In this document: positions 1 to 64,000 of the stretch, piece by piece
Layout: every line of letters starts with the position of its first letter
Numbering within the stretch: the stretch's first letter is position 1
Assembly: GCF_002849615.1 (NCBI RefSeq)
Contig: NZ_PDNV01000003.1
Location: 248,001 to 312,000, forward strand
Source of the DNA: Pollutimonas nitritireducens
Lineage (GTDB): Bacteria; Pseudomonadota; Gammaproteobacteria; Burkholderiales; Burkholderiaceae_B
Reading direction: 5' to 3'
Length of the DNA stretch: 64,000 nucleotides
Position numbers and translations under genes: made by a program
Notes under the pieces: model-generated
Databases searched by the model: none
What the model saw: the letters and a program-made list of their open reading frames with translations, nothing else
Told to the model about the DNA's origin: nothing

Positions 1-916
1 TACATGAATAAGGCAGCTCTATACCTTGCGCCAGTGCGGAATCGAGCACACTGTCCTTGTTCTTTTCTATACTCAGTGTTCGCGTCAGACCGTCCTGTAT
101 GACGGTGACTTCGCAGAGATCCCTGCCTGGCGCCTTGCGGGCTTCGTGCCCGGTGCGCAGTGCGCGCGGCCCTTTGGGCGATCCGAAAAGCTCGAACTTG
201 ATCCTGGACTTGTCGATACCGTTGTCCATCAATGCCCTGGTCACGGATTCGGTCATGTCTTGCGGTCCACAGACGAAGGCATAGTCGATCATGGAAGGAT
301 CCATCCAGACGTTCAGCAACTGCGTCACCTTGTCCCCATCCAGCCTTCCGTTGAAGAGGTCAATGTCCTGGTGCTCGCGACTCATTACATATATCAGCGA
401 GAATCGCGTCATGTAGCGGTTCTTGATGTCTTCGATTTCTTCGCGAAACAATACGGCGGACGACGCCCGATTGCCGAAAAACAGCGTAAAGCTGCTTTCG
501 GGCTCGGTGTCCAGCGCGGTTTTCACCAACGATAGTATGGGGGTGATACCGCTGCCCACTGCAAAGGCTACATACCGATGTGCATTGGTCGGTGAGAATT
601 CGACTGTGAAGTTGCCATCCGGCGGCATGACATCCAGGGACTGCCCCGCTTCAAGGTGCTGGTTGGCCCAGTTTGAAAATGCCCCATCGTTAAGGCGCTT
701 GATAGCCACCCGCAACTGCCTGTCGCTGGGAGCGGCGCAGATCGAATATGAGCGACGCAACTCTTCACCGCCGACATTGGTGCGCAGCGTAAGGTACTGC
801 CCCGGCCGGAATGAAAACTTGTCGTTCAATTGGCCGGGAACGTCGAATGTAACGACCACCGCATCGCGCGTGTTCTTGGCCACCGAGGCCACTTTCAGAG
901 AATAGAACTGATTCAT
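1..916 (-). CDS. paaE: 1,2-phenylacetyl-CoA epoxidase reductase subunit PaaE (3' end cut by window edge)
   Basis: This gene passes electrons from NAD(P)H to the PaaABC epoxidase that oxidises phenylacetyl-CoA. The reading frame stays open from ATG at 916 to the left edge, giving 305 residues that begin MNQFYSLKVASVAK. An FNR-type FAD domain comes first (motif RSYSICAAP near residue 50), then a pyridine-nucleotide domain (VGSGITPILS; FVCGPQDM). The start of a plant-type 2Fe-2S ferredoxin domain follows, and its first cluster Cys (ELPYSC) is the last residue visible. About 50 residues are missing compared with the family length of roughly 355. The ATG overlaps the paaD stop by one base (TAATG), so translation is probably coupled. 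Confidence 0.95.
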   Translation of the reverse strand, partial: MNQFYSLKVASVAKNTRDAVVVTFDVPGQLNDKFSFRPGQYLTLRTNVGGEELRRSYSICAAPSDRQLRVAIKRLNDGAFSNWANQHLEAGQSLDVMPPDGNFTVEFSPTNAHRYVAFAVGSGITPILSLVKTALDTEPESSFTLFFGNRASSAVLFREEIEDIKNRYMTRFSLIYVMSREHQDIDLFNGRLDGDKVTQLLNVWMDPSMIDYAFVCGPQDMTESVTRALMDNGIDKSRIKFELFGSPKGPRALRTGHEARKAPGRDLCEVTVIQDGLTRTLSIEKNKDSVLDSALAQGIELPYSC

Positions 917-1425
917 TAATGTGCCTTGAAATAATCGAAGGGCTCCCGGCAGTCGTTACAGCGGTATAAGGCCTTGCACGATGTCGACCCGAAATGGCTG
1001 ACCAGCCGGGTATGGCTCGAACCACATAGGGGACAAGGCACGACGACGTTCGTGGCGCGTCTTGTAATACCGGAAATGTTGATCGCCTTTTCACCCGGCG
1101 GCGCAATCCCGTAGTTATTCAGCGCAGCACGGCCTTGCGGCGTCATCCAGTCTGTGGTCCATGCCGGCGACAGCTGTGTTTCGATTCGTACGTGCTCGAT
1201 GCCGTGCGCGCCAAGCGTGCCGGCGATATCGGCCGAAATCTCGCGCATGGCTGGACACCCTGAATAAGTCGGCGTTATGGTCACGACGCAGGTGGATCCT
1301 TCCCAGGCGATATGACGAATCAGACCCAGGTCGACTACCGACAGCACAGGAATCTCAGGATCGGGGACACCGGTCAGCCACTGCATCACATCGTCAGGCG
1401 ACGCGTGAACCAGCCCGCTCACCAC
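916..1425 (-). CDS. paaD: Phenylacetate epoxidase maturation protein PaaD (PaaJ)
   Basis: The 169-residue protein belongs to the PaaD family, needed for an active epoxidase and thought to help assemble Fe-S or metal centres. The first half is a DUF59/MIP18-like domain (PDPEIPVLSVVDLGLI near 20-36; TYSGCPAM near 53-60). The C-terminal end is a zinc-ribbon-like segment with CPLC near residue 131 and CNDC near 156. The start is a GTG at 1425, seven bases inside paaC, with a second in-frame GTG at 1422. The gene sits between paaC and paaE in the usual order. Identification is firm; the exact biochemical role comes from family knowledge. Confidence 0.95.
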   Translation of the reverse strand: MVSGLVHASPDDVMQWLTGVPDPEIPVLSVVDLGLIRHIAWEGSTCVVTITPTYSGCPAMREISADIAGTLGAHGIEHVRIETQLSPAWTTDWMTPQGRAALNNYGIAPPGEKAINISGITRRATNVVVPCPLCGSSHTRLVSHFGSTSCKALYRCNDCREPFDYFKAH

Positions 1426-2183
1426 ACAGCTCCGGGATAAGTGCGCTGCAGATGCTGCATCTCAGCCAGTATGTAACCTAGCGCCTCGGTATGGCGCCCG
1501 GAGATTCCACCCCGGTGTGCGCGGTGACTGGCATCATCAGGATCAGGCAGAATCAGCGTAGACTCCTGGAAGATGCCTGACACATGCTCGAGCCAGGCTG
1601 GCCATAGTTGCGAATGCAGCGGCACGACCTTGCGGTCTGCCAGTGCTTCAATGATCTCGTCATCCAGGAACAGTTCGCCGACAAAACGCCACGCATCATT
1701 GACCGCTACCTGCATTCTTGCGTGGCTTTCGGCCGTTCCGTCTCCGAGACGCACAAGGATGTCCGAAGAACGACGTACGTGATACGTGACCTCTTTGATG
1801 GATTTCTCTGCGATGGCGGCCACCCGTTCGTCAGAAGACGAACACAATTCCTTGAGCAGGAAGTAATGCCACGTATCGAAGAGGAACTGGCGCGCGATAA
1901 CGCTACCATAATGAGTATTCGGCCGCTCGACCAGCAAGTAGTTCCGATACTCCGGAGCGTCCCGCAGGTAAGCCAGCTGATCTTCATCGCGCGATTGCCC
2001 TTCGACCTCGCCGGCCAGGGTCAGCCACAGGCGCGACTGACCCAGAAGGTCGAGCGCTACGTTGGTCATGGCAAGATCTTCCTCAAGCGCCGGCCCGTGG
2101 CCGGTCAACTCGGACAAACGGTGCGACAGTATCAAGGACGTGTCGCCCATGTGCAGCAAATACTGAAACAAGGGTTGATCCAT
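1419..2183 (-). CDS. paaC: 1,2-phenylacetyl-CoA epoxidase structural subunit PaaC
   Basis: The 254-residue protein is the ferritin-like subunit that pairs with PaaA in the multicomponent epoxidase converting phenylacetyl-CoA to its ring-1,2-epoxide. It shows the typical family start (LFQYLLHMGDTSLILSHRL) and an all-helical pattern, with LALGQSR-type and DAWRFVGELF segments. Family knowledge says PaaC has lost most iron ligands and acts structurally. It lies 8 bases after paaB and overlaps paaD by 7 bases, so all five genes appear to be one transcript. Confidence 0.96.
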   Translation of the reverse strand: MDQPLFQYLLHMGDTSLILSHRLSELTGHGPALEEDLAMTNVALDLLGQSRLWLTLAGEVEGQSRDEDQLAYLRDAPEYRNYLLVERPNTHYGSVIARQFLFDTWHYFLLKELCSSSDERVAAIAEKSIKEVTYHVRRSSDILVRLGDGTAESHARMQVAVNDAWRFVGELFLDDEIIEALADRKVVPLHSQLWPAWLEHVSGIFQESTLILPDPDDASHRAHRGGISGRHTEALGYILAEMQHLQRTYPGAVW

Positions 2184-2191
2184 GGGATCTC

Positions 2192-2479
2192 CTACATATG
2201 CTTGATTTCTTCAGGCATGGGAAAAAAGGTGGGATGACGATAGATTTTGCTATTGGCCGGCTCGAACAATGGTTGCTTGTCGCCGGGGCTGCTGGCGACA
2301 ACATCGGCCGCCTTCACCACCCAAATGCTCAATCCTTCGTTGCGCCGTGTATAGACGTCGCGTGCGTTATTGATGGCCATTTCGGCGTCGGATGCATGCA
2401 GGCTGCCCACATGCTTATGGGCCAGGCCATGTTGACTGCGTATAAAGACTTCCCAGAGGGGCCATCCGTTTTGACTCAT
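2192..2479 (-). CDS. paaB: 1,2-phenylacetyl-CoA epoxidase subunit PaaB
   Basis: The 95-residue PaaB bridges PaaAC dimers in the epoxidase complex. The start was set at the ATG giving MSQNGWPLWEVFIRS, which is the conserved N-terminus of the family. An upstream in-frame start would add 13 residues of unrelated sequence. Conserved features include SQHGLAHKHVGSLHA near 15-29 and ALxNARDVYTRR near 35-46. It follows paaA by 54 bases. Confidence 0.95.
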   Translation of the reverse strand: MSQNGWPLWEVFIRSQHGLAHKHVGSLHASDAEMAINNARDVYTRRNEGLSIWVVKAADVVASSPGDKQPLFEPANSKIYRHPTFFPMPEEIKHM

Positions 2480-2533
2480 TTTCGTATCCTTCGCCGGCTC
2501 GGCCGCCGACACACGCATTGAATAAAAGAAGCT

Positions 2534-3526
2534 TCAGGCAGCGGCTTTGTTGCGGGCATGCTTGTCGGCATATGCCATGAAGGCATCTCGCACCCAGGCA
2601 CCCTCTTCGTGCGCCTTGACGCGGGCTTGAAGGCGCTCACGATTGCACGGGCCATGGCCCTTGATGACGGCATAAAATTCCGACCAATCGATTTCGCCGA
2701 AATCGTAATGGCCGCGTTCCTCGTTCCATTTGAGGTCCGGATCCGGCACCTTCAGGCCTAAATAGTCCGCCTGCGGCACAGTCTGGTCGACCATTTTCTG
2801 GCGCAGCTCGTCATTGGAGAAGAGCTTGATGCGCCATTGCATGGATTGCGCGCTGTTCGGGGAATCGGCATCAGAAGGGCCGAACATCATGAGGGCCGGC
2901 CACCACCAACGATTGAAGGCTTCCTGGCACATCTCTTTCTGGGCTTGCGTGCCATGCAGGCACATTTGAATCAGAAGGTCATAGCCCTGCCGCTGGTGAA
3001 AGGATTCTTCCTTGCAGACACGGACCATGGCGCGTGCATAAGGCCCGTATGAACAACGACAAAGCGGTATCTGGTTGATAATGGCCGAGCCGTCGACCAG
3101 CCAGCCTATCATGCCGATATCGGCCCAGCTAAGGGTTGGATAATTGAAAATGCTTGAATATTTTGCCTTGCCCGAATGAAGGTCGTCGACCAGGTCATCG
3201 CGGGAAACGCCCAAGGTCTCGGCCGCACTGTACAGATACAGTCCATGCCCAGCTTCATCCTGAACTTTGGCCAACAAGATGGCCTTGCGTTTCAATGAAG
3301 GGGCCCGGGTGATCCAGTTACCCTCAGGCAGCATCCCGACGATTTCAGAGTGCGCATGCTGCGAGATTTGCCTGACCAGCGTCTTGCGATAGGCCTCGGG
3401 CATCCAATCCTTCGCCTCGATTCGCACGCCTTCGTCGATCCGCTGCTGGAAAGCCAGTTCAGGCCCGGTCAGCTGATCGACGGTGCGCACGCTTTTTACC
3501 CCGGTTTCAACAAGCTGAGCGTACAT
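2534..3526 (-). CDS. paaA: 1,2-phenylacetyl-CoA epoxidase catalytic subunit PaaA
   Basis: The 330-residue PaaA carries the diiron centre that epoxidises the phenylacetyl-CoA ring. Carboxylate and His ligands are visible in the ferritin-like fold, for example [13 protein letters not shown] near residue 100 and [12 protein letters not shown] near 180. The ATG at 3526 (MYAQLVETG) has a good ribosome binding site (AAAGGAGA) 7 bases upstream. An upstream in-frame start would run through the promoter. It is the first gene of paaABCDE and is divergent from paaX. Confidence 0.97.
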
Positions 3527-3565
3527 GAGAGTCTCCTTTAGGCTTGAACAATACTTTATGCCTTC

Positions 3566-3594
3566 ATTATTTAATACAAAAATATTGATGTCAA
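3566..3594 (-). promoter_or_regulatory. Sigma-70 promoter of paaABCDE
   Basis: Read on the minus strand, a perfect -35 box TTGACA (3594-3589) is followed by a 17-base spacer and a -10 box AATAAT (3571-3566), one base from consensus. The expected transcription start is near 3558, upstream of the paaA ribosome binding site. The -35 box lies inside the dyad at 3585-3598. Confidence 0.7.
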
Positions 3595-3598
3595 TCAA
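3585..3598. promoter_or_regulatory. Candidate PaaX operator dyad
   Basis: The sequence TTGATGTCAATCAA is an inverted repeat (TTGAT, 4-base spacer, ATCAA). It covers the -35 box of the paaA promoter and sits between the divergent paaA and paaX genes. PaaX repressors are known to bind paa promoters and to release them with phenylacetyl-CoA. Assigning this dyad to PaaX is inference from position only. Confidence 0.4.
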
Positions 3599-3666
3599 AT
3601 TATGGTATCAAATAAGACCCGGCCTGCTTCGTATAACATGAGCGTTCTGCCTACGGACACCCTCTC

Positions 3667-4629
3667 ATGCAAGACTCGCCCAGCACCCTCCAGCGTCTGA
3701 TCCATTCCCTGCTCGAACGTGACCCACCGCGGGCAAAATCGCTTTGCGTGACCCTTCTGGGCGACGCCATAGGGCCTCACGGCGGCCGGATTTGGCTCAG
3801 CGATCTTATTGAGCTGGTCACTCCTCTTGGCATCAACGAACGGCTGCTGCGCACGAGCGTCTTTCGTCTGGTAGCCCAGGGATGGCTGCAATCCGAGCGC
3901 CACGGCCGGCGCAGCCTGTATCGCTTGAGCGAACTGGGCGAGGACCTCACCCGCCAGGCCTCGAGCCGTATCTATGAAGGCTCGCCGCAGCAATGGGCAG
4001 GCGATTGGACGCTGGTCATCCTGCCACGCTTTGGAAACGGCAGCATGAGCAAACGCAGCGAGGTGCGCCGCGAGCTGATCTGGGCTGGATTTGGCGCCAT
4101 CGCACCTGGCATTTTTGCGCTGCCGCGCAACCAGGCGGACGTCGCACAGAAAGTACTCGGCAAACTGAAGCTATCGAACAATGCGTTGGTGCTGGGCGCG
4201 CATGACATGAACGAAAGCAAGGGGTTGGCCATCAGCTCTCTAATCTCGCAATGCTGGGACCTGGATGGGGTGGCGCGCCAGTATCAGGAGTTTTCCGATA
4301 CCTTCGGACCCATGCTGGCGGCTGTGGGCGATAGCATGCGGCCGTCGCAGGCCTTCGCGGTGCGTGCCTTGACCATACACGAATGGCGCCGCATCGTCTT
4401 GCACGACCCCCAGCTGCCTACTCAGATGCTGCCCGAGGACTGGCCCGGACATGCGGCACGCATGCTATGCGGCGAGTTGTACTGGGCGATTTTCGACATG
4501 GCGGAACGCCACCTGGACTATTTGCTGGATAAGGATCCCGCGCATTACCAGCCCGCGAAACCGTCCGTGTACGAACGGTTTCGCGGGCAACGCGCAACAA
4601 ACTACAATTTGATGAAATGCTCGCGATAA
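3667..4629 (+). CDS. paaX: Phenylacetate degradation repressor PaaX
   Basis: The 320-residue regulator has an N-terminal winged-helix domain (residues about 25-95, with [16 protein letters not shown] and [10 protein letters not shown]) followed by the PaaX central and C-terminal domains. In the family it represses paa genes until phenylacetyl-CoA binds. The gene is divergent from paaABCDE with a 140-base shared control region. Its last 28 bases overlap the 3' end of orn on the other strand. The C-terminal coding part holds a perfect 14-bp hairpin (4551-4588), so the final 20 or so residues may be less conserved. Confidence 0.93.
4551..4588. terminator. 14-bp perfect hairpin at the convergent paaX/orn ends
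   Basis: GCCCGCGAAACCGT (4551-4564) is exactly complementary to 4575-4588 with a 10-base loop. It lies inside the last codons of paaX and 13 bases downstream of the orn stop. Neither side has a U-run, so it is not a classical intrinsic terminator. It may protect 3' ends or separate the two convergent transcripts. Confidence 0.45.
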
Positions 4630-5147
4630 TGCTTGAGTTCTTCAATTGATTCGTAGATGTCGGCCAACGCTTCATGCCTGCTTTTCTTGACGAAGCTTTT
4701 GTACACCTCAGGCTTCCACCGCAAGGAAAGCTCTTTCAATGTGCTGACGTCGAGATTACGATAATGAAAGAAAGCTTCGAGCCGCGGCATGTACTTAACC
4801 ATAAAACGCCGATCCTGACCTATGGTGTTGCCGCACATGGGCGATTTCCCGGCGGGCACGTATTGAGCCATGAATTCCAGCAGTTGCTGTTCGGCCTGTT
4901 CTTCAGATAGGGTGGAGGTCTTGACCTTGTCAATCAGCCCGCTCTTCCCATGCGTGGACTGATTCCATTTATCCATGGCGTCCAATAGTTCGGCGCTCTG
5001 GTGTATAACCAACACTGGGCCTTCAGCGACAAAGGTCAGGTCGGGCTCGGTAATGACCACGGCTACCTCGATAATGCGTTCTTTTTCGGGGTCAAGACCC
5101 GTCATTTCCATATCAAGCCACACCAACCGCTGCTCGTTCGCCGCCAT
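4602..5147 (-). CDS. orn: Oligoribonuclease
   Basis: The 181-residue enzyme degrades 2-5 nt RNAs and linear dinucleotides such as pGpG to mononucleotides, and is usually essential in proteobacteria. The DEDDh exonuclease motifs are intact: LDMEMTGLD near residue 12, [11 protein letters not shown] near 107-117, and HEALADI near 158 with the catalytic His and Asp. Its length matches the family. It is divergent from the membrane protease gene (33 bases apart) and overlaps paaX at the 3' end. Confidence 0.97.
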
Positions 5148-5180
5148 ATAATCCTTCCTTAAAACACCGATTTTCGCATA

Positions 5181-6437
5181 ATGGCGCTCTCTATGTTTAC
5201 CCTGGCCTTTATTGTCTTCCTGCTATCCGATATTGCGATGCGCTTATATCTGGCATCACGCCAGGTACGCCACGTTCGTCAACATCGGTCGGCCGTCCCG
5301 GCGGAGTTTTCCGACCGCATAAGCTTGCATAGCCATCAACGAGCCGCCGACTACACCACAGCCAAGATGAAAGTATCGATGGTGGAGCGCGTCACCGAAG
5401 CCGTCGTGCTGGTCGCGTTCACCTTGCTGGGGGGGTTGCAAGCCCTGGATGTTCAACTGGGCAACCTGATCGACAATGAAATGCTGCGTCAGCTATGCCT
5501 GATCGGAGTCGTATTGGCCTTGCTCGGTGTGGTCGGGCTGCCGTTTTCAGCCTGGAAGAAATTCAAGCTTGAAGCCCGGTTCGGCTTCAATCGTATGACG
5601 CCTCGCCTGTTCCTGCTGGACGCATTCAAAACGCTGGTCCTCAGCCTTCTGCTTGGCACACCGCTGGTCGCAAGCATTCTGTGGATCATGGAAAATGCAG
5701 GCCCCTACTGGGTTTTATGGGCCTGGGGACTATGGGTCGCGTTCAATTTGCTCGTTCTCTGGCTTCTGCCCACGATCATCGCTCCGTTGTTCAACAAGTT
5801 CACGCCCTTGAATAATCCGGAGATGTCCGATCGCATCCACCGGCTGGCGCAGCGTTGCGGCTTTTCGCTAAGCGGCCTGTTCGTCATGGACGGGTCCAAA
5901 CGCTCGGCGCACGGGAATGCCTACTTCACCGGTTTCGGAAAAGCGCGGCGCATCGTCTTCTTCGACACCTTGCTTGCGCGACTGAATATCGACGAAATCG
6001 AAGCCGTGCTGGCACACGAGCTGGGCCACTTCAAGCACAAGCATATTCTCAAGCGCATGGCCATCACGTTCACTGTTGCATTGCTGTTTGCCCTGCTCTT
6101 GAGCTGGCTGTCGACACAGGTCTGGTTCTACGTACAGCTGGGCGTATTACCGCAGCTTGGCCGTCCCAACGACGCCCTCGCACTGATACTGTTTTTCCTG
6201 GCGCTACCCGTGTTCACGTTCTGGCTCACGCCGCTTGCCAGCTGGCTTTCCCGCAAAGACGAATTCCAGGCTGACGACTATGCAGCCCAACAGTGCTCTC
6301 CGGATTCTCTGGTGTCAGCCCTGGTGAAACTTTATGATGATAATGCGGCCACGCTGACACCCGATCCGGTACACTCGGCGTTTTATGATAGCCACCCACC
6401 AGCCGTGATACGAATACAGAACTTAAAGCATGCCTAA
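5181..6437 (+). CDS. M48 family (Ste24/CAAX-type) membrane metalloprotease
   Basis: The 418-residue protein is an integral membrane zinc protease of the Ste24-like M48 family. The zinc motif HELGH is at 279-283 and the third ligand lies in DEFQADDYA (Glu361). Several hydrophobic segments are clear (about 1-20, 72-92, 103-122, 148-170, 177-200, 292-310, 333-355). Family members cleave membrane-linked or misfolded proteins; bacterial substrates are mostly unknown. It overlaps rsgA by 8 bases, so the two form an operon. The start could also be the ATG four codons downstream. Confidence 0.9.
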
Positions 6438-7335
6438 CGCGGCCGCGCCCGAAGGGCGCATTATTGCCGCACACGGACGCCACTACACGGTAGAACTGCC
6501 CGATGGCAGCTTGCGCAAGTGTTTTCCACGTGGAAAGAAGGCCGGCGCAACGGTCGGCGATTATGTCGTCATCAGCCCCCAGGGTGCCGATGAAGGCTCC
6601 ATCGACCGCATCCTGGAGCGTCGCAACCTGCTGTACCGTTCCGACGACATGCGCACCAAGCAGTTCGCAGCCAATGTGGATCAGTTGCTTATCGTCGTCG
6701 CACCAGAGCCCGCCTTTTCCGACGACTTGACCGGCCGCGCACTTGTTGCGGCGTGGAGCGCTGGCATAGAACCCATTGTGGTTCTGAACAAGGTCGATCT
6801 CGAAAACAGCATAGGCATGGCGCGCCAGCGTCTGGCCACGCTTATGCAGCTCGGAATCCACATCGTCGAGCTGAGCGCACATGCGCCCGAGCAAATGCGC
6901 GCCGCCCTCCTGCCTTTGCTGCGGGACCGCTGCACGCTGCTGCTGGGCCAGAGCGGCATGGGGAAGTCGACAATACTGAACGCACTGGTGCCGGACGCGC
7001 GCGCGCACACTCAGGAACATTCCCAGGCGTTGGGAGCCGGAAAGCACACGACGACCAGCACCCGCCTGTATCACTTGCCGGATCAGCCCGGCGACATCAT
7101 CGATTCGCCCGGCTTCCAGGCCTTTGGTCTGTATCATCTGACCGCGACGGATATCGAGCGCGGATTTCCAGAATTCACAGAGGCCATTCAACACTGCCGC
7201 TTTTATAATTGCACGCACAGGCACGAGCCGGGTTGCGGCGTGCTGGCAGCCATTGAAAGTGGCGCCATCACCACGGCGCGCCATGAGCTTTACAAGCGCA
7301 TACTGGCCGAGAACGAAGCCCAGGGAAGATACTGA
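6430..7335 (+). CDS. rsgA: Small ribosomal subunit biogenesis GTPase RsgA
   Basis: The 301-residue circularly permuted GTPase releases late assembly factors from the 30S subunit. An N-terminal OB-fold is followed by a GTPase domain in permuted order: G4 NKVD near 118, G1 GQSGMGKST near 175, G3 DSPG near 223. The C-terminal zinc finger (CRFYNCTHRHEPGC) binds Zn. Translation is probably coupled to the upstream protease gene. The next gene is convergent. Confidence 0.96.
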   Translation: MPNAAAPEGRIIAAHGRHYTVELPDGSLRKCFPRGKKAGATVGDYVVISPQGADEGSIDRILERRNLLYRSDDMRTKQFAANVDQLLIVVAPEPAFSDDLTGRALVAAWSAGIEPIVVLNKVDLENSIGMARQRLATLMQLGIHIVELSAHAPEQMRAALLPLLRDRCTLLLGQSGMGKSTILNALVPDARAHTQEHSQALGAGKHTTTSTRLYHLPDQPGDIIDSPGFQAFGLYHLTATDIERGFPEFTEAIQHCRFYNCTHRHEPGCGVLAAIESGAITTARHELYKRILAENEAQGRY

Positions 7336-7401
7336 CTACCATGCGCCTGGTGACTGCTGCGCTGTTTGCTCAGTCCGGTATTCGAATCCGGCAAATAGCC
7401 A

Positions 7402-8133
7402 CTAAGCGAGCTTGGATTGCGCGGCGGCAAGATAATGATAGAAGTTTCGTATCAGGGCCGCCGTAGCGCCCCAGATGAAGTAAGACTTCCACGTTATCGA
7501 AAAATAATAGCGGTGTCCGCCACCGGGAAGCGAAGCCTGGTGCAGTCGGTGCACACCGGTATCCATCAGCACGGACAAAGGCACCTCGAATACCTCGGCG
7601 ACTTCGGTCCGATCGGGACTGATGGTGAATCCAGGGCGTATGGCACCTATGACCGGTTTCATGGTGAAACGCGTCGACGTGAGAAAGCTGGGCTGAGTAC
7701 CGATTATGTCGATAAATTCAGGCGCCACACCAATTTCCTCGTGGGTTTCCCGTATTGCAGCGGCAATTGCATCGGTGTCTGTGGATTCAATACGCCCGCC
7801 CGGAAAAGAGATTTGGCCTGCATGATCGTATAAATGCGAGGCCCTGCGGGTGAATACCACGTGCACGCCAGCAGGACGCTGTACCAGCGCGACAAAGACT
7901 GCCGCCTTGATGACGCCATGGTGCCCGAGCACATCGGCCTGGAACGAATCAGCAAAGATGGGTTCGACTTTCCATTCGACGGGGTGTGCGAAGGCAGAAG
8001 AAATGAAATCGAGTTGGAGCGAGGCTTTGGAGAGAGGCTGCAATATCTCGCTCGAAATGATAGGCTGTACCAGCGGGTCGAAACCCGGGAGAATCATGCG
8101 CCTGTTTCGAGGAATAACGGTGCTCTGAGACAT
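7402..8133 (-). CDS. Nudix hydrolase, CoA diphosphatase type (NudL-like)
   Basis: The 243-residue protein carries the UPF0035 signature upstream of the Nudix box (TRRASHLYDHAGQISFPGG), which marks coenzyme-A diphosphatases. The Nudix box follows, ending RETHEEIG. The predicted reaction is hydrolysis of CoA or acyl-CoA to 3'-phosphoadenosine phosphate and phosphopantetheine. The N-terminal 60 residues are less recognisable. The gene follows rplS on the same strand, but a terminator lies between them. It converges on rsgA. Confidence 0.88.
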   Translation of the reverse strand: MSQSTVIPRNRRMILPGFDPLVQPIISSEILQPLSKASLQLDFISSAFAHPVEWKVEPIFADSFQADVLGHHGVIKAAVFVALVQRPAGVHVVFTRRASHLYDHAGQISFPGGRIESTDTDAIAAAIRETHEEIGVAPEFIDIIGTQPSFLTSTRFTMKPVIGAIRPGFTISPDRTEVAEVFEVPLSVLMDTGVHRLHQASLPGGGHRYYFSITWKSYFIWGATAALIRNFYHYLAAAQSKLA

Positions 8134-8141
8134 AAAATCAA

Positions 8142-8176
8142 TAAAGCAAAGGCACCCATGAGGTGCCTTTGCTGGT
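8142..8176 (-). terminator. Intrinsic terminator after rplS
   Basis: AGCAAAGGCACC (8145-8156) pairs perfectly with GGTGCCTTTGCT (8162-8173) around a 5-base loop. On the minus strand a T-rich run (TTTATTGATTTT) follows. It lies between the rplS stop and the Nudix start. Confidence 0.85.
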
Positions 8177-8196
8177 TTAAACCGGAAAAACGCTGC

Positions 8197-8583
8197 TTAT
8201 TTAGCGGCTGCTTTCTTGGGGTTGCGAACCAGCTTTTCTTTAATACGAGCAGCCTTACCCGAACGGCTACGCAGGTAGTAAAGTTTAGCACGACGTACAT
8301 CGCCGCGACGTTTTACTTCAATGCTTGCGATTTGCGGGGAATACAGCTGGAATGTACGTTCAACGGCTTCGCCAGAGGAAATCTTGCGCACGATAAAGGA
8401 TGAATTCAGACCGCGGTTGCGACGGCCGATGACCACGCCTTCATAGGCCTGGACGCGCTTGCGGGCGCCTTCAACCACGTTTACATTAACAATAACGGTA
8501 TCGCCAGGGCCAAAAGTAGGCAGTTCTGCGCCGCCGGTAAGGCGTGCAATTTCTTCTTGTTCAAGAATTTCAATCAAATTCAC
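8197..8583 (-). CDS. rplS: 50S ribosomal protein L19
   Basis: The 128-residue L19 lies at the 30S-50S interface. The family N-terminus [15 protein letters not shown] is matched by a frame that starts with GTG at 8583, preceded by AGGAG at 7-11 bases. The upstream ATG in frame would add 25 unrelated residues. Conserved blocks are [41 protein letters not shown] and [14 protein letters not shown]. The usual partners rpsP-rimM-trmD are not next to it here. Confidence 0.97.
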
Positions 8584-8689
8584 GGTAAAGCTCCTGATTT
8601 CATCATGACGCTGGCATTTCTTGGTATGTAGCAAGCCAGGCAGAGGATGAGTTAGCAAAGCCGATTATTGTACAGGTAAACGGCTGATA

Positions 8690-8866
8690 TTAAAAGCCAC
8701 CTGCGGCAGCAAGCCACATTAGCCCGGGGATTGTTGCACCCCAGGCAGCGACCAGGCAGATGTCAGCCACCATGGCGCCACGTGTGAGTGGCGTGGACTT
8801 GCCACGGCTTGGGCACGACTGGAAGGGCCATTTGGATGGCCGGCTTTTTGGCTGATAAGTTTGCAT
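8690..8866 (-). CDS. Small putative membrane protein, 58 residues
   Basis: The reading frame starting MQTYQPKSRPSKW has a ribosome binding site (CCGGAGA) 8 bases upstream of its ATG, which favours this start over one 27 codons further up. The first half is basic and polar. The second half (residues about 34-57, GAMVADICLVAAWGATIPGL onward) is one hydrophobic segment rich in Gly and Ala. I do not recognise a family. It lies alone between rplS and the peroxiredoxin gene, all on the minus strand. Confidence 0.45.
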   Translation of the reverse strand: MQTYQPKSRPSKWPFQSCPSRGKSTPLTRGAMVADICLVAAWGATIPGLMWLAAAGGF

Positions 8867-9119
8867 GAGCTGTCTCCGGAAGGAATTGGTCGCGACTATG
8901 GGATTACTGCACACACCAAATGCCATACGTGCGAGCTGGTGCTGCATACTGTTTATAAAAACAGCTATCGCGTAAATAGAACTGTATAAAACAACAGTAG
9001 TATTTGCAAGCGATATTTTTGCTTCTGCGGCACTTTTCCGACAGTTGGCTTGATAACCCGTCCTTGCCTGTCCCCTTCCCGGCTTCCCGTTATTGGCAAC
9101 CGTAATGGAAAAGCAGCTA
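8867..9119. other. Intergenic stretch upstream of the small membrane protein gene
   Basis: No convincing gene is seen. A short AT-rich hairpin, CTGTTT-ATAA-AAACAG, lies at 8949-8964. The rest is AT-rich sequence that could hold the promoter of the 58-residue gene. Confidence 0.4.
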
Positions 9120-9146
9120 GAAAAAAACCCACCAAGTGGCGGGTTA
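9120..9146 (-). terminator. Intrinsic terminator after the peroxiredoxin gene
   Basis: On the minus strand AACCCGCC-ACTT-GGTGGGTT (9145-9126; one G-U pair) is followed by a run of T. It starts about 20 bases after the stop of the peroxiredoxin gene. Confidence 0.85.
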
Positions 9147-9165
9147 AAGGATTGCTGTTTCGTTC

Positions 9166-9807
9166 CTATTTATTAGGTTGGGGCGTGACGCGCAAATAGG
9201 GGCGTACTTCTTTATACCCTTTGGGGAACTTCTCTTTCAGTACGGCTTCATCCTTCAGCGAAGGCACAATGATGACATCGTCGCCGTCCTGCCAATTTAC
9301 CGGTGTAGCCACGCTATGACTGTCTGTCAGTTGCAAGGAATCGATCACACGAAGGATCTCATTGAAATTGCGCCCCGTACTGGCCGGATAGGTTAAGGTC
9401 AAGCGAACTTTCTTGGCAGGATCGATGATGAATACCGAACGCACTGTCGCCGTCGTGCTGGCATTCGGATGAATCATGTCATAGAGAGTTGATACTTTAC
9501 GGTCCGCATCCGCAAGGATGGGGAAGTCTACCTTGGTGTTCTGCGTGTCATTAATATCTTCAATCCACTTCTTGTGTGACTCGGCATCGTCTACGGATAC
9601 GGCAAGCACCTTGACGTTGCGCTTGGTGAACTCACCGGACACGATGGCCGTGTAGCCGAGTTCTGTCGTGCAAACTGGCGTGAAGTCGGCGGGGTGGGAA
9701 AACAGCACGCCCCAACTGTTGCCTAGATACTCGTGAAAATGAATTTTTCCGATGGAAGAATCCTGTTCGAAATCGGGGGCGGTATCGCCCAGACGCAAAG
9801 TTGACAT
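9166..9807 (-). CDS. 1-Cys peroxiredoxin (Prx6 type)
   Basis: The 213-residue thiol peroxidase reduces H2O2 and organic peroxides. The active-site motif PVCTTE places the peroxidatic Cys at residue 46. No other Cys is present in the whole protein, so it must use an external thiol for recycling, as Prx6-type enzymes do. The length and the long C-terminal domain (VNWQDGDDVIIVPSL near 168-182) fit this subgroup. It is a single-gene unit with its own terminator. Confidence 0.95.
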   Translation of the reverse strand: MSTLRLGDTAPDFEQDSSIGKIHFHEYLGNSWGVLFSHPADFTPVCTTELGYTAIVSGEFTKRNVKVLAVSVDDAESHKKWIEDINDTQNTKVDFPILADADRKVSTLYDMIHPNASTTATVRSVFIIDPAKKVRLTLTYPASTGRNFNEILRVIDSLQLTDSHSVATPVNWQDGDDVIIVPSLKDEAVLKEKFPKGYKEVRPYLRVTPQPNK

Positions 9808-9900
9808 ATTGGCTCTCTTGGTCGTAGAACAAAAGGAAAGGGTATGCCATATATTGTGTCAGCATAAGAACCCTAAAGGAAACAAGCCATAGCTATATAC

Positions 9901-11724
9901 TTATTTCCCGCCGGCCTCATTGGCATACCGACTGGCAACTATCCCTTCCAGGACGCTCACCGACAACGATTCCACCCGCGGAAGGATGTGTGCCGCATAG
10001 AAGACACTGGTGGCGAGCTTAGTGGTGTAGAATGCCGCCGCTTCATCTGCATGGGCTTTTTGGCTGCAAACCAGCGCCGCGCGTGCCAGTTGCCAACCAG
10101 CATGGACCGTGCCCGCCAACATCAGGTAAGGGACACTGCCCAGAAAAACGGCGCGAAGGGACGATTGCGCATTGGCCAAAATAAACGAGGTCGCCTTGTC
10201 GTACGCCTCTATGCCGGCGCCCAGGCGCCGCGCTATCAGGTCCAACCCGTCTGCATCGCGGCCTGCCTTGTCGGACTCTTGTTGCAGCTGTACGACCAAC
10301 GCCCGCATCTCCGCGGAAAGAACCTTTGCAACGGCGCCGCCGTCGCGCAATATTTTGCGCCCCACAAAGTCATTCGCCTGGATTGCCGTCGTTCCTTCAT
10401 AAATGGGCAAGATTCTGGCATCACGATAATACTGGGCGGCTCCCGTCTCTTCGATAAAGCCCATCCCGCCGTGGACTTGAACGCCCAAAGAGGTTACCTC
10501 GAGGGAAGATTCAGTCGAAAAGCCTTTGACCACTGGCACCAGATACTCGTACACAGCCTTGCTGCGCGCCCTGGCTGCGGGGTCGGTATGACGGCGCGCG
10601 GTGTCGCACGCCGCCGCAGCCACGTAAGCCAAGGCGCGGCCACCCTCAGTCAGCGCCCTCATGTTCAACAGCATGCGCTGCACATCCGGATGATTCGAAA
10701 TGGCGACAGGGCCCGCCGACCCTTCGAGTGCCTGGCCTTGAACCCGCTCGTGCGCGTAGGCCACCGCATGCTGCAAAGCTCGTTCGGATACGGCAATGCC
10801 CTGGATTCCAACTGCATATCGCGCCGCGTTCATCATGATGAACATGTACTCAAGTCCGCGATTTTCCTCGCCGACGAGGTAGCCGACAGCCCCTTCCCCG
10901 ACGTCGCCCTTGCCAGAGCCGTACAGCAGGACGGCCGTCGGACTTCCGTGTATGCCCAGCTTATGCTCCAGCGATGCACACCATACATCGTTGCGCGGCC
11001 CGAGCGTGCCGTCTTCGCCGACCAAAAACTTGGGCACAATGAACAGTGAAATCCCTTTCACGCCTCTGGGCGCATCTGGCGTACGGGCCAGTACCAGGTG
11101 CACGATATTCTCGGCCATATCGTGTTCACCGTAAGTGATGAAGATTTTCTGGCCGGACAAGCGGTAGCTTCCATCGCCCTGCTTCACCGCCCTCGTGGCA
11201 ACCTGGGCCAGATCCGAACCGGCCTGGGGCTCGGTGAGATTCATCGTTCCGGTCCAACGCCCTTCGAGCATGGGAGGGATGAAACGCGACTGCTGATCGT
11301 GTGTGCCCACCGCCGTCAAGGCTTCGATGACGCCATCGGTAAGCAAGGGGCATAAAGAGAACGCCAGGTTGGCTGCGTTCATGTTTTCACTGACCGCAGC
11401 GCCGATAAGTTTCGGTAAACCCTGCCCGCCCCATTCCTGCTCATGCTGAAGCCCTTGCCAGCCCCCCGCGGCAAATTCGGAGAACGCCTTTTTGAAACCC
11501 GGAGATGTGCTGACCGACCCGTCGGACCATTTCGCCGGAGATGTGTCACCGGACTGATTCAGCGGCGCAATCGCCTGCTCTACAAACTTGGCGTTCTCAT
11601 CGAGCACGGCGTCGACCAGATCGGACGACACGTCTTCGAATCCGGGCAATGCCAGGACATTTTCAAGATCGGCCAGTTCGTTCAACACGAAACGGATATC
11701 TTCGGTAGGGGCTCGGTAGCTCAT
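9901..11724 (-). CDS. Acyl-CoA dehydrogenase, long form (DmdC-like)
   Basis: The 607-residue FAD enzyme introduces a double bond into an acyl-CoA and passes electrons to ETF. It has the N-terminal, middle (TEPQAGSDLAQV near 160) and C-terminal dehydrogenase domains (GGMGFIEETGAAQYYRD; IYEGTTAIQANDF), plus an extra C-terminal helical domain typical of the 600-residue subfamily. Members include DmdC-type methylmercaptopropionyl-CoA dehydrogenases; the substrate cannot be told from sequence. The start at MSYRAPTEDI has GGAGA 6 bases upstream. It lies downstream of etfBA, separated by a terminator. Confidence 0.92.
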   Translation of the reverse strand: MSYRAPTEDIRFVLNELADLENVLALPGFEDVSSDLVDAVLDENAKFVEQAIAPLNQSGDTSPAKWSDGSVSTSPGFKKAFSEFAAGGWQGLQHEQEWGGQGLPKLIGAAVSENMNAANLAFSLCPLLTDGVIEALTAVGTHDQQSRFIPPMLEGRWTGTMNLTEPQAGSDLAQVATRAVKQGDGSYRLSGQKIFITYGEHDMAENIVHLVLARTPDAPRGVKGISLFIVPKFLVGEDGTLGPRNDVWCASLEHKLGIHGSPTAVLLYGSGKGDVGEGAVGYLVGEENRGLEYMFIMMNAARYAVGIQGIAVSERALQHAVAYAHERVQGQALEGSAGPVAISNHPDVQRMLLNMRALTEGGRALAYVAAAACDTARRHTDPAARARSKAVYEYLVPVVKGFSTESSLEVTSLGVQVHGGMGFIEETGAAQYYRDARILPIYEGTTAIQANDFVGRKILRDGGAVAKVLSAEMRALVVQLQQESDKAGRDADGLDLIARRLGAGIEAYDKATSFILANAQSSLRAVFLGSVPYLMLAGTVHAGWQLARAALVCSQKAHADEAAAFYTTKLATSVFYAAHILPRVESLSVSVLEGIVASRYANEAGGK

Positions 11725-11750
11725 TATTTCTCCATGGTTGAATTGCCGTA

Positions 11751-11786
11751 AAAACGGGCCTGAGACTTGCGCCACAGGCCCGTTTT
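11751..11786 (-). terminator. Intrinsic terminator after etfBA
   Basis: AAAACGGGCCTG (11751-11762) pairs perfectly with CAGGCCCGTTTT (11775-11786). The minus-strand side ends in a T-run. It is 28 bases past the etfA stop and just upstream of the acyl-CoA dehydrogenase. Confidence 0.88.
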
Positions 11787-11814
11787 GTTACTTGCTACAG
11801 ACGAACCGGTATGA

Positions 11815-12744
11815 CTACAGCGCCTGGACCAGTTCTGGTACGGCCTGGAACAGGTCTGCCACCAGGCCATAGTCGGCCACGCCGAATATCGGAGCCTCGG
11901 CGTCTTTGTTGATGGCCACGATGACCTTGGAGTCTTTCATGCCGGCCAGATGCTGGATGGCCCCCGAAATACCTACCGCGACATACAGCTCAGGCGCAAC
12001 GATCTTGCCGGTTTGGCCGACCTGCCAATCGTTGGGCGCGTAACCGGCGTCCACGGCGGCGCGCGATGCGCCCAGTGCGGCACCGAGCTTGTCGGCCAGC
12101 GGATCGAGGATCTTGAAATTCTCGGCGCTACCCAGGCCCCGGCCTCCGGACACCACCACTTTCGCGCCGGCCAGTTCAGGCCGATCGCTGGCCGCCACTT
12201 CGCGGCCCGCGAACGACGACAAGCCGGAATCGGCCACCACCGTTACGGACTCCACGGCTGCGCTTGCACCTTCAGCGGCCACGCCATCGAACGCCGTGGT
12301 GCGCACGGTGATGACCTTGACGGCATCGGCCGACTGCACGGTGGCGATGGCATTGCCAGCATAGATGGGACGCGTGAACGTATCTGCGGCTTCCACGGAA
12401 ATAATATCGGAGATCTGGGCGACATCGAGTTTGGCCGCCACGCGCGGCGCTACGTTCTTGCCTGCTGCGGTCGCTGGAAACAGGATATGGCTATAGCCCT
12501 CGGCAATCGACAAGACCTGGGCCGCGACGTTTTCAGCCAGGCCTTCGGCCAGTGCCGGACCGTCGGCCACCAATACCTTGCTTACGCCAGCCGCTTTCGC
12601 TGCCTGGTCGGCCACCGCTTGCGCACCGTTGCCGGCCACCAATACATGTACGTCGTCGCCCAGTTTCAATGCTGCGGCAATGGTGTTCAGCGTGGCACCT
12701 TTCAGGTGCGAATTATCGTGTTCTGCAATTACTAGAATCGTCAT
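11815..12744 (-). CDS. etfA: Electron transfer flavoprotein alpha subunit
   Basis: The 309-residue subunit binds FAD and shuttles electrons from acyl-CoA dehydrogenases to ETF:quinone oxidoreductase. The C-terminal FAD domain is clear: [12 protein letters not shown] near 199, [20 protein letters not shown] near 224-243, and [14 protein letters not shown] near 256. It abuts the etfB stop with no gap. The dehydrogenase gene downstream fits a shared fatty or aromatic acid oxidation role. Confidence 0.97.
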
Positions 12745-13494
12745 TTAAACCACCTTCGCTTCATTCTTCAGTTTGTCCACCAGCGTCGCCACATCGGGCA
12801 CCATGATCCCGGCCGAACGTGCGGGCGGCTCGGAAACCTTGAGTGTCTTCAGACGCGGGGCAACGTCCACCCCGAGTTCTTCAGGCGTGATCACGTCGAG
12901 CGTCTTTTTCTTTGCCTTCATGATATTGGGCAGCGTGACATAGCGCGGCTCGTTCAGGCGCAAGTCGGTCGTGATGATGGCCGGCAGCTTGAGCGTCAGG
13001 GTTTCGAGCCCGCCGTCTACTTCACGCGTGACCGACACGGAATCGCCCGAGACCTCGACTTTGCTGGCGAACGTGGCCTGTGGCCAATCCAGCAAGGCGG
13101 CCAGCATCTGGCCGGTTTGGTTGGAATCGTCGTCGATCGCCTGTTTGCCCAGTATGACCAACTGAGGCTGCTCTTTGTCTACCAGAGCCTTGAGCAATTT
13201 GGCAACCGCCAAAGGCTGCAATTCGACGTCGGTCTGGATCAGTGCCGCGCGATCGGCGCCGATGGCCATGGCGGTGCGTAAGGTTTCCTGGGATTGGGCG
13301 ACGCCGCAAGTAACGGCAACCACTTCAGTGGCGATGCCTTTTTCCTTGAGCCGCGTAGCCTCCTCGACAGCGATTTCGTCAAATGGATTCATCGACATTT
13401 TGACGTTGGCGATGTCCACGCCACTTTGATCGGATTTGACGCGTACTTTGACGTTGTAATCAACCACACGCTTGACAGGTACCAATACCTTCAT
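12745..13494 (-). CDS. etfB: Electron transfer flavoprotein beta subunit
   Basis: The 249-residue subunit binds AMP and forms the ETF heterodimer. Family features are the start [20 protein letters not shown], the motif [19 protein letters not shown] near 36-54, and the recognition-loop region [21 protein letters not shown] near 180-200. A GGAGA site lies 8 bases ahead of the ATG. It is first in the etfBA unit. Confidence 0.97.
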
Positions 13495-13616
13495 CGAGCA
13501 TTCTCCAAGAATTGAAAAAAAATCGTGCCACCCAACTCGGCAAGCGGACTGTCGAACCAGTCGCCCGTTGGCCCCAACCTGCCCGCTAGGAAATAATTCA
13601 AGTAAATTTTCTTATT

Positions 13617-14540
13617 CTACAACGTTGCGAGTACCTTGATATGGGCTACCGCGCTGCGTCCCAGGGCCGACAAGTTGTAGCCGCCTTCCAGAAAGCTGAC
13701 AATCCGACCTTGCGCAGATCGCTTGGCCAATATCACTATTTGCTCTGTGATCCAGGCATAGTCGGATTCCACCAGGCTCAACTGCCCCATGTCGTCCTCC
13801 CGATGGCCATCGAACCCGGCAGAGATGAATATAAACTCCGGGTTGAAGGCGTCAAGCCTGGGCATCCATATGTCGCTGACCAGTTGGCGAAGGTCATCGG
13901 CTTGGGTGTAAGCCTGAACCGGTATGTTTACCATGTTTTCGGCCGGATCTTCCTGGCGTATATTGGGAAAAAACGGATGCTGGAAAAAACTGCACATCAG
14001 AACACGGGGATCTCCGGAGAACATTTCCTCGGTACCGTTGCCGTGATGCACGTCAAAGTCGATGATCGCAACACGCTCGAGCCCGTACCTTTCTACTGCG
14101 TATGCCGCCGCAATGGCGATGTTATTGAAAAAACAGAAACCCATGGCCACGCCAGGTCGCGCATGATGACCAGGCGGACGTACCGAGCAAAATGCAGTCT
14201 GCGACTTTTTTTCCATGATGGCGTCGACCGCAGCGATGCCTGAGCCGGCAGCCGCCATCGCTGCTTCCAGCGTATGCGGATTCATCAGAGTGTCTGGATC
14301 GATGGCCAGATATCCTTCGGCTGGCAGGCTGGCGCGCAGCTGGGCAAGGTATTCGAACGTATGAACGCGCAATATGTCGGCGTCGCGCGCAAGAGGAGCT
14401 TGCTCTTCGGTCAACAATGACATCACCCCGCTGGCCAGCAACTGGTCGTTGATGGCATCGAGCCTTTGGGGGCATTCCGGATGCCAATTTCCCATTTCAT
14501 GCAAGCGGCACGCGGGATGAGTAATATATAGAGTCTCCAT
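13617..14540 (-). CDS. Histone-deacetylase-like amidohydrolase (HdaH/AcuC superfamily)
   Basis: The 307-residue zinc hydrolase has the class I/II deacetylase motifs: RPPGHHA near 127 (His pair), DFDVHHGNGTEE near 164-175 (zinc Asp and His), and ISAGFDGHREDD near 243-254. Bacterial members deacetylate acetyl-lysine, acetylpolyamines or small amides; the substrate here is unknown. The start METLYITHP matches the family; a longer frame upstream would read through mltB antisense. Only 10 bases separate its start from mltB on the other strand, and no Shine-Dalgarno motif is visible. Confidence 0.9.
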   Translation of the reverse strand: METLYITHPACRLHEMGNWHPECPQRLDAINDQLLASGVMSLLTEEQAPLARDADILRVHTFEYLAQLRASLPAEGYLAIDPDTLMNPHTLEAAMAAAGSGIAAVDAIMEKKSQTAFCSVRPPGHHARPGVAMGFCFFNNIAIAAAYAVERYGLERVAIIDFDVHHGNGTEEMFSGDPRVLMCSFFQHPFFPNIRQEDPAENMVNIPVQAYTQADDLRQLVSDIWMPRLDAFNPEFIFISAGFDGHREDDMGQLSLVESDYAWITEQIVILAKRSAQGRIVSFLEGGYNLSALGRSAVAHIKVLATL

Positions 14541-14550
14541 AAGGAAGATT

Positions 14551-15798
14551 ATGTTCAAACCTGCTCGTATTTTGCAAGCTACTTCTATTTTCCTGTTGAT
14601 GGCTGGTTGCGGCACCACGCAAACCGCAGCGCTTGCACCAGGCCAGTTGCCCACCGCCACCTCAACACCTGTACAGCTTGCAACGGTTACGCCTGGCCAG
14701 TCCCCTGCCGCGCCTGCTGGTACCGACGTATCGATCAAGGCGGGTTCATCCACGCCGGGCGCTGGCGGCTTCCTGCGACCGGACGGAGAACTGACGCCAG
14801 ACATCCAGGCGTATGCGCGCGAAGTGTCCAGCGTACGACACGTGCCGTTGACGCATGTCATCGATCTTCTCAAGACAGCCCAATACAACGCCACAGCATC
14901 CCGATTGATGACACCCGGCAAAACCCGCATACGCCGCAGCTGGGTTACCTACCGCAATCGTTTTGTCGAGCCGGTGCGCATCAATCGCGGGGTCGAGTTC
15001 TGGGCGGAACACAAAACGACGCTCGATCGAACGGCACGGGAATACGGCGTACCTCCCTCGATCATCGTCGCCATTATTGGCGTGGAAACCGTTTATGGTC
15101 GAAATACGGGCAATTTTAGGGTCCTCGATGCGCTGGCCACCCTGGGGTTCCGCTACCCGGACAGCAGCCGTCCGGAACGCAGCCAGCTGTTCCGCGACCA
15201 GCTGGCCGACCTGATTCAATTGGACTACGAGAAGAAGCTCGACGCCCGCAACGTCGAGGGCTCGTTTGCGGGCGCAATGGGTTTGCCGCAGTTCATGCCT
15301 GGAAGCCTGATGCGGTATGCCGCGGACGGGAATGGGGACGGCCGTATCGACCTGCTATACAGCGTCGACGATGCCATCGTTTCGGTCGCGCGATTCCTGA
15401 GAATGCACGGCTGGCAACCCGGACTGCCCGTCTTCGCACCGCTGGTTCTACCCGAGGATCCACAAAAGCTGGTGGTGGGAGGGCTCTACCCCACGACAGA
15501 CTGGGCGACATTACAGACTCAAGGTGCAAAAGTCAGGCCAACCGTCGGCAATCCTATGACAAATGAAACGCTGGTCGCCAGCGCCTCGCCGACAGATGTA
15601 CCGCTGTCGGGATGGAAGAGCCACAAGCTTGGTGTTGTCGATCTGCTCGACGAACCGCGAAACACGGCGGAATACCGTGCCGGCACACCGAATTTTTTCG
15701 CAATCACGCATTACAACCGTAGTTATTTCTATGCAACATCGGTTGCCGATCTGGCACAAGCCCTGGCGGACCGCGTGGGATATGGCTACCCGAACTAA
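14551..15798 (+). CDS. mltB: Membrane-bound lytic murein transglycosylase B
   Basis: The 415-residue lipoprotein cleaves peptidoglycan glycan strands to 1,6-anhydromuropeptides at the outer membrane. The signal peptide ends in the lipobox LMAGC (Cys20), followed by a Pro/Thr-rich linker to about residue 75. The GH103-type catalytic domain contains IVAIIGVETVYGRNTGNF with the catalytic Glu, then AGAMGLPQFMPGSL. The AAGGAAG ribosome binding site lies in the 10-base gap to the divergent deacetylase gene. Confidence 0.94.
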   Translation: MFKPARILQATSIFLLMAGCGTTQTAALAPGQLPTATSTPVQLATVTPGQSPAAPAGTDVSIKAGSSTPGAGGFLRPDGELTPDIQAYAREVSSVRHVPLTHVIDLLKTAQYNATASRLMTPGKTRIRRSWVTYRNRFVEPVRINRGVEFWAEHKTTLDRTAREYGVPPSIIVAIIGVETVYGRNTGNFRVLDALATLGFRYPDSSRPERSQLFRDQLADLIQLDYEKKLDARNVEGSFAGAMGLPQFMPGSLMRYAADGNGDGRIDLLYSVDDAIVSVARFLRMHGWQPGLPVFAPLVLPEDPQKLVVGGLYPTTDWATLQTQGAKVRPTVGNPMTNETLVASASPTDVPLSGWKSHKLGVVDLLDEPRNTAEYRAGTPNFFAITHYNRSYFYATSVADLAQALADRVGYGYPN

Positions 15799-15804
15799 GG
15801 ACTG

Positions 15805-16710
15805 TTAATTGAACACGCCTGTGGACAAATACCGGTCGCCCCGATCGCAGACGATGAACACGATCGTGGAGTTGCGTACTCGGCCGGCGACCCGCATGGC
15901 GGCCACTAGGGCACCGGCCGAAGAGATACCACCGAAAATCCCTTCTTCGGCAGCCAGGCGGCGCGCCATGTCTTCAGCCTCTGCCTGGCCTATTGCTTCA
16001 AAGGCGTCGACCTGTTCAGGCTTGTAGATAGAAGGCTGATAGGCCTCGGGCCACTTGCGTATGCCCGGAATTTGAGCGCCTTCGGCCGGCTGGGCGCCAA
16101 CGATCTGGATCTGCGGATTTTGTGAACGCAAATATGCCGCAACGCCCATTATCGTACCGGTGGTTCCCATGGCGCTGACAAAGTGGCTTATGCGTCCATC
16201 GGTTTGCTGCCACAACTCTGGGCCGGTGGTCTCGAAATGGGCTGCGGGATTATCGGCATTGGCGAATTGGTCCAGCACCTTGCCCTTGCCTTCGGCCTGC
16301 ATGGTATTGGCAAGGTCGCGCGCGTATTCCATACCGCCCTGGTTGGCGGGCGTCAGGATGAATTGGGCACCGTATGCGGCCATGGCGGCGCGCCGCTCGA
16401 CCGACAGATTGTCGGGCATGATCAGGATCATTTTATAGCCGCGGATCGCTGCCATCATGGCCAGGGCAATACCCGTATTGCCGCTGGTAGCCTCGATAAG
16501 CGTATCGCCCGGCTTGATATCGCCGCGCTCTTCAGCCTTGCGGATCATGGCGCTGGCAGCGCGGTCCTTGACCGAGCCCGCCGGATTGTTTCCTTCGAGC
16601 TTTGCCAGAATCACGTTGCCGCGCTGCTCGCCAGCCTCGCCAGGAATGCGTTGCAAGCGAACCAGAGGTGTCACGCCTATGGTGTCTTCAATTGTGGAAT
16701 ACGATTTCAT
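15805..16710 (-). CDS. cysM: Cysteine synthase B
   Basis: The 301-residue PLP enzyme makes cysteine from O-acetylserine and sulfide or thiosulfate. The PLP lysine is in NPAGSVKDRAA near 41-51, with the phosphate loop SGNTGIALA near 70 and GTTGTIMG near 175. The shorter length and the C-terminal sequence FIVCDRGDRYLSTGVF fit CysM rather than CysK. It is convergent with mltB, 6 bases apart. Confidence 0.95.
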   Translation of the reverse strand: MKSYSTIEDTIGVTPLVRLQRIPGEAGEQRGNVILAKLEGNNPAGSVKDRAASAMIRKAEERGDIKPGDTLIEATSGNTGIALAMMAAIRGYKMILIMPDNLSVERRAAMAAYGAQFILTPANQGGMEYARDLANTMQAEGKGKVLDQFANADNPAAHFETTGPELWQQTDGRISHFVSAMGTTGTIMGVAAYLRSQNPQIQIVGAQPAEGAQIPGIRKWPEAYQPSIYKPEQVDAFEAIGQAEAEDMARRLAAEEGIFGGISSAGALVAAMRVAGRVRNSTIVFIVCDRGDRYLSTGVFN

Positions 16711-16764
16711 GCTCGAAATAATACACCGATCATGGATGTCATTGGATAAAAGCCGGTGCCGTGT

Positions 16765-17268
16765 TCATTTTTTTGGTGGCCCGCTTTGCGGCACGACTGG
16801 TGCATTTGCGCCCAGCGTCAGCCCCGCGGCTTTCAAGGAGGCTGCCTTCTTGGGCCCTATGCCCTTGATGCGGTCGGAAAGGTCTTCGAAGGATTCGTAA
16901 CGACCGCCGCGCCTGCGTTCATCGATGATGGTTTGCGCGGTCCGCGGACCAATGCCACGCACGCTTTCGAGTTGCTGCTGCGTCGCGTTATTGACGTCAA
17001 TGGCGAAGGCCAGTCCGGGCACGACGGAACCTGCGAGAAATCCGGCACGCGCCAGCAAGTGGCCGGTTGCAGCTGGCAATACGCCTGTAGCGGGAAGCCC
17101 CAGACCGGTGGCAAGGCTCATTGCACCCAGGGTCAATCCCACCAATGAGCGCCGTTTTGCGTGACGAGCGCCCGCAGCCGGCGGGACCCCAAGCGCAACT
17201 GCTCCTGGCAGGTCAGCCTGCATAGGCGCCAGCGGCCGTGCCACCGTGGATTCAGTAAAGGGATTCAT
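16765..17268 (-). CDS. ComEA-like helix-hairpin-helix DNA-binding protein
   Basis: The 167-residue protein has a hydrophobic segment at about 44-62 and a second at about 72-90, then a C-terminal double helix-hairpin-helix domain (DVNNATQQQLESVRGIGPRT near 90-109 and FEDLSDRIKGIGPKKAASL). ComEA proteins bind incoming DNA at the membrane during transformation. No other competence gene is near. The ATG at 17268 (MNPFTEST) was chosen because GGAGA lies 6 bases upstream; an ATG four codons earlier overlaps that site. Confidence 0.8.
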   Translation of the reverse strand: MNPFTESTVARPLAPMQADLPGAVALGVPPAAGARHAKRRSLVGLTLGAMSLATGLGLPATGVLPAATGHLLARAGFLAGSVVPGLAFAIDVNNATQQQLESVRGIGPRTAQTIIDERRRGGRYESFEDLSDRIKGIGPKKAASLKAAGLTLGANAPVVPQSGPPKK

Positions 17269-17379
17269 TGCAGTCTCCAAAATATGAACAGGACTTCAAT
17301 GATCCCTGCATTACGCCCCTAACTACAGTCATCCAGCGGCATATAGTCCATGCGTAAAGCTACCCTGCACGCTGACGTA

Positions 17380-18366
17380 CTACGTGGCCACCAGCGTGTT
17401 CACATACGCGGCGACGCCCGTCTGCACATCGTTGAATGGCTTATCGTAGCCCGCAGCGCGAAGCTGGGTCAGATCAGCCTGCGTATGGCTTTGGTAGCGT
17501 CCCTTGAGATCGTCCGGGAATGGGATATACCGCAGCAGGCCCTGCGATACAAGATTTTCCAGCGTCAATTCGGGCAGACCGCCATAGGTACGCATGGTAT
17601 TGACGACCGTTCGCGCGACATCATTGAATGGCTGCGCGCGGCCAGTACCACAATTGAACACACCGGATTTTTCCGGATGGTCGAGAAAAAACAGGTTCAC
17701 GTCCACCACGTCGTCCACGAAGATGAAGTCGCGGGATTGGCCGCCATCGCCATACCCGTCCCAGCCCCCGAACAGGCGCACATGTCCCTCTGCCTTGAAC
17801 TGGTTCATGTTGTGAAACGCCACGGAAGCCATGCGCCCTTTGTGCTGCTCTTGCGGTCCGTAAACGTTGAAATAGCGCAGACCCACGACCGGAGCCGTCA
17901 GTGACGCCAAGCGGCGACGCAGGACCTGGTCAAACAGAAATTTGGAATAGCCGTAGACATTCAGCGGCGATTCGTATTGAATTTCTTCGGCATACACAGG
18001 CCCCGCACCGTAGACCGCCGCCGACGACGCATATAACATCGGAATCTTGTTTACCTGGCAGTACTCAAACAGTTCAAGCGTGACACGATAATTATTATCG
18101 AGCATGTAACGACCATTGCGTTCGGTCGTGTCGGAACATGCCCCCTGGTGCAGTACGGCTTCAACCTTGCCCAACTCTCCTTGCGCAACGCGCCTGCGGA
18201 ATTCGTCCTTGTGCATGTAGTCGGAAATCTGACCTTTGACCAGATTGACGAATTTGTCGCCTTCAGTCAGGTCGTCGACCACAAGAATGTCGGTATACCC
18301 GCGGCGATTCAGACCTCGGACGAGGTTGCTTCCTATAAAGCCGGCGCCTCCGGTTACTACTATCAT
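17380..18366 (-). CDS. hldD: ADP-L-glycero-D-manno-heptose-6-epimerase
   Basis: The 328-residue SDR enzyme converts ADP-D-glycero-D-manno-heptose to the L form for the LPS inner core. It shows the NADP-binding motif GGAGFIGSN near residue 6, [10 protein letters not shown] with the Tyr-Lys pair near 140, and [20 protein letters not shown]. The start ATG overlaps the rfaE1 stop (ATGA), indicating translational coupling. It is last in the lapA-lapB-rfaE1-hldD run. Confidence 0.97.
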
Positions 18367-19292
18367 GCTAATTCCTCCGGGGTAACGGTTGACGTTCCCA
18401 ACTTGCCCACGACGACACCACCGGCCCGATTCGCCCACAGGACGGCATCAAACCAGGGAAGTCCTGTGGCCCGGGTAACGGCCAGCGTGGCCAATACCGT
18501 ATCGCCGGCGCCAGAAACATCGAAGACCTCATGCGCATACGCATCGGTATGCTGACGTCCACGGTCGGTGAACAGGGTCATTCCCTGTTCAGAGCGCGTC
18601 ACCAGCAAGGCTTCAAGATTCAACTCGGCCCTGAGCTTCTGGGCCCTATCCTCGAGTTCCTGTTCAGAGTGCCAACGGCCGACGGCTTCCTGCATCTCGG
18701 CGCGATTCGGCGTGATCATGGTGGCGCCGCTATAACGCTGGTACAGGTGTCCTTTGGGATCGACGAGCACAGGAATATCGGCTTCGCGAGCCATATGTAT
18801 CAGCGACCCGACCTGCGACAATGCGCCTTTGGCGTAATCGGACAAAACCAGGATATCGTGCTGCCCTATGAGCTCGCGTGCCCGGGCATCGAAGTCGGCA
18901 ACACCCTGTATGCCCGGCGAGTCTTCGAAATCGACCCGAAGCAATTGCTGCTGGCGGCCCAATACACGCATTTTAAGGGTTGTCGGCGCCTGCGGATCGA
19001 CGACCAGGCAGGGGCGAATGCCGGCGTCGTGCACCAGCGCCTGCACTTTTTCGCCTGCCTCGTCATTGCCGACCAGGCCCAGTAAAGTGGCCTGCGCACC
19101 CAGTGCCACGATATTGCGCGCGACATTGGCGGCGCCACCGAGACGGTCTTCGCGCCTGGCAACGCGCACAACCGGCACCGGCGCTTCAGGTGAAATACGC
19201 TCGACCTCGCCGAACCAATAGCGATCCAACATGACATCGCCCGCCACGAGGATTTTTACACGGCGTGCCGCCTGTACTGGAAAAGGCGTCAT
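18363..19292 (-). CDS. rfaE1: D-glycero-beta-D-manno-heptose-7-phosphate kinase
   Basis: The 309-residue PfkB-family kinase phosphorylates heptose-7-phosphate at C1. Only the kinase half of HldE is present; there is no cytidylyltransferase domain, so a separate rfaE2 must lie elsewhere. Motifs are [11 protein letters not shown] near 17, [12 protein letters not shown] near 48, and the catalytic [14 protein letters not shown] near 257. A GGAGGAAA site precedes the ATG, inside the lapB end. It overlaps lapB and hldD by 4 bases each. Confidence 0.95.
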
Positions 19293-20578
19293 TTCGTTTC
19301 CTCCAGTCGACGCGGCTGGTAGGTTTCCCAAGAATTGCACCCCGGACATTGCCAATAAAAATTGCGCGCCTCAAAGCCGCACACCCGACATGCGTAGCGG
19401 TCCAGACGCTGCGTATGCTTGTGAATGAGGGAACGCAGGAGGCTGAGATCGGCGCCCGCTGCGGCTTCATGTGTCGGAACCAATGATGCGAGCGCTTGCC
19501 CCTGCGGCGAAGCACCGGCATCGGGCGCTGACAATGGAGTGCGCGGATCGGGGGCGCCGCTACTGGCGAGTTCCGCCTCGAGCAGACGATCCAGACCGAG
19601 CAGTGATGGATGGGCGCGCAAGGCTTCACGCGCGAAAGCCCAGGCCAACCTGTGCCCTTCCTGGGCGCGAAGTTCGCGAAATACCACATTGAACGTATCG
19701 AGCGAGGGATAACGCATATAGTGATTGCGAAGCAACTGCAGGCCCTCGGTCTGCTGACCGACGCGCCGGTAGCTTTCAAGAATATCTGCGGCCACCAGAC
19801 TGGCGTATTCGGGCGCGATATCAAGAATGGACACGAGGTAACTGCGTTCGCGTTCGGGCTTACTGCTGAGCCGCGCCAGGCGCGCCCGCTCTATGGCGAT
19901 GCGTGCTTCCGAGGCCTGGCCATTAGTCTTCGCGCCCAGCGCCGCCGCCGCGTTGTCTGCCGCGTCAAGCGCCTCTTCCGCGGCGGGTATATCAGGCGGC
20001 TTCGTCGCCATGGCCGCGACGGCGCGCTCGCATTGATAGTGGATCAACTGCGGCACAGGCTCGTCCACCAATGCGCGCAGACGCTTGACCGCCTCAATGG
20101 CGCGGGGCCAATCGTGTTCAGACTCATAGATGCGTATCAGCGCCCTGACGGCAGGGACCGCGAAACGGCTATCGAGAACCTGCTCAAAAGCCTGTTCAGC
20201 GCGGTCCAGCATTCCTGCCTTGAGAAAATCCTGAGCCAGTTCATGCTGGGCGGTTTCCCGATCGACCTGCGGCAGGTCGGCCCGCGACAGCAAGCTTTGA
20301 TGCACCCGTATGGCACGCTCCATCTCGCCACGACGGCGAAACAGGCTCCCCAATGCGAAATGCAATTCCGTCGTTTCTGGATCCAGCTTGGCCACCTCGA
20401 CGAAGGCGTCGATGGCGCGGTCGGGCTCTTCGTTGAGCAGGAAATTCAGACCCTTGAAATAAGAGTTCGGCAAATTGCGGGTCTCGGACAGCATCTGCCG
20501 GATGTCGACGCGCGCCGCGATCCAGCCGAGCGCAAAAAGCAAGGGCAAAAAAATCAACCACCAGGGTTCAAAATCCAC
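19289..20578 (-). CDS. lapB: LPS assembly protein LapB (YciM)
   Basis: The 429-residue inner-membrane protein controls LpxC turnover with FtsH and coordinates LPS synthesis. It has one N-terminal membrane helix (about 4-20), a TPR array (about 35-340) and a C-terminal rubredoxin-type zinc domain (CRVCG and CPGC, near 395-412). A low-complexity linker sits near 345-370. The position after lapA and before the heptose genes fits its role. Confidence 0.94.
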   Translation of the reverse strand: MDFEPWWLIFLPLLFALGWIAARVDIRQMLSETRNLPNSYFKGLNFLLNEEPDRAIDAFVEVAKLDPETTELHFALGSLFRRRGEMERAIRVHQSLLSRADLPQVDRETAQHELAQDFLKAGMLDRAEQAFEQVLDSRFAVPAVRALIRIYESEHDWPRAIEAVKRLRALVDEPVPQLIHYQCERAVAAMATKPPDIPAAEEALDAADNAAAALGAKTNGQASEARIAIERARLARLSSKPERERSYLVSILDIAPEYASLVAADILESYRRVGQQTEGLQLLRNHYMRYPSLDTFNVVFRELRAQEGHRLAWAFAREALRAHPSLLGLDRLLEAELASSGAPDPRTPLSAPDAGASPQGQALASLVPTHEAAAGADLSLLRSLIHKHTQRLDRYACRVCGFEARNFYWQCPGCNSWETYQPRRLEETK

Positions 20579-20597
20579 TATTCATAACCTCGGTAGT

Positions 20598-20921
20598 TCA
20601 GAGAGGTGCCAGAGGGGCAACCGTTTCGGGTGCCACGGCTTCACCCGGCACATTGGGGTACTTGAGTTTGTCTTCAAGGCGCGCCACGTCGCGCCGCAAC
20701 TTGTTCGCTTCGCGACGACGGCGCATGATCGAAGGCGCCGCGATCAACAGGCCAAACACCACGCCCAAGACGAATACGGACAACATGACCACGATCAGCG
20801 GCACTCCCGTGACCACGCGGTCAGCAAAAAAATTGACGTCCACAGGGCCCGTGTTTTTTAGCGCAAACATTAGAACGACAACGAACACCACCAGCCGCAA
20901 TATCCAAACGAGATAGCGCAT
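20598..20921 (-). CDS. lapA: LapA family inner-membrane protein (DUF1049)
   Basis: The 107-residue protein has two membrane helices (about 3-20 and 42-64) and a basic coiled-coil-prone tail (RRRREANKLRRDVARLEDKL). LapA accompanies LapB in LPS assembly. The ATG at 20921 has TGGAGTG upstream and gives the family start MRYLVWILRL. It lies 19 bases before lapB. The ihfB terminator lies upstream, so lapAB probably starts its own transcript. Confidence 0.88.
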   Translation of the reverse strand: MRYLVWILRLVVFVVVLMFALKNTGPVDVNFFADRVVTGVPLIVVMLSVFVLGVVFGLLIAAPSIMRRRREANKLRRDVARLEDKLKYPNVPGEAVAPETVAPLAPL

Positions 20922-20997
20922 AACGAACACTCCAATAAACTGGGATTTCGACAATTGTAAGGGGAATCGAGCGCAATACCCGGGGGCCGACCCATAA

Positions 20998-21028
20998 AAA
21001 GCGGGCTCTCGAAACAGAGAGCCCGCAA
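20998..21028 (-). terminator. Intrinsic terminator after ihfB
   Basis: GCGGGCTCTC (21001-21010) pairs perfectly with GAGAGCCCGC (21017-21026) around a 6-base loop. On the minus strand it is followed by TTTTTA. It separates rpsA-ihfB from lapAB. Confidence 0.9.
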
Positions 21029-21068
21029 ATGCCGGTCGAATTGCTTACTACAAGCCGTTTAAACCGAC

Positions 21069-21428
21069 CTACCCATGCATGATGCGCGTATCGAACTGCC
21101 CTAATGCGACGGACGACTCGTTTATTGCCGCCTTGACTTCGTCGTCGTAGGCAGAATCCACGCGTTCCCGCAATTCCTTGCCAGCCTTGAAGTGCGGTAC
21201 CTGTTTACCAGGCACCAACACCTTTTCACCGGACTTCGGATTGCGACCTACGCGTGGTGAACGTTCAGACAAGGAAAAGCTGCCAAAACCCCGGATCTCG
21301 ATGCGTTGACCACCAGCCAGAGCCTGGGTCATCGCTTCGAGCACTGTCTTGACGGCGTAATCCGTGTCGCGTACAGCCAATTGCGGGTAACGATTGGCAA
21401 GGATCGCTATCAGTTCAGACTTGGTCAC
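21069..21428 (-). CDS. ihfB: Integration host factor beta subunit
   Basis: The 119-residue DNA-bending protein forms IHF with IhfA. The HU/IHF fold is complete: [11 protein letters not shown] start, [26 protein letters not shown] near 42-67, and [14 protein letters not shown] near 77-90. A roughly 20-residue C-terminal extension goes past the classical 94-100-residue length. It follows rpsA by 5 bases, the common proteobacterial arrangement. Confidence 0.97.
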
Positions 21429-21433
21429 ATCGA

Positions 21434-23149
21434 TTAACCGTCGTCGCGTGCTTGGTCAAGCTTGGCTTTGAGCAAGGCTCCCAAGTTGGTCGTACCGGAC
21501 GAAGCGCTGGCATCCGACATGCGCTGGATGGTTTCAGCAGTATCGGCTGTATCGCGAGCCTTGATCGACAATTGAATCGAACGCGTCTTGCGGTCGATGT
21601 TGACGATCATGGTTTCGATGTTTTCACCGGCTTTCAACGCCGTTGTTGCATCTTCGACGCGACCCGTCGAAATCTCGGAAGCGCGCAGGTAGCCTTCAAC
21701 ATCGAGCGACAGCGTTACAACAGCGCCCTTTGCTTCAACGGACTTGACCACGCCAGGAACAACCGCGCCCTTGTCGTAAGTAGCCACGAAGTTGTTGAAT
21801 GGGTCGCCTTCAAGCTGTTTGATGCCCAGCGAGATGCGTTCCTTGTCGGTGTCGATACCCAGAACCACTGCGTCGATTTCGTCACCCTTCTTGAAGTTGC
21901 GAACCGCTTCTTCACCGGTTTCGGTCCAGGACAGGTCGGACAGGTGAACCAGGCCGTCGATGCCACCCGGCAAGCCGACAAACACGCCGAAGTCAGTAAT
22001 GGACTTGATGGCGCCACGGACTTTGTCGCCGCGTTTGAAGTTGATGGAGAATTCTTCCCAAGGATTGGCACGGCACTGCTTCATGCCCAAGGAGATACGG
22101 CGACGGTCCTCGTCGATCTCCAGGACCATGACTTCGACTTCTTCGCCCAAGGTGACAACCTTGCGCGGATCAACGTTCTTGTTGGTCCAGTCCATTTCGG
22201 AAACGTGCACCAGGCCTTCGATACCGGCTTCGACTTCAACGAATGCACCGTAATCGGTGAGGTTCGTGACCTTGCCGAACAGACGCGTACCTTGCGGGTA
22301 GCGACGAGCAAGGCCGACCCATGGATCTTCGCCCAGCTGCTTGACGCCCAGCGACACACGGCTTTTTTCCTGATCGAACTTGAGTACCTTGGCCTCGACT
22401 TCCTGGCCTACTTGCAAGACCTCGGAAGGATGGCGAACACGACGCCATGCCATGTCGGTGATGTGCAGCAGGCCGTCGATACCGCCGAGGTCGACGAAAG
22501 CACCGTAGTCGGTGATATTCTTGACCACGCCCTTGACCACAGCGCCTTCGCTGAGAGTTTCAAGCAGCTTCTGGCGCTCTTCGCCCATGCTGGCTTCAAG
22601 CACCGAGCGACGTGACAGCACAACGTTGTTGCGCTTGCGGTCGAGCTTGATGACCTTGAACTCCATGGTCTTGCCCTCGTAGGGCGTAGTGTCCTTGACG
22701 GGACGCAGGTCAACCAGCGAACCTGGAAGGAACGCGCGGATGCCGTTGGTCATGACCGTCAGGCCGCCCTTTACCTTGCCGGTGATGGTGCCGGTAACCA
22801 TTTCACCCGATTCGAGTGCTTGTTCAAGTTGCAGCCAGGCCGACAGGCGCTTGGCGCGGTCGCGCGACAGGATGGTGTCGCCATAACCGTTTTCGAGCGA
22901 ATCAATGGCAACGGAAACAAAGTCGCCAGGCTGGACTTCGAGCTCGCCCTGGTCGTTCAGGAATTCTTCAAGAGGGATCAATGCCTCGGACTTGAGGCCG
23001 GCATTGACCACCACAAAATTGTGATCGATGCGTACGACCTCTGCGGAAATGACCTCACCGGACTTCATGTCCTGGTTCTTGATACTTTCGGCAAAAAGGT
23101 CGGCAAAGCTTTCACCGCCGGCGGCGGCAGAGGTGGGAATGGTGGACAT
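21434..23149 (-). CDS. rpsA: 30S ribosomal protein S1
   Basis: The 571-residue protein recruits mRNA to the 30S subunit and contains six S1 repeats (for example [20 protein letters not shown] and [20 protein letters not shown]). The start [19 protein letters not shown] matches relatives. A longer frame upstream adds 14 residues without support. No strong Shine-Dalgarno sequence precedes the ATG, as is known for autoregulated rpsA leaders. It is preceded by a 102-base gap after cmk. Confidence 0.97.
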
Positions 23150-23251
23150 TAAATGAAATCCATAAGCCGGGATGGCTGTTAAAAAACACACCAGGGTAAA
23201 AAGCCCCAGTGGAGTAAAAAATAATTCCAGACAGCAGATATGGCAATGGTG

Positions 23252-23938
23252 CTATTGTGCCGCCGGGAACCCCAGACTCGACCAATAATCGAGCACTACG
23301 TTGACCGTTTCATCGATACTTAATGCGGACGAATCGACCGTTTTGGCGTCAGGCGCCGCTACCAGCGGCGCATTGGCCCTTGTGCGGTCGCGCGCATCGC
23401 GCTCTCGCATGTCTTCCAATAAGCGCATAAGGTTAGCAGAAAACCCCTTTTCCTTCAACTGCTTACAACGTCTTTCCGCCCGGGCCCGGACATCGGCTTC
23501 CAAAAATATTTTCAAGGGAGCATCAGGAAAGACGACGGTGCCCATATCGCGCCCGTCGGCCACCAGGCCGGGTGCTAGGCGGAATGCACGTTGCCGCTCC
23601 AGCAAGGCGCATCGCAGTGGAGGATAGGCCGCAATCTTCGACGCCAGATTCCCGATGTTTTCCTGCCGGATCAGGCTGGCTACATCGATTCCGGACAACA
23701 TTACCCGGTCCCCCTGGAAGGCGACGTCCAGGTCGTGTGCCACCTGTGCCACGGCAATCTCGTCATCGGGATCCACCCCTTGCTGCTGGACCGCAAGTGC
23801 GGTAAGACGGTATAGCGCGCCGCTATCCAGGACGACCCAGCCCAGAGCCTCGGCCACACGATGAGCGATCGTGCCCTTGCCGGAAGCCGTGGGACCATCG
23901 ATGGTAATGACCGGGATGCGGGTCGACGACGTGTTCAT
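23252..23938 (-). CDS. cmk: Cytidylate kinase
   Basis: The 228-residue kinase phosphorylates CMP and dCMP. The P-loop is GPTASGKGT near residue 15; [11 protein letters not shown] near 38 and [21 protein letters not shown] near 134-154 are the NMP-binding and catalytic blocks. The ATG (MNTSSTR) overlaps the aroA stop by 4 bases. A start 19 codons upstream inside aroA is possible but lacks family support. Confidence 0.96.
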
Positions 23939-25257
23939 ACCTGCACCAAGCTCTGGAAGACCGAGAAAAATTCCGGGAATGTCTTGCTGACGCAACCGGG
24001 ATCAAGAATAGTGACGTGCACCGGCCCGAAAGACGCCAACGCAAAACACATGGCCATGCGATGATCATCGTAGGTTTCTATGCTGGCAGCCTTCCAGCGC
24101 GATGGCTGCATGGGATGAACCCGTATCCAGTCGGGTCCGGACTCCACCGAGGCCCCCAGTTTTTCCAGCTCCGTATGCATGGCGTGTATCCGGTCGGTCT
24201 CCTTGACGCGCCAGCTGCCGATATTGCGCAATGTGCAGGGGCCGTCGGCATACAGGGCCAGCATCGCTGCAGTCATGGCGGCGTCCGGGATAAGGTTGAA
24301 ATCGCGGTCGAAACTTTTGAGCTTATCGCCACGCGCGACGAGAACTCCCCGCACTTCGATCGACTGCGCATGGCGGATAACCGTCGCGCCCATCGCTTCG
24401 ACAACATCGGCAAATGCCATGTCGCCCTGTATGCTTTGCGAACCTGCGCCGTGGATATGGATGGGCCCGCCGCCTATGGCGCCCAACGCCATGAAATACG
24501 AGGCAGTGGAGGCATCTCCTTCGATTTGCATACGGCCGGGCGTTCTGTAGCGCGAACCGGCCGGAATGGTGAAGCGGGTCCAATCCTGCCGCTCGACCTG
24601 CACGCCGAACTGCGCCATCAGATTCAGCGTGATCAGAATATAAGGTTTGGAAATCAGTTCGCCTTCCACATCGATAACCACGTCGTCCGATGCCTGGGCT
24701 GCATACAGCGGGGCAGCAAGCAACAACGCCGTCAGGAATTGGCTGGATACCGCGCCTTTTACGACCACCGGCTTGCCGCCATGGATTTCGCCCTGGCCGA
24801 TACGCAACGGCGGATAGCCGGCATTGCCTTCATAGCGGATATCGGCGCCCAGGTGGACCAAGGCTTCCACAAGGTCGCCAATGGGTCTTTCGTGCATGCG
24901 CGCGACCCCCGACAGACGGTAGTCGCCGCCCATCAGCGCCAGCGCCGCCGTCAGTGGCCGAAATGCCGTGCCGGCATTTCCCAGGAAAAGATCCGCCTGA
25001 CGCACGGCAAAAGGAATGCCGCCTTGAACCTCGACCTGGGCGGGACCGGTTTCCTTGACCACCACGCCGAGTTGGCGCAAAGCGGCCAGCATGACGCGTG
25101 TGTCATCGGAATCAAGCAGCCCTTCCAATTGGGTCGCGCCCGCCGCCATGGCAGCAAGCAGCAGGACGCGATTAGAAATACTCTTCGAGCCCGGCAAATG
25201 CATTTGGCCCGCAGCCGCGCTTACCGGTGCGAGATCCAGACTGCGACTTGTCGTCAT
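23935..25257 (-). CDS. aroA: 3-phosphoshikimate 1-carboxyvinyltransferase (EPSP synthase)
   Basis: The 440-residue enzyme joins PEP and shikimate-3-phosphate in the chorismate pathway. Class I signatures are visible: [16 protein letters not shown] near 21 and [17 protein letters not shown] near 90. The usual Met of the GTAMRPL loop is Phe here. [19 protein letters not shown] and [13 protein letters not shown] are also conserved. ATGA overlaps couple it to tyrA upstream and cmk downstream. Confidence 0.97.
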
Positions 25258-26156
25258 GTCAAACCACTCCTGCTGCCCCAGAATCGACGGGCCAGCGCCG
25301 CGCGTTCCAGAAAATTCTCAAGTTCTTCACCATCGGCATCTTGCAGCGCCTGCTCAGCGCGACCTAGCGCCGCCTTGACTTCCTGGAGTTCGGCCAGTAC
25401 CGCCGCGCGATTCGCAAGAAATATATCGCGCCAGACTTCAGGTGAGCCAGCGGCGATCCGCGTGAAATCGCGGAAGCCGCTTCCGGCCAACGCCATCCGT
25501 ATGTCTGAGTCGTGCGCCGTGGCAACCTGCCACATGAAGACCGACGATAGCAAGTGCGGCACGTGGCTCACCGATGCCAGCACCGTGTCGTGGACCCGCG
25601 GATCCATGGCCATGACACGGGCGCCACAAGACTCCCAGACTCTCGTGAGGTAGGATTTTGCCGCGTTTGTGTTTTCGTCCAGCGGCGTCAGCACAACAGT
25701 GCGGCCTCGGTAAAGTGACGCCACGGCCGCTTCGGGGCCTGTATTTTCCGCACCTGCTATGGGATGACCGGGTATGAATTGCCCGATTTTCGCACCCAGG
25801 GCGGTGCGTGCGGCCGCCACCACGTCGGCCTTGGTGCTACCGGCATCAGTAACAATGGTGCCAGGCCGCAGGATAGGCTTAAGACGTGACAAGATCGTTT
25901 CTGTGGCACCAACGGGGGTGGACAGAAAAAAGAGATCTGCCTGGTCTGCGGCACTTTCAAGCGTGACGGCTTCGTCGATCAGGCCCAGCTCGCAGGCCCG
26001 CGCCAGCGTCGCGGGCTGACGGCCCACTCCTAGCACGCGCCCCACGGCGCCACAATTTCGCAGTGCCGCCGCGAATGAGCCGCCGATAAGGCCCACGCCC
26101 ACAATAGCCAGTACGGGCACCAATGGCGTGGCTGGCGCTGGCCTTCCAGCATTCAT
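25254..26156 (-). CDS. tyrA: Prephenate dehydrogenase family protein (TyrA)
   Basis: The 300-residue NAD(P) enzyme oxidises prephenate (or arogenate) on the route to tyrosine. The dinucleotide motif is [15 protein letters not shown] near 18-32. The conserved blocks [27 protein letters not shown] (substrate-binding His) and [13 protein letters not shown] follow. It lacks a chorismate mutase domain, which is instead on PheA. It overlaps aroA by 4 bases and follows pheA by 73 bases. Confidence 0.94.
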
Positions 26157-26229
26157 GAGAACGGAACAACCTTGCTGACCGACCTCTTACCTGCGCGATG
26201 GAGGATTTCACTATTCATGCAAAGCTCGA

Positions 26230-27315
26230 TTACTGACTGGGATATGAGCCCAGAACTTTGAAAAAGGCGACCTGTTTCTTAAGGTCGGACAACGCCTGGG
26301 CGACAGCCGGCTCGTTGCGGTGGCCTTGCAAATCGACGTAAAAGTAATATTCCCACTGGCCGGTACGCGCCGGCCTGGATTCCAGACGCGTCATGGACAC
26401 CTTGTTGGCCGCAAGCGGCGCAAGCATGTCGTACACGGCACCCGCCCGATTCGGAACGGCCAGAATAATGCTGGTTTTGTCGTTTCCGCTGGGCAGTGTC
26501 TCGATGGCGCCGACGGCGAGGAACCGGGTCCGGTTCTGCGGATCGTCCTGTATGCCGGAAGCGACAATTTGCAAGTCCCACGCCTGCGCAGCACCGGCGC
26601 CGGCGATGGCCGCCACGGTGGGATCCTGGGATGCGATGCGCGCTGCTTCGCCATTGCTGGAAGCCGCATCGCGTGCGAGCTTCGGGTAGTGTTGCGTCAG
26701 CCATGCCTGGCACTGTGCCAAGGCCTGAGGATGCGCCATGACGCGCGTCACACCTTCGAGCGATCCCGACTGCGACATCAGATTGTGATGGATCTTTATG
26801 GAACGCTCGCCCAATACCTTCAGGGGTGAATTCAAAAGCAGATCAAGCGTACGATTGACGGCACCCTCGGTGGAGTTCTCGACCGGTACCATGCCGACGT
26901 CCGCCTGACCTGCCTCAACGGCACGAAAGACCTCGTCGAAAGAATCGCAGCGCAACCGGGTCACGGCATGACCGAAGTGTTCAAGTGCCGCCTGCTCGGA
27001 AAACGACCCTTGCGGACCCAGGTAGGCGACCGTAAGCACGCTTTCCAGGCCACGACAGGTGGAAATGATCTGAGTCCAGACCGCGTCTATGGCCTGCTCT
27101 GTGAACGGCCCCTTGTTCAGGGCCTGCAAGCGGCGTATGACCATTGCCTCGCGCTCCGGCTTGAGTACCGGCCCTTCAAGATCGAAGTCCTGTTTAACCT
27201 TGCCGACTTCCTGCGCCGTCATGGCACGCTGGTTCAGAAGGTCCAGGATTTGCTCGTCCAACGCATCGATCTGGTGACGCAAAGGCAACAAACGGGCTTG
27301 TAAAGAGTTATCCAT
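26230..27315 (-). CDS. pheA: Bifunctional chorismate mutase/prephenate dehydratase (P-protein)
   Basis: The 361-residue enzyme makes phenylpyruvate from chorismate. An AroQ chorismate mutase domain (about 5-90; [19 protein letters not shown]) is followed by a prephenate dehydratase domain (about 95-275; [41 protein letters not shown]) and an ACT domain (about 285-361) with the LESRPAR loop for phenylalanine feedback. The start was set at MDNSLQARL; it overlaps serC by 8 bases. Confidence 0.96.
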
Positions 27316-28435
27316 GTCGTTGTGCGAAATTCTGCATATATGAAATAAGGGCTTGAACGCCTTCCATGGGGACCGCGTTGTAAATGGAGGCACGCATGCC
27401 TCCGACGCTTTTGTGTCCTTTAAGCTGCATCAACCCGGCGGCATCCGCCTGGGCCAGAAATTCATGGTTCAACGACTCGTCGCGCAGGAAGAACGGCACA
27501 TTCATGCGCGAACGGTCCGGCGCATGGACGGTGCTGAGATAGAAATTTGCGGAATCCAGATAGGAATAAAGCGCTTGTGCCTTGGCCATGTTGGCGGCCT
27601 CAATGGCAGCCACGCCACCCTGCTTCTTCAACCACTTGAAGACCAGCCCCGCCACGTAAATAGCATAGGTCGGAGGCGTATTGAACATGGAATCCGCGGC
27701 GGCGACATTGCTGTAGTCAAAGGCCGAAGGACACACCGGCAAGGCATGCCCGAGAAGGTCTTTGCGAATAATGACAACGGTAACGCCTGCCGGCCCCGCG
27801 TTCTTCTGAGCACCCGCATACACCATGGCCGCCTTCGAAAAGTCGATGGAGCGGGACAGAAAGTGCGAAGAAGCGTCGACCACCAAGGGAACATCGCAGG
27901 CGCCCAATGCGGCCAGGTCGGGCCAATCGGGGAACTCGACGCCGCCTATGGTCTCGTTGCTGCATAAATGCAGATAAGACGCGTCAGGACGGACCTTCCA
28001 GGAGCCGACACTGGGAAACCAGGTCCATGGCGCCTGGGTCGCGCCATCCAGTTCCGTTGCATATCCACTGGACGCTGCCACGGCGATATCCCCATAGCGC
28101 TGCGCTTCCTTGTGCGACTTGCTGGACCATATACCGGAAAGTATATAGTCGGCCTTGCCCGCCCTACCGCGAGCGATCAGGTTCAAGGGAACGATCGCGT
28201 TTTCCGCGGTGGCCCCGCCCTGCATGAACAGGACTTCATAGTCCGTCGGTATGGCAAGCAGCTCGCGCAGGTCGGCTTCAGCTTCGTCGCGTATCTGGGT
28301 GAACTGCCTGCCCCGATGGCTCATTTCCATTACCGACATGCCGCTGCCATGCCAATCGGTCATTTCCGCAGCCGCTTGCTGCAGCACTTCAAGCGGCAGT
28401 GCCGATGGGCCTGCCGAAAAATTCCATGGGCGCAT
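27308..28435 (-). CDS. serC: Phosphoserine aminotransferase
   Basis: The 375-residue PLP aminotransferase makes 3-phosphoserine from 3-phosphohydroxypyruvate with glutamate. The start [14 protein letters not shown] is the family N-terminus; its ATG overlaps the gyrA stop by one base (TGATG). The PLP Lys lies in [18 protein letters not shown] near 195. Other family blocks are [10 protein letters not shown] near 38 and [18 protein letters not shown] near 68. Confidence 0.96.
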
Positions 28436-31179
28436 CAATTGTCGTCCTTCGTGACATCGTCACTGCCATCGACGTCCGGATGATCCGATTCATCGGCATC
28501 ATCCCCGAGATCGTCGGTAGCGATATCGTCCGCGTCCGCCGCTTCCAGACCTGGTGTGCCATCGACCAACTGGGCCTCATCGGAATCCGCCAGCTCGTCA
28601 TCGGTATCGGCGTCGCTTTCAACAACGCGGCGCACACCTTGCAACACGGTGTTTTCGTCAACGTTGATCAGGGTGACACCTTGTGTGGCACGACCCATTT
28701 CGCGAATTTCGGAGACACGCGTGCGAACCAGCACGCCACCAGTGGTAATCAGCATGATTTCGTCGGTCGGTTCGACCAACACGGCTCCAACCACCTTGCC
28801 GTTGCGCGCGGAAGTCTGGATGGCAATCATGCCTTTGGTACCTCGGCCATGGCGCGTGTATTCCGTTATGGAAGTACGTTTGCCGAACCCGTTTTCGGTA
28901 GCCGTGAGCACGCTTTGTGTTTCATCGCCCGCCACGAGCATGGCAATGACCGACTGATTTTCTTCCAGCATCATGCCCCGCACACCGCGTGCGGTCCGGC
29001 CCATGGGCCGGACATCGTTTTCGTCGAAGCGCACCGCCTTTCCCGAGTCCGAAAAGAGCATGACATCGTGCTTGCCATCGGTAAGATCGGCGCCAATCAG
29101 GTAGTCGCCCTCGTCGAGCGCGACAGCAATAATGCCTGCCTTGCGGGGATTGGAGAAGTCGGACAGCGGCGTCTTCTTGACGGTGCCGCGCGACGTTGCC
29201 ATGAAAACATAGTGGTCATCACTGAATTCCTTGACCGCCAGAACCACCGTGATTTTCTCGCCATCGAGCAGCGGGAACATGTTAACGATAGGACGGCCGC
29301 GGGAACCGCGTGAGCCTTGCGGAACTTCCCAGACCTTGAGCCAATAGAGCCGGCCGCGGTCGGAGAAACAAAGCAGGTAGTCGTGCGTATTGGCGATGAA
29401 CAACTGGTCTATCCAGTCGTTCTCTTTCATGGTGGTAGCCTGTTTGCCCCGGCCGCCGCGTTTTTGCGAGCGGTATTCGGACAAAGGCTGGCTCTTGATG
29501 TATCCCGACTGCGACAAGGTAACCACCATGTCCATCGGGGTGATCAGGTCTTCGGTGTCGAGTTCGGTGGCATTGTGCTCGATTTCGGAGCGGCGGAAAT
29601 CCTTCGCGTTGGTCGAGAATTCGAGCTTGATGGCAAGCAGTTCATCGCTGATGATGGTAGTGACGCGTTCGGGACGGGCCAGAATGTCGAGCAAATCGGC
29701 GATGGTCGCCATGATGTCTTTATACTCGCCGACAATCTTGTCCTGCTCCAGGCCGGTCAAGCGTTGCAGACGCATGTTCAGGATTTCCTGGGCCTGCACA
29801 TCACTGAGCCGATACAGACCATCGGCCTGCAGGCCGAATCCCGTCGGCAGTGTATCGGGCCGATACGCTGCCTGACCGCCAGGGGTGTCGCCTTGATCCG
29901 CGCGCGACAGCATTTCGCGCACCAGCGATGAATCCCAGGTGCGCGCCATGAGATCCTGACGCGCCACTGGTGGCGTGGGTGCAGCCTTGATGATGGTAAT
30001 GAAGTCGTCGATATTGGCCAATGCCACGGCCAGGCCTTCCAGCACGTGGCCGCGCTCTCGTGCCTTGCGCAATTGAAAAATTGTGCGCCGTGTGACAACC
30101 TCGCGACGGTGGAACAGGAAGTACTCCACCATTTGTTTCAGGTTAAGCAGACGCGGCTGGCCATCGACCAGCGACACCATATTCATGCCAAAGGTGTCCT
30201 GCAACTGCGTATGCTTGTACAGATTATTCAGTATGACTTCCGGCACCTCGCCACGCTTGAGTTCGATGACCAGACGCATGCCGTCTTTGTCGGACTCGTC
30301 GCGGATATCGGAGATACCCTCGATTTTCTTTTCGTTGACCAGCTCGGCAATGCGTTCCTGCAGAGTCTTCTTGTTTACCTGGTAAGGAAGAGCGTCAATG
30401 ACAATGGACTGCCGATTGCCTTTCTCCATGTCTTCGAAGTGTGTCTTGGCGCGCATGATGACGCGGCCGCGGCCGGTCCGGTAACCTTCTCGCACCCCTG
30501 ACATACCGTAGATAATGCCGCCGGTGGGAAAGTCGGGCGCCGGTATCAGTTCAATCAGCTCGTCTATTGTGCAGGTCGGGTTGCGAAGACAATACAGACA
30601 CCCTTCTATTACCTCGGACAAATTGTGCGGGGGAATATTGGTGGCCATGCCTACGGCAATACCCGAACTGCCATTGACCAAAAGATTAGGCAAGCGCGAA
30701 GGCAACAACAGCGGTTCTTGTTCGCTGCCATCGTAGTTCGGACCGAAATCGACGGTCTCTTGGTCGATATCGGCGAGAAGTTCGTGCGCGATCTTGGCCA
30801 GGCGGATTTCGGTGTAACGCATGGCGGCGGCGTTATCGCCATCGATGGAACCGAAGTTACCCTGGCCGTCGACCAGCATGTAGCGCAGCGAGAAATCCTG
30901 TGCCATACGAACGATAGTGTCGTAGACGGCGGAATCACCATGAGGATGGTACTTACCGATAACGTCACCGACAATACGCGCCGACTTCTTATAGGCCCGG
31001 TTCCAGTCATTGTTAAGTTCGTGCATGGCAAACAACACGCGCCGGTGCACCGGCTTCAGGCCGTCCCGGACATCCGGGAGGGCTCGCCCCACGATCACGC
31101 TCATGGCGTAATCAAGATAACTGCGGCGCATTTCCTCTTCCAACGAAATTGGAAGGGTCTCCTTGGCAAAGGAATCCAT
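28435..31179 (-). CDS. gyrA: DNA gyrase subunit A
   Basis: The 914-residue type II topoisomerase subunit cuts and rejoins DNA. Residue numbering matches E. coli through the breakage-reunion domain: catalytic Tyr122 in MRYTEIRL, and quinolone-region Ser83 and Asp87 both wild type (GDSAVYD). Seven-bladed beta-pinwheel repeats with the GyrA box QKRGGRGKQ follow (near residue 567). The last 60 or so residues are strongly acidic, longer than the E. coli tail. serC follows by a one-base overlap. Confidence 0.98.
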
Positions 31180-31597
31180 AGATTGTCTAAAGCTTAAAAA
31201 TCGTGAAACTGGACCGATGACGGGCGAATGGGAAATTCTAACACTTGCGTCTATGGCTACGCCCTAGCGACAACCCAGTGGGCCCAGGGCCTTGATTTTT
31301 GCCCGCGGTCGATGATCGCTACATATAGCAGCTGGAGAATTGACCGGCGGCCCCAGGGCAATGTTGGTAAAAACCAACATTAAAAGGGGAGATAGCGTAG
31401 AAATCCTGATATCTGAGCCATATGCGCAGTGGAGGCTTAACTAACCGCCCAGAAATGCCGTAAGATTCGCCCTAACACGCATGAAACCCAGCGCAATACT
31501 ATTAACCCATAGCGTTGCTATACTGGCTCCGTTTTCTTGATATGCGGCGGGGGTTCGCTGCGGTCACTTACCAGCATTAAGCTCAACGAGGAGAAAC
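31180..31597. other. Divergent gyrA/ompA control region
   Basis: This 418-base stretch between the starts of gyrA (minus) and ompA (plus) has no convincing gene. It must hold both promoters. A TATACT box at about 31519 is a reasonable -10 for ompA but has no clear -35. A perfect small hairpin lies at 31360-31381. The ompA ribosome binding site (GAGGAG) is just before 31598. Confidence 0.5.
31360..31381. repeat. Perfect 9-bp inverted repeat between gyrA and ompA
   Basis: AATGTTGGT (31360-31368), an AAAA spacer and ACCAACATT (31373-31381) form an exact dyad. No U-run follows, so an operator or an mRNA leader structure is more likely than a terminator. The protein that might bind it is unknown. 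Confidence 0.5.
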
Positions 31598-32182
31598 ATG
31601 AACAAACCCTCCAAAATCGCACTAGCACTCGCCATTGCAGCCACTTCGGCTTCTGGTGCAGTTTCTGCGCAAACTGTCGATAACTGGCAAAATCCGTTCG
31701 GCGACGTTTGGAAAAACGGCACCAACGAATTGTGCTGGCGCGACAATTTCTGGACCCCAGCTACCGGCATCCCCGGCTGCGACGGCGTACCAGTAGCGCA
31801 AGCTCAGGCTCCAGTGGTTGCTCCTACATCAACCAAAGTTGTGTTGAATGCTGACACCTTCTTCGATTTCGACAAAGCCACACTGAAACCAGAAGGTCGC
31901 CAGATTCTTGATCAGGTCGCCGCACAAGCCGACACGATCAATCTGGAAACACTGATCGCAACTGGCCACACCGATTCCATCGGTACTGAAAAGTACAACC
32001 AAGGTTTGTCCGAGCGCCGTGCCAATACGGTCAAGAACTACCTGGTTACCAAGGGCATTCCTGCTGATCGTATCTATGCTGAAGGCAAGGGCGAGTTGAG
32101 CCCCGTCGCCGACAACAAGACTCGTGAAGGCCGCGCACAGAACCGTCGCGTAGAGATCGAAATCGTTGGCGTTCGGAAGTAA
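31598..32182 (+). CDS. ompA: OmpA family outer-membrane protein
   Basis: The 194-residue protein has a Sec signal peptide (about 1-24, ending AVSAQ), a short variable segment with two Cys (residues about 47 and 60), and a C-terminal OmpA peptidoglycan-binding domain (LNADTFFDFDKATLKPEG near 84; TGHTDSIG near 128; NQGLSERRANTVKNYL near 139). There is no room for an eight-strand barrel, so it is a short OmpA-C protein like those of Bordetella. It has its own terminator. Confidence 0.93.
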   Translation: MNKPSKIALALAIAATSASGAVSAQTVDNWQNPFGDVWKNGTNELCWRDNFWTPATGIPGCDGVPVAQAQAPVVAPTSTKVVLNADTFFDFDKATLKPEGRQILDQVAAQADTINLETLIATGHTDSIGTEKYNQGLSERRANTVKNYLVTKGIPADRIYAEGKGELSPVADNKTREGRAQNRRVEIEIVGVRK

Positions 32183-32218
32183 TACTTCAATGTAATACTT
32201 GCTTGCGTTAAACGCTAC

Positions 32219-32249
32219 AATAAGGGCTCCGCATTGCGGGGCCCTTATT
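32219..32249 (+). terminator. Intrinsic terminator after ompA
   Basis: AATAAGGGCTCCGC (32219-32232) pairs with GCGGGGCCCTTATT (32236-32249) with one G-U pair and a 3-base loop. It starts 36 bases past the ompA stop. A short T-containing tail follows. Confidence 0.8.
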
Positions 32250-32319
32250 CATTGACGGACAAGCCTATGATTACGCGCTGCCCTTGCCTCACCCTTTCAA
32301 AGCACGCCTCGGGTCGCTC

Positions 32320-33054
32320 ATGAACGCCACTGCAAATTCCACAACGACACACACCCCCAACGTCGACCAGGCCGAGCTCGACAAGTTCAGCGCGCTGGCC
32401 TCACGCTGGTGGGATCCAGAAAGCGAATTCAAACCGCTGCACGCCATAAATCCTCTGCGTCTCGATTGGATTCAGCAGCACACCAGTACTCTCGTCGACA
32501 AAAAGGTGCTGGACGTCGGCTGCGGGGGCGGCATTCTGGCTGAAAGCATGGCCAAGGCAGGAGCCCAGGTCACAGGCATCGACCTGGCGGAAAAATCCCT
32601 CACGGTAGCGCGACTGCATGGGCTGGAATCAGGCGTACCTGTTACGTACCAGGCCGTCAGCGCCGAACAGATGGCTACAGAGCACGCTGGCGAATACGAT
32701 ATCGTGACCTGCATGGAAATGCTGGAACACGTGCCTGATCCGGCATCCATCGTCCAGGCCTGTGCGACCCTGGTAAAACCGGGTGGCTGGGTATTCTTTT
32801 CCACGCTGAATCGTAATCCGAAGTCTTTCCTGTTTGCGATCGTGGGAGCCGAATACGTGTTAAGGCTATTGCCACGCGGCACACATAGCTACGAAAACTT
32901 TATCAAACCCAGCGAACTTGCCGCTGCAATTCGACAGGCGGGGTTATCCACCACCGACCTGGCGGGCCTCGAATACAACCCGATCACCGATCTCTACAAG
33001 ATTTCCCGAGACACTTCCGTCAATTACCTCATGGCCAGCCGCCGCGAGAACTGA
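32320..33054 (+). CDS. ubiG: Ubiquinone biosynthesis O-methyltransferase UbiG
   Basis: The 244-residue SAM enzyme performs both O-methylations of ubiquinone synthesis. Motifs are [19 protein letters not shown] near 20-38, [19 protein letters not shown] near 62-80, and EMLEHVPDP near 133. The ATG at 32320 gives the family length; an upstream TTG would add 12 residues. No strong ribosome binding site is visible. gph follows 4 bases after its stop. Confidence 0.95.
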
Positions 33055-33058
33055 TCCC

Positions 33059-33724
33059 ATGCAAAAACTTGTCTTGTTCGATTTCGATGGCACGTTAGCC
33101 GACACCGCACCGGATCTGGCTGCAGCTGCCAATAAACAGCGCGAGCGCAAAGGATTGCCTCCCCTGCCCCACGAAACTTTCCGGCCTTACGCTTCGCACG
33201 GCGCCCGCGGCCTGCTGAAAGTGGCGCTCGATATTGCGCCTGGCGATCGCGACTACGAGACCTGCCGCCAGCAATTCCTGGAAGACTACGAGCAAGGCAT
33301 GACCACGCTCACCACGTTGTTCTCTGGAGTCAACGAGCTTCTGGGGGCGCTGAAGGACGAGGGCTACGCATGGGGAATAGTCACCAACAAGATGGAGTAC
33401 CTGGCTATTCCGTTGGTGGTGCACCTGGGCCTGTTCACTGAATGCGCAGTTACTGTGGGCGGCGACACCACCAGCCACACCAAGCCACACCCGGCACCAT
33501 TGCTCCACGCTGCCAAGGAAACCGGCTTCGCACCGGCCGATTGCATTTATGTGGGCGACGACGAGCGCGATATCATTGCCGGCAAGGCCGCGGGCATGGC
33601 AACTATTGTCGCGGCCTACGGATACTGCGGCAAGGAGACTGCCTTGCACACCTGGCAGGCCGACGCCATAGCCGAATCACCGCTGGATATTTGGCCCGCC
33701 ATTCAGCGCTGGGCTGTCCGGTAA
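33059..33724 (+). CDS. gph: Phosphoglycolate phosphatase, HAD family
   Basis: The 221-residue HAD hydrolase removes phosphate from 2-phosphoglycolate. Motif I is LFDFDGTLADTAPD near residue 5, motif II GIVTNK near 106, and motif III/IV KPHPAPLL and YVGDDERDIIAGKAAGM near 165-181. The start at MQKLVLFDFDG fits the family. It forms a two-gene unit with ubiG; the pairing is common in betaproteobacteria. Confidence 0.92.
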   Translation: MQKLVLFDFDGTLADTAPDLAAAANKQRERKGLPPLPHETFRPYASHGARGLLKVALDIAPGDRDYETCRQQFLEDYEQGMTTLTTLFSGVNELLGALKDEGYAWGIVTNKMEYLAIPLVVHLGLFTECAVTVGGDTTSHTKPHPAPLLHAAKETGFAPADCIYVGDDERDIIAGKAAGMATIVAAYGYCGKETALHTWQADAIAESPLDIWPAIQRWAVR

Positions 33725-33780
33725 ACAAGCCATGAAGGCTGGATGCACCGGAACCTTCCGTTGCAGTGTGGCTGAAATCA

Positions 33781-35028
33781 TCACGACTGCACTACGGTAA
33801 GCGGTTTATCTTCGGAAGAATACGATCCAGCCGCAGTAAATAGTACGTCTGTCGACGAGTTCAGGGCTGTCTCGGCCGAGTCCTGCAGTACGCCAATAAT
33901 GAATCCCACTCCCACAACCTGAATTGCAATATCGTCGGAAATCCCGAACAGACTGCACGCCAGCGGTATCAGCAACAACGAACCACCTGCCACACCGGAT
34001 GCGCCACATGCGCAGACCGTTGCGACAATACTCAGCAAAAGAGCCATCGGCAGGTCTACCACAATGCCGAGCGTGTTCACCGCTGCAAGCGTGAGCACCG
34101 TAATGGTTACGGCAGCTCCAGCCATATTTATGGTGGCTCCCAGGGGTATGGACACCGAATACGTGTCCTCGTGCAAACCCAAGCGCTTGCATAAGGCCAG
34201 GTTCACTGGGATATTGGCCGCCGAGCTACGCGTGAAAAAGGCTGTTATCCCGCTTTCACGCAGGCAAGTAAAGACGAGTGGGTAGGGATTGCGACGCAGC
34301 TTGGCAAAGACGATCAGGGGGTTTACGACCAGTGCCACGAAAGCCATGCATCCCAACAGAAGAGCCAACAAACGCGCGTAGTCGAACAATGCGCCGAAAC
34401 CGGTATTGGCTATTGTGGAGGCAACCAGCCCGAAGATGCCTATGGGCGCAAGGCGGATGACGATTTTGACAATAAACGATATGCTGAGCGATAAATCGGC
34501 AATGACGTTCTTGGTGGCGCCATGCGCATGACGCAAAGCAATTCCTATTGCAATTGCCCAGGCCAGGATGCCTATATAGTTGCCATTGGCCAATGCCCGG
34601 ATGGGGTTGTCCACGATATTCATAAGCAAAGTGGTCAATACATCACCAATATTGCCGGGTGGACTCAACTCTGCCACCCCGCTCTTAAGCTGTAGTGTCA
34701 ATGGGAACAGGAAGCTGGCAATCACGGCTACTAAAGCGGCGGCGAACGTACCGACGATGTAAAGAATAAGAATAGACCCGATACGGGTCTTTTCACCTCG
34801 CTTGTGATTGGCGATGGATGCCGCCACCAGCACGAACACCAGGATCGGTGCCACCGATTTCAAAGCACTGATGAACAGCTCACCCAGTAACTCGACGTAT
34901 TTCGCGGCGCCCGGAAAAAAGTATGCCAGCAGCACTCCTAAAATCAGGCCGGCCAGGATCTGCGTCACCAGGCTGCCGCTGCTCACAAATTGCACCAGGG
35001 GATTTTGCCTTGTCGGGCCACGACTCAT
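33781..35028 (-). CDS. sstT: Serine/threonine:sodium symporter SstT
   Basis: The 415-residue DAACS-family transporter takes up serine and threonine with Na+. About nine hydrophobic segments are visible, with the family hairpin motifs ([45 protein letters not shown]). The ATG at 35028 ([10 protein letters not shown]) has GGAG 8 bases upstream. A longer open frame adds 40 unlikely residues. It converges on gph and is divergent from ssrA. Confidence 0.94.
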
Positions 35029-35233
35029 TACCAACTCCAGAATGAGGCCCTGCGGCCTGCTTAATAAACGGTGCCTGCACTTCGTAAGCGGTGTCGTGGA
35101 ATCTCCGACAGTCGTAGAGCGGCATTGCGCTGAAATAGCGTCATCCATTCACGCAATGTGGTGAAAAGAACTCTGAAACAGGCCGAGGGATTTTACCATC
35201 GCTGCAACACTGGCCATTTGAAGTGAAAACTTG

Positions 35234-35239
35234 TATAAT
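35234..35239 (+). promoter_or_regulatory. -10 box of ssrA
   Basis: A consensus TATAAT lies 10 bases ahead of the mature tmRNA 5' end. No good -35 hexamer is found 16-18 bases upstream. Confidence 0.55.
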
Positions 35240-35248
35240 TGGTTTTCT

Positions 35249-35614
35249 GGGGTCGATCCGGCTTCGACGTGGGTCGCGAAACAGAGTAGGGCATGCCGAG
35301 CACCAGTAAGCTCGTAAATCCACTGGAACACTACAAACGCCAACGACGAGCGTTTCGCTTTAGCCGCCTAGTGCGGTAAGCCGCTGCACTAATTTGTCTT
35401 TGGGTTAGGTAGGGTAAAACCTACAGCAGCGTCATTTACAAAGAATCGGATCTTGCTGGGTCACTCAGCCTGCTCTTAAATTAATGTGAATCGCCAAGGA
35501 AGGGCCTGTCGGTTGGCATGATCCAAGGTTAAAACTCAAAATGAACCGAATAAGCATGTAGAACTGCCTGCAGAGGGCTTGCGGACGCGGGTTCAATTCC
35601 CGCCGACTCCACCA
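35249..35614 (+). ncRNA. ssrA: Transfer-messenger RNA (tmRNA)
   Basis: The 366-nt RNA rescues stalled ribosomes with SmpB. The 5' end GGGGTCG pairs with CGACTCC of the 3' end to form the 7-bp acceptor stem, followed by ACCA. A T-loop arm (GGTTCAATTCC) is just upstream. The tag reading frame at 35339-35371 encodes ANDERFALAA then TAG, the tag I associate with Bordetella-type Burkholderiales. The gene is in one piece, not permuted. Its 3' end is a frequent target of integrative elements. Confidence 0.97.
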
Positions 35615-35621
35615 GTATTCA

Positions 35622-35653
35622 AATCCCAACCTTAATCGGTTGGGATTTTTTTT
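35622..35653 (+). terminator. Intrinsic terminator after ssrA
   Basis: AATCCCAACC (35622-35631) pairs perfectly with GGTTGGGATT (35638-35647) and is followed by eight T. Confidence 0.95.
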
Positions 35654-35908
35654 GGCTGAAGCGCCAGTGTTAGCGGGGGTTGGCGGTTTGGCCTCTTGAG
35701 CGCCGATCACTACATTTCCCGCTTTAGCCGGGTTTCCTGCAATTTCCGCTCTCCGTTCTCTCTTTGTCTCTTGAGCGTTCAACAGGCCGCCTCTAGGCTT
35801 TATGCGGGTTTCAGGGCGTCGGATTTGGTTTATAGGCTGGTACAAAGAAAGCGACTGGATTAGAACTGCGGTGATATGATCGCAGCGTGCATTGATCCGG
35901 AGTTCGCA
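35654..35908. other. Non-coding junction between ssrA and the accessory region
   Basis: No supported gene lies here, and no second copy of the ssrA 3' end is seen. The stretch is a plausible scar of past integration because it sits directly after the tmRNA, but no integrase or attachment repeat is visible. Confidence 0.4.
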
Positions 35909-36787
35909 GTGGCAAGCAATAGAAAATCAGAAGGCTCTCAGTTTGTAAGTTGGTTCGGTCCGCTATTGAATGCGCTTCGTAATTTAGGCGGCTCAGGCTC
36001 CCCGGACGAAGTGGTGGAGCAGATCGCCGCCGAGCTTGGGCTCTCCGATGAAATACAAAATGAACTTGTCCCGTCAGGCCAACCGAGATTTCGCAATCAG
36101 GTTGCCTGGGCTCGATTTTATTTAGCCAGGGAAGGCTTACTCGACTCCTCCAAGCGCGGAGTTTGGAGCCTGACCGAGCGCGGACGAACTACAAGCTTGA
36201 CGCTCGAGCAATCGCACGAAATATTCCGTCGCTGGGTAGCGGTCTTTCAGGCACAGCGGCGCGCGAAGGCCGCTGAAGAAGAGTCACTTGCAGAGCAAGT
36301 TGCAGAGGAGACTGGAGTCCCGTCGAATGACTATAGGGTGGTTGTCCTTGAAATGCTCCGGTCGCTCTCGCCCGCCGGATTCGAGCGCTTGTCACAGCGT
36401 ATCCTGCGCGAGGCCGGCTTTACTCATGTTGAAGTGACCGGCCAGAGCAATGACGGCGGCATCGACGGGCACGGCACACTGCAGATCAATCCTCTTGTGT
36501 CCTTCAAGGTCTTATTCCAGTGCAAACGCTACACAAATTCTGTAACGCCGTCGCTGGTACGAGATTTTCGCGGGGCAATGGCGGGCCGTGCTGACAAGGG
36601 CATCATTATCACCACCGGCTCATTTACTACCGAAGCGCGCAGGGAAGCGAATCGTGATGGCGTACCGCCCATTGAGCTTGTTGATAGTGAAAAACTCATC
36701 AACATGCTTGAGCACCTGGAGCTAGGCTTGCGGCCGATCACCACCTACGAAATAGATAACACTTTTTTTAACGAATTTTCTGCCTGA
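35909..36787 (+). CDS. mrr: Mrr-type restriction endonuclease
   Basis: The 292-residue protein matches Mrr, a type IV nuclease that attacks DNA with foreign methylation. An N-terminal winged-helix Mrr domain (about 10-95; GSGSPDEVVEQIA, NQVAWARFYLAREGLL) is followed by a PD-(D/E)XK catalytic domain with NDGGIDGHG near 185 (Asp) and FQCKRY near 206 (Gln-x-Lys). The GTG at 35909 was chosen because GGAG lies 8 bases upstream and relatives begin near this point; an ATG at 35876 would add 11 residues. It is the first gene after tmRNA. Confidence 0.9.
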   Translation: MASNRKSEGSQFVSWFGPLLNALRNLGGSGSPDEVVEQIAAELGLSDEIQNELVPSGQPRFRNQVAWARFYLAREGLLDSSKRGVWSLTERGRTTSLTLEQSHEIFRRWVAVFQAQRRAKAAEEESLAEQVAEETGVPSNDYRVVVLEMLRSLSPAGFERLSQRILREAGFTHVEVTGQSNDGGIDGHGTLQINPLVSFKVLFQCKRYTNSVTPSLVRDFRGAMAGRADKGIIITTGSFTTEARREANRDGVPPIELVDSEKLINMLEHLELGLRPITTYEIDNTFFNEFSA

Positions 36788-36838
36788 CGCCCACTGCCGC
36801 ATGGCAACTTGCGATTTCTCCTGGACTTAACCTTTCTC

Positions 36839-36859
36839 TTTAGTTACAACGTAACTAAA
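36839..36859. promoter_or_regulatory. Perfect 9-bp dyad upstream of the unknown-exonuclease pair
   Basis: TTTAGTTAC, spacer AAC, GTAACTAAA form an exact inverted repeat. A -10-like TATAAA follows at about 36869-36874, and the next gene starts at 36897. The geometry suits an operator over the promoter. No regulator gene is adjacent. Confidence 0.5.
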
Positions 36860-36896
36860 CGTGTATTTTATAAAAATAAATCACAAGAGGTCGAGA

Positions 36897-37262
36897 ATGG
36901 AATTGAAGCGCTGCGTAACCGAGCCACTACGTAAGGACTTGTCTATAAACGAGCTATGGCACGGAACCGATAACGGCCTCATTGCGTGCTGGGAAAGAGG
37001 CAGAGAGGTCTCGTCAGAAGTTCCTGAACTAGCCACGAGAGCACGCATGGGCCAGCTGGTCCCTTTGCCATGGAAAGGTGGTGTTGAAAAGGTCATAAAA
37101 ACGAAATCCAAAATGGGGACCCTCAGATACTTGGCCATGTGGCAGGGCCTTCGCGGTGAGCCCCTCGATATCGACACTACAGACGAGCCCACATTTCAGT
37201 GCTCAAAGTTCAAGGTGAGCGTTACTTTCACCAATGACCCTTCAAAGTATGCCGATGCATAG
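36897..37262 (+). CDS. Uncharacterised protein, 121 residues
   Basis: I do not recognise a family. The ATG at 36897 (MELKRCVTE) has AGAGG about 8 bases upstream. The sequence is soluble and mixed charge, with no membrane helix or signal. It has a compact Trp-containing middle (LWHGTDNGLIACWERG near 21-36; YLAMWQGLRG near 79-88). It lies 20 bases before the DnaQ-BRCT exonuclease gene on the same strand, so the two may share a transcript and a task. Base composition is more AT-rich than the flanking core genome. Confidence 0.65.
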   Translation: MELKRCVTEPLRKDLSINELWHGTDNGLIACWERGREVSSEVPELATRARMGQLVPLPWKGGVEKVIKTKSKMGTLRYLAMWQGLRGEPLDIDTTDEPTFQCSKFKVSVTFTNDPSKYADA

Positions 37263-37282
37263 AATCATCCAGGCATTTTGAT

Positions 37283-38146
37283 ATGGATTTCATAGCGATA
37301 GACGTTGAAACAGCCAATGCGAATATGAGTTCGATATGTCAAATCGGTATCGCTCGGTTCGCTAACGGCCAGCTTGTTGAGGAGTGGACAACGCTTCTGG
37401 ACCCGGAAGAGTACTTTGATCCCATGAACATCTCAATTCACGGCATCATGGAAAAAATGGTATTAGGACAACCCAAACTTCCCGAAGTCGCTCCGCTTCT
37501 TCGAGCCAAACTTGAAGGCACCGTGACCGTTTGTCATACGCATTTTGACCGGGTCGCACTTTCGCGCGCATTCGCGAAATACAATCTCGATCCAATAACT
37601 ACCATATGGTTGGACTCCGCAAGGGTGGTACGGCGCACATGGAAAGAACTTGCTTGGAAAGGCTATGGGCTATCTAATGTTTGTCGGATAATCGGCTACG
37701 ATTTTCAGCATCACGACGCGTTAGAAGATGCCAAAGCGGCAGGGCATATTCTGCTTGCCGCATTTCGCGAGTCACAACAGAATTTAGATCATTGGATTCA
37801 TCGTGTTAATCGACCCATCGATCTTTGCAATTCCTCTTCGAGTGCATCCATACAGCGCGATGGCAATCCGGAAGGAGATTTATATGGCGCGGTTCTCGCA
37901 TTCACGGGAGCATTGGAGTTGCCACGAAGCATGGCAGCCGATCTTGCAGCGAAAGCTGGCTGTCAGGTCGCACAGGGAGTAACTAAGAAAACAACCATCC
38001 TTGTCGTTGGAGACCAAGACACTATGAAGCTCGCTGGTCATGAAAAAAGTTCCAAACAGAGGAAAGCAGAGCAATTCATAGTTGACGGTCAAAATATTCG
38101 AATTATCTGCGAATCAGATTTCAAAGCGCTGGTATCAGCAGAATGA
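37283..38146 (+). CDS. DnaQ-like 3'-5' exonuclease with C-terminal BRCT domain
   Basis: The 287-residue protein begins with a DEDDh exonuclease domain: IDVETANANMS (Asp7, Glu9), HTHFDRVAL near 86-94 (Asp) and HHDALEDAKAAG near 142 (His, Asp). After a linker (about 170-200), a BRCT-like domain follows (GAVLAFTGALELPR near 206; TTILVVGDQD near 242). This architecture resembles Pol III epsilon-like nucleases with a BRCT module that binds DNA ends or phosphoproteins. It has a low-GC, accessory-type neighbourhood with an Mrr nuclease, suggesting DNA defence or repair; that role is inference. Confidence 0.85.
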   Translation: MDFIAIDVETANANMSSICQIGIARFANGQLVEEWTTLLDPEEYFDPMNISIHGIMEKMVLGQPKLPEVAPLLRAKLEGTVTVCHTHFDRVALSRAFAKYNLDPITTIWLDSARVVRRTWKELAWKGYGLSNVCRIIGYDFQHHDALEDAKAAGHILLAAFRESQQNLDHWIHRVNRPIDLCNSSSSASIQRDGNPEGDLYGAVLAFTGALELPRSMAADLAAKAGCQVAQGVTKKTTILVVGDQDTMKLAGHEKSSKQRKAEQFIVDGQNIRIICESDFKALVSAE

Positions 38147-38266
38147 AACACAGTTGTGAGCGAGCGGAAATATCGTCTTCTTCGAGTTTAGCTAGCGACT
38201 TTGATTCTGGCCGCATCCGATGTAGCGCTTATGTATGTCACGCGAGCAGAATTTTGGGAGTTACTA

Positions 38267-38515
38267 ATGGCTTTTAGTATCGAATCGGGCATGTTGCGAA
38301 CCGCGAAAGGCCTAGATCTTCTGAGCGTTGTTTGGGCAATCGTCGCCACTTTTTCCATGTTTGCAGTTGCAATGACTAGCGGTTTTTTCCGTGACTTCTT
38401 CATTCAGTGGATGATCTTCGCGGTTGCCATCCCGGTTGGCATTCGAGCCGTCGCCTGGCTTATCCGCGGGTTCTTTCCTGCCAATACTGCCGAAAAGCAA
38501 CCTCGTGAGGTTTAA
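38267..38515 (+). CDS. Small two-helix membrane protein, 82 residues
   Basis: The ATG at 38267 (MAFSIESGMLR) has TTGGGAG 6 bases upstream, which favours it over in-frame starts further up. Two hydrophobic segments at about 17-37 and 46-68 are joined by a short loop (SGFFRDFF). A basic, polar tail ends in KQPREV. No family is recognised. It follows the exonuclease by 120 bases and converges on the DUF2254 gene. Confidence 0.55.
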   Translation: MAFSIESGMLRTAKGLDLLSVVWAIVATFSMFAVAMTSGFFRDFFIQWMIFAVAIPVGIRAVAWLIRGFFPANTAEKQPREV

Positions 38516-38598
38516 CGTCCGCCGGATATGGTCACAAAGCTATTGCTTGTTGCCCCGACCAACAGAGAAAACGGACAACGGCCCACCAACTTAGCATG

Positions 38599-39900
38599 TT
38601 AAGCAATATTCGACTTATTGGGAATTCGTTCGGCAGGTTGCCACGCCGCTCGGTATTCAACCCGTAGCCTTTCCGTGTCCTCAGGCAGCGCCATCGCACC
38701 CGAAGCGGCTTCATGGGCCGTGAAAGCCAATCGGAATGCCGCCGCGCGAAGCTCCCCATTAGTTATTGATGCCAATGCCGCTAACGCCTTCTGAAGACGC
38801 AACTGGATTTCCAATAGAGCAACCCCGTCCCGTATCAACGGTCGGAATGCATCATCCAAAAGATCTTCATCACGAAGTGGCGGAACATATACTCGCTCGT
38901 AAAGTATGTGCTCTGCCGCCATCCCCTGATCTCGTCCCGCCCACGCCATGAGCACGCGGGTCAACCTGCCTATGATTTCTATGGCAGTACCTGGGTCATT
39001 GAGGGCGGGAGATAGGGCCCGCGAACCAATCTCGGTTAATACCGAAAGGCCGAACCGGGGATCCTGATCAAAAGAACGTTCATTCCCAACGGTATAGGCC
39101 TCTTCTATCCTTTCCGACGAGACACGCTGTCCATCGGCCCCCGGCACTACCGCAGCGATCAATTTGCCTAAATGAATAAATGTTCCCGGCAGTGCGACAA
39201 CAAAAATCTCGGCTTGATGTTCGTCCGCACAGACTTGCAAAGCTTTTATATCGAGGTGCTGCACATATCCCGTTCTGGAGGACGCCATCGGATAGGCTTC
39301 TGGCGGCAGACTGTACGGATTCCGCAAGGGACGCCCGCCTAGGTAAGGAGCAGCAATGCGGTCGCTCATGGCGTTCAGCGCAGCTTCCTCAACTCGTTGC
39401 GACGTCTCTGCCACGCTTCCAAGCCGAGACAAATATTCGATCCAACGCAGCAACGTGATTACGATTAGCGCGACCACCAATATGGTGACGCCGAACAAAA
39501 TCAGCCGCGCCTGCATATCAAAGTACCCGGTGCTCAAGGCGATGATTCCCACCAGACTGAACAAGAAAGATCCGATAAAGGTACCCAAGACGTTTTGAGA
39601 GGTGTGATCCTCCATAATCAACTTGGTTGCACGTGGAGTTACATTGTTGGTAGCGGCAGAATACGCCTGAACCATGACCCCCAATGAGAAAGTCGTGACT
39701 GCTAGCATGCTCGAAGCCATGATCTTCAGCACGTCGACGACCGCGTCACTGCCTATCTTTCCGGGAAAGTCGTAGGGAATGTGAGGGGCGAGAATCAGAC
39801 TAGCGACGGCCGACACAACTCCCGCTATAACAAAAAAAGATGCGCGAAACCATAATTTCCGACTGAACTGCAAGAGCAACCAGCGCCACCTGGGCATCAT
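38599..39900 (-). CDS. DUF2254 family membrane protein
   Basis: The 433-residue protein matches the DUF2254 family: four hydrophobic segments in the first 150 residues (about 18-38, 58-78, 105-123, 132-152), including the conserved AYSAATNNVTPRATKLIMED region near 79-98, followed by a long soluble C-terminal part (LSPALNDPGTAIEIIGRL near 300). The function of the family is unknown. It stands alone on the minus strand inside the accessory stretch. Confidence 0.85.
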   Translation of the reverse strand: MMPRWRWLLLQFSRKLWFRASFFVIAGVVSAVASLILAPHIPYDFPGKIGSDAVVDVLKIMASSMLAVTTFSLGVMVQAYSAATNNVTPRATKLIMEDHTSQNVLGTFIGSFLFSLVGIIALSTGYFDMQARLILFGVTILVVALIVITLLRWIEYLSRLGSVAETSQRVEEAALNAMSDRIAAPYLGGRPLRNPYSLPPEAYPMASSRTGYVQHLDIKALQVCADEHQAEIFVVALPGTFIHLGKLIAAVVPGADGQRVSSERIEEAYTVGNERSFDQDPRFGLSVLTEIGSRALSPALNDPGTAIEIIGRLTRVLMAWAGRDQGMAAEHILYERVYVPPLRDEDLLDDAFRPLIRDGVALLEIQLRLQKALAALASITNGELRAAAFRLAFTAHEAASGAMALPEDTERLRVEYRAAWQPAERIPNKSNIA

Positions 39901-40290
39901 GGCAGCGCACCTGTGCTGGCGGGCGACTCAGAATACGTGCATAAGCACATGCCTCGTTGCGTTACGGTTTCTCCTGCGCCTCCTGATAGCATAGGCACTA
40001 CCTCTTTTTTACATAATGCGATAGTAGTCGTGCATTCAGCAAACGACGGACCTGATCAGCGCAATCTTGCGGATTGATTGCATTGGCTAGCGCAGGGTAA
40101 TGAACTGATTTTTCGATTCAATATTTCAATCTTTGTCGTATAATTAAAACGTAAAAATAAGTTCGTCGACTACGATTTTTGAATCACTTTCATTGGTCGT
40201 ACGGCGGGATGCGTGCCGCCGCGTGTCAAGAAGGACGATTGCAGTGCTAGCGGGAAGAAGAATGACCATTCAACTATATGGAGATATCAA
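39901..40290. other. Control region of the arsenic operon
   Basis: This 390-base stretch separates the divergent DUF2254 gene from arsD. It contains an AT-rich promoter-like part with TATAAT at 40139-40144 and a GATTCAA/TTGAATC inverted pair around it. A 13-codon frame at 40209-40250 (MRAAACQEGRLQC) is seen but has no support. No arsR gene is present. Confidence 0.5.
40115..40185 (+). promoter_or_regulatory. Candidate arsDA-acr3 promoter with flanking inverted motif
   Basis: A consensus -10 TATAAT (40139-40144) lies between GATTCAA (40115-40121) and TTGAATC (40179-40185). The left motif is part of a direct repeat, ATTCAATATTTCAAT. Repeats of this kind resemble sites used by ArsR/ArsD-type repressors. 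The assignment is inference from position. Confidence 0.35.
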
Positions 40291-40653
40291 ATGACAGCCA
40301 TCCAAGTCTATGACCCGGCACTGTGCTGCAGCACGGGCGTGTGCGGCGTTGATGTTGAGCAGGCACTGGTGAGCTTCTTCGCCGATGTGGACTGGGCCAA
40401 ACAGAACGGCGCGCAGATCGAGCGTTTCAACCTGGCGCAGCAACCGATGGCGTTTGCCGAAAACGCGGTGGTCAAGTCTTTTCTGAAGCGGTCCGGACAA
40501 GACGCCTTGCCGCTGGTACTGATCGATGGGGAAATGGCGCTGGCCGGGCGCTACCCAACCCGCAAGGAACTGGCGCGCTGGGCAAGCATTGCCGAGACGA
40601 CCGATAGCCAATCCACAGAAGCGAACTGCTGCACTGGCACCCATTGCTGCTGA
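40291..40653 (+). CDS. arsD: Arsenite metallochaperone and repressor ArsD
   Basis: The 120-residue protein delivers As(III) to ArsA and weakly represses its operon. Cys12-Cys13 and Cys18 in the N-terminal motif CCSTGVCG form the metalloid site. Vicinal pairs at 113-114 and 119-120 in the C-terminal CCTGTHCC match the classic ArsD pattern. The start MTAIQVYDPALCC has TGGAGA 8 bases upstream. It is first in arsD-arsA-acr3, and 17 bases separate it from arsA. Confidence 0.95.
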   Translation: MTAIQVYDPALCCSTGVCGVDVEQALVSFFADVDWAKQNGAQIERFNLAQQPMAFAENAVVKSFLKRSGQDALPLVLIDGEMALAGRYPTRKELARWASIAETTDSQSTEANCCTGTHCC

Positions 40654-40670
40654 TTGCCGGAGACATCTGT

Positions 40671-42458
40671 ATGAACTTTCTTGATCATCCGCCACGTTTC
40701 TTTTTCTTCACCGGCAAAGGTGGCGTGGGCAAGACTTCCATCGCCTGCGCGACCGCTGTGAAACTGGCGGACGCAGGCAAGCGCGTGCTACTGGTCAGCA
40801 CCGACCCGGCGTCCAACGTGGGGCAGGTATTCGGTGTAGCCATTGGCAATGCGATTACTGCCATCGTGGCTGTACCGAATCTTTTTGCACTTGAAATCGA
40901 CCCCCAAGCCGCCGCACAAACCTATCGTGACCGCATTGTGGGTCCGGTACGCGGTGTGTTGCCCGACACCGTTGTCAGAGGCATCGAGGAACAGCTTTCA
41001 GGCGCCTGCACCACCGAGATTGCAGCTTTCGACGAGTTTACCGCGCTATTGGTCGATTCTGCGCTGACGGCAGACTACGACCACGTCCTGTTCGACACCG
41101 CCCCCACCGGACACACGATTCGTTTGCTGCAGTTGCCAGGAGCCTGGAGTGGCTTTCTGGCGGAAGGCAAAGGCGATGCTTCCTGTCTTGGCCCACTGGC
41201 CGGGCTGGAAAAACAACGGGAACAGTACAAGGCAGCCGTCGATGCATTGGCCGATGCCGCTCGCACACGGCTGGTTCTGGTCGCGCGTGCGCAAGCTTCC
41301 ACACTGCGTGAAGTGGCCCGGACCCACGAGGAACTCGCAGACATTGGCCTGCGCCAGCAATACCTGGTGATCAATGGCGTCTTACCCGAGGGTGCGGCAG
41401 GTGATGACGAGCTCGCCGCTGCCGTCTTTGCACGTGAACAAGCAGCCATAACCACGATTCCTGATGCACTGAAAGCACTGCCGCGCGATCAGATCGCTCT
41501 CAAGTCCTTCAATTTGGTGGGGCTCGACGCCTTACATCATTTGCTGGACAACGTCGAAACGCTGGCCGAGCATCCGGCAGCAACAAACGCCGAACCAATA
41601 GTGGCGCCTACGCTGGCCACCCTGGTCGATGAGATCGCCGCCGATGCCCACGGTCTGGTGATGGTGATGGGTAAAGGTGGTGTGGGCAAAACCACGCTGG
41701 CGGCAGCAGTGGCCGTTGAGCTCGCGCATCGCGGCCTGCCGGTTCACCTTACCACCTCCGACCCGGCCGCGCACCTGACCGAAACCCTCAGCGAAACGCT
41801 CGAGAACCTGAGCGTGAGCCGCATCGACCCCCACGCCGAGACTGAACGCTACCGCCAGCACGTACTGGAGACCAAAGGCGCCAAGCTCGATGCCCAAGGC
41901 CGCGCCTTGCTGAAGGAAGACCTGCGCTCGCCCTGTACCGAGGAGATCGCCGTCTTCCAGGCCTTCTCGCGCATTATTCGCGAAGCAGGCAAGAAATTCG
42001 TGGTGATGGACACAGCCCCCACCGGCCACACCTTGCTGTTGCTGGACGCCACCGGCGCCTACCACCGGGAAATTGCCCGTCAGATGGACGACAAGGGCAT
42101 CCACTTCACCACCCCGATGATGCAGTTGCAGGATCCAAAGCAGACCAAAGTGCTACTGGTCACGCTGGCGGAAACCACCCCGGTACTGGAAGCTGCCAAT
42201 CTGCAGGACGATCTGCGCCGTGCCGGCATCGAACCCTGGGCCTGGATCATCAACAACAGCATTGCCGCCGCGCGCACATGCTCTCCGCTTTTGCTGCAAC
42301 GCGCCGCCAATGAACGTCGCGAAATTGATGCCGTGGCCAAAGTACACGCTCAGCGGTATGCGCTGGTGCCGCTGCTGAAAGACGAACCTGTCGGCGAGGA
42401 GAACCTGCGAGCACTGTCACAAAGCCAGGCAACCACGAACGCCGAGGCCGATCTATGA
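40671..42458 (+). CDS. arsA: Arsenical pump-driving ATPase ArsA
   Basis: The 595-residue ATPase has two homologous halves, each with a deviant Walker A (GKGGVGKT at 15-22 and again near 335) and a DTAPTGHT signature. The As(III)-sensing Cys residues are seen in SGACTTE near 114 and SPCTEE near 422. ArsA energises arsenite efflux by the membrane pump. The start [10 protein letters not shown] has CGGAG upstream. Its stop overlaps the acr3 start by 4 bases (ATGA). Confidence 0.96.
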
Positions 42459-43573
42459 GCACCGCGTCATCGATCGGCTTTTTTGAACGCTACCTGTCGC
42501 TGTGGGTCGCCCTGTGTATTGCCGCTGGCATTGGCCTGGGTAGTGCTTTTCCCTTTCTGTTTCAATCCTTGGCCAGATGGGAATACGGCTCCGTCAACTT
42601 CATCGTCGCCGTGCTGATCTGGTTCATGGTGTATCCGATGATGGTGTCGGTGGATTTTTCCAGCCTCAAGCGCATCCATGAACGGCCCAAAGGGTTGATC
42701 ATCACACTGGTGGTGAACTGGCTGATCAAGCCGTTCACCATGGCCGGCCTCGGCGTGCTGTTCTTCCATTACTTCTTCATTGACTTGATCGATCCAGCCA
42801 ACGCCAGCCAGTACATCGCCGGGCTGATTCTGCTCGGCGCTGCGCCCTGCACCGCCATGGTATTTGTGTGGTCGCAACTCACGCGTGGCGACGCGACCTA
42901 TACGCTGGCACAGGTGGCGCTCAATGATGTGATCATGATCTTCGCGTTTGCACCCTTGGTTGCGTTGCTGCTGGGCGTTACCGATATCCAGGTGCCCTGG
43001 GCAACCTTGATTCTGTCAGTGGGATTATACGTGTTGATCCCGCTGATCGCCGGCGTCATCACACGCATCAGGCTCAGTCGGGAAGCAGACAATCAAGCAC
43101 AAGCAGACCTGGCGGTCTCGCGCTTCAACGCCCGGGTCAAGCCCTTGTCGATACTCGGCCTGCTGGGCACGGTGGTTCTGCTGTTCGGCTTTCAAGGTCA
43201 GATCATTCTCGATCAGCCCCTACTGATAGCGTTGATCGCGGTCCCGCTACTGATTCAGTCCTATGGCATTTTTGCCATTGCCTATGGTGCGGCGCGGCTG
43301 TGGAAAGTCCCATTCGATGTGGCAGCCCCTTGCGCATTGATCGGCACGTCCAATTTTTTCGAACTGGCCGTGGCTGTGGCCATTGGGCTGTTTGGTCTCA
43401 ATTCCGGTGCAGCGCTGGTCACTGTGGTCGGCGTGCTGGTGGAAGTGCCAGTGATGTTGTCGCTGGTGTATTTCGCTAACCGCAGCGCCGGATGGTTCCC
43501 AACGACAGAGTCGACATTATCCAAAGCGCGCGAATCCCACCTCAACCAGACACGAGGAGAACGCCATGTTTAA
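42455..43573 (+). CDS. Arsenite efflux permease of the Acr3 family
   Basis: The 372-residue transporter has ten hydrophobic segments and Acr3 signatures: the conserved Cys in [14 protein letters not shown] near 130 and the Glu in [16 protein letters not shown] near 305. It expels As(III), possibly Sb(III), using proton motive force or the ArsA ATPase. Pairing ArsDA with Acr3 rather than ArsB is known but less common. The 3' end carries a GAGGAG site and an overlapping ATG for a tiny downstream frame. Confidence 0.94.
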
Positions 43574-43687
43574 TACTGCAACGGTCGCATTGGATCTGGC
43601 TCCGGCCTCCAGAATTCATGCGGCTTTTTCGCGTATCGCCCGCAACTTGATCCATATTAAGAAATCGGGCCCTGATCTGAACGCCTG
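43565..43687 (+). CDS. Possible 40-residue peptide or gene remnant after acr3
   Basis: The frame starts [18 protein letters not shown] inside the last codons of acr3 and runs 40 residues, with GAGGAG 6 bases before the ATG, the strongest ribosome binding site in this operon. The product has no hydrophobic segment and no family I know. It could be a real coupled peptide or the N-terminal stub of a gene truncated by recombination. The next gene starts 96 bases later. Confidence 0.35.
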
Positions 43688-43783
43688 AACGGTTGGTCTG
43701 TCAAATCCATAGTGCGGCGGATAGAGAGTTTACTGGACTCAGCATGACTATCACCCGTCCGCCCGTTCCTATAGGAGAAGTTC

Positions 43784-44392
43784 ATGAAATTCACCATATA
43801 CGTGCGCAACCTCGCTGACTCGCTCACCAGTCTGATAATTCGCTCAGCTTCGGCCCACTGCGACACGGAGGATGGGCCGGCAGTTACCGATGGGCGTCGC
43901 GCCCTGGATTCCGGTAACGTCAATATCGCGTTGAAATGGGTGCGTCCCGAAGACGAAAGCGAGGTTCGTACGGCCTTTGAGCGCGCACGCAAGGTCCGGG
44001 CGGTCGGCGGTGACGCTGCGGCGCTGGCGGATCAGTGGTTTCTGGAAAATCTGGTGCGCATCCACCGCGCCGGCGAAGGAGAGGGCTACGAGGGCATTAA
44101 GCCTGCCGGAACCGCGATCCCCCCGCAGGTTCGCGCTGCGGACGAAGCGCTCGAACGGGGTACGATTGAACCTTTGCGTGGCTTGATTGAAACAGAACGC
44201 TGGGCAGAACTGGAAAAGCGCTACACCCACGCCCTCGCGCTCAAAGATTTCAATACCGACGATCTGGTGGCAGCACGTAACTACATGGACGCATACGTCT
44301 CGTTCTTCAAGTATGCCGAAGGCCATGATCACGCACACGCCCATGCCGGCCATGCGCACGAGCATGCTTCGGGCGGTTGCGGACACAACTGA
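43784..44392 (+). CDS. DUF6448-like His-rich protein with NiSOD-type leader
   Basis: The 202-residue protein has a 24-residue leader (MKFTIYVRNLADSLTSLIIR then SASA) without a proper hydrophobic core, followed by HCDTEDGPAV. The core (residues about 25-175) matches, from memory, the DUF6448 family, with NVNIALKWVRPEDE, LVRIHRAGEGEGYEG and YMDAYVSFFKYAEG. The tail (181-202) has eight His and one Cys. Only two Cys exist (26 and 199). Cleavage before His25 would expose an N-terminal His-Cys-Asp, as in nickel superoxide dismutase. Ribosome binding site TAGGAG precedes the ATG. Metal binding is inferred. Confidence 0.75.
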   Translation: MKFTIYVRNLADSLTSLIIRSASAHCDTEDGPAVTDGRRALDSGNVNIALKWVRPEDESEVRTAFERARKVRAVGGDAAALADQWFLENLVRIHRAGEGEGYEGIKPAGTAIPPQVRAADEALERGTIEPLRGLIETERWAELEKRYTHALALKDFNTDDLVAARNYMDAYVSFFKYAEGHDHAHAHAGHAHEHASGGCGHN

Positions 44393-44787
44393 TGTTCTGG
44401 TTCACCAGGGTTCGATCGAACTCGATGGCACCAACGTTGCAAGATAGCCGCCTGGCGCTGACGCGCAGGCTGCGCCGATCCACGCCAATCCGTCGGGGTG
44501 ATTTGGTGGTCGTGGATTCGCGCGCGCTGGGTAAACCCATGGTCAAGCGCATCATTGGCCTGCCGGGCGAGACGGTGACAATCAAGGCTGGCAAGGTCCG
44601 CATAGACGGTCGCGCCCTGGAGGAGCCCTATGCCAGCTTGTCGGTATTCACCGACACTTACCGGGTGCCACCGGATCACTATTTCCTGCTGGGCGACAAC
44701 CGTGACGCCTCCAGCGACAGCCGAACTTGGCGCGACCCTTATGTTCCTCGAACGGCCATCCTTGGCCGGATTCTTGGAGTGCGCTAA
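44392..44787 (+). CDS. Soluble S26 signal-peptidase-like protease (SodX-like)
   Basis: The 131-residue protein has the S26 serine-lysine dyad: Ser11 in NSMAPTL and Lys52 in VKRIIGLPGE. The box GDNRDASSDSR at 101-111 is also present. No membrane anchor precedes Ser11, unlike housekeeping LepB. Small soluble S26 proteases of this size are known as nickel-type superoxide dismutase maturation proteases. Its ATG overlaps the stop of the DUF6448-like gene by one base (TGATG), so the upstream protein is the likely substrate. The start at 44392 is preferred over an ATG five codons earlier. Confidence 0.85.
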   Translation: MFWFTRVRSNSMAPTLQDSRLALTRRLRRSTPIRRGDLVVVDSRALGKPMVKRIIGLPGETVTIKAGKVRIDGRALEEPYASLSVFTDTYRVPPDHYFLLGDNRDASSDSRTWRDPYVPRTAILGRILGVR

Positions 44788-44890
44788 GCACGGCAAACGC
44801 AAGAACCCATGCTTCCATAGCAACAATGAACGCTTCTGCTTGCTACGACGCAGCGCCCGTCAGTAACGATTTTTTGCCCGAGCGACCGCG

Positions 44891-46651
44891 TCAGTGCGGC
44901 CCGCCCTCTTCCCAGTCGATCCAGTCGATGTCGTTGGCTGCCACGTAGGTGTTGACCGCCACGCCGATCGTCGGGAACAAATATCCGTCGAAACGCTCGA
45001 ACAGGCCGAAGCGCCTCAGCTTGTCTTTCACCGGATCCTTCATTTCGGCAAAGCACAGGCGTGCCCCGCGAGCTTTCAGCTCATCATCAAATTCCTTCAG
45101 CATATCGGCCGCCGTGACATCAATGCTGGTCACAGGCTCAGCCGCCACGACCAGCCATGAAACCGGACGGGGTGCTGCGTTCAGTGCGTCGACCGCCGAA
45201 CGATGGAACCACTCGGCATTCGCGAAGAACAGTGGCGCATCCCAGCGAAACAGCACCAGCCCCGGAATCTGGCGTGCCTCGGGATAACGTTTCAGATCGT
45301 GATAGCCTTTGAGTTGATTCACACGCCCCAGCACGGCAAAGTGCGGCCGCCAGCCATCCCATAAAAACTCGATTACAGCGATTACGATCGCCAAGCCTAT
45401 GCCGGGTATCGGACCCAGCGCCACAACGCCCACGCTACATGCAATGGATAGCCAGAACTCCCACCGCTGAATGCGGTAGATCCGCTTGAGGTCGCGCAGA
45501 ATAAAGAGTTGAGTAGCAGCCGATATGACGACGGCGGCCAGCGCCGCATCCGGAAGATTTCGAAGAAGACCGGGCGCCAATACCAGCAGTACCGCCACCA
45601 CCAATGCGCCTACCACACACGCAAGCTGGGTCTGTCCCCCCGCCGCTTCCACCACCGGTGTGCGGGATGCACTGCTGCTGACGGGAAATCCCTGGAAGAA
45701 AGCCGTGGCCAAATTGGCCGCGCCCAAGGCTACGGCCTCCTTGTTGGGATCAACCGGCTGCCCGAGCCGGGTGGCATAACTGCGGGAAAGAATACTGGTT
45801 TCAGCAAAGGCAAGAAAGGCGGCTGCCATGCCGCCCGCAATGACTGCCCCCAAATCAGCCCAACCCACCAGGGGAAACGCAGGCATCGGAAAACCCCTGG
45901 GCAGTTCGCCTAACACGGCAATCTGCGTTTCCAAGCCAAAAGCAAATACCGCGAGAATAGCAAGTACCACAGCCGGCAGCGCGCCCGGGACACGACTGTA
46001 TCGATTGAGCACATCCATGACGGCCAAACATCCGACACCGACTGCCAGCGCCCACGGCATAGTGGCGCCATCCCAGAGACCTTGGGCAAAGGCCATAAAA
46101 CGTTCCGGCGCGCTCGCGCCCCCCGCCTGGAACCCGAACAGGGCCGGAAACTGACTGATCATCACCGTCAGGGCAATACCATTCATGTATCCATAACGTA
46201 TGGGTTTGGACAGCAGCTCGCTCACAAAACCGAGGCGCGCAACGCCTACCACCACGCAGGTCAACCCGGCCACCAGGGCCATACCGCCGGCAAGCACGAT
46301 AGCGCGATCAGGCTCCCCATGAGCCAAGGGAAGCACCACAGCAAGTATGATTGCTGCCAGGGCGGAGTCGGGGGCGACGACTAGAATGCGACTGGGGCCG
46401 AAGAGCGCGTAGACCAGCAGAGGGACAATAGTCGCGTACAGGCCATAGATGCCGGCAAGTCCGGCCGCCACCGCATAAGCGATGCCAACCGGCACGAGCA
46501 CCGCCGCGAGGGCCAATCCAGCCATAATGTCAGCCCCCAGCCATTCCGTTCGATAGTGACGCGCAAGATGCAGCCCCGGCATCCAGGCCAAGGGCCCACG
46601 ATCTGGGGACGGAGGAAGGTCGGAATAACGCGCGTTATCGGTTTGGTTCAT
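44891..46651 (-). CDS. SulP family anion transporter with STAS domain
   Basis: The 586-residue transporter has the SulP signature in the first half (ADIMAGLALAAVLVPVGIAYA near 38-58) with 10-12 hydrophobic segments, and a C-terminal STAS domain (about 440-560; VLFRWDAPLFFANAEWF, TSIDVTAADMLKEFDDEL). Substrates in the family include sulfate, bicarbonate, molybdate and other oxyanions; the substrate is not evident. The start MNQTDNARYS was chosen over one 15 codons upstream; neither has a strong ribosome binding site. It converges on the S26 protease gene. Confidence 0.9.
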   Translation of the reverse strand: MNQTDNARYSDLPPSPDRGPLAWMPGLHLARHYRTEWLGADIMAGLALAAVLVPVGIAYAVAAGLAGIYGLYATIVPLLVYALFGPSRILVVAPDSALAAIILAVVLPLAHGEPDRAIVLAGGMALVAGLTCVVVGVARLGFVSELLSKPIRYGYMNGIALTVMISQFPALFGFQAGGASAPERFMAFAQGLWDGATMPWALAVGVGCLAVMDVLNRYSRVPGALPAVVLAILAVFAFGLETQIAVLGELPRGFPMPAFPLVGWADLGAVIAGGMAAAFLAFAETSILSRSYATRLGQPVDPNKEAVALGAANLATAFFQGFPVSSSASRTPVVEAAGGQTQLACVVGALVVAVLLVLAPGLLRNLPDAALAAVVISAATQLFILRDLKRIYRIQRWEFWLSIACSVGVVALGPIPGIGLAIVIAVIEFLWDGWRPHFAVLGRVNQLKGYHDLKRYPEARQIPGLVLFRWDAPLFFANAEWFHRSAVDALNAAPRPVSWLVVAAEPVTSIDVTAADMLKEFDDELKARGARLCFAEMKDPVKDKLRRFGLFERFDGYLFPTIGVAVNTYVAANDIDWIDWEEGGPH

Positions 46652-46797
46652 GGAAAGGCACAGCAGCTGCCGGTGTGGAAAAGTAAACGTTACCACCTTC
46701 TTTCACGACGGCCGCACTGGATGCGAAAAGGGGCGGGAACCGACTCGAACAAACGCAAGGTACGGGGACGTGCCGTTGCGCATGATAAGCGGCTATA

Positions 46798-47532
46798 TCA
46801 GTTGGTGCCTTGGCTCACAGAACTTCCGGCTTTGAGTTCATCGCTTACGATGCGTCCATCAACCAGCGTAATCGTGCGGTCGCACGATTCAGACAGGCGA
46901 GGATCGTGCGTGACGATCAAAACCGCACAATCAAGCGTTTTATTAAACCGCCTGAACAACTCGAACACGTTGTCGGCTGTTTTTGTGTCGAGATTGCCCG
47001 TTGGCTCATCAGCGAGCAATAGTGCGGGGCGGGTCACAAGCGCGCGCGCTATGGCCACGCGTTGCTGCTGTCCTCCCGACAGATCACTGGGCTTTACGTC
47101 AACATAATCTCGCAACCCAACTTCAGAAAGCAGGTCGATGGCGTGATCGCGATCTTTTTGTGACGGTTTTCCGTTAGTCAGCATCAGTGGCATCAATACG
47201 TTTTCAACAGACGTGAAGGCCTGTATCAGGTGATGAAACTGAAAGACGAATCCAAGCTGCGCACCACGCAATGCCGTACGCTCTGCGTCGCTCATCCGGG
47301 CTGTAGGCCGATCCAGAAGGTACAGCTCGCCAGCGGTAGGCGCGTCGAGCAAGCCCAGCATATTGAGCAAGGTACTTTTTCCCGAACCCGAAGGACCAAC
47401 GAGTGCCGCAAAGTCATGCGCGCCTATATTGAGATCAATGCCATGCAGCACTTCTATTTCATTGGGTTTGCCGAGGTTGTAGGACTTGCGCAGACCTTCA
47501 AGCCGGAGAATTGATCGACCATGGTCAAACAT
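46798..47532 (-). CDS. MacB/LolD-type ABC transporter ATP-binding protein
   Basis: The 244-residue ATPase has Walker A GPSGSGKST near 47, the Q-loop, signature SGGQQQRVAIARAL near 150, Walker B LLLADEPTGNLD near 170 and the H-loop VTHDPRL. The TGNLD form places it in the LolD/MacB/FtsE group, which works with FtsX-like permeases. It starts 8 bases inside the upstream permease gene and ends the three-gene unit. Confidence 0.92.
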   Translation of the reverse strand: MFDHGRSILRLEGLRKSYNLGKPNEIEVLHGIDLNIGAHDFAALVGPSGSGKSTLLNMLGLLDAPTAGELYLLDRPTARMSDAERTALRGAQLGFVFQFHHLIQAFTSVENVLMPLMLTNGKPSQKDRDHAIDLLSEVGLRDYVDVKPSDLSGGQQQRVAIARALVTRPALLLADEPTGNLDTKTADNVFELFRRFNKTLDCAVLIVTHDPRLSESCDRTITLVDGRIVSDELKAGSSVSQGTN

Positions 47533-48727
47533 AACGAATAGCCTCTACAGGATGCAAGCGCGAGGCGCGCCACGCAGGGACCATGGCCGCCAACAGGCCA
47601 GTCAGCGTTGCCACCCCCATGGTGACGAAGAGCAGCCCTCCCGGCAGAGGAATATAGAACAATTTGGGGCCAAAACGATTGAAACTCCAGATCAGGCCAT
47701 AGCCCAGTGCCGCGCCGAAAATGGATCCCAAGAAGGCTAACAAGCCGCCCTGCAACAGAAAGACACCCAATATCTGCTCGCGTCGTGCGCCCATGGCGCG
47801 CAGGATTCCGATTTCGCGGGTGCGCTGCGTGACCGTGATGGCCAGAACGCTGGCTATCCCAAACGCGACTGAAATGGCCACGAAGAAACTGATCACAGAC
47901 GTTGAAATGCGCTGCGATGTCAGTGCATTCATGAGCTGAGCATTAGACTGGATCCAGCTTTCGGACTTCAGACCTGTCAATCGCGCAATCCTCCTTGCAG
48001 CAACATCCGCGGCGAACAAATCTCGAACCGTGACGTCGATAAGCGTGACGCCGCCGGCCAAGTCAAGCAGCGACTGGGCCTGCTTTAAGTCGACGTACAC
48101 ATAACGCAGATCGAGCTCCCGCACACCTAACTCAAAAATTCCCATCACGGTTACAATCGCGTGGCGGTCATCTCCGGTCTCAAGCCTCAGTTTGCTGCCC
48201 ACCTCAAGCCCCAAGTCATCAGCCAATAGTCTCCCTATGACAGCATTGCCCGCGCCCACTCGAAACTGGCCTGCAACAATGTCTTCACTTACTGGAACAA
48301 TGCGTTCATATCGAACCGGATCGATACCCAGCAGGGAGACAGACTTGATTACGTCGCCGCGGCGCGCAAATGCGGGACCGGCAACGACCGGCGAAACGGC
48401 GGTCGCCTCAGGCAGGGTATCAAGGACGCTCTGCACTTGGATCCAGTTATTGATTGAGCGCAGGCGCTGCCCACGTTTCTCGTCGATCCGAAGCGCCAGA
48501 GTGCCGTCAGGAACGCCAATCACTGCATTTTCTTCGCGAGGCGGTTCAACGCGGATATGAGACTGCGTACCTAACGTTCGATCGATGATGTTGCTCTGCA
48601 AACCCAAGATCAGCGTCGTTATGAAGACGATGACCGACACCCCGACCGCGATTCCAACCAGAATAAGCAGGGTCTGTGAAATGCCTTGTCTCAAAAATTT
48701 GATGGCTATCATCAGTTCCAGCCACAT
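47525..48727 (-). CDS. FtsX/MacB-like ABC transporter permease
   Basis: The 400-residue permease has an N-terminal membrane helix (about 17-40), a periplasmic MacB_PCD-type domain (about 45-250) and three C-terminal helices (about 270-300, 322-345, 362-385) typical of FtsX-fold exporters. QRTREIGILRAMGARREQIL near 303 is the conserved cytoplasmic loop. The ATG at 48727 (MWLELMIAIKF) has GGTGGG upstream; a GTG four codons earlier is also open. Cargo is unknown; lipoprotein or macrolide-type export is possible. Confidence 0.88.
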   Translation of the reverse strand: MWLELMIAIKFLRQGISQTLLILVGIAVGVSVIVFITTLILGLQSNIIDRTLGTQSHIRVEPPREENAVIGVPDGTLALRIDEKRGQRLRSINNWIQVQSVLDTLPEATAVSPVVAGPAFARRGDVIKSVSLLGIDPVRYERIVPVSEDIVAGQFRVGAGNAVIGRLLADDLGLEVGSKLRLETGDDRHAIVTVMGIFELGVRELDLRYVYVDLKQAQSLLDLAGGVTLIDVTVRDLFAADVAARRIARLTGLKSESWIQSNAQLMNALTSQRISTSVISFFVAISVAFGIASVLAITVTQRTREIGILRAMGARREQILGVFLLQGGLLAFLGSIFGAALGYGLIWSFNRFGPKLFYIPLPGGLLFVTMGVATLTGLLAAMVPAWRASRLHPVEAIRYV

Positions 48728-48745
48728 ATGCGTGCCCACCGTCGA

Positions 48746-49960
48746 CTAGAACTTGAATGGTACTTCTTTGCGCGTTTCGGCATCGGGTAACGCAGCGTTT
48801 GAACCATGAACAATGACTCTTACGCGCTTTCCTTCGGTCAGGTCGACAGACGTCGACACCCAGTCTCCTTCCTGAAGGCCCGACGTCACTTCCGTCATAG
48901 CCCCGCCCTGCAAACCAAGCGAAACTCGAACTTCCCGTGCGACACCATGGCGTATACGCCAGACGCTGGCTTGCGTGCCGCGCTTCTTGAACAATGCGTC
49001 ATTGGGCAGAGCAAGCGCGCTTTCCTGTCGACCGGTTTCCATGGTGGCCGTAACCGTCAAGTCGTCACGCAGATAGTGAGGGGGATCTTTAATAGCCAAT
49101 CGCACGTCCACAGTGCCACGCTGCGCATCTATGCTGGGAGCAATGCGATGCACCACTGCGGCAAATCGTTGCAAGGGATAGGCATCGGCAACGCAAACGG
49201 CCTGTTGGCTTACCCTGAGCAGGCCAAGGTTGCGCTCGTCGACAGGCACCAAAATCTCAACGCCGTCATCATGCGCAATTTCAAGCAGCACTTTCCCCGG
49301 TTGTACCAAGTCACCCGGCTCGACATTGCGTGTAAGAACGGTCCCCGGAAACTGTGCACGCAATACACTCTTGGACAAAGCCGCCTCGGCCGCGTCCAGC
49401 CGGGCCCGTATCAAAGCCTCTTCGATTTGCCCCGGGCCAAGCGACGCTGCATCGACCCGTGCCTGCTCAACCCCCGCCAATGCGATAGCCAACGCCTGTT
49501 CTGCTCTCTCCGTCTCTTCACGCGGCGTTGCCTTCGACGCCAACAACACTTGGCGCCGTTTAACTTCACGCCTGGCCTGCGCCAATTGCGCCTCCGCCTG
49601 CTTCAAGTCAGCCATAGCCCGGGGCCGACGGACATCGTCCAATTGTGTCAGAGCGGCCAAGGCTTCCCGCTGCCTGGCGAGCAACTCGTCGGCCCGCAAG
49701 CGAATCAGCACTTGGCCTGCAACAACGTGATCGCCCTCCCGGACTGGCCTGTCAGTAACCACACCGGTGATCTCGCTTCCCACCTGAACGCGGGATTCCG
49801 ACACGACGCGGCCTGTTGCCACGACGTACTGCACAAGTGGACGGTTGACCATCTGGAACCCTGAGACTTCCGGACCCAGCCATGCGCGATAAGCAATGAA
49901 CCCGAAGCCCACCAACAGAACAATGGCTACCAAAGCCCACTTCCTTTTCTGCCTTAACAC
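48746..49960 (-). CDS. HlyD/MacA-type periplasmic adaptor protein
   Basis: The 404-residue adaptor has an N-terminal membrane anchor (about 8-27), a biotinyl-lipoyl half motif (VGSEITGVVTDRPVREGDHV near 61-80), an alpha-helical hairpin rich in Ala, Arg and Glu (about 93-190), the second lipoyl half (PGTVLTRNVEPGDLVQPGK) and beta-barrel domains. It would link the ABC pump to an outer-membrane channel; none is encoded nearby. It is first in this adaptor-permease-ATPase operon. Confidence 0.9.
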   Translation of the reverse strand: MLRQKRKWALVAIVLLVGFGFIAYRAWLGPEVSGFQMVNRPLVQYVVATGRVVSESRVQVGSEITGVVTDRPVREGDHVVAGQVLIRLRADELLARQREALAALTQLDDVRRPRAMADLKQAEAQLAQARREVKRRQVLLASKATPREETERAEQALAIALAGVEQARVDAASLGPGQIEEALIRARLDAAEAALSKSVLRAQFPGTVLTRNVEPGDLVQPGKVLLEIAHDDGVEILVPVDERNLGLLRVSQQAVCVADAYPLQRFAAVVHRIAPSIDAQRGTVDVRLAIKDPPHYLRDDLTVTATMETGRQESALALPNDALFKKRGTQASVWRIRHGVAREVRVSLGLQGGAMTEVTSGLQEGDWVSTSVDLTEGKRVRVIVHGSNAALPDAETRKEVPFKF

Positions 49961-50028
49961 GGGTTAATTTTCCTTTGCGGACGAGACCGTGATCGTAGCT
50001 GAAAGCCGGTGGACATAGCGCTTGTCCG

Positions 50029-50991
50029 TCATGATGAAGAACGCCCCACGTAATCGGGCGCGATGTCTTCCAGACGGGTCGGCTGGCGCGCGCAACCAGC
50101 GGCACAGACACTTGGTGTCTGCAGCGAAGCATAGTTGTCGCGGGTAAAAGGCTGGCCTGGCGCAAGCTCCAGCACGCGAGCCTGTATTTGCGCGACCCAG
50201 TCAGGCAAAGGAAGAATACGGCGCGGGTGCCCCGACACACGAGCAGCATAGTCGACCAGGTCGCGTAGTGCATAATCGCGCGGACCGCATAAATCGAGGT
50301 GCTGTCCAGCTCTGCCGGGATCGTTAAGCGCTTCAAGAAACTGCTTGCTGACATCGCCCACATATACCGGCGCGAAACGCGCTTGCGCACAGGCCAGTGG
50401 GAAAATCCCCGGCATCAAACGGGCCAATGAAGCAAAACGACTTAAAAACGAATCGCCCGGCCCGAAAATGACCGAAGGCCGAAAACTGGTGACCGCGATA
50501 CCGTGCGACGCCCCGAATTCGTGTGCCCAGGATTCCGCCCTTCCTTTGCTGCGCAGGTAGACGCTTGAGCCATTGATGGCATCGGCTCCCAACGCACTCA
50601 TATGGAGGTAGCGGCTTATGCCGGCCTGGTGTGCTGCAGTCAGTATCTGTTTTGTAAACCCGACATGCACCTGTTCGAAGACTTCTCCGTTATGGCGCGG
50701 TTCATTCAATATGCCGACCAGATTGATCAATGCAACATGCCCTTTCAGCAATTCGACCAACGCGGCGGAAGGCTCTGGGCCATGGGCGTCGAGGTTCATC
50801 GGCAGGCCCAACACCCGCAGCAACGGCGGCGACGCCAGATCCTTGTGAAGATCGGCGTGCCGACTGAGAACCGTGACAACGTAGCCCGCATCAACCAGCG
50901 TGCGAACCAGATTTTTCCCGACAAAACCCGTTCCTCCTGACACCAGGACACGCGGCTTGCTTGAGAGAGTAGCGGTATTGGCCATAGTCAT
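50029..50991 (-). CDS. NDUFA9-like NAD(P)-binding SDR protein
   Basis: The 320-residue protein is an atypical short-chain dehydrogenase: nucleotide motif VSGGTGFVGKNLVRTL near 18-33, with the later ALINLVGILNE and YLRSKGRAE (modified Tyr-Lys) motifs of the complex I NDUFA9-like bacterial family. Roles suggested for the family include quinone-related or lipid metabolism. Starts at 50991, 50985 and a GTG at 51000 are all open; no clear ribosome binding site decides. It follows the MacA-like gene on the same strand after a 68-base gap, but it is upstream in transcription. Confidence 0.85.
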   Translation of the reverse strand: MTMANTATLSSKPRVLVSGGTGFVGKNLVRTLVDAGYVVTVLSRHADLHKDLASPPLLRVLGLPMNLDAHGPEPSAALVELLKGHVALINLVGILNEPRHNGEVFEQVHVGFTKQILTAAHQAGISRYLHMSALGADAINGSSVYLRSKGRAESWAHEFGASHGIAVTSFRPSVIFGPGDSFLSRFASLARLMPGIFPLACAQARFAPVYVGDVSKQFLEALNDPGRAGQHLDLCGPRDYALRDLVDYAARVSGHPRRILPLPDWVAQIQARVLELAPGQPFTRDNYASLQTPSVCAAGCARQPTRLEDIAPDYVGRSSS

Positions 50992-51115
50992 ACGATACAC
51001 TTAATTCAGCATTCTTCCTGAGAAAAGGTTGATACGCTTTGAACGCTCTGGCATATTGATTGCTCTCTTTTTTGCTGGTGCAGCACCATACGACTGGACT
51101 CTTGAAGGAGGCACC

Positions 51116-51298
51116 ATGGACAAGGACAAAGCGATCGACTCGGACCATGAAGTTAAAGCCGACATCAAGGAAGCCGCCGGCATAGCAACCATCGAGAAAG
51201 GAAGAGATTGGGCCGCTAAAACGGAAAAGGGCACTGGACCCTCCACTCAGACGCCTGAAGACGTGGATGACGACCTTCTCGACATGCCGCAAGATTAA
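51116..51298 (+). CDS. Small acidic protein, 60 residues
   Basis: The frame MDKDKAIDSDHEVKADIKEA has a near-perfect AAGGAGG site 7 bases upstream of its ATG. The product is hydrophilic and acidic, ends DVDDDLLDMPQD, and is likely disordered. It lacks Cys and membrane segments. No family is recognised, although short charged stress-type proteins look similar. Its end overlaps the 3' end of the convergent nuclease gene by 4 bases. Confidence 0.65.
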   Translation: MDKDKAIDSDHEVKADIKEAAGIATIEKGRDWAAKTEKGTGPSTQTPEDVDDDLLDMPQD

Positions 51299-52209
51299 GG
51301 CAGTAATCGCAACCCGGTACGGCGGACAAATTCTTCGTAGGTGATTGGCGGCCCTGCCTTTGCGCTTGCCTTGTTCATCTGCCAATGCACCCATGTCCGC
51401 CCCGTCGTTGCATCGCGGACCACTTTATACAGGTGGGTCGGCACCGCGACCCGCCCCGCCCGGGCGGATAGCAGCCGGTCATCATAGACAGGACCGGTGA
51501 AAATATGAACATCGCCGGCCGCGCGCATTACGTACTTGCGCGTGTCCTGCTCGATCTGGCTCCAGGCCCCCGCATTGTGCGTCTGATTCTGTGGAACCAT
51601 ATTGGCAAGCGAAAAGCTCTGTGTCATTGCCTGAAGGCTATGCATGTCAGCCGCCGGCGCCATGTGCCCGCGAGAATACCCAGAGTTTCGATAATCGTCC
51701 AGTTCCGCGCGTTCAGTCTTCGGCAGCCGGGCATCTGCGTAAAATTGATCTATCCGTTCTATGCTCGAAGCACGCAACAGCATTCCGCGGTTGATGCGCT
51801 GAGCAACGAATACAGGCGTCCTGGTCTGACCGCTGTGCAGGATGGCAAAGGACGAAAAGCACAGTTCGCGGAGCCCCTTGCCGCCAGGAACGGCCGGAAG
51901 CCGGCCCTCTGGAAAGAACTGGGGACACTGGACAAAGTGCGTTTGAACCAGCGATCCCGCAGGAACTTCCTGCGTAGCCACCTGGTCCTGCTCATGGCCA
52001 GGCAACCCAAGCTGCCGGAGGATAGGCTCGATCGGTAGTTGCTCAACTAATTGTGGGTTGAGTGCACAACTCGCAACGCTAAATGCGGTAATGGTGGAGG
52101 CGCTTAGTGCCTTCAGGAAGCTGGCAAGGCGGCCGGCAGATACCTTGCTTGGTTTTGATGTGGTGGTGTTGCGTCTTTTACGGGAAACTGGCTTCTTCTT
52201 GCTCGTCAT
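51295..52209 (-). CDS. DNA/RNA non-specific endonuclease (NucA/EndoG family), exported
   Basis: The 304-residue protein begins with a basic n-region and a hydrophobic stretch ending VASC (about residue 48), which could be a lipobox. The nuclease domain (about 110-300) carries the beta-beta-alpha-metal motif YSRGHMAPAADM near 178-189, with the catalytic His and later Asn (NMVPQNQTHNAGAW near 203-216). The usual DRGH motif has Ser in place of Asp. Such enzymes degrade nucleic acids in the periplasm or outside the cell. Confidence 0.87.
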   Translation of the reverse strand: MTSKKKPVSRKRRNTTTSKPSKVSAGRLASFLKALSASTITAFSVASCALNPQLVEQLPIEPILRQLGLPGHEQDQVATQEVPAGSLVQTHFVQCPQFFPEGRLPAVPGGKGLRELCFSSFAILHSGQTRTPVFVAQRINRGMLLRASSIERIDQFYADARLPKTERAELDDYRNSGYSRGHMAPAADMHSLQAMTQSFSLANMVPQNQTHNAGAWSQIEQDTRKYVMRAAGDVHIFTGPVYDDRLLSARAGRVAVPTHLYKVVRDATTGRTWVHWQMNKASAKAGPPITYEEFVRRTGLRLLP

Positions 52210-52253
52210 TCTGCTACGGTTGAAATACTGCGAGGTAAGTCCAGGCGGCTGGC

Positions 52254-52709
52254 CTAGTTGGCTGGAGGAGTCACCATGTACTTACCGCCCCCCTTGAAAT
52301 TGGCGTCCTGCATTTCAACAATACAGCGTGAATTCCCATAAAAGACCACTTTACCGTCGCGCGCCATGATGACCGCCGCCTCGGTTGCAGAGTAAACAGC
52401 CGCATATTCGTAACAGGTAAAGCCATAGGTATTGCCGGACTTTTCTTTGGGCGGCTCGCCCATCGCCTCGAGTATTGGTTTGAGCTCTTGTCCAATATCG
52501 ACAGAATACAAGACGGACTGTAATTTTTTCTGCCGCTCGTCGCCAACCGCCGTCGTAGCATCTGTACCGCCCAGCGTTGTTTTTGCGACGTTATAGCCGG
52601 CTTCCGCCATTTGCCCCGCCATCATTGGGGTGCAGCCGGATAAGGCCGTGATGCCGATTGCCCCTGCGACGACGGCCAGTAAGGAAATTGTCCTGTTTAT
52701 TGCTTGCAT
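52254..52709 (-). CDS. Putative lipoprotein of unknown function
   Basis: The 151-residue protein has a signal peptide with lipobox ALSGC (Cys26). The rest is soluble with two further Cys (FTCYEYAAVYS and NSRCIVEM), which may form a disulfide. The start MQAINRTISLL was chosen because GAGAGGGC precedes it and it gives a normal signal peptide. It follows the membrane protein at 52795 on the same strand. No family is recognised. Confidence 0.75.
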   Translation of the reverse strand: MQAINRTISLLAVVAGAIGITALSGCTPMMAGQMAEAGYNVAKTTLGGTDATTAVGDERQKKLQSVLYSVDIGQELKPILEAMGEPPKEKSGNTYGFTCYEYAAVYSATEAAVIMARDGKVVFYGNSRCIVEMQDANFKGGGKYMVTPPAN

Positions 52710-52794
52710 GTATGCCCTCTCGCACCAATCTGGCATAGTTTGCCGTCTGCCATAGTAACCCTGCATTCAACCTGGCTCAAACGGCTCGATCAAA

Positions 52795-53325
52795 TCAAAC
52801 GGTGCGCGCTATGTCGGCCCCAGCAGCGGTCAATTTTTCAATGACGACATCGCACTCCCTGGCGTCCCTGGGATGTACGATCAGCGACCATTGACCCGCT
52901 TCCGTGGCCGTCTTGACCCGTTGGATGACGATCTGATGATCTGGCCGCGACGTGATCAAGCCCCCCAGCAGCAGCCCCGCTATCGAGCCCAGAAAGATGA
53001 TTGCCATGGCGCTCAGACCGGGGGAACTGTCAATTGCGGGAATATCGGCTGCATAAAGCGCAAACCAGACGAGGATACCTGCGACCAAGCCTGCCAGCCC
53101 AAGCATTGCATGGGCACGTATTGCCGTCCTGGCAACGCCTTGCGGTTCGGGCTCCAGTTTTTTTGCGTAGTCCCTCTCGTACGGCTCCACAAGCAACACC
53201 TGCGTGCTCTGAAGGCCTGCGGCCGATTTCAGGAAGTCGGCCGCCGAAAGCGCCTGCGACTCCGAGTCGAACACCGCGGCGATCTTGGTCGTGGCCTTTT
53301 CACCAAATAACATTTGCCAATTCAT
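52795..53325 (-). CDS. Membrane protein with stress-protein-like N-terminus, 176 residues
   Basis: The N-terminal part (about 12-50; KIAAVFDSESQALSAADFLK) resembles the ferredoxin-like fold of general-stress and DUF1269-type proteins. Two hydrophobic helices rich in Gly and Ala follow (about 72-92 and 104-124), then a second small alpha-beta part (HQIVIQRVKTATEAGQWSLI near 130-149). The function is unknown. An AGAGG-like site lies near the ATG. Confidence 0.7.
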   Translation of the reverse strand: MNWQMLFGEKATTKIAAVFDSESQALSAADFLKSAAGLQSTQVLLVEPYERDYAKKLEPEPQGVARTAIRAHAMLGLAGLVAGILVWFALYAADIPAIDSSPGLSAMAIIFLGSIAGLLLGGLITSRPDHQIVIQRVKTATEAGQWSLIVHPRDARECDVVIEKLTAAGADIARTV

Positions 53326-53448
53326 AGAGGTTCCTGGACCGACCGGTCGGTTGTGATGACATGGGTCGATTCAAGCAAGCGGCGTTCCCGGGCCTGGTGC
53401 CGGGCTGCGCCGCCATATGACTACGCCTCTAGATGGAATCCCCTGGCG

Positions 53449-54837
53449 TTAATGTCCGGACGTAGGATCGATCTTCTCGTTGGAGTGAAAGATCGAGGGG
53501 TCTTCCTTGCCTGTGACGCTAAGAATGCCGGCCAGACCCTTTTCGACCCGCGAGAGCGCATGGTCTACAAGGATGTAATTGCCGGGGACGTCGACCTTGA
53601 ACTCCACCATCGTAGCGCCACCGGGTGGAACCAGCGTGGTTTGCACATCGGTCAACGGAGGACTGGTCAGCGATGCTTGGTCGTAAACCTTGTCGAATAC
53701 CTCGCCGATGACATGGAAGCTGGACGTGAGGTTGGGGCCGCCTACACCGAAGAAAATGCGCACTGTTTCGCCTACCGTGGCTTGCAGCTTGTACTTGTCG
53801 CTAAGCGCGTGCATCGATCCGTTGAACATCAAATGTTCCGGATTTTCGTCCAGCAGTTTCTCGAGGGAGAACTCCTGCAGTCCTTGTGATCCGTGCTTTT
53901 GCGCGGTATAGAGTTCACCCTGCATGACATAGAACTCGCGGTCCACTTTGGACAAGCCGCCTTCCGGTTCCACAAGAATCATCCCATACATACCGTTGGT
54001 AATATGCTGAGCCACCATAGGCGTAGCGCAATGGTAGACGAACAAGCCTGGATGCATTGCCTTGAACGTGAAGCTCTTGGTTTGGCCGGGAGCCACCTGC
54101 GTGACTGCGGCACCACCCCCCGGGCCCGTGACAGCGTGAAAATCCACCGAGTGGATGTGAGTAGCTTCCTTGGAGTTGGTCAAGTTTACCGTGATGGTGT
54201 CGCCCACCCGGACCCGCACAAACGGCCCTGGCACCTTATTATTGAATGTCCAGTACTTATAGGTGCTGCCCGTCGTTAGTTGACCCTCTACTTCAGTGGT
54301 TTCCAGGTCGAGGGTGACTTTCATGGGCGCGCGCGCACCGACCGGCTCGCCGACCGAGGTAGGGTTCTGGGATACATCCAAAGCAGTGCTTACGACGGCC
54401 GCCTGGGGATCGCCCACAATCAGCTTGCCGAACATGCCTGCTGCCTTATGGCCAGGCAAGGTACACAAATACTCGAATGTACCGCTCTTGGTCGCCCTGA
54501 ACACAATGGCCGTGGACGCGCCTTTGCCGACGAGTTGGTCCGATTTGGCGCCGAATTCCGGTACAGCAATATCGTGTATGGCGCCGTCATCGTTGATGAC
54601 GTTGATTTGCACGACGGCATTTTCCGGCACTTTGAGGTCGGGGTTGATCTGACCCGAAATGGCGCCTGCGTCACCGATGAATACCAGCTTGCCATCGGCA
54701 ATGCTGGTGCGAAACGTGAAGGTGACGTCCGGCGTATACGTTACGTTACCTCGCGCGGGATTGACTTCAGCGGCAGCGGACGGCGCCGCCCACCCGACTG
54801 AAAGGGCAAACGCTATAAATGCGAAAAACAGTTTCAT
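53449..54837 (-). CDS. nirK: Copper nitrite reductase with N-terminal cupredoxin domain
   Basis: The 462-residue periplasmic enzyme reduces nitrite to NO. After a signal peptide (about 1-23) comes an extra cupredoxin with a complete type 1 copper site (His88, Cys125, His130, Met135). The two-domain NirK core follows: type 1 ligands His229, Cys270, His278, Met283; type 2 ligands His234, His269, His426; catalytic Asp232 and His375. The FHVIGEVFDKVY stretch resembles the AniA subgroup. The start MKLFFAFIA follows a G-rich site. It is divergent from the nor cluster that consumes its product. Confidence 0.95.
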   Translation of the reverse strand: MKLFFAFIAFALSVGWAAPSAAAEVNPARGNVTYTPDVTFTFRTSIADGKLVFIGDAGAISGQINPDLKVPENAVVQINVINDDGAIHDIAVPEFGAKSDQLVGKGASTAIVFRATKSGTFEYLCTLPGHKAAGMFGKLIVGDPQAAVVSTALDVSQNPTSVGEPVGARAPMKVTLDLETTEVEGQLTTGSTYKYWTFNNKVPGPFVRVRVGDTITVNLTNSKEATHIHSVDFHAVTGPGGGAAVTQVAPGQTKSFTFKAMHPGLFVYHCATPMVAQHITNGMYGMILVEPEGGLSKVDREFYVMQGELYTAQKHGSQGLQEFSLEKLLDENPEHLMFNGSMHALSDKYKLQATVGETVRIFFGVGGPNLTSSFHVIGEVFDKVYDQASLTSPPLTDVQTTLVPPGGATMVEFKVDVPGNYILVDHALSRVEKGLAGILSVTGKEDPSIFHSNEKIDPTSGH

Positions 54838-55219
54838 GGGACCCCCCCCTGATAAATAAAATCTGTCGCGTCTCACCACCGGCGCAGCCTGCTACGCCTG
54901 CAATGCGCGACCGATGGAATATACATCGTTCTCCGGAATATGTGGGGTATTGCCGTCGGTTCATTTCGACCCGTTACATCCATCCCAAATTCCCGCTTCC
55001 AACCCTTCCTTCAAATCCAATGAAAAGCTGCGAGACCTGCTTATGCTTCCGGTTTGCTTCGCCAGCGGTCGCCGTAATGTTCACCTTCCGCTTGCGATCG
55101 TGGCGACGCCGTGCGCCCGGCAATTCCTTTCGTGGTTGTGCAGCGATGCACGCAGATTGTTGCCAATAACCGACATACTTACGCCGGGCCATGCACAAGG
55201 TGGTTCCGCGACGCGCATA

Positions 55220-55234
55220 ATGCATTTTCTGCAT
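55220..55234. promoter_or_regulatory. Palindrome next to the nor promoter, NsrR-like half-site
   Basis: ATGCATTTTCTGCAT has matching ends ATGCA/TGCAT. The left part, ATAATGCATTT, agrees with 9 of 11 positions of the NsrR half-site AAGATGCATTT as I recall it. NsrR is a NO-sensing repressor often controlling NO reductase. The spacing between halves differs from the full consensus. Confidence 0.3.
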
Positions 55235-55238
55235 AAGT

Positions 55239-55267
55239 TTGGCAATAATCCATTGTAGGTGTATAAC
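55239..55267 (+). promoter_or_regulatory. Sigma-70 promoter of the nor operon
   Basis: TTGGCA (55239-55244), a 17-base spacer and TATAAC (55262-55267) form a good promoter about 110 bases ahead of the small membrane peptide gene. Confidence 0.6.
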
Positions 55268-55379
55268 TTGCTTACCTCACTGCAGCATAGGAAAGGGGTA
55301 GTGTAGCGACACGCATCAGAAAAACAGCCTATTCGGGACGTCCTGCCACCCGCGGCAGACCACAGAGGAGCGCTTCATC

Positions 55380-55505
55380 ATGCAAGATTCGGGGATATAT
55401 CGAATACTTAAGATCGTGAGCTTTGTTGTTCTGGGATTGGGAGGGGCGGCCATCTGCTATGCCGCCGTGATCGCCGGGATGTATTGGTCCGGTATCGGTG
55501 TATAG
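55380..55505 (+). CDS. 41-residue single-helix membrane peptide preceding norC
   Basis: The frame starts MQDSGIYRILKIVS and ends MYWSGIGV, with one hydrophobic helix (about 11-34) and GAGGAG 7 bases ahead of the ATG. The stop is 12 bases before norC, so it is very likely the first gene of the nor operon. Size and layout resemble accessory subunits of haem-copper oxidases (CcoQ, CydX type), and it may stabilise NorCB. That function is inference; I do not know a named family. Confidence 0.75.
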   Translation: MQDSGIYRILKIVSFVVLGLGGAAICYAAVIAGMYWSGIGV

Positions 55506-55517
55506 GCGGAGGCGGAC

Positions 55518-56387
55518 ATGAATAAAAAACAGACTCGCCTATTCGCCGTGGCTTCGACCGGCATTGCAGTCCTGGTCCTTCTGGTGTTGACCGTAGACAC
55601 CCATCGCCAGTTTCCAGCACTGACAAATTCCCAGAACATCACCGAGAGCGTGATTCGGGGACAGAATGTCTGGCACGCCAAAAACTGCATCAACTGCCAC
55701 ACTATGTTGGGCGAAGGCGCTTATTATGCCCCCGACCTCACCAAAATCACACAGCATCGCGGCACGCCCTACCTGACAGCTTTTCTTAAAGACCCGTCCC
55801 AGTTCTACGACGAACAAAAACATCGCCGATTGATGCCCCAGCAAGACCTGACGGACGAGAACATCGCGGACCTGATTGCTTTCATGGATTGGGTCAGCAA
55901 AGTCGACAACCAGGGCTGGCCTCCGCGCCCCATCCTCGTCACGGGTGGGTCCATACCGGGTACCGACCTTTCCGTTGCGCAGCAGGCAGATCGCTCTGCA
56001 AGCGGCGCTTCCGGTGAATTGCCGCCGGGAGCCAGGCCGGTTGCAAGCGGAAACGATCCCATTGCACTAGGTGAAGCGCTCTTCAGTTCGGTGACACCGA
56101 CCTGTAACGCCTGCCATTCCACCGCGCCTGGTGTGAACCTGGCGGGTCCCACCCTGGCTGGCCTTTCGACCCGGGCGCAGGTAACAATTGCATCGCCCGA
56201 ATACAAGGGAAAGGCCAAAACCGTTGAAGAGTTCATTCAAGAGTCCATCGTGGAGCCCAGCGCCTATCTGCATCCCGGCGCCATGTATTCGGCCGGCGGC
56301 ACGTCATTCATGCCCACCACCTATGGAAAGGACCTGACACCGGAACAGATTGCCCATCTGGTGGCCTACCTGGCAAGCTTCAAATAG
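55518..56387 (+). CDS. norC: Nitric oxide reductase subunit C with extra C-terminal cytochrome c domain
   Basis: The 289-residue protein is about twice the usual length. The first part is normal NorC: membrane anchor (about 8-26), haem motif CINCH at 57-61, the NorC sequence GEGAYYAPDLTKI, and RRLMPQQDL with the axial Met near 106. After a Ser/Gly/Pro-rich linker (about 140-178) comes a second cytochrome c domain with CNACH at 196-200 and a likely axial Met near 270-275. It passes electrons to NorB. GGAGG precedes the ATG. Confidence 0.93.
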   Translation: MNKKQTRLFAVASTGIAVLVLLVLTVDTHRQFPALTNSQNITESVIRGQNVWHAKNCINCHTMLGEGAYYAPDLTKITQHRGTPYLTAFLKDPSQFYDEQKHRRLMPQQDLTDENIADLIAFMDWVSKVDNQGWPPRPILVTGGSIPGTDLSVAQQADRSASGASGELPPGARPVASGNDPIALGEALFSSVTPTCNACHSTAPGVNLAGPTLAGLSTRAQVTIASPEYKGKAKTVEEFIQESIVEPSAYLHPGAMYSAGGTSFMPTTYGKDLTPEQIAHLVAYLASFK

Positions 56388-56432
56388 TAGGCCAGAAAAT
56401 CGGATACGACATAGAAAAATTGAGGAGTCGCC

Positions 56433-57815
56433 ATGCGCTATAAATCGCAATCTGTTGCCTACTGGTATTTCGCACTCGCCCTGATCCTGTTCGGCCTGCA
56501 AATCGTGTTCGGCCTGTTATCAGCGACCAAATACCTCGGTCCCGATCCGCTTCTGAATATCATGCCGTTCGATGTCACGAAGACGATACATACCAATCTG
56601 CTCATTGTGTGGCTCCTCACGGGATTCATGGGCGCCACCTACTGGATGGTCAGTGATGAATCGCGCGGCGAAATCTATAGCGTAAAGCTGGCCTATATTC
56701 AGTTGGGACTATGGGCCGTGATGGGTGTGTCGGCGATCATCGGTTATTTCTTTCGCTACGGCACGGGAAACAAATTCCTCGAACAGCCACTGCCGCACAA
56801 GATAGTCATCGTGGTCGTGATGCTCATGTTTCTGTACAACGTAGGCATGACGATAAAGCGGTCAGGGCGCTTCACCACGACCGAAGGCGTGCTGTTGTTG
56901 GGATTGGGAAGTTCCGCCCTGCTTTACCTGCCCGCCCTTCTGCACTACGAAAACTACATCGTATCCATCTATTACCGGTGGTGGACCATACACCTGTGGG
57001 TGGAAGGCGTGTGGGAAATGATACAGGCGTCTTTCCTGGCTTACTTGCTGATTCGCCTATCGGGCGCTGACCGCGAGGTCATGGAGAAATGGCTTTACGT
57101 CATAGTCGGGCTGGTATTCATAGGCGGCATACTGGGCACCGCTCACCATTACTACTGGATAGGTGTACCTACCTATTGGCTTCCCCTGGGCGGCTTTTTC
57201 AGTGCGCTGGAACCCTTGTCACTGCTGGGCATGGCCATGTATGCCTATGCCGCCATGCGGCGCTCCGGCGTCAACCATCCCAACAACCTGGCTTTGCACT
57301 GGACGTTGGGCAGTGCCATTTTCGGCTTGTTCGGCGCAGGCCTTCTTGGCCTGGCGCATACCTTTCCTGATATCAACAAATGGACTCATGGCACGCTTAT
57401 TACCGCAATGCATGGACATGCCGCATTCTATGGTGCCTATGCGATGGTCGTCATGGCCATGATTTCCTACGCCATGCCCTCCATGATGCGCACACCCAAC
57501 GAGCGCGGCACCAGCGTCGGCTATTGGGCATTCTGGCTGCAGGTCAGCGGCATGTTCGGCATGACCCTGTCATTTGCCACTGCCGGCATCGGACAGGTCT
57601 ATCTCGAGCGGGTGCTGGGCATAGGCTACCTCGATGTGCAGTTAAAAATCCAGATCCACTTCGTCATGCTAATCGCGTGCGCATCCTTGTTCGCCGTCGG
57701 CGTGGGCCTGTTCATCTATGACTTCTTCCGCCATATCCCCGGCTCCCGTACAGCGGATACGACAATAGGTTCACCGTTGCACGCCTCGCCGGCGACCAGC
57801 ACGAGGGTCAACTAG
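56433..57815 (+). CDS. norB: Nitric oxide reductase subunit B
   Basis: The 460-residue haem-copper-superfamily enzyme reduces two NO to N2O. About twelve membrane helices are present, with His ligands in VTKTIHTNLLIVWLL near 53, HLWVEGVWEMIQ near 188 (FeB His and the conserved Glu), TAHHYYWIG near 240, and MHGHAAFYG near 327-335 (haem ligands). Absence of an N-terminal quinol-oxidase extension makes it a cytochrome-dependent cNOR, matching norC upstream. TGAGGAG precedes the ATG. Confidence 0.96.
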   Translation: MRYKSQSVAYWYFALALILFGLQIVFGLLSATKYLGPDPLLNIMPFDVTKTIHTNLLIVWLLTGFMGATYWMVSDESRGEIYSVKLAYIQLGLWAVMGVSAIIGYFFRYGTGNKFLEQPLPHKIVIVVVMLMFLYNVGMTIKRSGRFTTTEGVLLLGLGSSALLYLPALLHYENYIVSIYYRWWTIHLWVEGVWEMIQASFLAYLLIRLSGADREVMEKWLYVIVGLVFIGGILGTAHHYYWIGVPTYWLPLGGFFSALEPLSLLGMAMYAYAAMRRSGVNHPNNLALHWTLGSAIFGLFGAGLLGLAHTFPDINKWTHGTLITAMHGHAAFYGAYAMVVMAMISYAMPSMMRTPNERGTSVGYWAFWLQVSGMFGMTLSFATAGIGQVYLERVLGIGYLDVQLKIQIHFVMLIACASLFAVGVGLFIYDFFRHIPGSRTADTTIGSPLHASPATSTRVN

Positions 57816-58700
57816 TTGAATGAACCGGGACATCGCAACAGCTTCATCGGCCTCGGTGCTTCCTTTACCCGTGAGGACACCGCGTCGTTGGCAGATCCGT
57901 TGACGCCGCCGATGCCGGAGCATGCGTCACAACCGTTCTACATGCCCTCCGGCAACGAGATTGCCGTATTTGAACAATGCCATGCCAATCAGTTGGCGGT
58001 AATGCTCAAAGGGCCGACAGGCTGCGGCAAGACGCGTTTCGTGGAACATATGGCCTGGCGACTGGGCCGGCCGCTTGTCACCGTGTCCTGCCACGACGAC
58101 CTGACCGCCAGCGACCTCGTTGGCCGTTTTCTTATCCATCACGACCACATGGCATGGCAGGACGGACCGCTGGCCAGCGCCGCGCGCCAGGGCGCCATCT
58201 GCTATCTGGACGAGGTGATCGAGGCACGTCAGGATACCGTCGTTGTCCTGCACTCGCTAACAGACCACCGCCGCACCTTATCCCTGGAGAAAACGGGCGA
58301 GCTCATCCACGCCGATCCAGGTTTCCAGCTTGTCGTGTCCTATAACCCCGGATATCAACGCATGTTGAAAGACATGAAGCCCAGTACCCGGCAAAGGTTC
58401 GTCGCGCTGGATTTCGAGTTCCCGCCGACAGACCGCGAAATTGCCATTGTGCTGCGTGAAGGCGGAACCGATACCGCAACGGCGCACGCGCTGGTCACAT
58501 TGGCCCATAAGCTCCGCGGCTTGCATGACAGGGGGCTCGTTGAGGTGCCCAGCACACGGCTCCTGGTGGCGACCGCCAAGCTTATCGCCGGAGGCATTCC
58601 CTTGCGACAGGCCTGCTACGTGGGTTTGGTGGCACCGCTATCGGACGATGTGTCCCTGGCAGGAGCCATGCGCGATCTGGTCGACCTGACGTTCGTCTAA
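57816..58700 (+). CDS. norQ: NO reductase activation ATPase NorQ (MoxR-type AAA+)
   Basis: The 294-residue AAA+ ATPase works with NorD to insert the non-haem iron of NorB. Walker A is GPTGCGKTRFVE near 66, Walker B CYLDEVIEAR near 130, and sensor motifs follow. The frame opens with TTG directly after the norB stop, with GAGGG 9 bases upstream. The first ATG in frame is 32 codons later and would give the more usual length of about 262. The true start is therefore uncertain. Confidence 0.92.
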   Translation: MNEPGHRNSFIGLGASFTREDTASLADPLTPPMPEHASQPFYMPSGNEIAVFEQCHANQLAVMLKGPTGCGKTRFVEHMAWRLGRPLVTVSCHDDLTASDLVGRFLIHHDHMAWQDGPLASAARQGAICYLDEVIEARQDTVVVLHSLTDHRRTLSLEKTGELIHADPGFQLVVSYNPGYQRMLKDMKPSTRQRFVALDFEFPPTDREIAIVLREGGTDTATAHALVTLAHKLRGLHDRGLVEVPSTRLLVATAKLIAGGIPLRQACYVGLVAPLSDDVSLAGAMRDLVDLTFV

Positions 58701-58719
58701 GCCAGCACGGAGGCAGTTT

Positions 58720-60753
58720 ATGGCGGAAGCCGAAGATGTCATCACCGATGCGGCACGCCATGCAACGATATTCGCACGGCAAGTGTGGAGGCGCCACCAG
58801 GACACGTCGAATACGCCAAAAATCGTACAGCTTGCCGAAGTTGCCGATCGCGTGGACTTGTTGATCGGCGCCGTATTCGGCATTCACTACCCCCTGCGTA
58901 CCGCACAGGCGCCAGCTGCGCGCACCCTGCTGGCCAGAATGTTCCGACGTAATGACCTGCCTTCGCCGAACCAGGCGTTGCCATCAACCGACGGACATTC
59001 TCTATGGTTGCCGGCAGACGTCCAGAGTAGTGATTATGATGCGAGTCTGGAACAATTCAGGACGATGGCCCTGCAACAGGCCATGCGCGCGTTTCGCGGT
59101 AACGCGCGCATGATCGCAAGCCTGCCCTCGTCCCTGGAGCGTGATACCTGTCTGATCGTCGAAGCCTGCGCTAGCGATCAGGCCCTGATTGCCATGCTGC
59201 CCGGCCTGGAACCCGCCATTGATGCGCTGCGTCGCAAGGCATTGGGCGCCCGGCCGCCCTTGACCACCATCTCGCCTCTTTATCATCCGCTTGAACGGTT
59301 GTTGCGCTCCATACTCGAGAGCCCATGCGCCACACCGCCAGCCGAACTGGCCGGTTGCATGGCGGCCACCGCAGTCATTGACCGGGGCCGGGAACTGGCG
59401 CTGCGCCTTGCCGCTATCGACATCTTGTCGCCGAAATGGGGCAAGACGGCGGTATACAAAGACCGCTGGACTGGCGATATCCAGTCGGACGCCCCCGGTG
59501 CAGGGGAGTTCAACGCGGCTGGCGGCGCCTCGGATCGAGACGATACGCAAAAGCTCCGTAGTGCCAGGTTGCTTCGCCGGCCCAAGGTCCGCGATGCAAT
59601 TGAAGATGAGGACGACGACGAACAGGGAGCATGGATGGTTCAGCCATCCCCGCCGAACGAGCACGCGGAAGATCCCATGGGGATGCAACGGCCCACGGAC
59701 CAGGACGATCAGACGCCTCCGGAGGAGTTTGCCGATTCATTGTCGGAGCTGGCGGAAGCACGGCTGGTATCAACACCGGGAAGTCCGAAGGACGTCCTGT
59801 TGTCAGACGATCCGCCCCAGGCCCACGCGGGACAGCAAGGCGAAAACGCCGCCGACGCCACCTCGATGCAATTACGCTATCCCGAATGGGACTGCCGGAT
59901 CAATGCTTACCGTGATCCAGGGGTAACTGTGCATTTATTGACACCTGGATTCGGCGCCCTGGAATGGGTGAAGGAAACACTCGACAAGCATCAAGGCATG
60001 CTGGCCGTCATACGGCGGCGCTTCGAGATGCTGCGTCCCGAACGCGTACGACTGCGCAAACAGCTCGAAGGCGACAGCATAGACTTGGCCGCGTATACCG
60101 AAGCGCTCGCGGACAGGCACGCGGGAATTGCCATGCCCCAGGGTCTCTACGAAAGCCAGCGGCCAGGCAAGCGGGATATGGCCATCATGCTGTTGATCGA
60201 TATCAGTGGATCCACCGACTCGTGGCTGTCGTCCACGCAACGCGTCATCGACGTGGAGCGCGAGGCCTTGTTGCTGGTATGCGCCGCGCTGGAAGGCCTG
60301 AACGAACCCTACTCCGTCCAGGCATTTTCAGGCGAAGGCCCGCAGGGCGTTACAGTCAGCGCCATCAAGGGCTTTGAGGAACGCTACGATATGCAGATTG
60401 CCCAGCGCATCGCCGCGCTGGAGCCTGAGCGCTATACACGTACAGGTGCCGCCCTGCGCCATGCGAGCATGCTGCTCATGAAGCAACCGTCCCAGCATCG
60501 GCTCTTGATGCTGCTGTCGGATGGCAAGCCCAATGATGCTGATGAGTATGATGGACGATACGGCGTGGAGGATATGCGGCAGGCCGTCAACGAAGCAAAA
60601 CTGCAGGGCATCTTCCCGTTCTGCCTGACTATAGATAGACAAGCCGCAAGCTATCTGCCGGCTGTATTCGGGCCGCGCCAGTATGCATTGCTGCCCAAGC
60701 CGGAATTGCTTCCCACTGTGCTGCTGGACTGGATGCGGCGGCTGCTTGCATGA
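58720..60753 (+). CDS. norD: NO reductase activation protein NorD (VWA domain)
   Basis: The 677-residue cytoplasmic protein has a helical N-terminal half, an acidic low-complexity middle (about 285-380; EDEDDDEQG) and a C-terminal von Willebrand A domain with an intact MIDAS (DISGSTDSW near 490 and LLSDGKPND near 602). NorD partners NorQ in maturing NO reductase. The start codon follows the norQ stop by 19 bases with CGGAGG upstream. Confidence 0.94.
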   Translation: MAEAEDVITDAARHATIFARQVWRRHQDTSNTPKIVQLAEVADRVDLLIGAVFGIHYPLRTAQAPAARTLLARMFRRNDLPSPNQALPSTDGHSLWLPADVQSSDYDASLEQFRTMALQQAMRAFRGNARMIASLPSSLERDTCLIVEACASDQALIAMLPGLEPAIDALRRKALGARPPLTTISPLYHPLERLLRSILESPCATPPAELAGCMAATAVIDRGRELALRLAAIDILSPKWGKTAVYKDRWTGDIQSDAPGAGEFNAAGGASDRDDTQKLRSARLLRRPKVRDAIEDEDDDEQGAWMVQPSPPNEHAEDPMGMQRPTDQDDQTPPEEFADSLSELAEARLVSTPGSPKDVLLSDDPPQAHAGQQGENAADATSMQLRYPEWDCRINAYRDPGVTVHLLTPGFGALEWVKETLDKHQGMLAVIRRRFEMLRPERVRLRKQLEGDSIDLAAYTEALADRHAGIAMPQGLYESQRPGKRDMAIMLLIDISGSTDSWLSSTQRVIDVEREALLLVCAALEGLNEPYSVQAFSGEGPQGVTVSAIKGFEERYDMQIAQRIAALEPERYTRTGAALRHASMLLMKQPSQHRLLMLLSDGKPNDADEYDGRYGVEDMRQAVNEAKLQGIFPFCLTIDRQAASYLPAVFGPRQYALLPKPELLPTVLLDWMRRLLA

Positions 60754-60789
60754 TGATCAGTCACGCCTGGCGTCGCCCCGCATCTTGCG

Positions 60790-61704
60790 TTACGCAATAT
60801 GAGAAGGTGTTTGCTGGGCCAGACGTTCGCCGAGAAAGTCCAGGAATGAGCGTACTGCCGGCACGAGTCCCCGGCGCGATGCGAACACAGCGTGAACAAT
60901 GCCCGGCTGGGGCGCCCAGTCGGGCAGGACATGGACCAGCCGACCGTCCGCAATCTCGTCGCGGCACATATAGTCGGGCAAAACCCCCATGCCTACGCCC
61001 CCGAGCACCGCGAACTTCAAGGTGAAAAGGTCATCGGCGACAAATACCGGTCTGTGCGACACGGCATACTGTGCACCATTAGGCCCGAATAACTGCCAAG
61101 TGGCACGTCCATCACTGACCGACATGGACACCGAATCCAGCAGCGAGAGATCACTGGGATCTGCCGGCGTAATCTGACGCTGGAGCTGTGTTGGGCTGGC
61201 GACAAGAAACGTGTGACTCAGCCCCAGATGCTTGATCACGGCGCTGCCACTATCGGCCAATGACACGCGAACCCTCAGCGCCACGTCTACGCCCTCTTCG
61301 ATCAGATCCACAACATGATTGCTGACGCGCATGTGCACGTGGACCTCGGGGTACGTTAAGAGATAGTCGGACAAAATGGGCCCTACCGCGTTCTGTGCAA
61401 GCGTCACAGGGCACACCACCCGGATAAGCCCTCGCGGCCCTGACTGGACCTGCGCGACAGCGGCTTCGGCTGCCAGGGCTTCTTCGCGCATCGAGGCACA
61501 ATGACGGTAATACAACTGGCCCACTGTCGTCAGGGAAATCTTTCGCGTCGTGCGCTGGAGCAGTCTTACCCCCAATTCGTCTTCAAGCGCGGCGACGCGA
61601 CGCGATAAACGCGATTTGGGCACGCCCAGCGCCCGTCCCGCAGCGGCAAACCCTCCCTGATTCACCACCTCCGCAAAGTACATCATATCGTTCAGATCTT
61701 GCAT
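60790..61704 (-). CDS. LysR family transcriptional regulator
   Basis: The 304-residue regulator has an N-terminal winged helix-turn-helix (about 1-62; GFAAAGRALGVPKSRLSRRVAALE) and a LysR effector domain (about 90-295; GLIRVVCPVTLAQ). Regulators of this subgroup often lie divergent from a quinone or azo reductase gene and activate it in response to quinones or thiol stress. Here azoR starts 120 bases away on the other strand, which fits. The effector is unknown. Confidence 0.93.
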   Translation of the reverse strand: MQDLNDMMYFAEVVNQGGFAAAGRALGVPKSRLSRRVAALEDELGVRLLQRTTRKISLTTVGQLYYRHCASMREEALAAEAAVAQVQSGPRGLIRVVCPVTLAQNAVGPILSDYLLTYPEVHVHMRVSNHVVDLIEEGVDVALRVRVSLADSGSAVIKHLGLSHTFLVASPTQLQRQITPADPSDLSLLDSVSMSVSDGRATWQLFGPNGAQYAVSHRPVFVADDLFTLKFAVLGGVGMGVLPDYMCRDEIADGRLVHVLPDWAPQPGIVHAVFASRRGLVPAVRSFLDFLGERLAQQTPSHIA

Positions 61705-61779
61705 CGCATATCCACTAGGCTTGATTTCAGGACAATCTATTGCATTTTTACAGTCTTATCAATAAACAGATGCTAATGC

Positions 61780-61799
61780 ACAATGGATCCATGCATTGT
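61780..61799. promoter_or_regulatory. Candidate LysR-type dyad in the regulator-azoR gap
   Basis: ACAATG (61780-61785) and CATTGT (61794-61799) form an inverted repeat 8 bases apart, containing the palindrome ATGGATCCAT. It lies between the LysR gene and azoR. Binding by this regulator is inferred from position. Confidence 0.35.
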
Positions 61800-61824
61800 T
61801 ATTAAACCAATCTGGAGCAAATTC

Positions 61825-62475
61825 ATGAAACTTCTACATGTCGATTCAAGCATCAACGGCGCCAACTCGGTGTCGCGCAAACTCACCAAAGACATCGTGT
61901 CCCAATGGATGGCCGACCACCCCAACACCCAGGTCGAATACCTGGATCTCGCAGCCGATACACCCAGTCACTTCTCACAAGACGCCATGGGTTTCCGCCT
62001 TCCCCCATCCGGCGCAACGCCGACCGAAGCGCAGCGTCAGGAGAATGAATTATCGGAAAAGCTGGTATCGCAATTCCTGGCTGCCGATGTGATTGTGGTC
62101 GGCTCGCCTCTGTATAATTTTTCGATTCCCAGCCAGCTCAAATCCTGGATCGATCGGCTGGCTCAGGCTGGCCGTACATTCACCTACACCGCAAATGGTC
62201 CGGAAGGGCTGGCCAAAGGCAAGACGGTCATCGCAGCGCTCAGCCGCGGCGGCATCTACTCCACCAGCGAAGCCGGCCGCGCCATGGAGCACCAGGAAAG
62301 CTACCTGAAGACGATATTCGGCTTCTTCGGCATCACCGACGTGCGGGTCGTGCGAGCCGAGGGCACTGACATGGGCGCCGAGAGCCGCACGAACGCATTG
62401 CAGACGGCTGATAAATGTATCAAGGTCCTGGCTACCAAATCATTTGACCCCAGCACGGCTGAAATGGCCGCCTGA
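61825..62475 (+). CDS. azoR: FMN-dependent NADH-azoreductase (quinone reductase)
   Basis: The 216-residue flavodoxin-fold enzyme reduces azo dyes and quinones with NADH. The FMN phosphate loop is [15 protein letters not shown] near 5-19, and [19 protein letters not shown] near 93-111 is the flavin-binding segment. SRGGIYST near 140 is also conserved. The ATG at 61825 has CTGGAG 9 bases upstream; an ATG 14 codons earlier falls in the control region. Confidence 0.93.
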
Positions 62476-62620
62476 CGGTCATCACGCCTTGAACCTGCCC
62501 TCGTGCGTTTGCCCGGGCAGCGACAGCCCAATGTCAATCACGGGCTACAATCAGGCCAGACATCCCGACCCCGACCCAATCCTGGCTCGGGGCCGGGACG
62601 CACTGAAATGCCTGCCTATT

Positions 62621-64000
62621 GTGACCCCCCTCTCTTTTTCTTCCCTCCCGCTCTCGCGCGCCATACTCGACAATCTCGATAACCTTGGCTATCAAGCCAT
62701 GACGCCTATCCAGGCGCAGGGCCTTCCGCTCATCGTCGAAGGACGCGATCTCATTGCGCAGGCCAAGACCGGCAGCGGCAAGACCGCGGCATTCGGCCTT
62801 GGCATCGTCCATTCCCTGAATGTCGCCTTGTCAGCGACTCAAGCATTGGTTCTGTGTCCCACGCGCGAACTCGCCGAGCAGGTCGCCAATGAACTGCGTC
62901 GCCTGGCGCGTGCGTTGAGCAATACCAAGATCATCACGCTATGCGGCGGCACGCCCATACGTCCGCAAGTTGAATCGCTCAAGTTTGGCGCCCACATCAT
63001 TGTTGCGACGCCAGGCAGGCTGATGGACCACATCGACCGGAGTACGGTCGACTTGTCCCGCATAAAGACGCTGGTACTCGACGAGGCCGATCGCATGCTG
63101 GACATGGGTTTCTACGACGACGTCAATCACATTGTCAGCGCGTGCCCGACCCAGCGTCAGACGCTGCTTTTCTCGGCCACTTATGCCGACGACATCCGCA
63201 AGGCCAGTGCGCGTTTCCTTAAAAAGCCGGCCGAAGTGAAAGTGGAATCCGTGCATGATGCCAGCCATATCGAGCAGATTTTCTATGAGATCGATGCCGA
63301 TCGCCGGCTTGCTGTGGTCGGCCAGCTACTTGAACATTTCCGCCCTGTGTCGACGCTGGCGTTCTGCAATACCAAGGCGCAATGTCGCGAGCTGGTCACC
63401 TATCTGGAGTCGCGGGGGTTCAGTGCCTTGTCCCTGCACGGCGACCTGGAGCAGCGTGAACGTGAAGATGTGCTGGTACAGTTCTCGAATCGAAGCTGCT
63501 CTGTGCTGGTGGCGACCGACGTGGCAGCGCGGGGGCTGGATATCCAGACGCTGGATGCCGTCATCAACGTCGACGTAACGCCGGATGCGGAAGTCCACAT
63601 CCATCGTATCGGGCGCAGCGGTCGCGCGGGGGCCAAGGGCCTGGCGCTCAGCCTGTGTTCACCCGATGAAATGCGCTGGGCCAACCAAATTGAAAAATAC
63701 CAGGGCCAGCCGCTGATATGGGTGAACCCCAAGACACTGAAGCCTGCGCCGGGTGGTCGGCTCAATCCTCCAATGATCACGCTTTGCGTGCAGGGCGGAA
63801 AGAAAGACAAGTTGCGACCCGGGGATTTGCTGGGCGCGCTGACCAAGGACGCCGGCTTCGCAGCCGACCAGATCGGGAAGATCAACATCCTGGAATTTGT
63901 AAGCTTCGTTGCGCTGGACAGACATATTGCCCAGGAAGCCTACGATAAGCTGAGCAACGGCAATATAAAGGGCCGTCGCTTCAGGATGCGCTTTATGTCG
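62621..64000 (+). CDS. dbpA: ATP-dependent RNA helicase DbpA (3' end cut by window edge)
   Basis: The frame gives 460 residues to the window edge without a stop. DEAD-box motifs are complete: Q motif MTPIQAQGLP, AKTGSGKT, PTRELAEQ, ATPGRLMDH, DEADRMLDMGF, SATYADD, ATDVAARGLDI and HRIGRSGRAG. The C-terminal RNA-binding domain (from GGKKDKLRPGDLLGAL) matches DbpA, which remodels 23S rRNA helix 92. The GTG at 62621 gives the family start (FSSLPLS). An in-frame ATG at 62531 is also open. Only a few residues can be missing. Confidence 0.93.
   Translation, partial: MTPLSFSSLPLSRAILDNLDNLGYQAMTPIQAQGLPLIVEGRDLIAQAKTGSGKTAAFGLGIVHSLNVALSATQALVLCPTRELAEQVANELRRLARALSNTKIITLCGGTPIRPQVESLKFGAHIIVATPGRLMDHIDRSTVDLSRIKTLVLDEADRMLDMGFYDDVNHIVSACPTQRQTLLFSATYADDIRKASARFLKKPAEVKVESVHDASHIEQIFYEIDADRRLAVVGQLLEHFRPVSTLAFCNTKAQCRELVTYLESRGFSALSLHGDLEQREREDVLVQFSNRSCSVLVATDVAARGLDIQTLDAVINVDVTPDAEVHIHRIGRSGRAGAKGLALSLCSPDEMRWANQIEKYQGQPLIWVNPKTLKPAPGGRLNPPMITLCVQGGKKDKLRPGDLLGALTKDAGFAADQIGKINILEFVSFVALDRHIAQEAYDKLSNGNIKGRRFRMRFMS

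Follow-up and report, generated by a model that had tools for sequence, protein, structure and literature searches.

The stretch of DNA analysed here (the window) comprises 64,000 nucleotides of contig NZ_PDNV01000003.1 from Pollutimonas nitritireducens and holds a gene for a DUF6448 protein (P0001) followed by a gene for an S26 peptidase, with the TGA stop codon of the first gene and the ATG of the second sharing one base (44390-44394; Table 1). The P0001 reading frame starts with the ATG at 43784, which has an AGGAG ribosome site, and represents the single DUF6448 copy of this genome. An initial annotation, made from the sequence alone, had called the protein DUF6448-like: the family holds, whilst the "-like" can be dropped, as P0001 matches the Pfam profile PF20046 over its full length (positions 1-147 of 147) with 185.9 bits against a gathering cut-off of 27. 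The further elements named there are all present as well, namely a 24-residue non-Sec leader that ends in SASA directly before HCDTEDGP, a 22-residue tail with eight histidines at the end of P0001, and the one-base overlap leading into a 131-residue S26 peptidase without a membrane anchor.

Table 1. Features of the DUF6448-S26 locus and its upstream neighbours (positions refer to the window)
Feature	Position	Strand	Basis or remark
Upstream neighbours: arsD, arsA and the gene of an SBF-family (Acr3-like) exporter	40213..43573	+	not a conserved partner
CTTGATCCATATTAAG, differing by one mismatch from the FNR-like DNR box of beta-proteobacteria, CTTGATnnnnATCAAG	43646..43661	+	inside 40-aa ORF
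DUF6448 protein P0001, 202 aa	43784..44392	+	PF20046, 5.2e-55 over residues 30-177
24-residue leader MKFTIYVRNLADSLTSLIIRSASA, without Sec-type hydrophobic core, end A-S-A	43784..43855	+	sequence
Predicted new N-terminus HCDTEDGP; H25, C26, D27, G31 and P32 invariant	43856..43879	+	40 sequences
Residues 94-105, invariant H94, R95, E98, G99 and G104	44063..44098	+	40 sequences
C-terminal 22-residue tail, eight His	44324..44389	+	model block, pLDDT 56-65
S26 Ser-Lys peptidase, 131 aa, without membrane anchor	44392..44787	+	PF10502, 2.1e-31

Comparison of 40 DUF6448 sequences reveals that H25, C26, D27, G31, P32, H94, R95, E98, G99, G104 and R165 are invariant. The AlphaFold model of P0001 has a mean pLDDT of 88, with blocks at 93-99 across residues 31-180, values below 50 for residues 18-22 just before the predicted cut site and 56-65 for the histidine-rich tail. 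In this model T28 and K106 (the latter just past the 94-105 stretch) are the sole residues that DSSP marks as strand or bridge, and because of this the model suggests that the HCD end packs near the loop after H94-E98. P0001 also carries an internal duplication of residues 25-190 (43856-44353) with three main helices per half in the model: the two halves are aligned by hhalign with a probability of 97 and a score of 55.6, the best of 60 column shuffles reaching 20.3. A comparison of the model to PDB structures (Foldseek, VIA) gave no good match of any kind, a full-text search of open-licence PMC papers found DUF6448 or PF20046 in no paper, and literature searches for the DUF6448-S26 pair gave no paper on it.

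The leader of P0001, MKFTIYVRNLADSLTSLIIRSASA, contains no uncharged run longer than 7 residues. Such runs span 4-15 residues in the soluble leaders of the family and 17-25 in 11 Sec-type DUF6448 leaders without an S26 gene. Position -1 before HCD is Ala in all 37 leader-bearing homologues (a count that takes in L031 and L037, near-copies of L030), and position -3 is Ala in 34, Val in two and Ser in one of them. From this pattern of residues, the S26 peptidase likely cuts before HCD in the DUF6448 precursor.

The S26 partner scores 109.6 bits with PF10502 (cut-off 22.9) and begins with MFWFTRVRSN up to Ser11, hence without a hydrophobic N-terminus; the catalytic residues S11 and K52 are kept in 24/24 partner proteases. 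Clustering with LepB-type signal peptidases had been named as a finding that would speak against the initial proposal, and here the outcome is mixed: the partner lies above the curated cut-off of the signal peptidase I model TIGR02227 (105.1 bits, cut-off 47), whilst a tree built from 63 S26 proteins separates the partners from the LepB proteins of their own genomes by a branch whose support of 93/95 is not decisive. With the SodX model TIGR02754 the partner stays below the curated cut-off (30.5 bits, cut-off 63.25), and the SodX-type proteins in the tree have long branches and fall on either side. A profile built from the partners gives 136-199 bits for intact partners, 160 and 168 bits for two partners outside the model-building set and 71-90 bits for the LepB-like S26 proteins at five loci of Sec-type or leaderless genomes.

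A genome scan across bacteria and archaea with the window protein returned 21 relatives, and in 21/21 an S26 gene lies directly downstream on the same strand, including damaged copies in which the S26 gene is split over two frames (L008) or cut by a stop (L011), or in which the DUF6448 gene is broken (L016). The relatives belong to Burkholderiales, Thiobacillus, Lysobacter, Neoroseomonas, several Actinomycetota and one Chloroflexi MAG, such that the pair is seen in Pseudomonadota, Actinomycetota and Chloroflexota. Since S26 matches occur less than once per Mb (67 in ~84 Mb of 22 genomes) and yet one follows DUF6448 in every relative, the pairing exceeds chance: DUF6448 and S26 form a real, widespread pair. 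The tree of DUF6448 (40 rows) mixes phyla (an Acidimicrobiia MAG, for instance, neighbours two proteobacteria), and the gene therefore seems to move between phyla. Wider sampling drew on plasmid loci and on even whole-genome samples, the latter overlapping in a few genomes: DUF6448 was found in 3/398 genomes from the phylum of the window and 3/200 from its family, in 9/396 from the phylum and 11/294 from the family of a Nocardioides, and in 2/400 from the phylum of the Chloroflexi MAG. One DUF6448 contig (L045) has a GC content of 0.33, with 0.75 for the other locus of that genome, and is probably a contaminant.

The DUF6448 genes fall into four architectures according to their leaders. Soluble leaders of 16-28 residues are found at 15 loci including the window, and the S26 protein is free of a hydrophobic N-terminus in 14/14 of these that can be read (L008 being split). 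Membrane-type leaders possess one uncharged stretch of 18-22 residues; the net charge is not positive ahead of this stretch and lies between 0 and +2 behind it. In 10 loci they are accompanied by an S26 protein whose single N-terminal helix is inverted in charge in the same way: the segment ahead of the helix has a net charge of 0 or less in 9/10, and the ten residues that follow the helix carry +1 to +4 in 10/10. One of these loci, L011, has an unsure leader start and is absent from the leader-charge table, yet is counted with its S26 gene. True Sec signals are present at 13 loci, with S26 only in two Firmicutes (L029 and L035), and 12 further loci have no leader and start with M-[PA]-P-HCD (8/12 without any other in-frame start), with S26 beside none. 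In all four architectures HCD stands at the N-terminus or within three residues of it after the predicted cut.

The co-occurrence that had been proposed as a check is thus borne out: in a table of 51 genes, S26 adjoins 25/26 genes with non-Sec leaders and 2/25 of the Sec-type or leaderless genes (Fisher p 4e-11, calculated on related sequences that are not independent). Loci added after the rule had been seen fit it too, with two membrane-type genes having S26 and six leaderless plus two Sec-type genes having none. The converse case, a non-Sec leader gene that lacks an S26 neighbour, which the initial annotation had named as speaking against its proposal, does not occur among the 15 soluble-leader genes; for membrane-type leaders S26 is present in 10/11, the exception being L028, for which the search of the entire plasmid record gave no S26. 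The table leaves out L031 and L037, the broken copies L053/L054 and L120, the own-genome or repeat loci L001, L025, L027, L047, L109 and L111 and the context loci L083 and L084, and its plasmid coverage is partial (11/47 plasmid records of one search). For Sec-type and leaderless genes, absence of S26 means none within 0.5-4 kb 3' of the gene, or about 1.4 kb for the later-added loci. A whole-record S26 search with P0002 covered ten Sec-type or leaderless genomes (those of L110, L114-L119 and L121 not among them) as well as four plasmid records that carry Sec-type genes: the matches were LepB-like at five loci and weaker in the other five genomes, and the four plasmid records gave no P0002 match.

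Membrane helices are oriented by the positive-inside rule. From their charge pattern, the membrane-type leader and its protease would therefore both face the cytoplasm, unlike the Firmicutes pairs L029 and L035, where a Sec leader is combined with an S26 protein carrying basic residues before its helix and which look outward-facing. Hydrophobicity of leader and protease correlates across 24 loci (Spearman 0.71, with S26 starts chosen by a simple rule). The anchor type has changed independently once on supported branches and three times on the best tree; given so few changes, the match of anchors is a pattern, with co-evolution not yet proven.

Upstream of the pair, the arsenite operon noted initially is real (ArsD, ArsA and an Acr3-like exporter), but an arsenic role, within the metal or metalloid stress role that had been read from it, is not supported, with ArsA, ArsD and Acr3 found at 0/45 other DUF6448 loci (some of them repeats, many with short flanks). 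At 43566-43688, overlapping the 3' end of the exporter gene, lies an ORF of 40 aa that has a good ribosome site and no Pfam match. At 5/21 loci (L002, 4477-4962; L003; L016; L013; L015) the pair adjoins a gene for a small protein that has a signal-like stretch at its N-terminus and matches nothing in Pfam or NCBIfam. The Sec-type DUF6448 gene of L034 has silE and rcnA in its vicinity and belongs to an enterobacterial plasmid.

In terms of regulation, CTTGATCCATATTAAG is the sole match in the window to the DNR box at no more than one mismatch, with 0.12 expected, but it does carry that one mismatch and lies within the 40-aa ORF. The consensus sequences used for this comparison, CTTGATnnnnATCAAG for DNR and TTGACnnnnGTCAA for HcpR, are those given in an excerpt of PMC1274295. 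The exact motif TTGAN6TCAA occurs within 200 nt upstream in 13/41 loci, whilst 351 kb of other sequence hold 17 copies, which corresponds to an odds ratio of 33, and the HcpR consensus as worded in that excerpt is found exactly in 9/51 upstream regions. Allowing one mismatch to the excerpted HcpR and DNR boxes, there are matches at 15/27 loci with S26, 3/24 others and 46/1943 background tiles, with none in the 200 bases upstream of L002, L003 and L016, the nearest relatives of the window. A Crp/Fnr gene is adjacent or one gene away in 11/21 loci (Pfam-checked in three), and at L004 a Rrf2 regulator and a flavohemoglobin adjoin, both scoring below the specific NCBIfam cut-offs. Searching the window with Crp/Fnr, Ric, flavorubredoxin and hemerythrin queries gave no match, the Hmp query yielding nothing beyond a weak hit to a reductase at 185-811. 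Amongst Sec-type genes, that of L033 lies among Hcp, Ric and flavorubredoxin genes and that of L036 among Dps-type, Crp/Fnr and Ric genes. The recurrence of FNR/DNR/HcpR-type boxes and Crp/Fnr genes suggests a role of the pair in the response to low oxygen or nitric oxide. The genome of the window holds 13 exact TTGATn4ATCAA boxes (reversed control: 0), and because those before fnr and ccoN (cbb3 oxidase) are among them, oxygen rather than nitric oxide may be the signal to which the window box answers. These fnr and cbb3 oxidase genes and their exact FNR boxes lie at C29:227856-235522, ~12-20 kb before the start of the window.

The closest parallel to this arrangement is nickel superoxide dismutase (NiSOD), whose mature N-terminus is given as H2N-HCXXPCXXY in a passage of PMC12933891 and whose preprotein is cleaved by SodX according to a passage of PMC8346466. 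Shared with DUF6448 are a short non-Sec leader, Ala before His-Cys-Asp and a dedicated small S26 protease; NiSOD leaders in five of the same genomes end in VSA, VHA or ARA before HCD. However, DUF6448 lacks Pro5, Cys6 and Tyr9 (HCDTEDGPA in the window), and the absence of the second NiSOD cysteine stated in the initial annotation extends to 40/40 sequences at position 6. DUF6448 is also a different family from NiSOD (SodN, PF09055) and is internally duplicated, its partner protease lies below the SodX cut-off and the pair also occurs with membrane-type and Sec-type leaders. A Pfam search of P0001 with E up to 1 gave PF20046 only and no Sod_Ni (PF09055), and hhalign of P0001 against NiSOD reached a probability of 12.8 (E 0.0022) over 47 columns around HCD. 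A fold unrelated to the four-helix fold of NiSOD is no more than plausible. The genome of the window gave no NiSOD match in a search that found NiSOD in 5/22 pair genomes, four of these five having an S26-type ORF in the stretch examined. With the pair conserved and dedicated, the idea that a different family has its own two-gene counterpart of NiSOD/SodX is supported: by analogy, DUF6448 and its S26 protease would work like NiSOD/SodX in outline, whilst being a member of neither. Signal peptidase I (LepB, TIGR02227/PF10502) shares the peptidase family, the Ser-Lys dyad and the AxA motif before the cut. It carries a membrane anchor and places its catalytic domain outside, whereas the S26 partner has either no anchor or one with the reversed charge pattern, is encoded together with one likely substrate and takes a position in the tree apart from the LepB proteins of the same genomes. 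Sec-signal and leaderless DUF6448 proteins resemble the window protein in family and in the HCD at the N-terminal end, but S26 is missing next to them at 11 Sec-type loci and at the 12 leaderless ones.

In the reading that we favour, and that we hold to be somewhat better than an even bet, this dedicated pair would operate through a cytoplasmic S26 peptidase (Ser11/Lys52) whose cut in the DUF6448 precursor would follow A-S-A and separate Ala24 from His25, so exposing an N-terminal His-Cys-Asp. This end would pack against the invariant His94-Arg95...Glu98-Gly99 loop, and the histidine-rich tail would collect metal for a plausible Cys/His metal centre at the DUF6448 N-terminus. Regulators of the FNR/DNR/HcpR type would control expression of the pair, and under such control the protein would therefore act in the low-oxygen or nitric oxide response. 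The initial proposal of a His1-Cys2 site created by proteolysis is weakened in one respect, the requirement that the His1 amine be free: this is not universal because 12 homologues start with M-[PA]-P-HCD, and, as judged from the predicted starts of these leaderless forms, no other result weighs as heavily against an exact replica of the amine ligand of NiSOD. The same proteins, which keep HCD after M-[PA]-P without an adjoining S26 gene, speak for an alternative in which the S26 cut activates or relocates DUF6448 by removing a pro-segment or a membrane-docking helix, with any metal held on side chains only (His25, Cys26, Asp27, His94 and Glu98). Membrane-type leaders would be freed by such a cut, and the H94-E98 loop shows the same invariance as HCD; that HCD nevertheless stays within three residues of the N-terminus in all four architectures would be odd if its position were irrelevant, and we consider this alternative rather unlikely, though a serious competitor.

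Export offers another way to account for the leader, which would then belong to a degenerate exported protein using Sec or another exporter, with S26 serving as an accessory signal peptidase outside. Sec-type DUF6448 proteins with HCD at the same place do exist (11 without S26, two with), the protease scores as a signal peptidase I and the two Firmicutes pairs look outward-facing. Against this stand the short uncharged runs of the soluble leaders (4-15 residues versus 17-25 in Sec-type leaders), the anchorless S26 at soluble-leader loci and the reversed charge pattern in the membrane-type pairs, which together leave export improbable for the pair. We regard it as more improbable still that mature DUF6448 is a nickel superoxide dismutase by convergence: the same HCD end after a short leader, the small S26 protease, the histidine-rich tail and the lack of a NiSOD match in 17/22 pair genomes would fit, but the N-terminus lacks the Pro5, Cys6 and Tyr9 of HCXXPCXXY as quoted in the excerpt of PMC12933891, 5/22 pair genomes carry NiSOD as well, and Sec-exported and leaderless DUF6448 forms exist.

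Returning to the favoured reading, in which S26 cleavage exposes HCD for a metal centre, its wider meaning would lie in the timing of metal-site formation. To our knowledge, SodX/NiSOD is the only case of a cytoplasmic S26 protease making a metal site via a new N-terminus. Tentatively, and with the balance still somewhat against it, we suggest that DUF6448 may be a second, independently evolved family in which a dedicated cytoplasmic S26 protease would generate an N-terminal His-Cys metal centre, with four routes (a soluble leader, an inverted membrane leader, a Sec signal or none) leading to an N-terminal HCD and with a function in low-oxygen or nitric oxide defence. If true, a second family with matching leaders and protease anchors would point to a general means of controlling when a metal site is made, and would provide DUF6448 with its first testable function.
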